Source: a virus. Taken from it: a DNA stretch of 29,757 nucleotides. The stretch's first letter is position 1; every line of letters starts with the position of its first letter. The stretch is taken from IMG/VR virus record IMGVR_UViG_3300010430_000348, positions 1-29,757 of that record; one strand, given 5' to 3'. The position numbers were made by a program, and so were the translations under genes. Positions 1-29,757 of the stretch are shown here, piece by piece. Below the pieces are notes generated by a model. It searched no databases. It was given only the letters and a program-made list of their open reading frames with translations, and was not told where the DNA came from.

Positions 1-46
1 AGGCTGCGGCTAGGGTTTCGGGTGTGAATGGTCTTTGAGAGGTCAC
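1..46 (-). CDS. Partial 5' end of a phage protein, possibly excisionase-like (cut by window edge)
   Basis: A GTG start at 46-44 on the minus strand has a good GGAGG ribosome binding site seven bases upstream, just beyond the stop of the preceding minus-strand gene. Only 15 codons are inside the window, reading MTSQRPFTPETLAAA. The phrase PFTPETLA is typical of the start of small winged-helix excisionase or AlpA-like proteins in roseophages, which would fit a leftward operon ending in xis/int. This is inference from a very short stretch; the rest lies outside the window. Confidence 0.45.
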   Translation of the reverse strand, partial: MTSQRPFTPETLAAA

Positions 47-65
47 TTTTCGTCCTCCAGTTCTG

Positions 66-404
66 CTATCTTGAGACGCAGTGCGGGTCGGCGCGCCATG
101 CGCATGGATCATCGCTGCGCCCCTCGGCTGCGATAATGTGCACCTCGATTGTTTCCTCCGAGCCGAGGCCCTCACCTGTGGCCGTGAACATTTCAATTGC
201 CTGCAAAATGTCGCGCAGCTTTTGGAGTTCTGCGGTCGCGGCTTCTAGGGCGTCGGTAATTTCTATCACTTTGTCGCGGAGTGCACATGGGCATGTATCG
301 CTGCACGGGTAGCGCGGCATTTCGCGACATGAATTGTTACCTTTGTCGTCCTCGTCTTGGATTTCTTTTTTCAGCTTAGCGATCAGTTCCTTGCGGTCAG
401 TCAT
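66..404 (-). CDS. Hypothetical phage protein, cysteine-containing, coiled-coil like (112 aa)
   Basis: I do not recognise this protein. The ATG at 404 is chosen over a longer upstream reading because GGAG lies eight bases before it and it overlaps the upstream gene by only 8 bp. The N-terminal third is charged (KELIAKLKKEIQDEDDK), followed by a cysteine cluster (C..RYPCSDTCPC, about residues 26-40) that could bind metal. The middle (about residues 43-72) is helical and coiled-coil like, and the tail has two more cysteines. It is a downstream member of the early leftward operon. Confidence 0.6.
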   Translation of the reverse strand: MTDRKELIAKLKKEIQDEDDKGNNSCREMPRYPCSDTCPCALRDKVIEITDALEAATAELQKLRDILQAIEMFTATGEGLGSEETIEVHIIAAEGRSDDPCAWRADPHCVSR

Positions 405-852
405 CTCTTTTCTCCGGCTTTGGCAGTTGCAGGGCACCATTTGGCCCGGTGATCGCTTCGTGTACCCGCCGCCCGTCTGGCAAGTGGACGTGCGCAAGGA
501 ACGCCGTGTCTGCGTCCATGAGGCCGCAAGTCATCATCGTTGCCTGGGTCTTCACCCAATCGGCCAGAACGCCCCAGACCGCGATTTCTGCCTGTGCGCG
601 AGCGCGTTCCTGATGGGCCTTGGGTTTCGTCTTGGGGCCGCGCTTGTTTTGCGCCAGCCACGCATTTTCATAGGCGCTGGGACTGATCGGAATCGTGACC
701 TCGCGGCCAGCAAGGCGGAACTGACAGATCACCAGGTCGCGATCTTCATCAACCATGAAGCCCACGGCGGTGGCGCCGACGCTGCGCAGCGTCTTGCGGA
801 TCTCATTTTCGCGGGACTGCCCGGATTTTGAGGATGCGTAGGGCAGGGTCAT
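397..852 (-). CDS. Hypothetical phage protein (151 aa)
   Basis: The ATG at 852 forms a 4-bp ATGA overlap with the upstream gene, which decides the start; a longer reading upstream would run deep into that gene. The protein has an N-terminal alpha/beta stretch (GATAVGFMVDEDRDLVICQFRLAGREVTIPI, given here only as a region around residues 27-55), then a basic linker rich in K/R/Q, then a region with a tryptophan and a DGRR turn near the C-terminus. It resembles a small conserved protein found next to recombination genes in Rhodobacterales prophages, but I cannot name a function. Confidence 0.6.
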   Translation of the reverse strand: MTLPYASSKSGQSRENEIRKTLRSVGATAVGFMVDEDRDLVICQFRLAGREVTIPISPSAYENAWLAQNKRGPKTKPKAHQERARAQAEIAVWGVLADWVKTQATMMTCGLMDADTAFLAHVHLPDGRRVHEAITGPNGALQLPKPEKRDD

Positions 853-1136
853 GGTGCGTCCTCGGTTTTGGGCAGGTACCGCAGCCACTCGTTGCATTCG
901 GAGGCGGTGATTTGGCACAGGTCAGCCTTCGGTGGCGTTGGGCTTTTCTCGGCCTTCGGGTCGTCCCAGTAAGCCGCGCGGGAAACCTGAATGAACTTCA
1001 CCAGGTCCGCTTTACGGCTGGGGATAGGGTTGTATGGTCGAAATCGGTGCGGGATTGACTTGGCGATGCTTTCCAGTTCGCCGCGCTTGTTCCGCAAGTT
1101 ATAGGTCGCCAGGATCCAGCGTTTGTCATCACTCAT
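849..1136 (-). CDS. Hypothetical phage protein (95 aa)
   Basis: The start ATG at 1136 overlaps the stop of the 35-aa gene upstream by four bases, and the stop overlaps the next gene's ATG in the same way, so this is a translationally coupled member of the leftward operon. The sequence is basic in the first half (WILATYNLRNKRGELE, then IPHRFRPYNPIPSRKADLV) and contains a WDDPKAEKSPTPPKADLC segment. No known domain is recognised. It is soluble, with no membrane segment or signal peptide. Confidence 0.6.
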   Translation of the reverse strand: MSDDKRWILATYNLRNKRGELESIAKSIPHRFRPYNPIPSRKADLVKFIQVSRAAYWDDPKAEKSPTPPKADLCQITASECNEWLRYLPKTEDAP

Positions 1137-1240
1137 CCCGGCACCTCGTCCAGCTTGGCGACCTGGTCCAGCATCCACGCCACATGATGCGCGCGAACCA
1201 TCGGGCCGGAAAAGAGGATTGGTTTGTCAGTCGGCGTCAT
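1133..1240 (-). CDS. Mini-protein carrying the 'FSGPMVRA' head of phage ASCH-like proteins (35 aa)
   Basis: A 35-codon frame begins at ATG 1240, which overlaps the stop of the upstream HTH gene by four bases (ATGA), and ends in an identical overlap with the next gene. That perfect coupling on both sides supports a real gene despite its size. Residues 6-16 read KPILFSGPMVR, the sequence with which a widespread family of phage ASCH-like proteins begins (usually followed by a K-TQTRR motif). Here the TQTRR part is absent and the protein stops after 35 residues, so it is either a reduced relative or a remnant. Function unknown. Confidence 0.55.
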   Translation of the reverse strand: MTPTDKPILFSGPMVRAHHVAWMLDQVAKLDEVPG

Positions 1241-1602
1241 GCTGCTTCGCCCGCAGGCCGGTAGCTGGCCACCGCGTCAATGAACGACCGGATCTGAGTT
1301 TTCAGGCGCTCGTCAGTGATCTTGGAGATCATGCTCGCGATCCGGGCGGTCTCTTCGTCGATCACCGGGCCGCCGTTGTCGTCGTCGCTCAGGCCGTCGA
1401 AGAAGTGCGACGGCGGAACGTCCAGGATGCGCGAAACCTCGAACAGCTTGCTGGCCGAAATCCGGTTCCGGCCTCGCTCGTATTTCTGGACCTGCTGGAA
1501 CGAGATGTTCAAACCATTCGCAACGTCCGTTTGGGTCAGCCCGCGCAGGATGCGCAGGTTTTTCAGTTTGGTCCCGACGTGGGTGTCTACGGGGTGTGTC
1601 AT
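1237..1602 (-). CDS. XRE-family helix-turn-helix regulator (121 aa)
   Basis: Residues about 13-70 form a classical Cro/C1-type HTH: LKNLRILRGLTQTDVANGL, then the recognition helix around SFQQVQKYERGRNRIS and the SRILDVPPSHFF scaffold helix. This version, with 'ISFQQVQKYERG', is common in alphaproteobacterial chromosomal regulators. The C-terminal half is a short helical tail (ETARIASMISKI...LKTQIRSFIDAVASY), likely for dimerisation. There is no peptidase domain. It lies inside the leftward early operon with 4-bp overlaps on both sides, so it is probably an early-expressed regulator and not the main lysogeny repressor. Confidence 0.85.
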   Translation of the reverse strand: MTHPVDTHVGTKLKNLRILRGLTQTDVANGLNISFQQVQKYERGRNRISASKLFEVSRILDVPPSHFFDGLSDDDNGGPVIDEETARIASMISKITDERLKTQIRSFIDAVASYRPAGEAA

Positions 1603-1907
1603 TTGGTGGTCTCCTGCGCGCGGAATGGCATTTGAAACGCGGATAGATCGAGGCGGCCATGGGCCCTCTTAGCGGCTTCCTCGAATAGAATGGGGTTGGG
1701 TGTCCGATTTTCCGAAATCGCCCCAATGGCCGCGCTTGCCCACGCGCCGTCCAGCAAAAGGTGTGCTACTGTTGATCCGGCTTGGCGCGGTGTAAGTCCT
1801 GCCTCGGTGAACTCGTCAATCAAGTCCGTCGCAAAGCCCAAAACGGCTTCTCGTAGGGGGGTCAGCTTTGCCTTAGATTGTGCTGTCGGCTCAAATGTGT
1901 CGTTCAT
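1599..1907 (-). CDS. Hypothetical phage protein (102 aa)
   Basis: Coupled by ATGA overlaps to genes on both sides. The predicted protein is mostly helical and acidic to neutral (LREAVLGFATDLIDEFTEAGLTP near residues 18-40, then a Thr/Ala-rich helix with HLLLDGAWASAAIGAIS). No domain is recognised and no motif suggests catalysis. Position between the recombination genes and the HTH regulator suggests an early accessory role, such as modifying host functions, but this is only context. Confidence 0.6.
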   Translation of the reverse strand: MNDTFEPTAQSKAKLTPLREAVLGFATDLIDEFTEAGLTPRQAGSTVAHLLLDGAWASAAIGAISENRTPNPILFEEAAKRAHGRLDLSAFQMPFRAQETTK

Positions 1908-2113
1908 TCTTTCGTTCCTTCCATCCAGAAGATCAGCTCTTCAGCCTCGCCGCGTTCGGTGGGCATCGGGCTGTGTTTGGCGATCACCCGCGCGGCCTCG
2001 ATCACCTCGGCCTCGGGGTGGTGGGGCAAATCGGCGATCACGGCGCGGGCTGAAATGAGCCTGTCCGCAATCGCCTCGCTGCTGACGTCGTGAGTGGTGG
2101 CAGCGGGGGTCAT
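1904..2113 (-). CDS. Hypothetical small phage protein (69 aa)
   Basis: A short soluble helical protein with ATG at 2113 overlapping the ATPase stop by four bases. The sequence is rich in Ala, Glu and Ile (SSEAIADRLISARAVIADL, then EAEVIEAARVIAKHS) and ends in ELIFWMEGTKE. No domain is recognised. Direct coupling to the ATPase gene suggests co-expression with the recombination functions. Confidence 0.6.
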   Translation of the reverse strand: MTPAATTHDVSSEAIADRLISARAVIADLPHHPEAEVIEAARVIAKHSPMPTERGEAEELIFWMEGTKE

Positions 2114-3195
2114 GCGGCTTCTGCGTCGCGCTTCTGGATTTCGGCCATTGCTTCGGATTCAGCCCGCGCGAGTTCCTCTTGCGTGGGTTCTGGGGCTTGG
2201 GGTGCGCCGAAAGGATCGTCATCGTTTGCTTGCTGGGCAGCGTCAGAATCCTTGGCGAGCTGCTGGCATTCATCCAAAACGGTGCGCAGCAGCGCGCGGT
2301 TTGCTTTCCCTTCGTCGCTGTTCCAGAATCCCGTGAATGCGTCGCGGCCTTTCCGAGCCTCGTCGCGCGCCTTGTCCAGAAGCTCTTTTTGACGCTGCGC
2401 ATCGCCTTGGCCCTTGGCCCATTCAGCCATCGCGCGACCAGTCTCGACACCCATTGGGCGGCGGGGGTCCAGCAGGCCTTTGAACTGATCTGCAACCTTG
2501 ATCTGATACACGGGGCATCCCGGTGCATCGGGGTCCAGAATGACCATGGTAGTCATTTCAAACATCAGATCACCATCGGCGGCGGGGTCCCAAGGCACAT
2601 CTGCCCGGCGGGTTTTGGTCTTGCGGGCGTTCTTGCCGTTTAGGTCCTGCATGACCGGCTTCGCGCGTGTGCAAATGATGATATTGGTTTTTGCGCGAAC
2701 GATGCGATCAATCAGGCGGCGATAGCGTGGCTTAACTTCGGCCCAGGCCAGCTGCGAGCGAGCGTTCTTTTTGCTGTCATCGCCGCGCGTCAGTCGGTCA
2801 AGGGTCGTTGCGTGGAGGTCGAGTACACCTCCCACGCCTTCCCATGCATGGGAAAAGCTGTCCAGGATCACCACCGGCAGGCCAGCCGCTTCGGCAGCGT
2901 CAATGACTTCGATCCAGCGTTCGGGGCCGAATCCCACCACATTCCCGCTGTCGTCCACTGCCTGAAAATCAAAGTGCATCATTTCAGGGAAGGCCTGCTT
3001 GTAATGCAGCGCGCGACGGTTCTCAGTATCAACGTAGCCGATTTTGGCCCCGGCTTGACCTGTCACGGTTTCAGCAATGCCGCGGGCCATCAGCAGGGCT
3101 GAATAGGTCTTCCCGGTGCCAGAGCCACCAGACAGACCGATCGACAACGTGAGCGGCTCATTGATCTCGGTGACGGGGGTAAAGCGAATGGTCAT
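2110..3195 (-). CDS. RecA-like P-loop ATPase, putative phage recombination protein (AAA_24/Sak4 type)
   Basis: This 361-aa protein is a P-loop NTPase. Residues 23-30 (GGSGTGKT) are a Walker A, D56 lies in a strand after it (GYVDTEN), and residues 107-112 (PVVILD) are the Walker B strand ending in D112. The family (PF13479-like) includes the phage Sak4 single-strand annealing recombinases. The acidic C-terminal tail (DDDPFG region) resembles the SSB-type tail that recruits host partners. ATG 3195 is chosen because AAGGAG lies seven bases upstream; the ATG six bases earlier sits too close to it. It lies 2 bp downstream of the exonuclease gene, an arrangement like lambda red. Exact mechanism is inferred. 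Confidence 0.8.
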   Translation of the reverse strand: MTIRFTPVTEINEPLTLSIGLSGGSGTGKTYSALLMARGIAETVTGQAGAKIGYVDTENRRALHYKQAFPEMMHFDFQAVDDSGNVVGFGPERWIEVIDAAEAAGLPVVILDSFSHAWEGVGGVLDLHATTLDRLTRGDDSKKNARSQLAWAEVKPRYRRLIDRIVRAKTNIIICTRAKPVMQDLNGKNARKTKTRRADVPWDPAADGDLMFEMTTMVILDPDAPGCPVYQIKVADQFKGLLDPRRPMGVETGRAMAEWAKGQGDAQRQKELLDKARDEARKGRDAFTGFWNSDEGKANRALLRTVLDECQQLAKDSDAAQQANDDDPFGAPQAPEPTQEELARAESEAMAEIQKRDAEAA

Positions 3196-3197
3196 GG

Positions 3198-4154
3198 TCA
3201 TACTCCTTCCGGGGCCTGCCATCGCATGGCGGCCTCAATGATGTCTTTTCCTGTTCGGGACTTGTAATCGGCTTCGACGCTTTCGCGCTCCAGCCACTTG
3301 GCGTGGAACCATTCTTGCAGCTCCACACGATGGACGCCCAAGGGGTAGCCGGGCCACTGTTTCGCGCGCAGGCACACTCGCCAGATTTCGCGCGCCCGAG
3401 CGTTTTTTTTACGGGCCATTGTCAGGCTGTCGTCACCCAATTCGACAACGCAGATTTCATGAGGCTGGCTCTTTTCCTGGAAAATGAACCGGAAGGGCCG
3501 GTCCTCGCCGGTTGCCGCCTTCCATACCTGACGGTAATGCTCTGCTTGCACGTCATATCCGTAGTTCATGATCGCCCGCTCGCAGGCTTCCGGCGCCGCG
3601 CTTTCGCAGGTTTTGAGGTCGTAAATCGGCCCGTTCGCGTCAGTCGGCACATTGTCGAGCATGGCTCGGCACCAGACGCCTTCGATCTCGGCCAGGGCAG
3701 TAAGTTCCGAGCGGGCAGGGTCCAAGTTGATGCCAAGCGCAGCCAAGCGATCCTCTGCCACATCCTTCATCGCGCCAATGCCGTCAACTTCGTTCGATTT
3801 CAGCGGCGTCAAACCAGCGCTGCGAGCCTCTTCGATAAAGGCTTTTGCGGCTTTTGTGCTGGTTGCACCGTTCGAGGCCAACATTTCGCTCGGGATCGCT
3901 ACGAAATCGCCACCCTTGCCGAGGATCGCGCCGTGCGCCGCCCGTCCGATGTCAAAGGCTTTCTTGTTGACGGGCTCCCAATCGGGATTCAGGCGAGGGC
4001 TTGCATGCCAGGCATGAAGTGGGGATTGCGCGAGCAGCAGTTTAGCCAGAGTTGAAGATAGTGAGGGCGCCGGGGCCGGATCGCGGTGATATGTTTCACT
4101 GTCGATCTCGTACACACCAGCGGTATCGAGAGTGGTATCTGTGAGGGCGTTCAT
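3198..4154 (-). CDS. PD-(D/E)XK exonuclease-like protein (RecE/lambda-exo type role)
   Basis: The 318-aa protein has the order of motifs seen in phage PD-(D/E)XK recombination nucleases (PF12684/YqaJ-like). There is an N-terminal S-x-S-x-L helix (about residues 31-40), G70-R-A-A-H74 where the conserved H often sits, an E-x-E pair at 156-158, D167, the core Y-D179-L-K181, and a Q203...Y207 helix. These would bind metal and digest one DNA strand from an end, giving single-stranded DNA to the annealing or ATPase partner encoded immediately downstream. Normal family length is about 300 aa, so it looks complete. It overlaps the 40-aa gene upstream by ATGA. Confidence 0.85.
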   Translation of the reverse strand: MNALTDTTLDTAGVYEIDSETYHRDPAPAPSLSSTLAKLLLAQSPLHAWHASPRLNPDWEPVNKKAFDIGRAAHGAILGKGGDFVAIPSEMLASNGATSTKAAKAFIEEARSAGLTPLKSNEVDGIGAMKDVAEDRLAALGINLDPARSELTALAEIEGVWCRAMLDNVPTDANGPIYDLKTCESAAPEACERAIMNYGYDVQAEHYRQVWKAATGEDRPFRFIFQEKSQPHEICVVELGDDSLTMARKKNARAREIWRVCLRAKQWPGYPLGVHRVELQEWFHAKWLERESVEADYKSRTGKDIIEAAMRWQAPEGV

Positions 4155-4273
4155 AGGTCATTTTCCTCAATCGTGTAGTCGGAAAGCCCCAGATGCAGAG
4201 CTGCGCGCTGTGCTAGACCAGCTGTCTTGTGGGGCCACCAGCGACCGGTTTTGCTGCAAGTCAGAACGAACAT
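4151..4273 (-). CDS. Small hypothetical phage protein (40 aa)
   Basis: A 40-codon frame starts at ATG 4273 with GGAG at a normal distance and overlaps the exonuclease start by four bases (ATGA), which is the main reason for accepting it. The product begins MFVLTCSKTGRWWPHKTAG and ends LGLSDYTIEENDL. It contains a C-x2-K and a WWPH segment but no recognised domain. Likely a translational coupling partner for the exonuclease. Confidence 0.5.
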   Translation of the reverse strand: MFVLTCSKTGRWWPHKTAGLAQRAALHLGLSDYTIEENDL

Positions 4274-4292
4274 CTGCGTCTCCAAAAAGGGT

Positions 4293-4332
4293 GCCCCGAC
4301 CCGGAGGCCTTGGCCGTTTCACGGGCCGGGGC
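4293..4332 (-). terminator. GC-rich hairpin between early genes, possible attenuator
   Basis: On the minus strand, arms of the form GCCCCG-x-CCCG and CGGG-x-CGGGGC (one mismatch) enclose a loop of about 18 bases and are followed within four bases by CTTTTT. It lies in the 95-bp gap between the 67-aa gene and the 40-aa gene, the largest gap in the leftward operon. It may act as a partial terminator or attenuator ahead of the recombination genes. The loop is long, so the call is tentative. Confidence 0.4.
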
Positions 4333-4368
4333 AGGTGTGCCGAGCAGGGATGTGCCCGACGAGGCAGT

Positions 4369-4572
4369 TCAGGTGTTGAGGCGGGCCAAGAGGCGCGCGA
4401 AGCGACCATGCTTAAAGTGCTGGTCGATCTTCTCGACGGTGGTCGGCGCCTTGATTTCGGCGATCACTTGGTTGATCTGCTGGGCGCGCAGCGCAGCGGT
4501 CAGCTCGGTTTCCGAAAGCGGCTCGCCAACAGGGAGGAAGGCGCCGGGATAGACGGGTTTACTCGGCTGCAA
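4369..4572 (-). CDS. Hypothetical phage protein (67 aa; start uncertain)
   Basis: The frame stays open upstream to a GTG at 4629, but that reading would overlap the preceding gene by 71 bases and has no ribosome site. A TTG at 4572 has AGGTGGG five bases upstream and gives a 14-bp overlap, so I prefer it. The product is helical (LSETELTAALRAQQINQVIAEI) and basic at its C-terminus (HFKHGRFARLLARL). No domain is recognised. It lies second in the leftward operon. Confidence 0.5.
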   Translation of the reverse strand: MQPSKPVYPGAFLPVGEPLSETELTAALRAQQINQVIAEIKAPTTVEKIDQHFKHGRFARLLARLNT

Positions 4573-4894
4573 TTTTACCCACCTTCCACTCGTCGTAGGC
4601 CGCGTCACAGGTACAGTGATCGTGGCCACAGTCCGCGCATGGCACGTAGTTCAGAGCTGTCAGGTCAATACCGCGTTCGGTCAGCATCAGCGCCGTGACG
4701 TCAGACACGCCCAAGCTCCCACCGGTTTCCGCGTTCCGCTCGATCATTTCGACGCGAACTTTGCAGTCATTATTCGTGATCAGATCAGCCGCGGCATCAA
4801 ACGCTGCGTCGCGGGTCGGCTCATGCTCGGCCGTCAGCAAGTCGCCATCGGGCCAGCGGGTAATCACGTGGTAGGTGAATTCGGGCAGTTTCAT
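4559..4894 (-). CDS. Hypothetical early protein with C-terminal Cys/His cluster (111 aa), first gene of leftward operon
   Basis: This is the first gene read from the leftward promoter. The frame runs up to 5041, but that would place the start beyond the promoter. ATG 4894 has GGAG six bases upstream and is preferred; ATG 4906 and 4909 are alternatives. The body is an alpha/beta protein (FTYHVITRWPDGDLL, then DAAFDAAADLI). Residues 86-97 (CADCGHDHCTCD) form a compact cysteine/histidine knuckle that may bind zinc. Function unknown. Confidence 0.6.
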   Translation of the reverse strand: MKLPEFTYHVITRWPDGDLLTAEHEPTRDAAFDAAADLITNNDCKVRVEMIERNAETGGSLGVSDVTALMLTERGIDLTALNYVPCADCGHDHCTCDAAYDEWKVGKIAAE

Positions 4895-4984
4895 CAGCTT
4901 CTCCATCATCTTTCCCGCGATTGGCTCCCTGTTGGCGCGCTGGTCGGGTTGGGGTGCTGCCTCTTCGGCGGGGTGTATGAGGAA

Positions 4985-5013
4985 CTTGTAGTACAGAAAA
5001 AATGTACCGTCAA
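4985..5013 (-). promoter_or_regulatory. Leftward early promoter (PL-like) with an operator exactly filling its spacer
   Basis: On the minus strand, TTGACG (5013-5008) is separated from TACAAG (4990-4985) by exactly 17 bases, and those 17 bases (5007-4991) are the palindromic operator. Repressor bound there would directly block RNA polymerase. The transcript would start near 4978 and carry a leader of about 85 bases before the first gene. The -35 matches the consensus at 5 of 6 positions; the -10 is weaker. Confidence 0.65.
4991..5007. promoter_or_regulatory. Operator OL1: GTACA-N7-TGTAC
   Basis: The sequence GTACAGAAAAAATGTAC is a 17-bp inverted repeat. It has the same arms and spacing as the site at 7848-7864, about 2.85 kb away, and lies between -35 and -10 of the leftward promoter. 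The natural ligand is the CI-like repressor and/or the Cro-like protein encoded next to the other pair of sites. Confidence 0.7.
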
Positions 5014-5021
5014 CAAAAAAG

Positions 5022-5038
5022 GTACATAAATAATGAAC
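5022..5038. promoter_or_regulatory. Operator OL2: GTACA-N7-TGAAC
   Basis: GTACATAAATAATGAAC is a second 17-bp site, one base off perfect symmetry, centred 31 bp from OL1. Its arms are identical to those of the site at 7807-7823. Spacing of about three helical turns puts both sites on the same DNA face, suitable for cooperative binding. Confidence 0.65.
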
Positions 5039-5289
5039 CACATTGCGGCGCCACCCGACTCAATGCGGTGCGATGACCCAGAACCGAACCTCGCCACTCA
5101 ATCAAGGACTGAACGTTTTGCAGAAGCGGTGCGCAGGCCGATATGCAGGCGGAGGAGATCGCTCGTAAATCTGGCGTTAACCAAAACGTGGTATCTGAAA
5201 TACTCAACAATCACTTAATGATAGTGAGCGATGAGGATATGCGAAAAATTTCAAGCGCTCTGCAAGGGGCACGTTTGCCCGAAGTGTGA
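5033..5289 (+). pseudogene. Frame-disrupted HTH regulator remnant
   Basis: An ATG at 5033, inside operator OL2, opens a frame whose product ends sensibly at ...ATQSRTERFAEAVR around 5134. From there the neighbouring frame (-1) continues QADMQAEEIARKSGV and NQNVVSEILNNHLM to a stop at 5287-5289. Joined, the two read as one small Cro-type HTH protein of about 85 aa: 'AEEIARKSGVNQNVVSEIL' is a typical helix-turn-helix. The most likely explanation is a frameshift mutation; a 48-aa protein from ATG 5143 is also possible. Its end runs into the transposase remnant, so the C-terminus may not be original. Confidence 0.45.
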
Positions 5290-5640
5290 ACGCGAGGCTA
5301 GGTGGTATCCGCTGACCTCTGAGAAAGCCTATCCCTGCCAGTGGTGCGGCCATCACATTCACCCGATGGTTGCTTCGATCTTCGAGAAAAGCCACACTCC
5401 GTTGCAACTGTGGTTCTACGCGATCTTCCTGTTTGCAACGCCCCGCCACGGCGTCAGCGCTAAGGAGTTGCAGCGCCAGTGGGGTGTAACCTACAAGACT
5501 GCGTGACGCATAGCGGGCCTGATCCGCGACCACATGGCCGCCATCGACGGTGACGCGCCCCTTGGGCGGCGAGGGCGTGATTGCTGAGTTTGATGAAACC
5601 TGTCGAGGTTTCCTTTCTGTCGGGCGGCTTTCAAGCTCTG
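5231..5640 (+). pseudogene. IS1595-family transposase fragment (nonsense and frameshift mutations)
   Basis: The frame encodes the N-terminal zinc ribbon and following region of an IS1595-type transposase: C-P-K-C ... C-Q-W-C, then FEKSHTPLQLWFYAIFLF and QRQWGVTYKTA. At 5504-5506 a TGA replaces the tryptophan codon expected in 'YKTAW', after which RIAGLIRDHMAAIDGDAPL continues in frame. A one-base shift near 5565 is then needed to read GGEGVIAEFDET, where the first catalytic Asp of the DDE/N triad would lie. The remaining two thirds of the transposase are missing and I see no terminal inverted repeats. This is a dead insertion remnant. Confidence 0.7.
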
Positions 5641-5647
5641 CATAGCG

Positions 5648-6079
5648 CTACATCCGAAACGCAAGCTTGGTCACATCAAGGATAACCAGCACACCCCATA
5701 GGATTATCGCCAGTGCGAAACTATTCGCTAATGCTGCGTATACCTCGCCATCTGGTAGTAACGGCTTCACCACCACCAAAATGACTGAAAGAAATAGTGC
5801 CCAAATTAGGGAAAAGGCCGACTTACGAACTGCCGTTCTCGTGCGGACCAGAAACTCGCTACCCGCCTTTTCCTCCTTTCTTCGTAACTCCATGTGAAGG
5901 TTTGCAGTCGATGCCAACGTGATTGTAACGATCACTCCCATAAAGTTCAGAAACTCATGATTTACGAACTGACCAAGAAAGCTATTCCCGTCGCCAAAGG
6001 CGGCTGGGTCCATGATTGAGATCGCCGCCATGAACCCACAAGCAAGCAAAAACACCATCCATGAATCAATCTTCGTCAC
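5648..6079 (-). CDS. Four-helix integral membrane protein, RexB-like in size and position (143 aa)
   Basis: The protein is almost entirely membrane-embedded. Predicted segments lie at about residues 7-23 (MVFLLACGFMAAISI), 44-63 (NFMGVIVTITLASTA), 90-108 (SLIWALFLSVILVVV) and 115-137 (LANSFALAIILWGVLVIL), with a basic, charged loop between helices 2 and 3 (LRRKEEKAGSE). The start is GTG 6079, overlapping the upstream gene by 14 bp; ATG 6058 is an alternative. It is the last gene of a two-gene unit downstream of the repressor. Lambda RexB, an ion-channel exclusion protein, is 144 aa with four membrane segments in the same place. Equivalence is inferred from size, topology and context only. Confidence 0.8.
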   Translation of the reverse strand: MTKIDSWMVFLLACGFMAAISIMDPAAFGDGNSFLGQFVNHEFLNFMGVIVTITLASTANLHMELRRKEEKAGSEFLVRTRTAVRKSAFSLIWALFLSVILVVVKPLLPDGEVYAALANSFALAIILWGVLVILDVTKLAFRM

Positions 6080-6920
6080 GTCCTAGTATCCTAGTTGCAA
6101 TCTCGGCAGCGCGGTCAATGAGTGGCCGATCTCCACCTTCGCGATCCATCGGTATTCTAGCGCTTTCCTGTTGATTTTGCGAGGAAAAATTGTTGTTTTT
6201 CCCCATGGCTCTAGCTTTAACTTTGCCAGTCCCTTGCCCCATCGCCTTCTCTGCAGTGTATCGAACACGGTCGGTATCAGCATCAACTCCATCCGGGTTG
6301 GTTACTTCGATTGCAACCGTTTGGGCCTTCTCCTTGTCACGATACTCCTTCATCTCTTTCGTGTACTCATCATCTCCCCCAAACATATTTGGGACTTCAA
6401 GTTCAAAGCGAATGTGAGTGATTTTTCCCTCGTTTCGCTTAACGTAGTCCCAAAATTTTTCAGTGTTTGTTATCGGATGCACGGCTGAGAGATATTGATT
6501 GAAATCTTGCTGCCCCTCCATCGCCTGCAGCAGCCTAGGGGCAAGCGTTGATGGCTTCCCAACATCTGCATGATACTGAATTGCCATCTTCTGACCGTCG
6601 TCATGCTCAGAAGGATCAACGACGACAACCGCAGCCTTCCAGGTATCGTGAATAAACTCCCTGTAACCGTCGTCTGGCGGCGTGTTTTCGAGTTCAGATA
6701 TTTCGCGCCCAATCCTACCGACCACGAAAGGGCGGGTCTGATCTGGGCTCAGTGGAACATAAATATAGTTTACAGCGTGATGTCGAAACTCGGTTCTCTG
6801 AGAGAATAGTATTCTAATCCACTCTTCTCGTGACTTTGGGTCTATCATCTCCGAAATATCAATTTGCCTACGCTTTCTCAGGCTAAGGCGGAAAAGGTCG
6901 AAACGATGCTCTTTGGGCAT
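6066..6920 (-). CDS. Soluble protein upstream of membrane partner, RexA-like in size and position (284 aa)
   Basis: No family is recognised with certainty. ATG 6920 is chosen over GTG 6932 because GGAG sits six bases upstream. The sequence alternates strands and helices: a basic N-terminus (HRFDLFRLSLRKRRQ), a strand pair around NYIYVPLSP and RPFVVGRI, a hydrophobic strand AAVVVVDP, then THIRFELEVPNMFG. The C-terminal third is charged and low in hydrophobics, with a Q/N-rich patch (NNNFSSQNQQ) likely to be disordered. It overlaps the membrane-protein gene by 14 bp, so the two are surely co-translated. In lambda the equivalent position is rexA (279 aa). A sensor/effector pair acting against superinfecting phage is the leading hypothesis. 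Confidence 0.75.
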   Translation of the reverse strand: MPKEHRFDLFRLSLRKRRQIDISEMIDPKSREEWIRILFSQRTEFRHHAVNYIYVPLSPDQTRPFVVGRIGREISELENTPPDDGYREFIHDTWKAAVVVVDPSEHDDGQKMAIQYHADVGKPSTLAPRLLQAMEGQQDFNQYLSAVHPITNTEKFWDYVKRNEGKITHIRFELEVPNMFGGDDEYTKEMKEYRDKEKAQTVAIEVTNPDGVDADTDRVRYTAEKAMGQGTGKVKARAMGKNNNFSSQNQQESARIPMDREGGDRPLIDRAAEIATRILGRDED

Positions 6921-6946
6921 AATACTCTCCACTGAGATGACGGGCG

Positions 6947-6975
6947 ATCGTCACAACCATAAAGAGATTCGTCAA
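6947..6975 (-). promoter_or_regulatory. Candidate promoter for the 284-aa/143-aa gene pair
   Basis: On the minus strand TTGACG (6975-6970) is followed after 17 bases by GACGAT (6952-6947), about 27 bases before the ATG at 6920. The -35 hexamer is identical to that of the leftward early promoter; the -10 is weak. A separate promoter would explain how the pair is expressed despite the hairpin at 7035-7058 between it and the repressor gene. Confidence 0.35.
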
Positions 6976-7034
6976 TCCCTGTATGCTGAGGGGATAAACC
7001 CCGTCTTTCTTGCCCACCAAAGCTACACAATGAA

Positions 7035-7058
7035 AGGCCCGCTTTTTAGAGCGGGCCT
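7035..7058. terminator. Bidirectional-looking terminator hairpin
   Basis: A perfect 9-bp stem AGGCCCGCT / AGCGGGCCT closes a 6-base loop. The plus-strand side is followed by CTTTCTGCTTT and the minus-strand side by TTTCATTGTGT, so it could work in either direction, weakly on both. For minus-strand transcription it would stop or thin transcripts coming from the repressor gene before they reach the 284-aa gene. Confidence 0.65.
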
Positions 7059-7109
7059 CTTTCTGCTTTGCGGCGCTCGCGTCAAATGGCACTGCAGAGG
7101 CGAGGAACT

Positions 7110-7364
7110 ATGGATATGTGGTGGATTATTGGCGCCTTGGTGATGGCGCGGGCGGTTCAGGCCGTGTGTATTTTCAGTCTGAAGAGCGGAGTACCGCCTC
7201 CCCCAATAGAAAACGCAGATGACTCTTGGCTGAGGTATCCAAATCTTCGGAATCGCCGTTGGGAGGAATGGGCGGTCCACCCACAATTTTCTTCCTCGTC
7301 AATTCAGCACCTTAAATACGCGCTTTGGTTGGCTGCCTTGACCCGACTCGCGGCTGGGCGGTAG
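7110..7364 (+). CDS. Possible small membrane protein (84 aa)
   Basis: ATG 7110 has GAGG and CGAGGA just upstream. The product opens with a hydrophobic stretch (MWWIIGALVMARAVQAVCIF, residues 3-22) that could be one membrane span or an uncleaved anchor, followed by a soluble proline- and tryptophan-containing part. It faces the repressor gene convergently. I recognise no family, and it could be a chance frame, but hydrophobic start plus good ribosome site favour a real gene. Confidence 0.4.
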   Translation: MDMWWIIGALVMARAVQAVCIFSLKSGVPPPPIENADDSWLRYPNLRNRRWEEWAVHPQFSSSSIQHLKYALWLAALTRLAAGR

Positions 7365-7399
7365 TGTGAACGGATCGTGAACATTTGGGGGGTGAGGAT

Positions 7400-7540
7400 A
7401 TGGCAGCGCTTATTTTCTGGATCGGTAGGGCGCTGCGCGTCGTCGGAATTGATCTCAACCTTGTGTTTGATCCAGTTCACGTTTTTCGTTTAAAATCGCA
7501 GAGAAAAGCTTGTCCTGAACGTCGCCGGGGAGCTGACTGA
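7400..7540 (+). CDS. Possible 46-aa peptide antisense to the repressor 3' end
   Basis: ATG 7400 is preceded by GTGAGG at five to six bases. The peptide starts MAALIFWIGRALRVVGI, weakly amphipathic, and ends basic (KSQRKACPERRRGAD). The last 86 bases overlap the 3' end of the repressor gene on the other strand. Its opening resembles the preceding small gene (aromatic/hydrophobic then ARAV/ALRV). The call rests only on ribosome site and start character. Confidence 0.25.
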   Translation: MAALIFWIGRALRVVGIDLNLVFDPVHVFRLKSQRKACPERRRGAD

Positions 7541-7787
7541 AGTCACCGCACATCAGAAAGTTTATGTCGATTCTGTGCTCCCGATACAGGTAGATCATCG
7601 TCGATCTGCCTGGGTATGAGGCTGCATTTTCTGCGTTGCTAATAGCCGCTTTGGAAATGCCGATTGCTTTTCCGAGTTCGGTCTGGCCCATAGCGACAGC
7701 ATTTCTGGCAGCGCGCAACCTAAGTGCCGCCGCCTCTTTGCTAAAGTCGCCTGTCCGCGCAAGGGCGGATTTTTCCTCGTACGTCAT
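7455..7787 (-). CDS. CI-like lysogeny repressor, short HTH form (110 aa)
   Basis: Residues about 23-68 are an XRE-type HTH: ALRLRAARNAVAMGQTELG followed by KAIGISKAAISNAENAAS. The C-terminal part (YLYREHRIDINFLMCGD...LFSAILNEKRE) is a short helical tail, and there is no S24/LexA-type protease domain. The frame is open to 7853, but that start would fall inside an operator; ATG 7787 is preferred and, with TACTGT ending five bases before it, would give a leaderless message like lambda cI. It is transcribed divergently from the Cro-like gene across two operators, the arrangement of a phage lysogeny switch. Confidence 0.75.
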   Translation of the reverse strand: MTYEEKSALARTGDFSKEAAALRLRAARNAVAMGQTELGKAIGISKAAISNAENAASYPGRSTMIYLYREHRIDINFLMCGDFSQLPGDVQDKLFSAILNEKRELDQTQG

Positions 7788-7806
7788 GTTCACAGTATTG
7801 GCATGG

Positions 7807-7823
7807 GTACATGAAATGTGAAC
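7807..7823. promoter_or_regulatory. Operator OR2: GTACA-N7-TGAAC
   Basis: GTACATGAAATGTGAAC has the same arms and 7-base spacer as OL2 (5022-5038). It lies 20 bp upstream of the preferred repressor start, over the likely -35 region of the repressor promoter, so it is placed for autoregulation. Confidence 0.6.
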
Positions 7824-7841
7824 GGACATTGATTGTTGGTG

Positions 7842-7870
7842 TTGTGCGTACATAATAAATGTACTAGCCT
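7842..7870 (+). promoter_or_regulatory. Rightward early promoter (PR-like), probably giving a leaderless message
   Basis: TTGTGC and TAGCCT flank the 17-bp operator. The hexamers are weak, but a start about seven bases beyond the -10 would fall on the ATG at 7877, which has no ribosome binding site. A leaderless first gene would explain this. Confidence 0.45.
7848..7864. promoter_or_regulatory. Operator OR1: perfect GTACAT-N5-ATGTAC palindrome
   Basis: GTACATAATAAATGTAC is a perfect inverted repeat centred 41 bp from OR2. It fills a 17-base gap between TTGTGC (7842-7847) and TAGCCT (7865-7870), the candidate -35 and -10 of the rightward promoter. This repeats the geometry seen at the leftward promoter. 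Confidence 0.7.
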
Positions 7871-7876
7871 CCCGTC

Positions 7877-8098
7877 ATGATGACAGTATCCGATATATGC
7901 GACGCCATTGGCCGCAAAGAGCTGATGATCCGTTTAGACGTATCCAAATCGGCGGTAAGCAATTCCGTGGCAGACGGAGTGTTTCCATCAAGCTGGTACG
8001 GCGTGATTAAAACCATGTGCGCTGATCGCGGGCTGGAATGCCCGCAGAGCCTTTTCAATTTTAGAAAGTCAGCGACGGAAACCACAGACGCCGCCTAA
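7877..8098 (+). CDS. Cro-like DNA-binding protein (73 aa)
   Basis: A 73-aa protein immediately downstream of the rightward operator. Residues 4-45 (VSDICDAIGRKELMIRLDV, SKSAVSNSVADGVFPSSWY) form a Cro/YdaS-like helix-turn-helix, in which an 'I-G-R-K..L...L-x-V-S-K-S-A-V-S' arrangement is typical. ATG 7877 and 7880 are both possible; no ribosome site precedes them, consistent with leaderless translation. It is the first gene of the rightward operon and divergent from the repressor, so a Cro role (repressing the repressor promoter) is the natural reading. Confidence 0.75.
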   Translation: MMTVSDICDAIGRKELMIRLDVSKSAVSNSVADGVFPSSWYGVIKTMCADRGLECPQSLFNFRKSATETTDAA

Positions 8099-8164
8099 AA
8101 AAATCTGTCCCATGCACCTAGCATGGGGCCGGACGCCTCACACCACCAAGGAAAAGGGCTTTCC

Positions 8165-8602
8165 ATGTCCGACAAGCTATTCACCCACATGTTCAAAAGC
8201 CTGGTCGATCAGATCGGCGGGGTTGAAGCCGCCGCCGCCGCGATCGGGGCCACCCTTGGGCACTCGGTCAGCATTGGAACTGTTTCGAAGATTTCGAATG
8301 GGAATGCCGAGGTCCCGCTCGCTTGGGCCTACGCACTGCAAGATGCCACCGGGAATTTCTGTTTTGACGACCATCGCGCTCGCGGTCGCGCACCGCGTGA
8401 GGTTGGGGTGGGGCCCCCTAGTCACTTGGATGTTCTCAGAGAAGCCACTGAAGCTGTTCAAGCTATTGCTCAGGTGGAGGCCCGGCCAAGCACTGACGCT
8501 GTTGTTCGTGCGTTCAAAGAGGTGGCTGACGTTCATGAGCAAACAGGCAAAATTAGGGCGTCATACGGCGCCATTTTGAAAGATCGGAGGGCCGATCAAT
8601 GA
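8165..8602 (+). CDS. Phage regulatory protein in CII position (145 aa)
   Basis: ATG 8165 is preferred to the earlier in-frame ATG because AAGGAAAAGG precedes it. Residues 11-58 look like a DNA-binding helical region (LVDQIGGVEAAAAAIG, then VSIGTVSKISNGNAEVPLAW), reminiscent of phage regulators in the CII position. Residues 85-125 form a helical segment (VLREATEAVQAIAQVE..). It is second in the rightward operon and overlaps the next start by ATGA. Role as activator or repressor is not determined. Confidence 0.65.
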   Translation: MSDKLFTHMFKSLVDQIGGVEAAAAAIGATLGHSVSIGTVSKISNGNAEVPLAWAYALQDATGNFCFDDHRARGRAPREVGVGPPSHLDVLREATEAVQAIAQVEARPSTDAVVRAFKEVADVHEQTGKIRASYGAILKDRRADQ

Positions 8603-8799
8603 CTCACCCATCCGATCTTGTGGGCCGCCCACCGAAAATGAAGCCTATGGTGCCTAAAATCCCCGAGGCGCGCCCCGCGCTGCGTTGCGAGGACAAGGAC
8701 GGGCGGGCGGTGGTCTATGTGCCGTATGCCGCGACCAGCGCGGGCACGATTACCGCTCCGATCACAATGCCTGCGCTGCCGTGGGGTGGTGAGGAATGA
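8599..8799 (+). CDS. Hypothetical small phage protein (66 aa)
   Basis: Coupled by ATGA to the regulator upstream and to the HTH mini-gene downstream. The product is proline-rich (RPPKMKPMVPKIPEARP) followed by a short strand-rich part (DGRAVVYVPYAATSAGTITAP). No domain is recognised. The coupling on both sides supports expression. Confidence 0.55.
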   Translation: MTHPSDLVGRPPKMKPMVPKIPEARPALRCEDKDGRAVVYVPYAATSAGTITAPITMPALPWGGEE

Positions 8800-8960
8800 G
8801 CCGCCTTTCCGAGCGCCAGCGGGATCTGCGCGACCTTCGCATTCTGAAAATGCTGGATAGCGGTGCCACGCAGGACACCGTCGCTGCGGCCACTGGTGTG
8901 TCGCGTGGGCTGATCACTCGGTTGCTGGGCCAGATCAAAAAAGACGAGGCGACCCAGTGA
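8796..8960 (+). CDS. Mini helix-turn-helix protein (54 aa)
   Basis: ATG 8796 follows GAGG and overlaps the preceding stop. The whole protein is one HTH: an N-terminal basic helix (SERQRDLRDLRILKMLDSG) and then ATQDTVAAATGVSRGLITR, a resolvase/homeodomain-like turn, ending in a short basic tail. At 54 aa it has no effector domain, so it would act as a simple DNA-binding dimer or a Cox/Cro-like accessory. It overlaps the next gene by GTGA. Confidence 0.6.
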   Translation: MSRLSERQRDLRDLRILKMLDSGATQDTVAAATGVSRGLITRLLGQIKKDEATQ

Positions 8961-9154
8961 GCGGATCAATCAAACGCGACGGCGACTATCTCGTGATCCG
9001 CTTGCCGGTCAGTGAGGTTCAGGGGCTGCGGGTTGCGCTCCAGCCGTGCAGCTGCCGCGCCGCCAAATCCAACGCAACCGCGGGCATTCGCGACAAGCTC
9101 GATAAGGGCCTGGCGAAGGCGCTCTTTGCCAAGCCCAAGGTCAAAGCCGGGTAG
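8957..9154 (+). CDS. Hypothetical small phage protein (65 aa)
   Basis: Starts at GTG 8957 in a GTGA overlap with the HTH mini-gene. It has a strand-like N-terminus (DGDYLVIRLPVSEVQGLRVAL) with CSCRA, then a basic helical C-terminus (IRDKLDKGLAKALFAKPKVKAG). The basic tail suggests nucleic-acid contact but no family is recognised. Confidence 0.55.
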   Translation: MSGSIKRDGDYLVIRLPVSEVQGLRVALQPCSCRAAKSNATAGIRDKLDKGLAKALFAKPKVKAG

Positions 9155-9203
9155 GACTCGGCCCCGGCCACGGGGTTCGGTGGCATCAACCAGGAGAGAG
9201 CCG

Positions 9204-9710
9204 ATGAACGCTCATGCTGATATTGAACACGACATGGAGGGGGCAGCACCCGACATGAATCTTGAAACCCTGTTCGGTGACTGCCGAGATGCCATGTTGC
9301 TGCGGATACAGACAATGAAAACCAGCTGGGCGCTGTGTAACGAAGGTGAGCAGTCGGAAATCATCAATGGTTTGGAACTGGCCGCCAAGAGCATCGTCCG
9401 CGCCGCAGTTCGCGAAGTCACTCGCAACGAATTTCCCCACGCGGTTGTCACGCTTGGTGAAGTTAAAATCAAAGGCGAAAAGGGGATCGAGGGCAAAATT
9501 GTTTGCTCGAACATTGAGCATAACCGCAATGTTCTGGGCGATCACGTCGGGTCGATGGTGCAGCTTGTTATGGTCGACAGCGAAGAATTTATGGGGGAAC
9601 GCGAACCTGCCGAGGCTGATCCCGACCAAGCGGATTGGTTGAATGAGAATGACGAAGATGGTGATGGGGACGAACCGCGCGGCCTGCCGAAGCCAGAGGA
9701 TTTCGATTGA
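9204..9710 (+). CDS. Hypothetical phage protein (168 aa)
   Basis: ATG 9204 is chosen because GGAGAGAG lies just upstream; the open frame extends further back but over the previous gene. The middle of the protein is a mixed alpha/beta unit (IINGLELAAKSIVRAAVREVTRN, then AVVTLGEVKIKGEKGIEGKIVC and LGDHVGSMVQLVMVD). The C-terminus is strongly acidic (NENDEDGDGDEP). Such acidic tails occur in phage single-strand-binding or DNA-mimic proteins, and its place just before RusA fits a DNA-metabolism role, but this is inference. Confidence 0.6.
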   Translation: MNAHADIEHDMEGAAPDMNLETLFGDCRDAMLLRIQTMKTSWALCNEGEQSEIINGLELAAKSIVRAAVREVTRNEFPHAVVTLGEVKIKGEKGIEGKIVCSNIEHNRNVLGDHVGSMVQLVMVDSEEFMGEREPAEADPDQADWLNENDEDGDGDEPRGLPKPEDFD

Positions 9711-10129
9711 TGATCGAATTCACGATTCCGGGCAAGCCCTTCGCCAAGCAGCGCCCAAAGGCTGCGGTGGTTGCGGGGCGCGCTCGGGTCTACACACCCA
9801 AGCAAACCGTCAGCTTTGAACGCCAGGTTGCCGAGATTGCGCGGCCAGAGTTCCCGGCTCCTTTTGAGGGGGCCGTCAAGCTGCGCGTTGTGGCCGTGTT
9901 CCAGATCCCGAAATCATGGACGAAGAAAAGGAAAGCTGAGGCGGCGCAAGATGGCGGAGCCTTCCACACGCAGCGCCCAGACGGCGACAACCTCTTAAAG
10001 GCGATCAAGGACGGTTTGAACCGCATTGCCTGGGTAGATGACTGTCAGGTCGCCGACGTGCGCTGCGTGAAGCGCTGGGGCGAGCAGGCCGCCACTTTTG
10101 TTCAGGTGGAGGCTTTGTGCCATGGGTAA
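9710..10129 (+). CDS. rusA: RusA-type Holliday junction resolvase (139 aa)
   Basis: RusA enzymes cut four-way DNA junctions as dimers, resolving branches before packaging. This protein has the family start (FTIPGKPFAKQRPKA), the core R89-P90-D91-G92-D93-N94 with K97, and V109-D110-D111, which supply the metal-binding aspartates. Length matches the family (about 120-140 aa). ATG 9710 overlaps the preceding stop by one base; the TTG just before it is less likely. It is followed by an overlapping methyltransferase gene. Confidence 0.9.
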   Translation: MIEFTIPGKPFAKQRPKAAVVAGRARVYTPKQTVSFERQVAEIARPEFPAPFEGAVKLRVVAVFQIPKSWTKKRKAEAAQDGGAFHTQRPDGDNLLKAIKDGLNRIAWVDDCQVADVRCVKRWGEQAATFVQVEALCHG

Positions 10130-10664
10130 GCGAAGCGCATTCCCCCGCCGACGTCAGGATAAGTATCTGACCTTTGACAAGCGGGCAGGGGCGACCCTGG
10201 CCCCTCACCTGACGTGGGGGTGCAGCTTCTGGGAGTCGTGTGCGGGCGCCGGGGATTTGGTCCATCAACTGCAAGGATACGGCGCGCAGTGTGTCGTCGC
10301 GAGCGACATCGAGCCGGGCGCCGAGGGCGTCTACCGCGTTGACGCTCTGCGCGCGACCAAAGAAGACGTCGAAGCCACAGGGGCAACGCACATCATCACG
10401 AACCCGCCCTGGACGCGCGAGATCCTTCACCCGATGATCATGCATTTCTCAAGCATCCTGCCGACGTGGCTGCTGTTCGATGCTGATTGGGTCCACACGG
10501 TACAGGCCGCCCCATACCAGCCCCGGCTCCAGAAGATCGTTTCCGTGGGTCGTCTGTGCTGGATCGAGGGGACAAACCAGACCGGAAAGGACAACGTGTC
10601 CTGGCATCTGTTTGACGCGCGTCACAATGGCCCAACCGAGTTCGTTGGGAGGGTTGCAGCGTGA
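10122..10664 (+). CDS. Small SAM-dependent methyltransferase-like protein (180 aa)
   Basis: The protein shows a Rossmann methyltransferase layout: a motif I-like ESCAGAGDL (38-46), a motif II acidic residue at D62 after strand VVASDIEP, and motif IV N94-P95-P96-W97. NPPW is typical of adenine-N6 (DNA) or RNA/protein methyltransferases. At 180 aa it lacks a recognisable target-recognition domain, so sequence specificity, if any, must come from elsewhere. ATG 10122 overlaps the RusA stop by 8 bp. A DNA-adenine role protecting phage DNA is plausible but unproven. Confidence 0.75.
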   Translation: MGKRSAFPRRRQDKYLTFDKRAGATLAPHLTWGCSFWESCAGAGDLVHQLQGYGAQCVVASDIEPGAEGVYRVDALRATKEDVEATGATHIITNPPWTREILHPMIMHFSSILPTWLLFDADWVHTVQAAPYQPRLQKIVSVGRLCWIEGTNQTGKDNVSWHLFDARHNGPTEFVGRVAA

Positions 10665-11560
10665 GTGAAAGCCCGTTTTTCCAGTTTTACCCATCAGATT
10701 GGCTTGCAGGGACTCGCGGACTTAGCGCCGCCGAGACAGGCGTTTACATCACTCTCATTGCGTTGATGTACGAGCGCGAAGCGCCCCTTTCGATCGACCC
10801 TAAAAGGCTCGCCCGCTTGTGTGGGTGTACCCACGCGGCGTTCAATAAAGCGGTCCAGGCACTGGTTGAAGAAGGGAAAATCTCGAACACTGAAAACGGT
10901 CTTTGGAACGAAAGAGTTCAAAAAGAAATCAAAAAGCGAACAGAAAAACGAAAAACCGCATCAGAAAATGCGTCGAAGCGATGGGAGAAAATTCAACAAA
11001 ATCAATGGGGCGACGATGCGGCGGCAATGCAGGCGCAATGCGGCGGCAATGCTAACCAGAAACCAGATACCAGAGATATACGTGGTGGTGGTGGTAGCGC
11101 GCACGCGCGCGAGGCTGATCCTCCGATCTCGGCGCCACAGATAGACCAGGAAATTCTCAACGCGCCATCCGAACGGGAACAGATCCTCGCAGCCGTCGGG
11201 GCTGACCCGGTGTCTGGCATGGTCGGCCCGAATGGAAAGCAGATTGGCGGCCTTTCCGACATGCAGGAGTTCGAACGCTGGAAGTCGGATCTCGGGCTTT
11301 CGTTCGAGGAAGTGATCCTTGTCGTCCGCGAGGTCATGAACGCCAAACGCGACGGGCCGCCCGGGACGTTTTCATATTTCACAAAAGCCATGCAGCGACA
11401 CGCAGGCCGCAAGCATCAACAGGCCCTAGCGCCAATCGAAGGAGCGCCCCATGAACGCAATCTCCAACCACAAACCGGCAGGCGAGGTCAAACCGCAGCT
11501 GGTCGAGCGCATGAAGGACTCATTGCCGCCTTTGCGGGGACGATACCCGACGAGCCCTGA
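10661..11560 (+). CDS. DUF1376-type replication protein (299 aa)
   Basis: The first 100 residues match the DUF1376 pattern: FFQFYPSDWLAGTRGLSAAETGVY, then MYEREAPLSIDPKRLARLCG with a winged-helix-like region, and a lysine-rich linker (KKRTEKRKTASENASKRW). Proteins of this type are found in the replication modules of many prophages and are thought to initiate or aid replication. The C-terminal half has a second helical domain. Start is GTG 10661 (GTGA overlap). The last 110 bases overlap the next gene, which is unusual. Confidence 0.75.
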   Translation: MSESPFFQFYPSDWLAGTRGLSAAETGVYITLIALMYEREAPLSIDPKRLARLCGCTHAAFNKAVQALVEEGKISNTENGLWNERVQKEIKKRTEKRKTASENASKRWEKIQQNQWGDDAAAMQAQCGGNANQKPDTRDIRGGGGSAHAREADPPISAPQIDQEILNAPSEREQILAAVGADPVSGMVGPNGKQIGGLSDMQEFERWKSDLGLSFEEVILVVREVMNAKRDGPPGTFSYFTKAMQRHAGRKHQQALAPIEGAPHERNLQPQTGRRGQTAAGRAHEGLIAAFAGTIPDEP

Positions 11561-11936
11561 GCAGGCCAAAGCTGTTCTCAGTGCTATCGAGCAGCTGGAC
11601 ACGCGCCCCGGAAAGGATTGGATCGCGCAACGGATCGTCACGCTTCTGACGCACTATTTCATTGCCGACGTGCATCCGGCAGCCATGCGAGAGGTCGCAA
11701 AAGACTGGCAAGCCGAATTGGAGGGCTTTCCCGGTTGGGCGATCGAGGCTGCGTGTTCCTGGTGGCTTTCACGGCACAACCCAAAGCGCCACAAAAAACC
11801 GTTGCCCGGAGATATTTCCGAGCAGGCACATCTCGAAGCCCGGATCATCACCGCAGGCCGAAAGCAGGTAGAGTGGTACGAAAAATATGGGGATGACCCG
11901 CCCGCCTTCATCGCCAGCCGGACCAAGGACGATTAG
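11451..11936 (+). CDS. Hypothetical replication-module protein (161 aa)
   Basis: ATG 11451 has AAGGAG at nine bases and so appears to be the true start even though it lies 110 bases inside the previous gene. The product is helical: TSPEQAKAVLSAIEQLDTRP, IAQRIVTLLTHYFI, then VAKDWQAELEGFPGWAIEAAC and a WWLSRHNPKRHKKPLPGDIS segment. This last pattern (a helical domain ending with W-x8-P..PGDI) is common in phage proteins that follow a replication initiator, possibly helicase-loader like. Function not assigned. Confidence 0.7.
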   Translation: MNAISNHKPAGEVKPQLVERMKDSLPPLRGRYPTSPEQAKAVLSAIEQLDTRPGKDWIAQRIVTLLTHYFIADVHPAAMREVAKDWQAELEGFPGWAIEAACSWWLSRHNPKRHKKPLPGDISEQAHLEARIITAGRKQVEWYEKYGDDPPAFIASRTKDD

Positions 11937-11940
11937 TAAA

Positions 11941-12342
11941 ATGAACGAATGTCCGGTCATAGTCAGGGGCACCCACTACGCATCGCAGAATGAGGCGGCA
12001 AAAGCCATCGGCGTAAGCCCCAACGCGGTGTCCCAGCACCTCAGCAGACATGGGCACTGCGAAAGCCTGGGGCTCGGCCCCGGAAGGCTGGGCAACACAA
12101 ACGCGAAGGCAAACAGGATCGTGATCTTCGGCCATGTGTTCAGATCGCACCTAGCAGCCTCGAAAGCGCTGGGGGTGCATCGCAGCAGGATCCGCAGATT
12201 CGCATCGGGAGAACTGAAACAAGCCGCCCGCGAGGATCTGTACTTGGCAGTAATGCGCTACGCCATGACCAAAAAAATAAAATCGGCCATACCTTGCTAT
12301 CCCAACGCGAGGCCTAAAAACAAAAGAGAGGACGCGCAGTGA
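11941..12342 (+). CDS. Tandem HTH DNA-binding protein (133 aa)
   Basis: Two similar modules are visible: HYASQNEAAKAIGVSPNAVS with HLSRHG (about residues 12-37) and FRSHLAASKALGVHRSRIRR with FASG (about residues 68-91). Each is a strand/turn followed by a helix-turn-helix, as in the NUMOD-type modules of homing endonucleases and phage DNA-binding proteins. No nuclease motif is present. The C-terminus is lysine-rich. ATG 11941 comes four bases after the previous stop; the ribosome site is weak. Confidence 0.6.
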   Translation: MNECPVIVRGTHYASQNEAAKAIGVSPNAVSQHLSRHGHCESLGLGPGRLGNTNAKANRIVIFGHVFRSHLAASKALGVHRSRIRRFASGELKQAAREDLYLAVMRYAMTKKIKSAIPCYPNARPKNKREDAQ

Positions 12343-13016
12343 CGAAAGATCAGACTACGGGCAAAGCCTACAGCAAAGGCGCCAAGCGCCGCGCAAAGAA
12401 GGCCAAACAGGCACCCGCAGGAATCCCCGATCTGGCTGACGTTCAGCGCCGCCAGGCGAACGGGCAGAAGGCTCGGCCGACATCCGAGCGCGGAGCGGAT
12501 AGGGTGGCTCTCAAAGCGCGCTGCAATCAGCGCGGCGTTCAGGCCACTGCCCAGAATCAGCGCGACAGCCGTTCGCCATGGTGGGGATGCAACGCGGGGC
12601 GGGCAATGGCGGGGGCGGCTGAGGATCACGCGCAGCGCCTGAAGCTGTGGGACGCCATCCAGCACATGCGCCGGGTCATCGCGGCCTATGACGCAGCGAT
12701 CGGGGCCCCGAAGCGCCACGCAACGTGTCTGCGCCTGCTGGTGCCCTTGGAGGCGCTGGAGGCCACAGCCGAAACGCCGCCCCTGGATGAGCGGACGCCC
12801 GAAGAGCGCAGCCGTGACGCAGTGTCTGCGCTGATGTCGCTTGAAGGCTGGCTGGGCTGGACCGACAAGCGCGCGGCGGCGGAGGCAAAGCGTGTTGTTT
12901 GGGATGACGGGGAGGTCAAAGACGTCCCTGGATTGCTGTCCGCTCTGCACTGCGTTTGCGATGGCATCCAGGGAAGACAGTTGCGGTACCGGGGGCGGGA
13001 TACCGGGCCCTGTTGA
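12339..13016 (+). CDS. Basic protein in the position of a late antiterminator (225 aa)
   Basis: GTG 12339 overlaps the previous stop (GTGA) and has GAGAGGA upstream. The N-terminus is highly basic (TGKAYSKGAKRRAKKAKQA), followed by R/Q-rich segments with GGADR and a conserved-looking RSPWWGCNAGRAM. The central part is helical (LKLWDAIQHMRRVIAAYDAAIG). I recognise no family. It is the last early gene, directly followed by a TTGACA element and a strong terminator ahead of the late genes, which is the place of lambda Q (207 aa). A late regulator role is inferred from this context only. Confidence 0.6.
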   Translation: MTKDQTTGKAYSKGAKRRAKKAKQAPAGIPDLADVQRRQANGQKARPTSERGADRVALKARCNQRGVQATAQNQRDSRSPWWGCNAGRAMAGAAEDHAQRLKLWDAIQHMRRVIAAYDAAIGAPKRHATCLRLLVPLEALEATAETPPLDERTPEERSRDAVSALMSLEGWLGWTDKRAAAEAKRVVWDDGEVKDVPGLLSALHCVCDGIQGRQLRYRGRDTGPC

Positions 13017-13046
13017 CAGGTTCTGCCAAAAATGGCACGTTTGGCA
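13013..13046 (+). promoter_or_regulatory. Candidate late control element: TTGACA plus inverted repeat
   Basis: TTGACA at 13013-13018 overlaps the stop of the upstream gene. It is followed by a perfect 7-bp inverted repeat, TGCCAAA (13024-13030) and TTTGGCA (13040-13046), with a nested TGCCA/TGGCA pair. No good -10 hexamer is visible at 16-18 bases. The repeat could be a binding site for a late regulator. The strong terminator begins six bases further on. Confidence 0.4.
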
Positions 13047-13051
13047 AAATC

Positions 13052-13088
13052 GCGCGGGGTTGTGGGGAAACCACACCTCGCGCTTTTT
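13052..13088 (+). terminator. Strong rho-independent terminator before the late genes
   Basis: A 13-bp stem with one bulged T and one G-T pair, GCGCGGGGT(T)GTGG against CCACACCTCGCGC, closes a GGAAA loop and is followed by TTTTTCGTTT. It lies in the 214-bp non-coding gap between the last early gene and the small terminase gene. The rest of this gap shows no open frame that I can support. Confidence 0.85.
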
Positions 13089-13230
13089 CGTTTCCACCAT
13101 TCACGGGTCACTTCCTCGCCGGGGCAGCCAGCCACCGGGTAGAGCCTCTGGTGCGCGCAAGCGTCAACGGTGCGACCCGTGGTGACAAGCATGGCGCCGA
13201 ACTAAAGGTGGCTGGCATTCGGGGGCTATC

Positions 13231-13746
13231 ATGGCAGAGCGAGACGAAACCGGGCGGTTCTTGCCTGGCAATCGCATTTGGGAGATGTCGCCGCCGGGGC
13301 CGGGGCGTCCGCCGAAGTTCAAAACGCAGAAGGCACTTTGGGAGGCCGCCGTTGCCTATTTTGAGTGGGTGACCAAAAACCCGCTGAAGGAAGCCAAGGC
13401 TTTTTCGTATGAGGGCAGGATCACGATCGCCGAGTTGCCCAAAATGCGGGCGATGACGATCAACGGGTTGTGCCTGTCGCTGGGGATCAGCACCGAGACT
13501 TGGCGCGGCTGGAAGACCGACGGGCACGAGCTATTCCGCAAAGATTTGCTGCCGATCATCGAGCGGATCGAGGCGGTGATCTACGAGCAGAAATTCACCG
13601 GGGCGGCCGCTGAGCTACTGAATCCCTCGATCATTCAGCGGGAACTTGGGTTGGCGGATCGAAAGGAGCTGACAGGCGCAGGGGGAGGGCCAATCCAAGC
13701 CATTACCCGAACCGTGGTTGATCCAAGGGCAGATGACGACGCTTGA
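13231..13746 (+). CDS. terS: Terminase small subunit, P22 gp3-like (171 aa)
   Basis: The small terminase recognises the packaging site on phage DNA and recruits the large subunit. The protein has a basic Gly/Pro-rich start (PPGPGRPPKFKTQKALWEAA), the helical core YFEWVTKNPLKE, a DNA-binding HTH around INGLCLSLGISTETWRGW, and an oligomerisation helix (LLPIIERIEAVIYEQKFTGAAAELL). 'LGLADRKE' near the end is a hallmark of the P22 gp3-type (GP3_package) family. The large subunit gene starts 14 bp before its stop. Confidence 0.85.
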   Translation: MAERDETGRFLPGNRIWEMSPPGPGRPPKFKTQKALWEAAVAYFEWVTKNPLKEAKAFSYEGRITIAELPKMRAMTINGLCLSLGISTETWRGWKTDGHELFRKDLLPIIERIEAVIYEQKFTGAAAELLNPSIIQRELGLADRKELTGAGGGPIQAITRTVVDPRADDDA

Positions 13747-15160
13747 TATTCCCACGCCACGCTGGGCGGTGCCGCTGTACGCGACACACACAGCGGTCGG
13801 ACGGCTGGTCAGGTACAAAGGAGCATGGGGAGGCCGTTCTAGCGGCAAAAGCCACGAGTTCGCCGGCATGGCTGTCGAGGAAATGGTTGCGGACCCGGAT
13901 TGCTGTGTCGTCTGCGTTCGGGAAATTCAGAAGAGCCTCGCGCTTTCCGCCAAGAAGCTGATCGAAGCAAAGATCGACGAGTTTGGCGTCGGGCACCTGT
14001 TCGAGATCACCAAGACCGAAATCAGGCGCATCGGTGGCAAAGGCTTGTGCATCTTTGTTGGGATGCAGGACCACACCGCAGACAGTGTGAAATCGCTTGA
14101 AGGCTTTGACATCGCCTGGATCGAGGAGGCACAAAGCCTGTCGCAGCGCAGCCTGGACCTGCTGCGGCCAACGATCCGAAAAGAAGGGTCGCAAATCTGG
14201 GCGACATGGAACCCTCGGAGGCGCAGCGATCCGATTGAGCGGCTGCTGAGAGGACCGAGAGGTGAGCGGCCCGATTCCATCGTAGTGCGGGCAAACTACA
14301 CCGACAATCCGTTCCTGCCTGAGACAATGCGGCTGGAAGCAGAAGACGCCAAGGAGATCGACCCAGAGGGATTTGGGCATACTTGGCTTGGAGAATACGA
14401 GAACATCGGGTCCAAGGTCGTCATTCCAGCGGCTTGGGTACAGTCTGCTATCGGGCTGGCAGAATATCTGGGGCTTGAGGTCACCGGCCAAAAATACGCG
14501 GGTCTTGATGTAGCAGGCGGTGAGGACGGCGGGGATGAAAACGCGTTTGCGATCCGAAAGGGCATCGCGCTTCTCAGCATCGACGCATGGAACGGTTTGG
14601 ACACATCGCTGACAACGAACAAGGCCTCGGCGCTGGCAAACGCCCATGCCGTGCCGGACGTGTTCTATGACAGCATCGGTGTCGGCGAGGGGGTCACTGG
14701 CGAATGGGCCTCGATGGGGCGCCGCGATCAACAGCCAAGCGGGGTGACCTTTGCCCCTTGGGCTGGCGGGGCGTCAGTGACGGATCCGGAGGAGCGGATC
14801 GAGCCGGACAATCTACAAAGCCCGCTGAACAAGGACCAGTACCACAACCTGAAAGCCCAGGCATGGTTCGGGCTGCGCAAACGGTTCGAAAATGCTCACA
14901 AGGCGCGGCTGGGCAAGCCGTATGATGCAGACATGCTGATCAGCATTCCGCGGGGATTGCCGAAGCTCATCCAGCTCGAAGAAGAGCTGACCCAACCGCA
15001 GCACAAAACGAGCGCTACAGGCAAAACGATGGTGGACAAGCAGCCAGATGGCGCGCGTTCGCCCAACCTTGCGGACGCGATAGTGATGGCGTTCTGGCCG
15101 ATCCCGGAAGAGCCCAAAGCCCAAGTGGCCATGATGTTGACGAAGAGGCACCGCAGATGA
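13733..15160 (+). CDS. terL: Terminase large subunit, PBSX/Terminase_3 family (475 aa)
   Basis: The packaging motor ATPase and nuclease. ATG 13733 has AAGGG upstream and replaces a TTG five codons earlier. Motifs in order: Walker A G33-GRSSG-K39-S40, Walker B with IAWIEEA at 127-133, motif III ATWNP at 157-161, then an RNase H-like nuclease domain with D259 (AGLDVAGG), D268, D313 (VFYDSIG) and a late Asp in NLADAIVMAFW. Length is normal for the family, and both catalytic halves are intact. Confidence 0.95.
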   Translation: MTTLDIPTPRWAVPLYATHTAVGRLVRYKGAWGGRSSGKSHEFAGMAVEEMVADPDCCVVCVREIQKSLALSAKKLIEAKIDEFGVGHLFEITKTEIRRIGGKGLCIFVGMQDHTADSVKSLEGFDIAWIEEAQSLSQRSLDLLRPTIRKEGSQIWATWNPRRRSDPIERLLRGPRGERPDSIVVRANYTDNPFLPETMRLEAEDAKEIDPEGFGHTWLGEYENIGSKVVIPAAWVQSAIGLAEYLGLEVTGQKYAGLDVAGGEDGGDENAFAIRKGIALLSIDAWNGLDTSLTTNKASALANAHAVPDVFYDSIGVGEGVTGEWASMGRRDQQPSGVTFAPWAGGASVTDPEERIEPDNLQSPLNKDQYHNLKAQAWFGLRKRFENAHKARLGKPYDADMLISIPRGLPKLIQLEEELTQPQHKTSATGKTMVDKQPDGARSPNLADAIVMAFWPIPEEPKAQVAMMLTKRHRR

Positions 15161-16458
15161 ACGCTCTACAGTACATCGCCAATGCGGCGCGACGGCTTGA
15201 AACCATGTTTCCGGGGTATTTCCCCGCGGCCAAGCACAACCACTACCGGGATTTTGGATGGCCTGATCAAGTCTCATTCGCCCAAGTTTATGCGATCTAC
15301 CACCGCAATGGCCTCGGCAAAGCGGCTGTTGAGAAGACCGTCCTCAAGACATGGCAGGATGATCCCGAAATCTGGGAGAGCCCCGAGGCAAAGGAAAGCG
15401 AAGCCGAAGCGGATGTTCGCAAGCGGTTTGACGATCTAATGCTTTGGCAGGCGATGGCCGAAGCCGATCGGCGGTCCCTGGTTGGGGGCTATGCGGGGCT
15501 GATTTTCCGGTTCGCGGATGACAAGCAATTTGATCAGCCCGTTGACCGTGTCAATGGCGGTTTGCAGGGGTTGGTAGAAGTGATCCCGGCCTGGGGCGGC
15601 GAGGGCGCTCAGCTTGAAGTGGCCGAGTGGGTCACGGATCAGCGAGACCCAAATTACGGCAAGCCGAAACTCTATCGTTTCAATGAATCAGCCGTCGGCA
15701 ACAACCAGAATCAGGTTCGCCAGTTCATGGTCCACCCCGATCGGGTGCTGATCTGGTCGCGCGACGGGACAGTTCACTGCCGCTCTGAACTTGAGGCTGG
15801 ATACAACGACCTGTTGGACGCCGAAAAGGTCAAGGGGGCCGGTGGTGAGGGGTTCTACAAGGCCGCGCGCGGCAATCCGGTTCTGGAAGCTGACAAAGAT
15901 CTTGATTTGAACAATATGGCTCAGGCGATGGGGGTTCCGGTGACCGAAGTCGCCGACGCCATGAACGAGCAGGTCGAAGACTTCCAGAAGGGCTTTGATA
16001 AGCTGCTGATGGTCCAGGGGATGCAGGCCAAGACGCTGCAAATCACACTGCCAACCGGGGATACGTACTTCAATGCGGCGGTGAACTGCTTTGCAGCGTC
16101 CTTCATGATCCCGGTGAAAATTCTGCTGGGGTCACAGACTGGAGAGCGGGCCTCGACCGAGGACGCCAACGAATGGAATCTGGTCAACAACGCGCGCCGC
16201 GTGAAGCTGGCCAAGCCCCGCATCCGGGCAATGCTGATCCTGTTTCAGCGAGTTGGCATCATTGCCGAGCGTGATTGGACCGTAAATTGGGCCGATCTGA
16301 CCGAGGCCAGCCGGGACAAGAAGATCGAGCGGGCAGGCAAGATGTCCGACATCAACCAAAAACAGGGCGATTTGGAGCGCGTCTGGACGCCCGAGGAAAT
16401 CCGCGCGGCCGCAGGTGACGATGGGCCCGCGCCAGAAACCACTGAGGACGACGAATGA
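15157..16458 (+). CDS. Portal protein, DUF1073 (Phage_portal_3) family (433 aa)
   Basis: The portal forms the dodecameric ring through which DNA enters the capsid. Recognisable features are the start (YAIYHRNGLGKAAVEKTVLKTW), the wing region with LVGGYAGLIFRF, the conserved FMVHPDRVLIW strand, and the long stem/crown helices with FAASFMIPVKILLGSQTGERAS. It sits directly after the large terminase (ATGA overlap) and before the protease. Databases label some members of this family 'anti-CBASS Acb1', but the paired H-x-T/S motifs of that phosphodiesterase are not seen here, so portal is the right call. Confidence 0.9.
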   Translation: MNALQYIANAARRLETMFPGYFPAAKHNHYRDFGWPDQVSFAQVYAIYHRNGLGKAAVEKTVLKTWQDDPEIWESPEAKESEAEADVRKRFDDLMLWQAMAEADRRSLVGGYAGLIFRFADDKQFDQPVDRVNGGLQGLVEVIPAWGGEGAQLEVAEWVTDQRDPNYGKPKLYRFNESAVGNNQNQVRQFMVHPDRVLIWSRDGTVHCRSELEAGYNDLLDAEKVKGAGGEGFYKAARGNPVLEADKDLDLNNMAQAMGVPVTEVADAMNEQVEDFQKGFDKLLMVQGMQAKTLQITLPTGDTYFNAAVNCFAASFMIPVKILLGSQTGERASTEDANEWNLVNNARRVKLAKPRIRAMLILFQRVGIIAERDWTVNWADLTEASRDKKIERAGKMSDINQKQGDLERVWTPEEIRAAAGDDGPAPETTEDDE

Positions 16459-17606
16459 CACAAGTACGCGTTAACATCCGCACTGCGGTCAACAGTTCGA
16501 AAATCCGACGCGAGCGCCGTGACGGGCGGGACGTGATCATTGTTCCGAGCGCAACGCTCCCTGATGGCGTGGTCATGAACGGTGTTCGCTATCCCGCGGA
16601 GGAAATTTCCAAAAGCTTCGCTTCCCTTGACGGCACACCGGCGCCGCTTGGCCATCCCACATTGAACGGCAGCTTTGTCAGCGCCTCAGATCCGCGCGGA
16701 ATGGTTCGAGGCTTCGTCGGTGCGTGGAATGAGAACGTGCGGCAAGAGGGAGGCCGGGTTCTATTGGACAAGGTGATCGACGTTGCCTACGCCAAACAGC
16801 TTGAGGGCGGTCAGTCGGTCCTGAACGCGATCGACAAGGGCGAACCCGTCCACACTTCAACTGGCCTTCTGTGCAATCTGGAAAACTGCGACGGCGATCA
16901 GGATGACGGCGCTGAGCGTGTCGCCCGGAACATTCATTTTGACCATGACGCGATCCTGATAGGCGAGGACGGGGCCGCGACCCCTGACCAGGGTGTCGGG
17001 ATGCTGGTGAATAAGGCCGTCGATGACGATGGTCACGAAATCGAGGTTATCAATTCGGCGTTTGACGACGCCGAACGTCACCTTGACTGGGCGGGCATGA
17101 GCCTGCTTCGAGCGCTCGAAGAGCGTGCGCAAGCTTCCAAATGGGAGCGCTTTAAATCCGCGATTATGGAAGCCCTAGGCACATCCGAGCGGGAACCCTC
17201 TGCAAACACAGGAGACGCAGACATGGCTGACGAAAAACAGCTGAAAGAGCTTTCCGATCAGATGAACGCCATCACGGAAAGCCTGAACGGCCTTGGCGAC
17301 AAGATCACCAACGCGATTGCCGATGGTATCAAGCCTCTGACCGACAACATGGAGGCGCTGCAAAACGCCCAGAAAGCCAAAGACGAGGCCGAAAAATCTG
17401 GCTTGGTCAACAAGGTGGTGAAAGCCAACCTGCTGAGCGAAGACGTCGCGAAGGGGCTGACCATCGACGCGCTGAAAGAGCTGGCAAACAAGGCCGAGCC
17501 CGGAAAGGCAGCAGCCCTGAACGGCGGTGGCTTTGGTGGCGGCACCAGCGATGACTGGGGCGGCTACGACTTCAATGCCGCCATTGACGACAAGGGGGAC
17601 AAATAA
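16455..17606 (+). CDS. Prohead protease-scaffold fusion, DUF2213 family (383 aa)
   Basis: Residues about 1-225 match the DUF2213 prohead protease: PSATLPDGVVMNGVRYPAEE, then TPAPLGHPTLNG, ADPRG-type loop, EPVHTSTGLLC and HFDHDAILIGE. Residues 257-383 form a separate helical, charged segment (LKELSDQMNAITESLNGLGD, LVNKVVKANLLSEDVAKGL) ending in a Gly-rich tail, the shape of a capsid scaffold. An in-frame internal start marks that border (see the separate entry). The protease would mature the prohead and remove the scaffold. Overlap is ATGA with the portal. Confidence 0.85.
   Translation: MTQVRVNIRTAVNSSKIRRERRDGRDVIIVPSATLPDGVVMNGVRYPAEEISKSFASLDGTPAPLGHPTLNGSFVSASDPRGMVRGFVGAWNENVRQEGGRVLLDKVIDVAYAKQLEGGQSVLNAIDKGEPVHTSTGLLCNLENCDGDQDDGAERVARNIHFDHDAILIGEDGAATPDQGVGMLVNKAVDDDGHEIEVINSAFDDAERHLDWAGMSLLRALEERAQASKWERFKSAIMEALGTSEREPSANTGDADMADEKQLKELSDQMNAITESLNGLGDKITNAIADGIKPLTDNMEALQNAQKAKDEAEKSGLVNKVVKANLLSEDVAKGLTIDALKELANKAEPGKAAALNGGGFGGGTSDDWGGYDFNAAIDDKGDK
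17223..17606 (+). CDS. Nested scaffold protein from an internal start (127 aa)
   Basis: Within the protease gene and in the same frame, ATG 17223 is preceded by AGGAG at eight bases, a better ribosome site than most genes here have. It would give a 127-aa helical, charged protein (MADEKQLKELSDQMNAI ...) identical to the C-terminal part of the fusion. This is the arrangement of lambda C/Nu3, where the scaffold is made mostly from an internal start. Expression is inferred from the ribosome site and domain border. Confidence 0.6.
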   Translation: MADEKQLKELSDQMNAITESLNGLGDKITNAIADGIKPLTDNMEALQNAQKAKDEAEKSGLVNKVVKANLLSEDVAKGLTIDALKELANKAEPGKAAALNGGGFGGGTSDDWGGYDFNAAIDDKGDK

Positions 17607-18043
17607 TGTCTGGCAACGTCATCTATCGCGGCCCGATTGACCGGCAACCGCGCACGATCAACAAGCCGGTGTCGGGGGCTTATCTGCCCGGCACCTTTGT
17701 CGAGGACACTGGGGCAGCTCTGACGCAGATCACCACGGCCTTGGCTAAGCGCCCGCTGTTGCTGAGCAACGCTGACTTTGTTGGGCAAACCATCGACACC
17801 GCATACACCTCGGGCGACACCGGCGTGGCCTATGAACTGGAGCCCGGTCAAGTGTACCAAGCGGCCCTGGCGGCGGCGACCTACGCCAAGAATGACCCGC
17901 TGACCATCGCGGCCTCGGGTCGCCTGGCTGCGGCGGTTACCGGCGACAAGGTGGTCGCCTTTTTCGATGACACCCCGGGCGCTTACACCGCAGGCCAACT
18001 GGCCGATGTTGTGATCGCTGACGGCTACGTCGTCCCGGCATAA
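17606..18043 (+). CDS. Capsid decoration/stabilising protein, DUF2190-like (145 aa)
   Basis: A small beta-rich protein between protease and major capsid, the usual position of head decoration proteins. It has the DUF2190-like pattern of a PG-box start (SGAYLPGTFVEDTG), ASGRLAAAVTGDKVVAF near the end, and ADVVIADGYVVPA at the C-terminus. No membrane segments or cysteines. Starts in a TAATG overlap with the protease stop. It is likely a trimeric spike or clamp on the capsid surface. Confidence 0.75.
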   Translation: MSGNVIYRGPIDRQPRTINKPVSGAYLPGTFVEDTGAALTQITTALAKRPLLLSNADFVGQTIDTAYTSGDTGVAYELEPGQVYQAALAAATYAKNDPLTIAASGRLAAAVTGDKVVAFFDDTPGAYTAGQLADVVIADGYVVPA

Positions 18044-18055
18044 GGAGAACCTGAA

Positions 18056-19042
18056 ATGCTTCGTTTCACGAAAGAGCAGCAGGAAATCCTGCTGAACAAC
18101 CGCCGTGCTTTCAATGCGCGGCAATCCGCAATGGCGAATGCCTTCGGCGCGACCATGCTGGGCAATGCCCAGACCCTGCCGAAAGACGTTTGGGGGCAGT
18201 GGGACCGCGAGGCGGTCGAGTTGCAGCGTTCTGTTCTGGCCGTGTTCAACACCTTGGCGGCAACGCTGTCCAAGCCGATGCCTATCGGCAAGCTGATCCA
18301 CTATTTCCAGACTGTCAGCGACAGCGGGCAAGCAAATATCTCGCTGGATGCCCGCTCCAAAGGCCGGACTGACAAGCCGACCTTTGCCTACCACGGCACT
18401 CCGTTGCCGATCATCGACAGTCCGTTTGGGTACGGCTGGCGTGAAGTCGAAGCGGCAAAATCCGAGGGCTACAACCTGGATTCGGCTGGGCGCTCCAACG
18501 CCATGCGCAAAGTGGCCGAAACCCTGGAAACCGCCGCGCTGGAAGGCTATTCCACGATCACGGTTGATGGTCAGGCATCTTACGGCCTGCGGAACCACCC
18601 CAAGCGCAACACGCGCGCAACCGGGGTGGCGCTGAACGGCGCGACCGGCGCACAGTGGCTGGCCGAGGTCACCGCCACGCTGAAACTGCTGCACGGCGAC
18701 AACTTCAAAGTTCCGGCGACCATCTTTGTGAACTGGGATGACTGGTTCTATGCGACCACGACCGAGTTCACCGCGGGCTATCCGAAAACCATCGCGCAGC
18801 GCGTGCTGGAAATCGGCGGCGTTCGCGAGATCGTGCCGGCCGACAGCGTAAGCGCCAACGAGATGATTGGCGTGGTCAAAGATCGCCGGGTTGTCGAGAT
18901 CCTGAACGGTATGCCGATGGCCACGCGCGCCCAGTTCCGCGCGAATCCCGAGGATGACTACGATTTCGTCACCATGGCGGCTGCGGCGGCCGAGATCAAA
19001 TTCGACGCCGAAGAAAACTGCGGCATCGCTCATTCGAGCTGA
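18056..19042 (+). CDS. Major capsid protein, encapsulin/HK97-like fold (328 aa)
   Basis: The most abundant head protein. ATG 18056 has AAGGAG at ideal spacing. The N-terminus is helical (KEQQEILLNNRRAFNARQ), followed by DVWGQWDREAVELQRSVL, KPMPIGKLIHYFQTVSDSG and a DSPFGYGWREVEAAKSEGYN segment. The C-terminal half has the P-domain-like helix LAEVTATLKLLHGDNF and the VKDRRVVEIL / DYDFVTMAAAAAEIKFD strands. This matches the DUF2184/DUF6260-type capsid proteins that take the HK97 fold. A long imperfect hairpin follows the stop. Confidence 0.85.
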   Translation: MLRFTKEQQEILLNNRRAFNARQSAMANAFGATMLGNAQTLPKDVWGQWDREAVELQRSVLAVFNTLAATLSKPMPIGKLIHYFQTVSDSGQANISLDARSKGRTDKPTFAYHGTPLPIIDSPFGYGWREVEAAKSEGYNLDSAGRSNAMRKVAETLETAALEGYSTITVDGQASYGLRNHPKRNTRATGVALNGATGAQWLAEVTATLKLLHGDNFKVPATIFVNWDDWFYATTTEFTAGYPKTIAQRVLEIGGVREIVPADSVSANEMIGVVKDRRVVEILNGMPMATRAQFRANPEDDYDFVTMAAAAAEIKFDAEENCGIAHSS

Positions 19043-19043
19043 T

Positions 19044-19087
19044 GAATTCCGGTGCGGGGCTGGGCAACTAGCCCCCATCCCGAATTC
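19044..19087 (+). other. Long imperfect hairpin directly after the capsid gene
   Basis: GAATTC at 19044-19049 pairs with GAATTC at 19082-19087; inside, GG/CC and a 6-bp GGGGCT/AGCCCC stem continue the helix with small internal loops. No T-tract follows. Such a structure at the 3' end of the capsid coding region could protect the message from exonucleases and so raise capsid output. Confidence 0.55.
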
Positions 19088-19104
19088 ACCAAAGGAGCAA
19101 TCTC

Positions 19105-19299
19105 ATGAAATTCGAAATCACTCAAAAAGGCGTCTACGATAAAAACGGCAAGCGGATTCCGGTTGGCAAAGTTCTGACCTTGAAGGGGGGCGAGATTCCC
19201 TCGAACCTGGTTGGCAAAGGCCGCTCACTGGCCCCCGTGGTCGCCGATGATGGCGAAGACAAGCAGGCCGTGACCAATCCGGCGAAAAAGGACGCCTAG
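19105..19299 (+). CDS. Small head-module protein (64 aa)
   Basis: ATG 19105 follows AAAGGAG. The product is a short beta-rich protein (FEITQKGVYDKNGKRIPVG, then VLTLKGGEIPSNLVGKGRSL) with a charged tail. Small proteins of this type commonly follow the major capsid gene in alphaproteobacterial siphophages. No function can be assigned; a structural or assembly role is inferred from position. Confidence 0.65.
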   Translation: MKFEITQKGVYDKNGKRIPVGKVLTLKGGEIPSNLVGKGRSLAPVVADDGEDKQAVTNPAKKDA

Positions 19300-19302
19300 C
19301 CC

Positions 19303-19707
19303 ATGGCCTACGGCGATCTGACGGGGTTTCGCGAATACGCAAGCGCGCGCGGAAACGCAGCCCCGTCGTCCGCATCTGATGTGGACGCCTCGGCTGCCTT
19401 GCAGCGGGCAAACGACTACATCGCCTATTTCTATGTGGACCACTTCGTCACCACGCCCGGTGACGACACCGTGGTCGCAGCAGTATACGAGGCGGCGCAA
19501 GTGGAACTGGGCAAGCCTGGGTTCTTCAACAAGACCTATACCCCCGGTGAGGCCAAAGTTCTGACTGAGGTCAAAGGTATCCGCTGGACAGTCGTAGGAA
19601 ACGCCGGGGCTGATGGCGCGATGACCCCAACAAGCACCATCATCGAGGCCATGCTTGGCAAATATGTGGCGCGCGGCCAGGGACTTGGGCTGAGGTCGGT
19701 CGGATGA
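19303..19707 (+). CDS. Head-tail connector/adaptor protein, DnaT-like fold (134 aa)
   Basis: The N-terminal part (DLTGFREYASARGNA, then ALQRANDYIAYFYVDHFV) is the pattern of the phage 'DnaT-like' head-tail adaptor family. That is helical, with VAAVYEAAQVELGKPGFF following and a C-terminal VEAMLGKYVARGQG-like end. Despite the family name there is no reason to expect a DnaT replication role here: the gene is surrounded by head genes. Adaptor proteins form the first ring below the portal. Confidence 0.7.
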   Translation: MAYGDLTGFREYASARGNAAPSSASDVDASAALQRANDYIAYFYVDHFVTTPGDDTVVAAVYEAAQVELGKPGFFNKTYTPGEAKVLTEVKGIRWTVVGNAGADGAMTPTSTIIEAMLGKYVARGQGLGLRSVG

Positions 19708-20111
19708 GCGGCGCAGACATCGCGGCCGAGATCGCCGAGGCGCTAGCCGAAGCGGGCGAGGCTGTGGGGCAGGGCGAGTATATCGCCACGCTCACCCGCA
19801 AAGGCGCTGAGAGCGTGGATGACCCGAACGCCGGTACCCCTTGGGGAGACGCGGCGACCGGCAATGAGCCTGAGCCGGACACCTATGATGTCACGATCTT
19901 GGATGAAGGCAGAAAGACGCGCCACAGTCGGGATGACAAAGGGGTTTTGGTGCCGCGCACAGCGCGGGTTTTGACGATTGCGGCCACTGGCGAGGCCCCT
20001 CAGATGGGCGACGTGATTACATTGGCAGGCGGCAAGCACGAGATTGCCAGTGTCAACCGCGTAGCCCCCGGCGGCGTGGCCTTGCTTTTTGAGGTCGAAC
20101 TGAAACAATAG
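19704..20111 (+). CDS. Head-tail connector/head closure protein (135 aa)
   Basis: Starts with ATGA overlap. Helical N-terminus (IAAEIAEALAEAGEAVGQ) then a beta-barrel-like body (YIATLTRKG, TYDVTILDEGRKTRH, RTARVLTIAATGEAPQMGDVI, EIASVNRVAPGGVALLFEVEL). This 'measure/closure' beta protein next to the adaptor gene fits the head-completion stopper protein. The strand-rich composition supports but does not prove the assignment. Confidence 0.6.
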   Translation: MSGADIAAEIAEALAEAGEAVGQGEYIATLTRKGAESVDDPNAGTPWGDAATGNEPEPDTYDVTILDEGRKTRHSRDDKGVLVPRTARVLTIAATGEAPQMGDVITLAGGKHEIASVNRVAPGGVALLFEVELKQ

Positions 20112-20115
20112 GCGC

Positions 20116-20301
20116 GTGTATCGCTCCTTTCATATTTGGCGGATCTGCCAGCATCTGAGCCAGGGCAATCTGCGGATGGCCGTGGATGCTTGGGCAACGC
20201 CGCATGATGAGTTTTCGTTTGTTGACGCGATGATACTTGTCGCGTGGATCGAGGGAGTTCGAGCGGAGATTGCCAAGCGCGCAATGCCGCCTATCATCTG
20301 A
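20116..20301 (+). CDS. Hypothetical small protein in connector region (61 aa)
   Basis: Frame from GTG 20116 shortly after the head-closure stop; a later ATG at 20176 gives 41 aa. Residues include HIWRICQHLSQGNLRMAVDAW and FSFVDAMILVAWIEGVRAEIA, which is hydrophobic-helical but not a clear membrane span. No family is recognised. Ends 12 bp before the next gene. Confidence 0.5.
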   Translation: MYRSFHIWRICQHLSQGNLRMAVDAWATPHDEFSFVDAMILVAWIEGVRAEIAKRAMPPII

Positions 20302-20313
20302 GGGGCACCCCCA

Positions 20314-21327
20314 ATGCCACGAAACCCCACCGCCGCACAGCGGGCCGCTCTGGTCGCGCTGCTGGACAAGTATGGGCCGATTATCCGGGCTGCGTTTGTG
20401 GATGCGGTCTATCAGGCGCGCGCGCGGGTAGATGTTGCGGCGCTGATCGAGGCTCTGGAGCGGGAAGCTTTAGGCGAAGCCGCTGAAATGTTCCGTATGG
20501 AGCAGGGTGATTTCTCGGCGTTGCGTGAGGCGATCCGTCAGACATATTTTGCAGCGGGCACCGATGCTCGGGCGCTTTTGCCCAGACAGATCGCCGCCGC
20601 TTGGGGCTTTGATGGCTACAATCAACGGGCGCAGACGTACTTGGAGACAAACGGCGCGGCGCTTGTTCAGGGCATCGTTGAAGACACACAAGAGGCGGTT
20701 CGCCGTGCGCTGGTTGATGCAATCGAAAGTCCGCGATCTGGTGGGCTGCGAGCGGCGGCACTCGACATCACCGGCAGAATGAGCCGGGCAACAGGGCGGC
20801 GCGAGGGCGGGATAATCGGATTGACCGCCGAAATGACAGATTGGGTGATCAACGCGCGGACGGACCTGACGAATTTGGATCGCCGCTATTTCACCCGCAG
20901 GCTGCGGGACCGTCGGTTTGACCGGACCGTCGCGGCTGCGATCCGAGACGGAAAGCCGCTGACCCAAAAACAGATCGACCGCATCACAGGTCGGTACAAG
21001 GACCGGATGTTGGCCTATCGCGGTAAGAAGATCGCAGAGGACCAGGCGTTTCGCGCACAGGCGGAGAGCCGCGAAGAGGCGATGCTTCAGGTGATCGAGC
21101 GTCCAGATGTCGAGGACGTGACGCGCAAGTGGCAGCTAGGTTTCCCAAAGGAACACCGGGAAAATCATGTTGCTCTGGCTGGCAAGGTGATCAGCCTGAG
21201 CGAGCGATATGACCTTGGGAACGGGATCACCGCTCGTTGCCCGCATGATACCGACCTGCCAATCGGCGAAACAGCCGGTTGCCGTTGCTCTGCTGTCTAT
21301 CGCGTGAAGCTAAAAAGGGGCGTGTGA
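20314..21327 (+). CDS. Head morphogenesis / minor head protein, SPP1 gp7-type C-terminus (337 aa)
   Basis: The C-terminal third has features of the phage Mu F/SPP1 gp7 family: a basic helical region (RRYFTRRLRDRRFDRTVAA), then VTRKWQLGFPKEHRENHVALAGKVI region with conserved H residues, and a Cys pair in TAGCRCSAVYRV near the end. The N-terminal two thirds are helical. These proteins are carried in the head and help assembly or early ejection. Here the gene sits after the connector genes and not beside the portal, a local reordering. Confidence 0.7.
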   Translation: MPRNPTAAQRAALVALLDKYGPIIRAAFVDAVYQARARVDVAALIEALEREALGEAAEMFRMEQGDFSALREAIRQTYFAAGTDARALLPRQIAAAWGFDGYNQRAQTYLETNGAALVQGIVEDTQEAVRRALVDAIESPRSGGLRAAALDITGRMSRATGRREGGIIGLTAEMTDWVINARTDLTNLDRRYFTRRLRDRRFDRTVAAAIRDGKPLTQKQIDRITGRYKDRMLAYRGKKIAEDQAFRAQAESREEAMLQVIERPDVEDVTRKWQLGFPKEHRENHVALAGKVISLSERYDLGNGITARCPHDTDLPIGETAGCRCSAVYRVKLKRGV

Positions 21328-21770
21328 TGTCGAAAATTGGCTGGGCCGGATATCTTGCCGCCGAGGTGGGCAACATCAAAGAGGACGTGCGCTACGTCCT
21401 CAACGAGGCCGTGCAGGACGTGATCGAGGGGGCGCAGACACCACAGGCTCCTGTAGCCCAGACCGGCGGCTCTTTCGAGACCGGAAAAATCGCAGTTGAT
21501 ACCGCCGAACTGATCAACAGCCTGCACCTGGATGAACAACATATCGGCGACAGCCCCGAAGTTGTCGGTTTGATCGAACCCGGCACCATTCAGACGTTCG
21601 AATGGCAGGCACCACATGCGGCGGCGCATGAGTTCGGGTTTCGTATCGCAAGCGATGAGGACACAGACTACGGCGGTGATGTAGATGTTCCAGGGCGCTT
21701 CTTTGCGACGGAAAATGCCGCCAAGTTTGGCGAACGTGTCGACCATCACGCAAAGGCGCTGAAAAAATGA
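21327..21770 (+). CDS. HK97 gp10-type tail completion protein (147 aa)
   Basis: ATG 21327 overlaps the previous stop by one base (TGATG); the longer frame upstream is rejected. The protein begins with a helix (LAAEVGNIKEDVRYVLNEAVQDVIEGA), passes VDTAELINSLHLDEQ, and ends with AAHEFGFRIASDEDTDYGG and RFFATENAAKFGERVD, matching the HK97 gp10/tail-completion pattern (helix, V-D-T-G/A-x-L-x-x-S, then a H-E-x-G-x strand). It lies between the minor head protein and the tail terminator, where such proteins belong. Confidence 0.75.
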   Translation: MSKIGWAGYLAAEVGNIKEDVRYVLNEAVQDVIEGAQTPQAPVAQTGGSFETGKIAVDTAELINSLHLDEQHIGDSPEVVGLIEPGTIQTFEWQAPHAAAHEFGFRIASDEDTDYGGDVDVPGRFFATENAAKFGERVDHHAKALKK

Positions 21771-22144
21771 CCCCAGCGCAGATTCTGAACGCCCTCGGGC
21801 AGCACCTGCTGACCTTGCCGGACTGCCCGCCTGTTGGATGGCCAAACAAGAAGCTTTCGCCGCTGCCCGAGCCGCCATATCTGCTGTTGCAAATGGCCAG
21901 CCGCAAAACAATTGACCCCACGCTGACCGGAACTTCCGAGACCAGCTCGGGGCGGGTTGTTGTGCTGGTCGTGCACAAAAAGGACGCCTACAGCTTCCAG
22001 GCTGACGAACTGGCCGAGGCCGTAAAGCGGCATTTTCGCAAAGGCGCACTGGGAGACTTGACGATCAAGCTTTCTCAGGTGCTTGGCGGATACCCAACAG
22101 CTACCGATTGGCGTGTGCCGGTCGCCGTGGACTGGACCACCTGA
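21767..22144 (+). CDS. Tail terminator protein (125 aa)
   Basis: ATGA-coupled to the preceding gene. It shows the alpha/beta pattern of tail terminators: an N-terminal helix (AQILNALGQHLLTLP), strand PYLLLQMAS, 'SGRVVVLVVHKKD' strand and helix DELAEAVKRHFRKG, with a closing strand VPVAVDW. Tail terminators cap the tube at the head-proximal end and fix its length. It is the last gene before a strong terminator and the tail tube gene, a normal position. Confidence 0.75.
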   Translation: MTPAQILNALGQHLLTLPDCPPVGWPNKKLSPLPEPPYLLLQMASRKTIDPTLTGTSETSSGRVVVLVVHKKDAYSFQADELAEAVKRHFRKGALGDLTIKLSQVLGGYPTATDWRVPVAVDWTT

Positions 22145-22206
22145 ATTTGCCCCGCGCTCGGGCTGGCGTACGCCGAACAGAGGGCACCCAAACACCAACC
22201 AAACTG

Positions 22207-22231
22207 GCCCCGCCAACGTGCGGGGCTTTTT
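22207..22231 (+). terminator. Rho-independent terminator before the tail tube gene
   Basis: GCCCCGC (22207-22213) pairs with GCGGGGC (22220-22226) over a 6-base loop CAACGT, followed by TTTTTGCTTTT. A textbook intrinsic terminator in the 107-bp gap between the tail terminator gene and the tail tube gene. Readthrough is required for the tail genes, unless they have their own promoter. Confidence 0.85.
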
Positions 22232-22251
22232 GCTTTTGAAAGGGCAAAGCA

Positions 22252-22737
22252 ATGGCACCTAAATCAAACATCGGAAAGAGCATTTTCTTTGCTCCTGCGC
22301 TGCCCGCGACGAATGACGCCGCCGGGTTCGAGGCACTGGACTGGGTCGAGGTGGATCATCCGGTTCAGGCCCCGCAATTTGGCATCAGTCACAACAATAT
22401 TGATGCGCCCGACCTGACCTCGGGATTCACCACCGGACTGAAAGGCGCGGCCTCGGGCCGGGACAGCCAGTCTTCGTACCGGATTGATGACGGTGCTTTG
22501 ACCGCAGGCCAAGAGGACGTCAAAGATTCGGCCGAGGCTTTGGGGAGCGTTTGCTCTATCAAAGTTGTGCGCGGGTCTGGCTCCGATGCCGCCCCGGTCG
22601 CAGGTGATCCGGTCGAATACGCGCAGGGCTACGTTCACAGCTATGTCGAAAACCAGGCGACGGACAACAGCTATGAGGGCTTCTCGGTCAACTTCAAGCA
22701 AAACGCCGTTTCGGTCAAAGCAACCGAGCCCGCGTGA
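22252..22737 (+). CDS. Major tail protein (tail tube, 161 aa)
   Basis: Tube subunits stack as hexameric rings around the tape measure. The protein has the beta-rich, Gly/Asp/Ser-rich composition of the family (KSIFFAPALPATND, LDWVEVDHPVQAPQFGI, SGFTTGLKGAASGRDS), and ends with the strand/turn SYVENQATDNSYEGFSVNFK. It follows the tail terminator and precedes the chaperones, which is the standard order. ATG 22252 has AAAGGGC upstream. Confidence 0.8.
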   Translation: MAPKSNIGKSIFFAPALPATNDAAGFEALDWVEVDHPVQAPQFGISHNNIDAPDLTSGFTTGLKGAASGRDSQSSYRIDDGALTAGQEDVKDSAEALGSVCSIKVVRGSGSDAAPVAGDPVEYAQGYVHSYVENQATDNSYEGFSVNFKQNAVSVKATEPA

Positions 22738-22768
22738 TCTGGTTAGCACCTTCTCTGCTGACCGGGCT

Positions 22769-22800
22769 GGCCGCGCCGCGATGGGGTTGGCGGCGCGGCC
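22769..22800 (+). other. Perfect 11-bp hairpin after the tail tube gene
   Basis: GGCCGCGCCGC (22769-22779) pairs with GCGGCGCGGCC (22790-22800) around a 10-base loop. There is no T-tract, so it is not a simple terminator. It lies 31 bp after the tail tube stop, in the same relative position as the hairpin behind the capsid gene, suggesting mRNA protection or partial attenuation between a highly expressed gene and the chaperone genes. Confidence 0.6.
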
Positions 22801-22836
22801 TCAAACCCCATGACCCCAAAATGACGGAGACCCCCA

Positions 22837-23415
22837 ATGGATTTTCTGAAAGAATATGACGCCCGCGCGGCGGCCGAAAATCTGATCGAGTATGAATTGC
22901 GCGATCAGGCAACAGGCAAGGTGATCACCAACGGCAAAAAGCCATGCGTCGTGCTGATCCGCAGCACCATGTCCGAGGAGATCCTGTCGGCAGATCGCGC
23001 CGAAAAGAACGCCGCCATGACGGAAGCTTTCCGCCGGGCAAGGGCTGCAAAAGACGAAGGCGGCGAGGCCGAGGCGAGCGTCGATTTTGATTGGTCAAGG
23101 ATCGAGGAGCAGATCAACAATCGCGCCGTCAGATTGATCGCGGGATTTCGCAACATTCGGACCGAGAGCGAAGACGGCCCGCGCGATTTGACCATAGCAG
23201 ATGCGCCGGCATTTGTGGCACTGAACCGGATCAGCGAAGATCACCATTGGCGCCGGGTTATTCCGCTGGTGAGGAATGACGACGAGAAAAAGAGCGACTT
23301 CACCAAACGTAAAGCGCGCGTTGAGGGCGAGTGGCTGCAAGCGTCTTTCGCCCAGCAGATTGTTGATGCAGCGTCGGAGTACGCAGCTTTTTTGGGAAAG
23401 CGCGTGACGCACTAA
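22837..23415 (+). CDS. Tail assembly chaperone, G-like product (192 aa)
   Basis: This gene follows the tail tube gene and precedes the tape measure region, the standard place of tail chaperones. It is acidic and helical (EYDARAAAENLIEYEL, TEAFRRARAAKDEGGEAEAS, FRNIRTESEDGPRDLTI) with a C-terminal helix ending YAAFLGKRVTH. Near the end lies the slippery sequence T TTT TTG at 23388-23394, so some ribosomes should slip -1 and continue into the next frame to give a 307-aa GT fusion. ATG 22837 has GGAG upstream. Confidence 0.75.
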   Translation: MDFLKEYDARAAAENLIEYELRDQATGKVITNGKKPCVVLIRSTMSEEILSADRAEKNAAMTEAFRRARAAKDEGGEAEASVDFDWSRIEEQINNRAVRLIAGFRNIRTESEDGPRDLTIADAPAFVALNRISEDHHWRRVIPLVRNDDEKKSDFTKRKARVEGEWLQASFAQQIVDAASEYAAFLGKRVTH

Positions 23416-23759
23416 CACTGTGGGCCGCGCAAGTCGGTTTTCTGTGTTCGGTCGTGAAGGGCGAAAAAGAATCCAGATTGGCGCGGATCAGATCGGCCGG
23501 GGATAAGCCGGATCTCCCCGATCTGATTTTCGCCGATCACCTCTGCGAGGCCATGTTCAAGCTGAGCCCCACGCGCAGCAACGGCTTTAGTGCGGAGCCG
23601 ACAGGTTGGGCTGAGATCGCGCCCTTCGCTCAGGCAACGGGCCGGGTGAAGAATAGCTGGGAGGCCGAAACATTGTTCGAAATGTGCCGCTCGTATCACG
23701 AGGAAAATCAAGCCGGGAAAAGCCCGTTCCGGATCTCGCCGATGGAAAGAGAGGATTAG
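23394..23759 (+). CDS. Tail assembly chaperone, T-like extension made by -1 frameshift (121 aa beyond the slip)
   Basis: The frame has no ATG and no ribosome site near its first candidate start (GTG 23454). In the -1 frame from 23394 it reads GKARDALTLWAAQVGFLCSV and on through VKGEKESRLARIRSAGDK to a stop at 23757-23759. The upstream frame ends only 19 bases past the slip. Continuity of protein-like sequence from the heptamer onward supports translation as the GT fusion, as in lambda G/GT. The T part holds the tape-measure-contacting region in known systems. Confidence 0.7.
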   Translation, partial: GKARDALTLWAAQVGFLCSVVKGEKESRLARIRSAGDKPDLPDLIFADHLCEAMFKLSPTRSNGFSAEPTGWAEIAPFAQATGRVKNSWEAETLFEMCRSYHEENQAGKSPFRISPMERED

Positions 23760-24160
23760 GGAGAGGAGCGACCTGTGATTCTCAGATGGTCACCTTCGCG
23801 CACCGTAACGAATGGAAATTCAGGGCTGTCATAGTCGGCTGCCTCAAGTATCTCACGTAACTCTTCGGTGTACTGCGGCAGCACCGAGGCCATGGCTTCG
23901 ACAACATTTAACGCAAACTGACGACGCCCAACCGCGTTGGCCTTTTTGTAGAAAAACGCCATCGAGGCTAAATCATTCAGGAGAGCATCCAATACATCTT
24001 CCTCGGGGTACGCAACTTCAAGCGTGGCCACGATCTCAGCGTTCATTGAGCGGTTGTTCGCTTTGGCGGCGTTCGCGACGCGCTCCTTAAGGTCCGCAGG
24101 CATTCTCACGCCAAACGGGGCAATGTCTCTGGTGAGGCTCGAGGAATCATCTGATTTCAT
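23756..24160 (-). CDS. Mnt-like repressor with Arc/MetJ ribbon-helix-helix domain (134 aa)
   Basis: Residues about 12-50 (DIAPFGVRMPADLKERVANA, AKANNRSMNAEIVATL) are a ribbon-helix-helix of the Arc/Mnt family: the strand 'PFGVRMP' contacts DNA, and 'NNRSMNAEI' is the family signature. P22 Mnt is 83 aa; this protein has an additional C-terminal region of about 80 residues (AFFYKKANAVGRRQF..., VLPQYTEELREILEAADYD), probably for oligomerisation. The ATG at 24160 is preferred; it lies 4 bases from an operator copy and has no ribosome site, so may be leaderless. It is divergent from the Arc-like gene. Confidence 0.85.
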   Translation of the reverse strand: MKSDDSSSLTRDIAPFGVRMPADLKERVANAAKANNRSMNAEIVATLEVAYPEEDVLDALLNDLASMAFFYKKANAVGRRQFALNVVEAMASVLPQYTEELREILEAADYDSPEFPFVTVREGDHLRITGRSSP

Positions 24161-24164
24161 TGTG

Positions 24165-24229
24165 ACACGATGTAGCGAAAAAAACCTTGCGTGCAATGGT
24201 TACACGATGTAGTGTGACTACACGATGTA
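24165..24229. promoter_or_regulatory. Three operator copies (ACACGATGTA) between the Mnt-like and Arc-like genes
   Basis: The decamer ACACGATGTA occurs at 24165-24174, 24202-24211 and 24220-24229. Within the last two, TACA-CGA-TGTA is a short palindrome, as expected for ribbon-helix-helix dimers. The last two are 18 bp apart and lie over a plausible rightward promoter (TTGCGT 24187-24192, 17-base spacer, TAGTGT 24210-24215). The first lies just upstream of the Mnt-like start and over its likely -10. Together they look like the shared control site of two divergent promoters. Confidence 0.7.
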
Positions 24230-24244
24230 ACAAATGGAGGCAAA

Positions 24245-24400
24245 ATGAGTAAGCGAAATATTCCCCCGTTCGGACTTCGGATGCCGAAGGAACTGCATGA
24301 ATGGGTCAAAGAGAAAGCAAAAGAGCAGGGGCGTTCGATGAACAACTTCCTGGTTCATCTGCTTCAGGCGCAAAAAACAGAGGACACCGCACAAAAGTAA
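24245..24400 (+). CDS. Arc-like repressor (51 aa)
   Basis: A complete ribbon-helix-helix protein, two residues shorter than P22 Arc (53 aa). The sequence IPPFGLRMPKELHEWVKEKA with KEQGRSMNNFLVHLL matches the Arc pattern (strand F-x-L-R-x-P, helix A, 'GRS-x-N' turn, helix B) position by position. ATG 24245 has GGAGG at the right distance. It would repress the promoter of its own operon, including the antirepressor downstream, as Arc does in P22. Confidence 0.85.
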   Translation: MSKRNIPPFGLRMPKELHEWVKEKAKEQGRSMNNFLVHLLQAQKTEDTAQK

Positions 24401-24431
24401 AGCCGCCGGGACGGCAATCCCGACGGCTTTT
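24401..24431 (+). terminator. Terminator/attenuator between Arc-like and antirepressor genes
   Basis: AGCCGCCGGGA (24401-24411) pairs with TCCCGACGGCT (24418-24428), one mismatch, six-base loop, then TTTTAATAAA. It starts immediately after the Arc-like stop codon and precedes the antirepressor by 40 bp. It would keep antirepressor levels low relative to Arc. In P22 the equivalent gap encodes the sar antisense RNA control; here an attenuator may play that part. Confidence 0.75.
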
Positions 24432-24470
24432 AATAAACCCACCAAGTCCAATTGGTAGAAAGGTTCGATC

Positions 24471-25196
24471 ATGAACATACCTATTTCAACGCCCGATTTC
24501 AATGGGCAAGTCATCACCATGTCGTCGCGCGAGATCGCGGAGCTGCTGGAGAAGCGGCATGACGACGTAAAACGTAGTATTCTGCGCCTCGTTGATCGTG
24601 GCGTGATTGTCCAACCGCCAATGGCGGATGAACAAGATACAGACAAGATGGGCCGAAAGCGCACAACATCTGTGTACCGTTTGCAAAAACGCGACACCTA
24701 TGTGGTCGTGGCTCAACTGTCGCCGGAGTTCACCGCTCGCTTGGTGGATCGCTGGCAGGAACTGGAAGCGCAGGAGGCAAAGCCCGCCATGCTTTCCGGC
24801 CCTCAGCTGATGGCGGCGGCCCTGATCGAGGCGGACGCGACGATGAAAGCGCAGGCGGTTCAGATCGAATCCATGCGCGAGGATGTGGAGGCCCTGGACC
24901 GGATTGCCGCTGCGGATGGAAGCCTGACCATCACCGAGGTCGCCAAGAACCTAGGCATTCGCCCAAAGGACGCCTTTTCATGGCTCAGCCAGAACGGCTG
25001 GACCTACAAGCGCCCCGGTGGTTCGGCATGGCTGGGTTATCAGTCGAAAGCCAACGCTGGCTTGTTGGAACACAAAACGACCACGATCCTGCGGGCCGAT
25101 GGCTCGGAAAAAGTGACCGAGCAGGTGCGGGTGACGGCCAAAGGGCTGACCTACTTGGCCAAGCTGATCCCCGGTGTCGCAAAGGAAGTGGAATGA
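24471..25196 (+). CDS. Rha-type antirepressor with KilAC domain (241 aa)
   Basis: N-terminal Rha domain, about residues 15-100: VITMSSREIAELLEKRHDDV, KRSILRLVDRG, and YRLQKRDTYVVVAQLSPEF are close to the family consensus. The C-terminal half is the antirepressor KilAC/ANT domain: DGSLTITEVAKNLGIRPKDA, FSWLSQNGWTYKRPGG, then VRVTAKGLTYLAKLI. Such proteins bind or displace a phage repressor, or regulate lytic genes. It follows the Arc-like gene as ant follows arc in P22. ATG 24471 has AAGG upstream. Its target is not known; the short CI-like repressor is a candidate. Confidence 0.9.
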   Translation: MNIPISTPDFNGQVITMSSREIAELLEKRHDDVKRSILRLVDRGVIVQPPMADEQDTDKMGRKRTTSVYRLQKRDTYVVVAQLSPEFTARLVDRWQELEAQEAKPAMLSGPQLMAAALIEADATMKAQAVQIESMREDVEALDRIAAADGSLTITEVAKNLGIRPKDAFSWLSQNGWTYKRPGGSAWLGYQSKANAGLLEHKTTTILRADGSEKVTEQVRVTAKGLTYLAKLIPGVAKEVE

Positions 25197-25558
25197 TGGA
25201 TCGCCGCACTTTCATGACCACCGCCCCCGTCTTTAGCTTCGCCTCCCTCATGGCGTCTGGAGCGACGGCGGCAGACGAAACCGACAGTGAAATCATGCGG
25301 TTGTACCGTGAAATTCATGCGATTGAAGAGGCGGCTGCGGACCACCAAACCGACCTGACCGGCGATGCCGAGGACGAAGAACAAGACCGGCTGTTTTGGG
25401 AGCCGCGCGAGGTGATGGTGGATCAACTGATGGCGCTACCCGCCATCACCGCCGCCGAATTCGCCGCAAAGCTGATCGTGGACACCCTGAACGGTCAGGC
25501 CCTCGACGACTGGCACACCGGCGCGCTGTGGAAAGAAGCGCGGGCACTGGTCGCGTAA
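25193..25558 (+). CDS. Tat-signal protein of unknown function (121 aa)
   Basis: ATG 25193 overlaps the antirepressor stop (ATGATGG). The N-terminus has a twin-arginine signal: D-R-R-T-F-M at residues 3-8, a hydrophobic stretch (APVFSFASLMASG) and A-T-A-A-D, which fits signal cleavage near residue 26. The mature part is acidic and helical (SEIMRLYREIHAIEEAAADH, VMVDQLMALPAITAAEFAAKL). Tat export means it would act folded in the periplasm or envelope. No family is recognised. A surface or exclusion role is an inference from a prophage cargo position. Confidence 0.65.
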   Translation: MMDRRTFMTTAPVFSFASLMASGATAADETDSEIMRLYREIHAIEEAAADHQTDLTGDAEDEEQDRLFWEPREVMVDQLMALPAITAAEFAAKLIVDTLNGQALDDWHTGALWKEARALVA

Positions 25559-25568
25559 AAAACAGAGG

Positions 25569-25587
25569 GCGGCCCGTGGTGGGCCGC
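25569..25587. terminator. Bidirectional terminator between convergent cargo genes
   Basis: GCGGCCC (25569-25575) pairs with GGGCCGC (25581-25587) over a 5-base loop. On the plus side it is followed by TTGTT, on the minus side by CCTCTGTTTTTT. It lies in the 47-bp gap between the Tat-signal gene and the minus-strand secreted-protein gene. Confidence 0.7.
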
Positions 25588-25605
25588 TTGTTCACTACTG
25601 GAATG

Positions 25606-25938
25606 CTAGTTGTGCGAAGCAATCAAGCCCAGCACCAGAAAATCCGGTGGGGGCGGTAGATCGCAACCACCGGCAACCATCATCTCCAAGATCATGCTTT
25701 GCCGCAGCAGAATATTGGTAAGGGCAGCCTGCATCGCCGCGCCTTCAACTCCATTCGATGCAGATCTTACGGAACTCGTTTCGCCTCGACTTGATGCTAA
25801 TTCTGCGCGGCTTCTCCGGTCAAAAAAAACGGCCGCATTGTCGAACCTGCTGAACTCAGCACGAAGTCTTTCGCAGTCCATCGCATGGGCTGGCTTTGTC
25901 GCCCCAAAAACCAAAAGTACAGCAAAGAATTTCCACAT
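25606..25938 (-). CDS. Small secreted/periplasmic protein on the strand opposite the late genes (110 aa)
   Basis: ATG 25938 has GAGG at seven bases. Residues 1-19 (MWKFFAVLLVFGATKPAHA) are a good Sec signal peptide with cleavage after A-H-A, leaving a mature protein starting MDCERLRAEFS. The mature part has two cysteines (one near its N-terminus and one in GGCDLPPPP), possibly a disulfide. It is the only gene in the tail module, besides the Mnt-like one, transcribed against the late operon, so it is likely expressed in the lysogen from its own promoter. Function unknown. Confidence 0.65.
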   Translation of the reverse strand: MWKFFAVLLVFGATKPAHAMDCERLRAEFSRFDNAAVFFDRRSRAELASSRGETSSVRSASNGVEGAAMQAALTNILLRQSMILEMMVAGGCDLPPPPDFLVLGLIASHN

Positions 25939-25955
25939 TAACAAACCTCCAATTC

Positions 25956-25986
25956 AACCCGTACGACGCTAGTCGAGCGGGTTTTT
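25956..25986 (+). terminator. Terminator just upstream of the tape measure gene
   Basis: AACCCG (25956-25961) and CGGGTT (25978-25983), with an inner CGAC/GTCG stem and a GCTA loop, followed by TTTTTCCG. It ends 20 bp before the tape measure start, so it closes the cargo region. Transcription entering from the cargo would stop here unless antiterminated. Confidence 0.7.
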
Positions 25987-26005
25987 CCGTTCAAGGAGAA
26001 TACTC

Positions 26006-28555
26006 ATGTCCGCAACCGCTGGCACCCTAACCCTGATCGTTGACAGCAGCTCCGTATCTGACGGTGAGAGAGCACTCGATAATATCGCCAGGACCGGCGC
26101 GCGCGTCGAGGGTTCGCTCAAAATCGACATGGGAAGCATTGAAAAGGCGATGGCGCGCCTTGGCCAGCAAGTCACCAGCCTGGATTCGACAATGACGGCT
26201 GGCATGGGACGAGTGACTGCGGCAAGTCATGCGCAGGCCAAAACATTCGATCAACTGCGCGCCAGCATTGATCCGGCCTATGCCACCACCATGCGTTTCA
26301 AAGAGGTTCAGCAGCAACTTGCGGCCATGGTGAGCAGTGGCGAGGCCAGTCAGAGGGCCGCAAATATCGTTCTGGAACAAGCGGCTAGTCGCTACATGGG
26401 GGTTTCCACCGCCGCTGAGCGGGTGGCAGAGGCTGAGCGACAAGCGGCTCAGGCAAGTGCTACCGCCTCTCAAAACTACGAAGCACTGAGGGCTTCTGTC
26501 GATCCTCTGTTTGCCACTTCAAAGCGATATGAGGCAGCCTTGGAAACGCTCACCGCCGCACAAAAATCCGGGGCTATCAGCGACTCTGAAAGAACCCGCA
26601 CGTTGCAGCTTGTTGAGGCGCGGCTCATCGGTGCTGGCCAGGGCGCAACAGTGGCGACCAGCCGATTTAGCAAGCTTTTTGCCAGCGTGGGCGGCGGGCA
26701 AATGGCGCTTCGTCAAACCGCCTTCCAGTTGAACCAGGTCGCCCAGCAGGGCGCGGTTACGGGAAACTACATTCAGGCTTTGTCAATCCAGTCCGCTGAT
26801 CTTTTGACCGTATTCGGCATGTGGGGAATCTTGGCTGGCGGCGTGGTTGCTGTGATGGGGCCTATGATCACAAGTTTTTTGACTGGGGCGGAGAGCGCCA
26901 AGAATCTTGACGAAAGTTTCCGAAGCCTTTCCGATAGCACGAGCGCTTACACTGCCGCAATGACAGCGGCGCAACGCAGTATCAGTGACCTTTACGGTGA
27001 ATTTGGGACGCTTGCTGGCCGTGCCCGAGAGGTTCTGAAGGTCCAGAGAGAGCTTGCAGAGTTCGCGGCTATACAGTCGCAGAAGGCGGCGATTTCAGGC
27101 GTGGTTGATGAATTTGGAAAGCTCACCAATATCATAGGCCTTTCGAATGAGGAGCTGGAGTCGCAGCTTGCGGCATTTGCAAGGTATGATCCTGCCCTAA
27201 CAGGGGCTCGCGCTACGCGCAAAGAATTCAGTACTCTTGCCGTAGCCGTCAATGACATCACGGGCGAGTTGGGCGTGAGCAAAGAGGCAGCCGTCGCATT
27301 TGCCGTCGCCATGCGTGGCGCGGCAAACGCAGATGACCCTGACGCCCGTGCTACAGCGTTGGCGAAGGCGCGGGATGCGCTGATGGCCGCAGCAAAAGAA
27401 CAAGGCGGTTTGAATGATCTCGGGGCCAAGTACATAGGCTTGCTGACGGATGCTGAATTAGCGGCTCTAGCGGTGGCGGCGGGCACATCGAAAGCGGCGG
27501 GAGAAACAAATAACTGGGCTGATGCGATGTTCGGCGTGAGGGCCGAAATTGTTGGTATCATTTCTGCGCTTTCCCAGATTGGCGGCGGGGTGATCTCGAA
27601 CGCAGCTAAACAGGTTGAAATCGACGCCCTCAAGATGGGCAAGACACTTCAACAAGCATTGCAGGCAAGACGCGAGTTTGAGGTAAATGCAGAATTTGAC
27701 CAAAAAGTCGCGGGCGCTGGCACATGGATGGAAGCTCAGGCGCTGAAAGTTCAGAAATCCGTTGCTCTTGTGGGCGTCGAATTGGATAAAGAAGCTACCG
27801 CGCTTCGGAAAACTGCTCAGTCGACAAAGAAGGCCGTCGGCGCCTCAGCGCGCGCCGCCAAGGAGTCTGAGCGCCAGCTTGACGCGATCCGCGCCAGCAT
27901 CGACCCGTTTCACAGCTACAACAAGAAGATGAAAGAGCTTGTCGCCCTTAAAAAGCATCTTTCGGATGATGAAATGGCGATGGCGATCAAGAATCTTAAC
28001 CTGGAACTGGCCGATAGCCTGCCTATGGTTGGGGAACTGAGCGATGCGATTGCGGGTGCTATCGTGGCTGGGGACAGTCTGAGTGATGCTTTCGCAAATG
28101 TGTTGCGCCAGATGGCCCAAGACGCGCTGAGTTCTGGCATCAAGGCAATTCTGACCGATCAGCTGACACCTGGCACCGGAGGCGGCGGGTTCTTTGGAAC
28201 CTTGTTGGGTGGACTGCTGGGAGGCGCTGGCGCGACGGGATCTGCAGCCGTGACGGAAATGGCTGGAAGGACAGATAAAACGGATTGGTTCGACCCGCCA
28301 CTCAACGCTGCTGCAAACAGTACGGAAATTCCGAAATCATTTGGGTCGCCAATTGTGAACGCCTCAAATAGCAACCGGACCATGCTGACCGTGGTTGTCG
28401 ACGTCGCCGGCGCCAACGGTGACGAAGCGATCAAGCAGATCGCCGAGGAGGCCACGCGCAAGGGCATCGAGCAAGCGGCACCGCGGCTGATCGGTGCGTC
28501 TGTTGACGCGACCTATGACCGCTCTGCTGAATATCCCCTTGGGAAGCGGCGCTAA
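26006..28555 (+). CDS. Tape measure protein (849 aa)
   Basis: The longest gene, fixing tail length; by the usual 1.5 angstrom per residue it implies a tail of about 125 nm. It is Ala/Gln/Ser-rich and helical with a hydrophobic segment near residues 267-294 (LLTVFGMWGILAGGVVAVMG). A repeated unit opens FDQLRASIDP (81-90), YEALRASVDP (158-167) and LDAIRASIDP (625-634), each followed by a similar helical stretch. The C-terminus is Gly-rich (GTGGGGFFGTLLGGLLGGAG). ATG 26006 has AAGGAG at a good distance. Confidence 0.95.
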   Translation: MSATAGTLTLIVDSSSVSDGERALDNIARTGARVEGSLKIDMGSIEKAMARLGQQVTSLDSTMTAGMGRVTAASHAQAKTFDQLRASIDPAYATTMRFKEVQQQLAAMVSSGEASQRAANIVLEQAASRYMGVSTAAERVAEAERQAAQASATASQNYEALRASVDPLFATSKRYEAALETLTAAQKSGAISDSERTRTLQLVEARLIGAGQGATVATSRFSKLFASVGGGQMALRQTAFQLNQVAQQGAVTGNYIQALSIQSADLLTVFGMWGILAGGVVAVMGPMITSFLTGAESAKNLDESFRSLSDSTSAYTAAMTAAQRSISDLYGEFGTLAGRAREVLKVQRELAEFAAIQSQKAAISGVVDEFGKLTNIIGLSNEELESQLAAFARYDPALTGARATRKEFSTLAVAVNDITGELGVSKEAAVAFAVAMRGAANADDPDARATALAKARDALMAAAKEQGGLNDLGAKYIGLLTDAELAALAVAAGTSKAAGETNNWADAMFGVRAEIVGIISALSQIGGGVISNAAKQVEIDALKMGKTLQQALQARREFEVNAEFDQKVAGAGTWMEAQALKVQKSVALVGVELDKEATALRKTAQSTKKAVGASARAAKESERQLDAIRASIDPFHSYNKKMKELVALKKHLSDDEMAMAIKNLNLELADSLPMVGELSDAIAGAIVAGDSLSDAFANVLRQMAQDALSSGIKAILTDQLTPGTGGGGFFGTLLGGLLGGAGATGSAAVTEMAGRTDKTDWFDPPLNAAANSTEIPKSFGSPIVNASNSNRTMLTVVVDVAGANGDEAIKQIAEEATRKGIEQAAPRLIGASVDATYDRSAEYPLGKRR

Positions 28556-29319
28556 TGGACATCTACAGCTTTCCCCCTGCGCCAATCATAGGCTGGCTGC
28601 CGGATGAAGAGCGGCCTACGCGGCGCGGTGAATATGCGCTGGACGGCAAGCGGGCGGTCTCGACGGCGGGGCCTGCGCGGCGGACGTTGCAACTGACCTG
28701 CGCGGCGCTGGGGCGGGGGCACAATGGCGGTGCGGGCTATCTGGCGCAGCTGTGGCGCTATATCGACGGCGGTGTGGGTCTGGTGCGGCTGAACCTGCCG
28801 CCACAGAACTGGCATCTTGATCAGATCCGCCTGGCTCGACAGATCCGTCTGGGTCCACAGATCGGGAACGAACTGGTGACCTGGACCAATGCGGGCGATC
28901 CGATCGATCTGGTGGATGGTGTTACGCCGGTCGCCACGTTCGGCAACACGCGCCGCATGGCCGCGCCTCTGGTGCTGGCGGGCTATCCATACGCTGTGAC
29001 GGTCACGGGTCTGCCGCCTGGTATCGTCGTCGCACGGCCCGGCGATATTGTGCGCGTCTGGGATGCTGGCACCCCCAGCGCGGCGCGTGTGCTGGACCTG
29101 ACGCGCTCGGATGCGGCTGGCGTGGCCGAGGTGCCGGTCTCGGCGGCGCTGCCTGCCGGGGTGGTCGCCTTTGCGGATGAGGAAAGCGCGGTGTTCGAGG
29201 TGCTGGAATACAAACCCGGCGCGCAGGCGATCGGGCGCAACTGGTCAATCAGCCTGTCGCTGCGCGAAGTGCTGGACGGCGAAATTGATAACCCCGTGGA
29301 GGTGAACCCATGGCGTTGA
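28555..29319 (+). CDS. Distal tail protein (254 aa)
   Basis: Follows the tape measure with a TAATG overlap. Beta-rich throughout (AVSTAGPARRTLQLTCAA, NWHLDQIRLARQIRL, GYPYAVTVTGLPPGIVV, NWSISLSLREVLDGEI). It starts with the phrase 'PPAPIIGWLPDEERPTRRGEYALDG'-like, residues 7-31, which resembles the distal tail proteins of Rhodobacterales siphophages. Role in the tail tip or baseplate is inferred from position. GC in third codon positions is visibly higher than in the tape measure gene. Confidence 0.7.
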   Translation: MDIYSFPPAPIIGWLPDEERPTRRGEYALDGKRAVSTAGPARRTLQLTCAALGRGHNGGAGYLAQLWRYIDGGVGLVRLNLPPQNWHLDQIRLARQIRLGPQIGNELVTWTNAGDPIDLVDGVTPVATFGNTRRMAAPLVLAGYPYAVTVTGLPPGIVVARPGDIVRVWDAGTPSAARVLDLTRSDAAGVAEVPVSAALPAGVVAFADEESAVFEVLEYKPGAQAIGRNWSISLSLREVLDGEIDNPVEVNPWR

Positions 29320-29757
29320 CGATCCCGACAGCAATGCGCGATGCGATCTTGGCGGGCGGGTTTCATCCAGTGATGCTGGTCTATGTTGACTGGCCCGGCG
29401 GCGCGGTGCGGGTGCATTCCGGCGTGGGGGATCTGTCTTGGGATGGTCATACCTGGACGGGCGTTCGCGGCTTTGGCTTTGTCAGCCTGCCGGTTGTGGC
29501 GCGGGGTATCGGACAGGAAACAGGATTGCTGCAATTCGGCGGGCTGGATGCGGTGATTGATGAAATGATCGGCGCGGATAGCGCGGGCGCGCAGGTTGAT
29601 GCCTGGTTTGGCGTTCTGACGGGACGGGCCCCCGCGCCACTGCTGGCCGATCCTGTGCGCATGTTTACCGGCACGATTGACGATGCGGGTGACACGATCA
29701 GCGCGGACGCCACCACACGGCAAGGGCGGCTGACCATTGTGTCCGGCCCCTCGCAAA
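29310..29757 (+). CDS. Tail protein, DUF2163-like N-terminus (partial, cut at window end)
   Basis: ATG 29310 has GGAGG upstream and overlaps the previous gene by 10 bp. 149 codons are present before the window ends. The sequence is beta-rich: HPVMLVYVDWPGGAVRVHSGVG, DLSWDGHTWTGVRGFGFVSLP, MFTGTIDDAGDTISADATT. It resembles the start of DUF2163-type tail proteins, which precede the peptidase and hub genes in GTA-like tails. The rest lies outside the window. Confidence 0.6.
   Translation, partial: MALTIPTAMRDAILAGGFHPVMLVYVDWPGGAVRVHSGVGDLSWDGHTWTGVRGFGFVSLPVVARGIGQETGLLQFGGLDAVIDEMIGADSAGAQVDAWFGVLTGRAPAPLLADPVRMFTGTIDDAGDTISADATTRQGRLTIVSGPSQ

Follow-up and report, generated by a model that had tools for sequence, protein, structure and literature searches.

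A probable immI-type antirepressor control cassette among the tail genes of a temperate alphaproteobacterial siphophage

The immI region of phage P22, in which Mnt maintains repression, Arc shuts the switch off after infection and sar damps translation, has so far been the textbook single case of two RHH repressors combined with such an RNA. The DNA analysed here, a 29,757-base IMG/VR record (the window), was described in a first-pass annotation as carrying a P22-type immI module inside its tail genes, which raises the questions of whether this locus is built like immI and whether such an arrangement recurs elsewhere. We consider it quite probable that the locus is an immI-type antirepressor control cassette, full mechanism included, carried as a moron by a temperate alphaproteobacterial siphophage. 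The gene order and orientation claimed for it agree with the immI annotation in NC_002371: a minus-strand Mnt-like gene diverges from an arc-antirepressor operon, both repressors are RHH proteins, operator-like repeats lie in the mnt-arc gap, and in both phages the region is a moron among structural genes (Table 1). The immI reading is stronger than the first-pass annotation knew, because a probable counterpart of the sar antisense RNA, the fourth immI element, lies at the same place.

Table 1. Observed and predicted features of the cassette, in window coordinates.
Feature	Position	Strand	Basis
Mnt-like RHH repressor gene, 134 aa	23756..24160	-	Pfam Arc E 1.4e-10; PDB AmrZ/Mnt; same divergent position in 72 modules
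Operator copy 1 (predicted), GACACGATGTA, adjoins mnt start codon	24164..24174	.	Repeat analysis; equivalent in most modules
Predicted arc-ant promoter, TTGCGT-N17-TAGTGT	24187..24215	+	Consensus match alone, weak
Operator copy 2 (predicted), TACACGATGTA	24201..24211	.	Overlaps spacer/-10 of predicted arc-ant promoter; Oarc position of P22
Operator copy 3 (predicted), TACACGATGTA	24219..24229	.	Over predicted start site; Omnt position of P22
Arc-like RHH repressor gene, 51 aa	24245..24400	+	Pfam Arc family E 7.8e-10; PDB relatives
Predicted sar-like antisense RNA, about 77 nt, spans ant Shine-Dalgarno region	24391..24467	-	Promoter, hairpin, covariance model
Hairpin over arc stop codon, predicted antisense terminator	24399..24430	-	Followed by TTTACTTTTG on minus strand
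Antirepressor gene, 241 aa, Rha N-terminal and KilAC (ANT) C-terminal domains	24471..25196	+	Pfam, PHROG
Predicted antisense (Psar-like) promoter, TTGAAA-N17-TATGTT, inside ant 5' end	24474..24502	-	Consensus match; position as P22 Psar
Small protein gene, twin-arginine-type signal, overlaps ant stop codon	25196..25558	+	Relatives beside antirepressor/arc in about ten other modules

The Mnt-like protein, whose ORF starts with the ATG at 24160, and the Arc-like protein both exceed the Pfam PF03869 gathering threshold (41.3 and 38.9 bits versus 20.4). Among solved structures, the relatives of the Mnt-like protein are AmrZ and then P22 Mnt, the C-terminal part of which is shorter, and those of the Arc-like protein are P22 Arc (the engineered pArc first) and Mnt. 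The further statement that the Arc-like protein matches P22 Arc almost residue class by residue class went too far, as 16 of 34 residues are identical to Arc, yet 17 of 38 are identical to Mnt. P22 Mnt and Arc could not be assigned as orthologues to the two classes, since the class profiles separate them poorly (P22 Mnt scored 48.7 bits with the Mnt-like and 47.8 bits with the Arc-like profile). The assignment of the third gene as a Rha/KilAC antirepressor was confirmed, both domains lying well above threshold (Phage_pRha, PF09669, 46.7 versus 29.9 bits, E 4.9e-12; ANT/KilAC, PF03374, 109.3 versus 25.3 bits, E 1.6e-31). Pfam gave pRha and ANT alone for this protein, with P22_AR_N and P22_AR_C absent; judged from its sequence, it is not homologous to P22 Ant, which belongs to the P22_AR family. 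When the cassette was compared with known phages at the DNA level, fragments of ant alone were matched.

The late region of the window is the orderly one of a siphophage, with genes for terminase, portal, head, tail terminator, major tail protein, distal tail and tape measure. The portal protein is closest to that of Sinorhizobium phage phiLM21 (53%), and relatives of the antirepressor were found in Rhodobacteraceae, both of which support the earlier assignment to an alphaproteobacterial siphophage; no integrase was found in the window, and the contig may be a fragment. A chaperone-type gene (Phage_TAC_18, 23454-23759) directly precedes the cassette, and five genes occupying 2.25 kb lie between the small tail gene and the tape-measure gene. 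In the phages with the nearest backbones, RHph_X3_2 and 438212, no gene lies at this position (the small tail and tape-measure genes are separated by 8 bases in the former and overlap in the latter), whereas phiLM21 has one extra gene near the chaperone/tape-measure junction. Because the genes abut in the two syntenic phages with the nearest backbones, the cassette is an insertion. Its placement in the structural half of the genome, as claimed, is correct, but the exact site is unlike that in P22, where immI lies between genes 16 and 9.

The nearest annotated relative of the cassette was found in Paracoccus phage vB_PyeM_Pyei1 (MK291445), in which p53-p55 encode a divergent Arc-family pair and a Rha/KilAC protein, as in the window, and which carries them at the same junction, between tail assembly chaperone E and the tape measure. 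Pyei1 differs in having a contractile tail and other RHH contact residues, and its annotation names neither an immunity region nor an antisense RNA. The P22-like 'ant morons' of epsilon34, HK620, CUS-3 and others are likewise a variable late-operon insert, often carrying an antirepressor with mnt/arc, although these phages are P22-like podophages with an Ant of the P22 type; the available portion of PMC2629481 describes no general module or operator code. More generally, ant morons of the P22 group and Arc genes were found in the literature and a general module was not, which is weak evidence of absence given the thin coverage of subscription papers.

The first-pass annotation listed three copies of ACACGATGTA between the two RHH genes. 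They lie at 24165, 24202 and 24220, and the window contains no further exact copy; allowing one mismatch, four matches were obtained in the 29.8 kb, with 0.58 expected. Read as an 11-mer, the site is the palindrome TACA-CGA-TGTA, and the only two occurrences of the 11-mer palindrome TACANNNTGTA in the whole window are in the cassette, with 0.01 expected. Copies 2 and 3 form a near-perfect 33-bp inverted repeat (24199-24231). These repeated palindromes are placed like Oarc and Omnt, and we predict that they are operators; the predicted arc-ant promoter that they overlap is a weak consensus match, and its position relative to copies 2 and 3 is the same in many other modules. Many modules have copy 2 across the -10 region and copy 3 some 12 bp downstream of it; therefore, the positions of P22 Oarc and Omnt hold the same sequence, in contrast to P22 itself, in which the two operators are distinct. 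The mnt promoter could not be placed relative to copy 1, as the best minus-strand match was within 10 bp of copy 1 in only 33% of modules. In addition, no Shine-Dalgarno sequence is visible ahead of the Mnt-like gene and copy 1 sits 4-14 nt before its ATG (24160-24199), for which reason the mnt transcript may be leaderless.

To place the locus among its relatives, loci from viral contigs and genomes were gathered by searches with the antirepressor and the Mnt-like protein, and an RHH-domain profile identified 118 divergent pairs among them, 72 of which were non-redundant after the removal of similar mnt-arc gaps. In 61 of the 72 modules, the gap contained a motif of its own (11-mers with up to two mismatches), specific to that module, in three or more copies, compared with 87 of 1,440 dinucleotide shuffles (6%), and the copies are typically spaced by about 35 and 20 bp (37 and 18 in the window). 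Across modules, antirepressor families (ANT, pRha, Bro-N, AntA and P22_AR) predominate downstream: of 51 genes located after arc, KilAC (18), Rha (18) and Bro-N (7) were the commonest, and the others included P22_AR (1-2 of 51). The modules neighbour tape-measure genes or integrases. Of ten long downstream ORFs, five were clearly tape measures, one encoded a different tail protein and one a head protease, and three had no match at 1e-10. Because the downstream antirepressor families and the neighbourhoods vary, the control head therefore travels independently of both antirepressor family and location. Together with the antisense element considered below, these results indicate that phages of alphaproteobacteria and of other bacteria commonly carry the whole immI arrangement, including the antisense RNA, joined to unrelated antirepressors.

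In P22 Arc, the bases are contacted by the beta-strand residues Q9, N11 and R13. The window proteins carry the same triad, P-G-R, at these positions (beta-strands APFGVRMP in the Mnt-like and PPFGLRMP in the Arc-like protein), unlike P22 Arc and Mnt. Within modules, matches between the two RHH proteins at the equivalents of Arc Q9, N11, R13 and N34 greatly exceeded those in shuffled pairs (z 7.8, 8.0, 7.5 and 7.0), whereas the interleaved core columns 7 and 9 gave z values of 0.8 and 0.95 in the same permutation test, so that overall relatedness does not explain the matching of the contacts; some other RHH columns showed a moderate excess (z about 3-4). Triads were identical in 20 of 63 pairs, compared with 3.8 expected and a permutation maximum of 11. 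Since the contact positions match and the core positions do not, the two repressors within a module probably recognise a common set of operators, in contrast to Arc and Mnt of P22. The triad of the Mnt-like protein also predicts the motif when the rest of the domain is controlled for (partial Mantel r 0.24, p 0.001): PGR is mostly associated with TACA-N3-TGTA, K[VI]R often with GGCA-N3-TGCC, RQR with GCGACTTGC, QKR and QRR with CCACGGTGG, and QTR with ATTACGGTAAT. A universal code in which PGR specifies TACA-N3-TGTA was rejected, as a CTATTAGTAG-type motif is present in L151, L171 and L164, whose Mnt-like proteins have PYGLR.

We also assessed the arc-ant junction for a counterpart of sar, which in P22 is 70 nt long, with a promoter inside ant and a terminator that overlaps the arc stop (NC_002371 annotation). 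In the window, a predicted antisense promoter inside ant and a hairpin over the arc stop are spaced as in P22, the -10 box lying at +73 from the arc stop, compared with +74 for true P22 sar measured with the same script. In the hairpin, 8 of 12 pairs show two-sided changes. The best antisense promoter exceeded the best sense promoter in 62 of 71 modules (Wilcoxon p 1.9e-10), and, of the 37 modules whose hairpin is strong, 29 had a -10 box at +60 to +90, versus 6 of 34 others (Fisher p 3e-7), p-values that are indicative because the hairpin threshold and position window were set after the first cases had been inspected and the modules share ancestry. The position of the antisense promoter was also kept where the next gene encodes a different protein (L048, L057 and L016), which points to constraint at the DNA level.

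A covariance model (R1) built without the window detected the element at 24380-24467 with an E value of 5.7e-12, a score that is partly due to closely homologous training members, L161 among them; the next unrelated match had an E value of 0.38. Among 149 genomes (Paracoccus homiensis family), all four R1 hits with E<1e-6 were beside RHH pairs, and two of these were new (E<1e-11) and beside divergent pairs; three weak hits were not beside RHH pairs. The Rfam sar model RF00262 did not match the window locus (L039), while the P22 control scored 97.8 bits. RF00236 (ctRNA_pGA1) matched 24389-24461 over its full length at 30.1 bits, below the gathering score of 45 and thus without membership, and P22 sar likewise matches it weakly (24.3 bits). 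Taken together, promoter, hairpin and geometry suggest that the window carries a probable counterpart of P22 sar, and we infer that it is transcribed on the minus strand from 24467 to about 24391.

Considering these features together, we proposed how the cassette would operate. In a lysogen, the Mnt-like protein would occupy the three TACA-N3-TGTA sites and shut the arc-ant promoter (copy 2 at the -10 box, copy 3 at +1), and copy 1 would probably mediate feedback of the Mnt-like protein on its own promoter. When a naive cell is infected, the arc-ant promoter would fire, and the Rha/KilAC antirepressor would be produced and would block the primary repressor of its own or of a resident phage. 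The co-transcribed Arc-like protein, acting at the same sites, would soon turn the promoter off again, and the antisense RNA, running from inside ant to the arc-stop hairpin, would mask the ant Shine-Dalgarno sequence and damp translation, including that of late read-through transcripts. By analogy with P22, the antirepressor would be kept silent by the cassette in the lysogen and be made in a brief burst upon infection.

Several other explanations were weighed against this scheme. The two RHH proteins might share no operators, the Arc-like protein using a site of its own that was not seen or acting elsewhere and the repeats serving the Mnt-like protein alone. In line with this, the P22 operators are distinct, the triads clearly differ in a minority of modules (L043, KMR/PGR; L046, QTR/PGR; L183, RQR/PGR), and where they differ the motif tracks the Mnt-like triad. 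However, the window proteins have the same triad on nearly the same beta-strand, contact columns match across modules far beyond permutation while core columns do not, and no second repeated motif of such kind was found in the mnt-arc gap; we therefore regard separate operators as unlikely, though worth keeping in mind, and infer that both proteins bind the repeats. It is rather doubtful that the locus is an immI-like two-repressor switch in which the hairpin is a feature of the mRNA, a read-through attenuator or stability element, with no antisense RNA. The hairpin is visible on the plus strand as well (R1, 24399-24432, E 5.3e-5), the last arc codons could be conserved at the protein level, and the antisense U-tract TTTACTTTTG is imperfect and poorer in many relatives (TTCATTCGTTTC). 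Against this, most relatives lack plus-strand U-tracts, the antisense promoter is the better one in most modules, its TTG-containing sequence with a 17-bp spacer keeps a fixed place despite different downstream proteins, and the proven P22 sar has the same geometry.

That the cluster is instead a toxin-antitoxin or anti-phage defence module seems very improbable, even though RHH proteins often serve as antitoxins, phage regulators have domains in common with toxin-antitoxin and phage-defence networks (for example, PMC10440598) and the cluster occupies a moron site with small accessory genes. Two divergent RHH genes and an antirepressor stand in the exact immI order, which in P22 is a proven antirepressor switch, and the genes downstream are mainly of antirepressor families and not toxins. 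Equally improbable is that the cassette has decayed and is silent: degraded immI regions are frequent in P22-like phages (PMC8022706 and PMC2629481), and the sense promoter is weak, but every ORF is intact, arc and ant are each preceded by a Shine-Dalgarno sequence, the operators are intact and palindromic, and another viral contig (L001) carries a 100% identical antirepressor together with an RHH pair.

Beyond the immI-type reading of this single cassette, we lean, with some reserve, towards viewing immI as a widespread, portable and 'addressed' control head that consists of an operator triplet, an RHH pair co-reprogrammed at three contact residues and an antisense RNA, and that is joined to varied antirepressors. 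If this is true, the operator address of each copy would set which co-resident prophages silence one another's antirepressor. The roughly 70 natural repressor pairs with cognate operators make RHH specificity directly testable; the series bears on the question of operator sharing between two repressors of a single switch and offers a handle on cross-immunity between co-resident prophages.

A primary immunity candidate lies at 7455-8098, with an HTH-only repressor (7455-7788, ATG at 7788), a divergent small ORF (7877-8098) and, in the gap, GTACAT-N5-ATGTAC and GTTCACA...TGTGAAC palindromes. The 'lambda-like' immunity region of the first-pass annotation is supported as far as this divergent XRE-HTH gene and small downstream ORF, and not beyond them. 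Pfam found no peptidase domain in the candidate repressor, which therefore could not be cleaved lambda-style, and inactivation by the antirepressor is a plausible route. A LexA-type box (GTTC-N7-GTTC), a possible link to SOS, was absent near the cassette, and the two in the whole window are near chance.

Variants of the module were also observed. In L014 (3191-3501), a Mnt-like gene (P-G-R, with TTACAGTCTGTAA-type repeats) stands opposite an HTH gene of another kind that is not Arc-like, and a Rha/KilAC antirepressor follows the HTH gene, giving a one-repressor form. In L041, the first gene after the arc hairpin, unrelated to antirepressors, begins with a leader, M-x-M-P...(D/E)FNG, that antirepressors also have; this common leader suggests that downstream genes are exchanged at such a junction.

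Two further genes separate the antirepressor gene from the tape-measure gene. The minus-strand ORF 25606-25938, which has a signal-like segment at its N terminus and matches no Pfam or PHROG family above threshold, is possibly a second moron gene. Relatives of the small protein with the twin-arginine-type signal lie between arc and ant or directly after ant in other modules (L040, 5720-6079; L048, 4558-4938; L057, 4639-5004; L162, 4593-4952; L172, 1838-2284; also L150, L251, L050 and L161). By its position next to immI it resembles sieA of P22, and our guess from this analogy is that it is a secreted exclusion protein.
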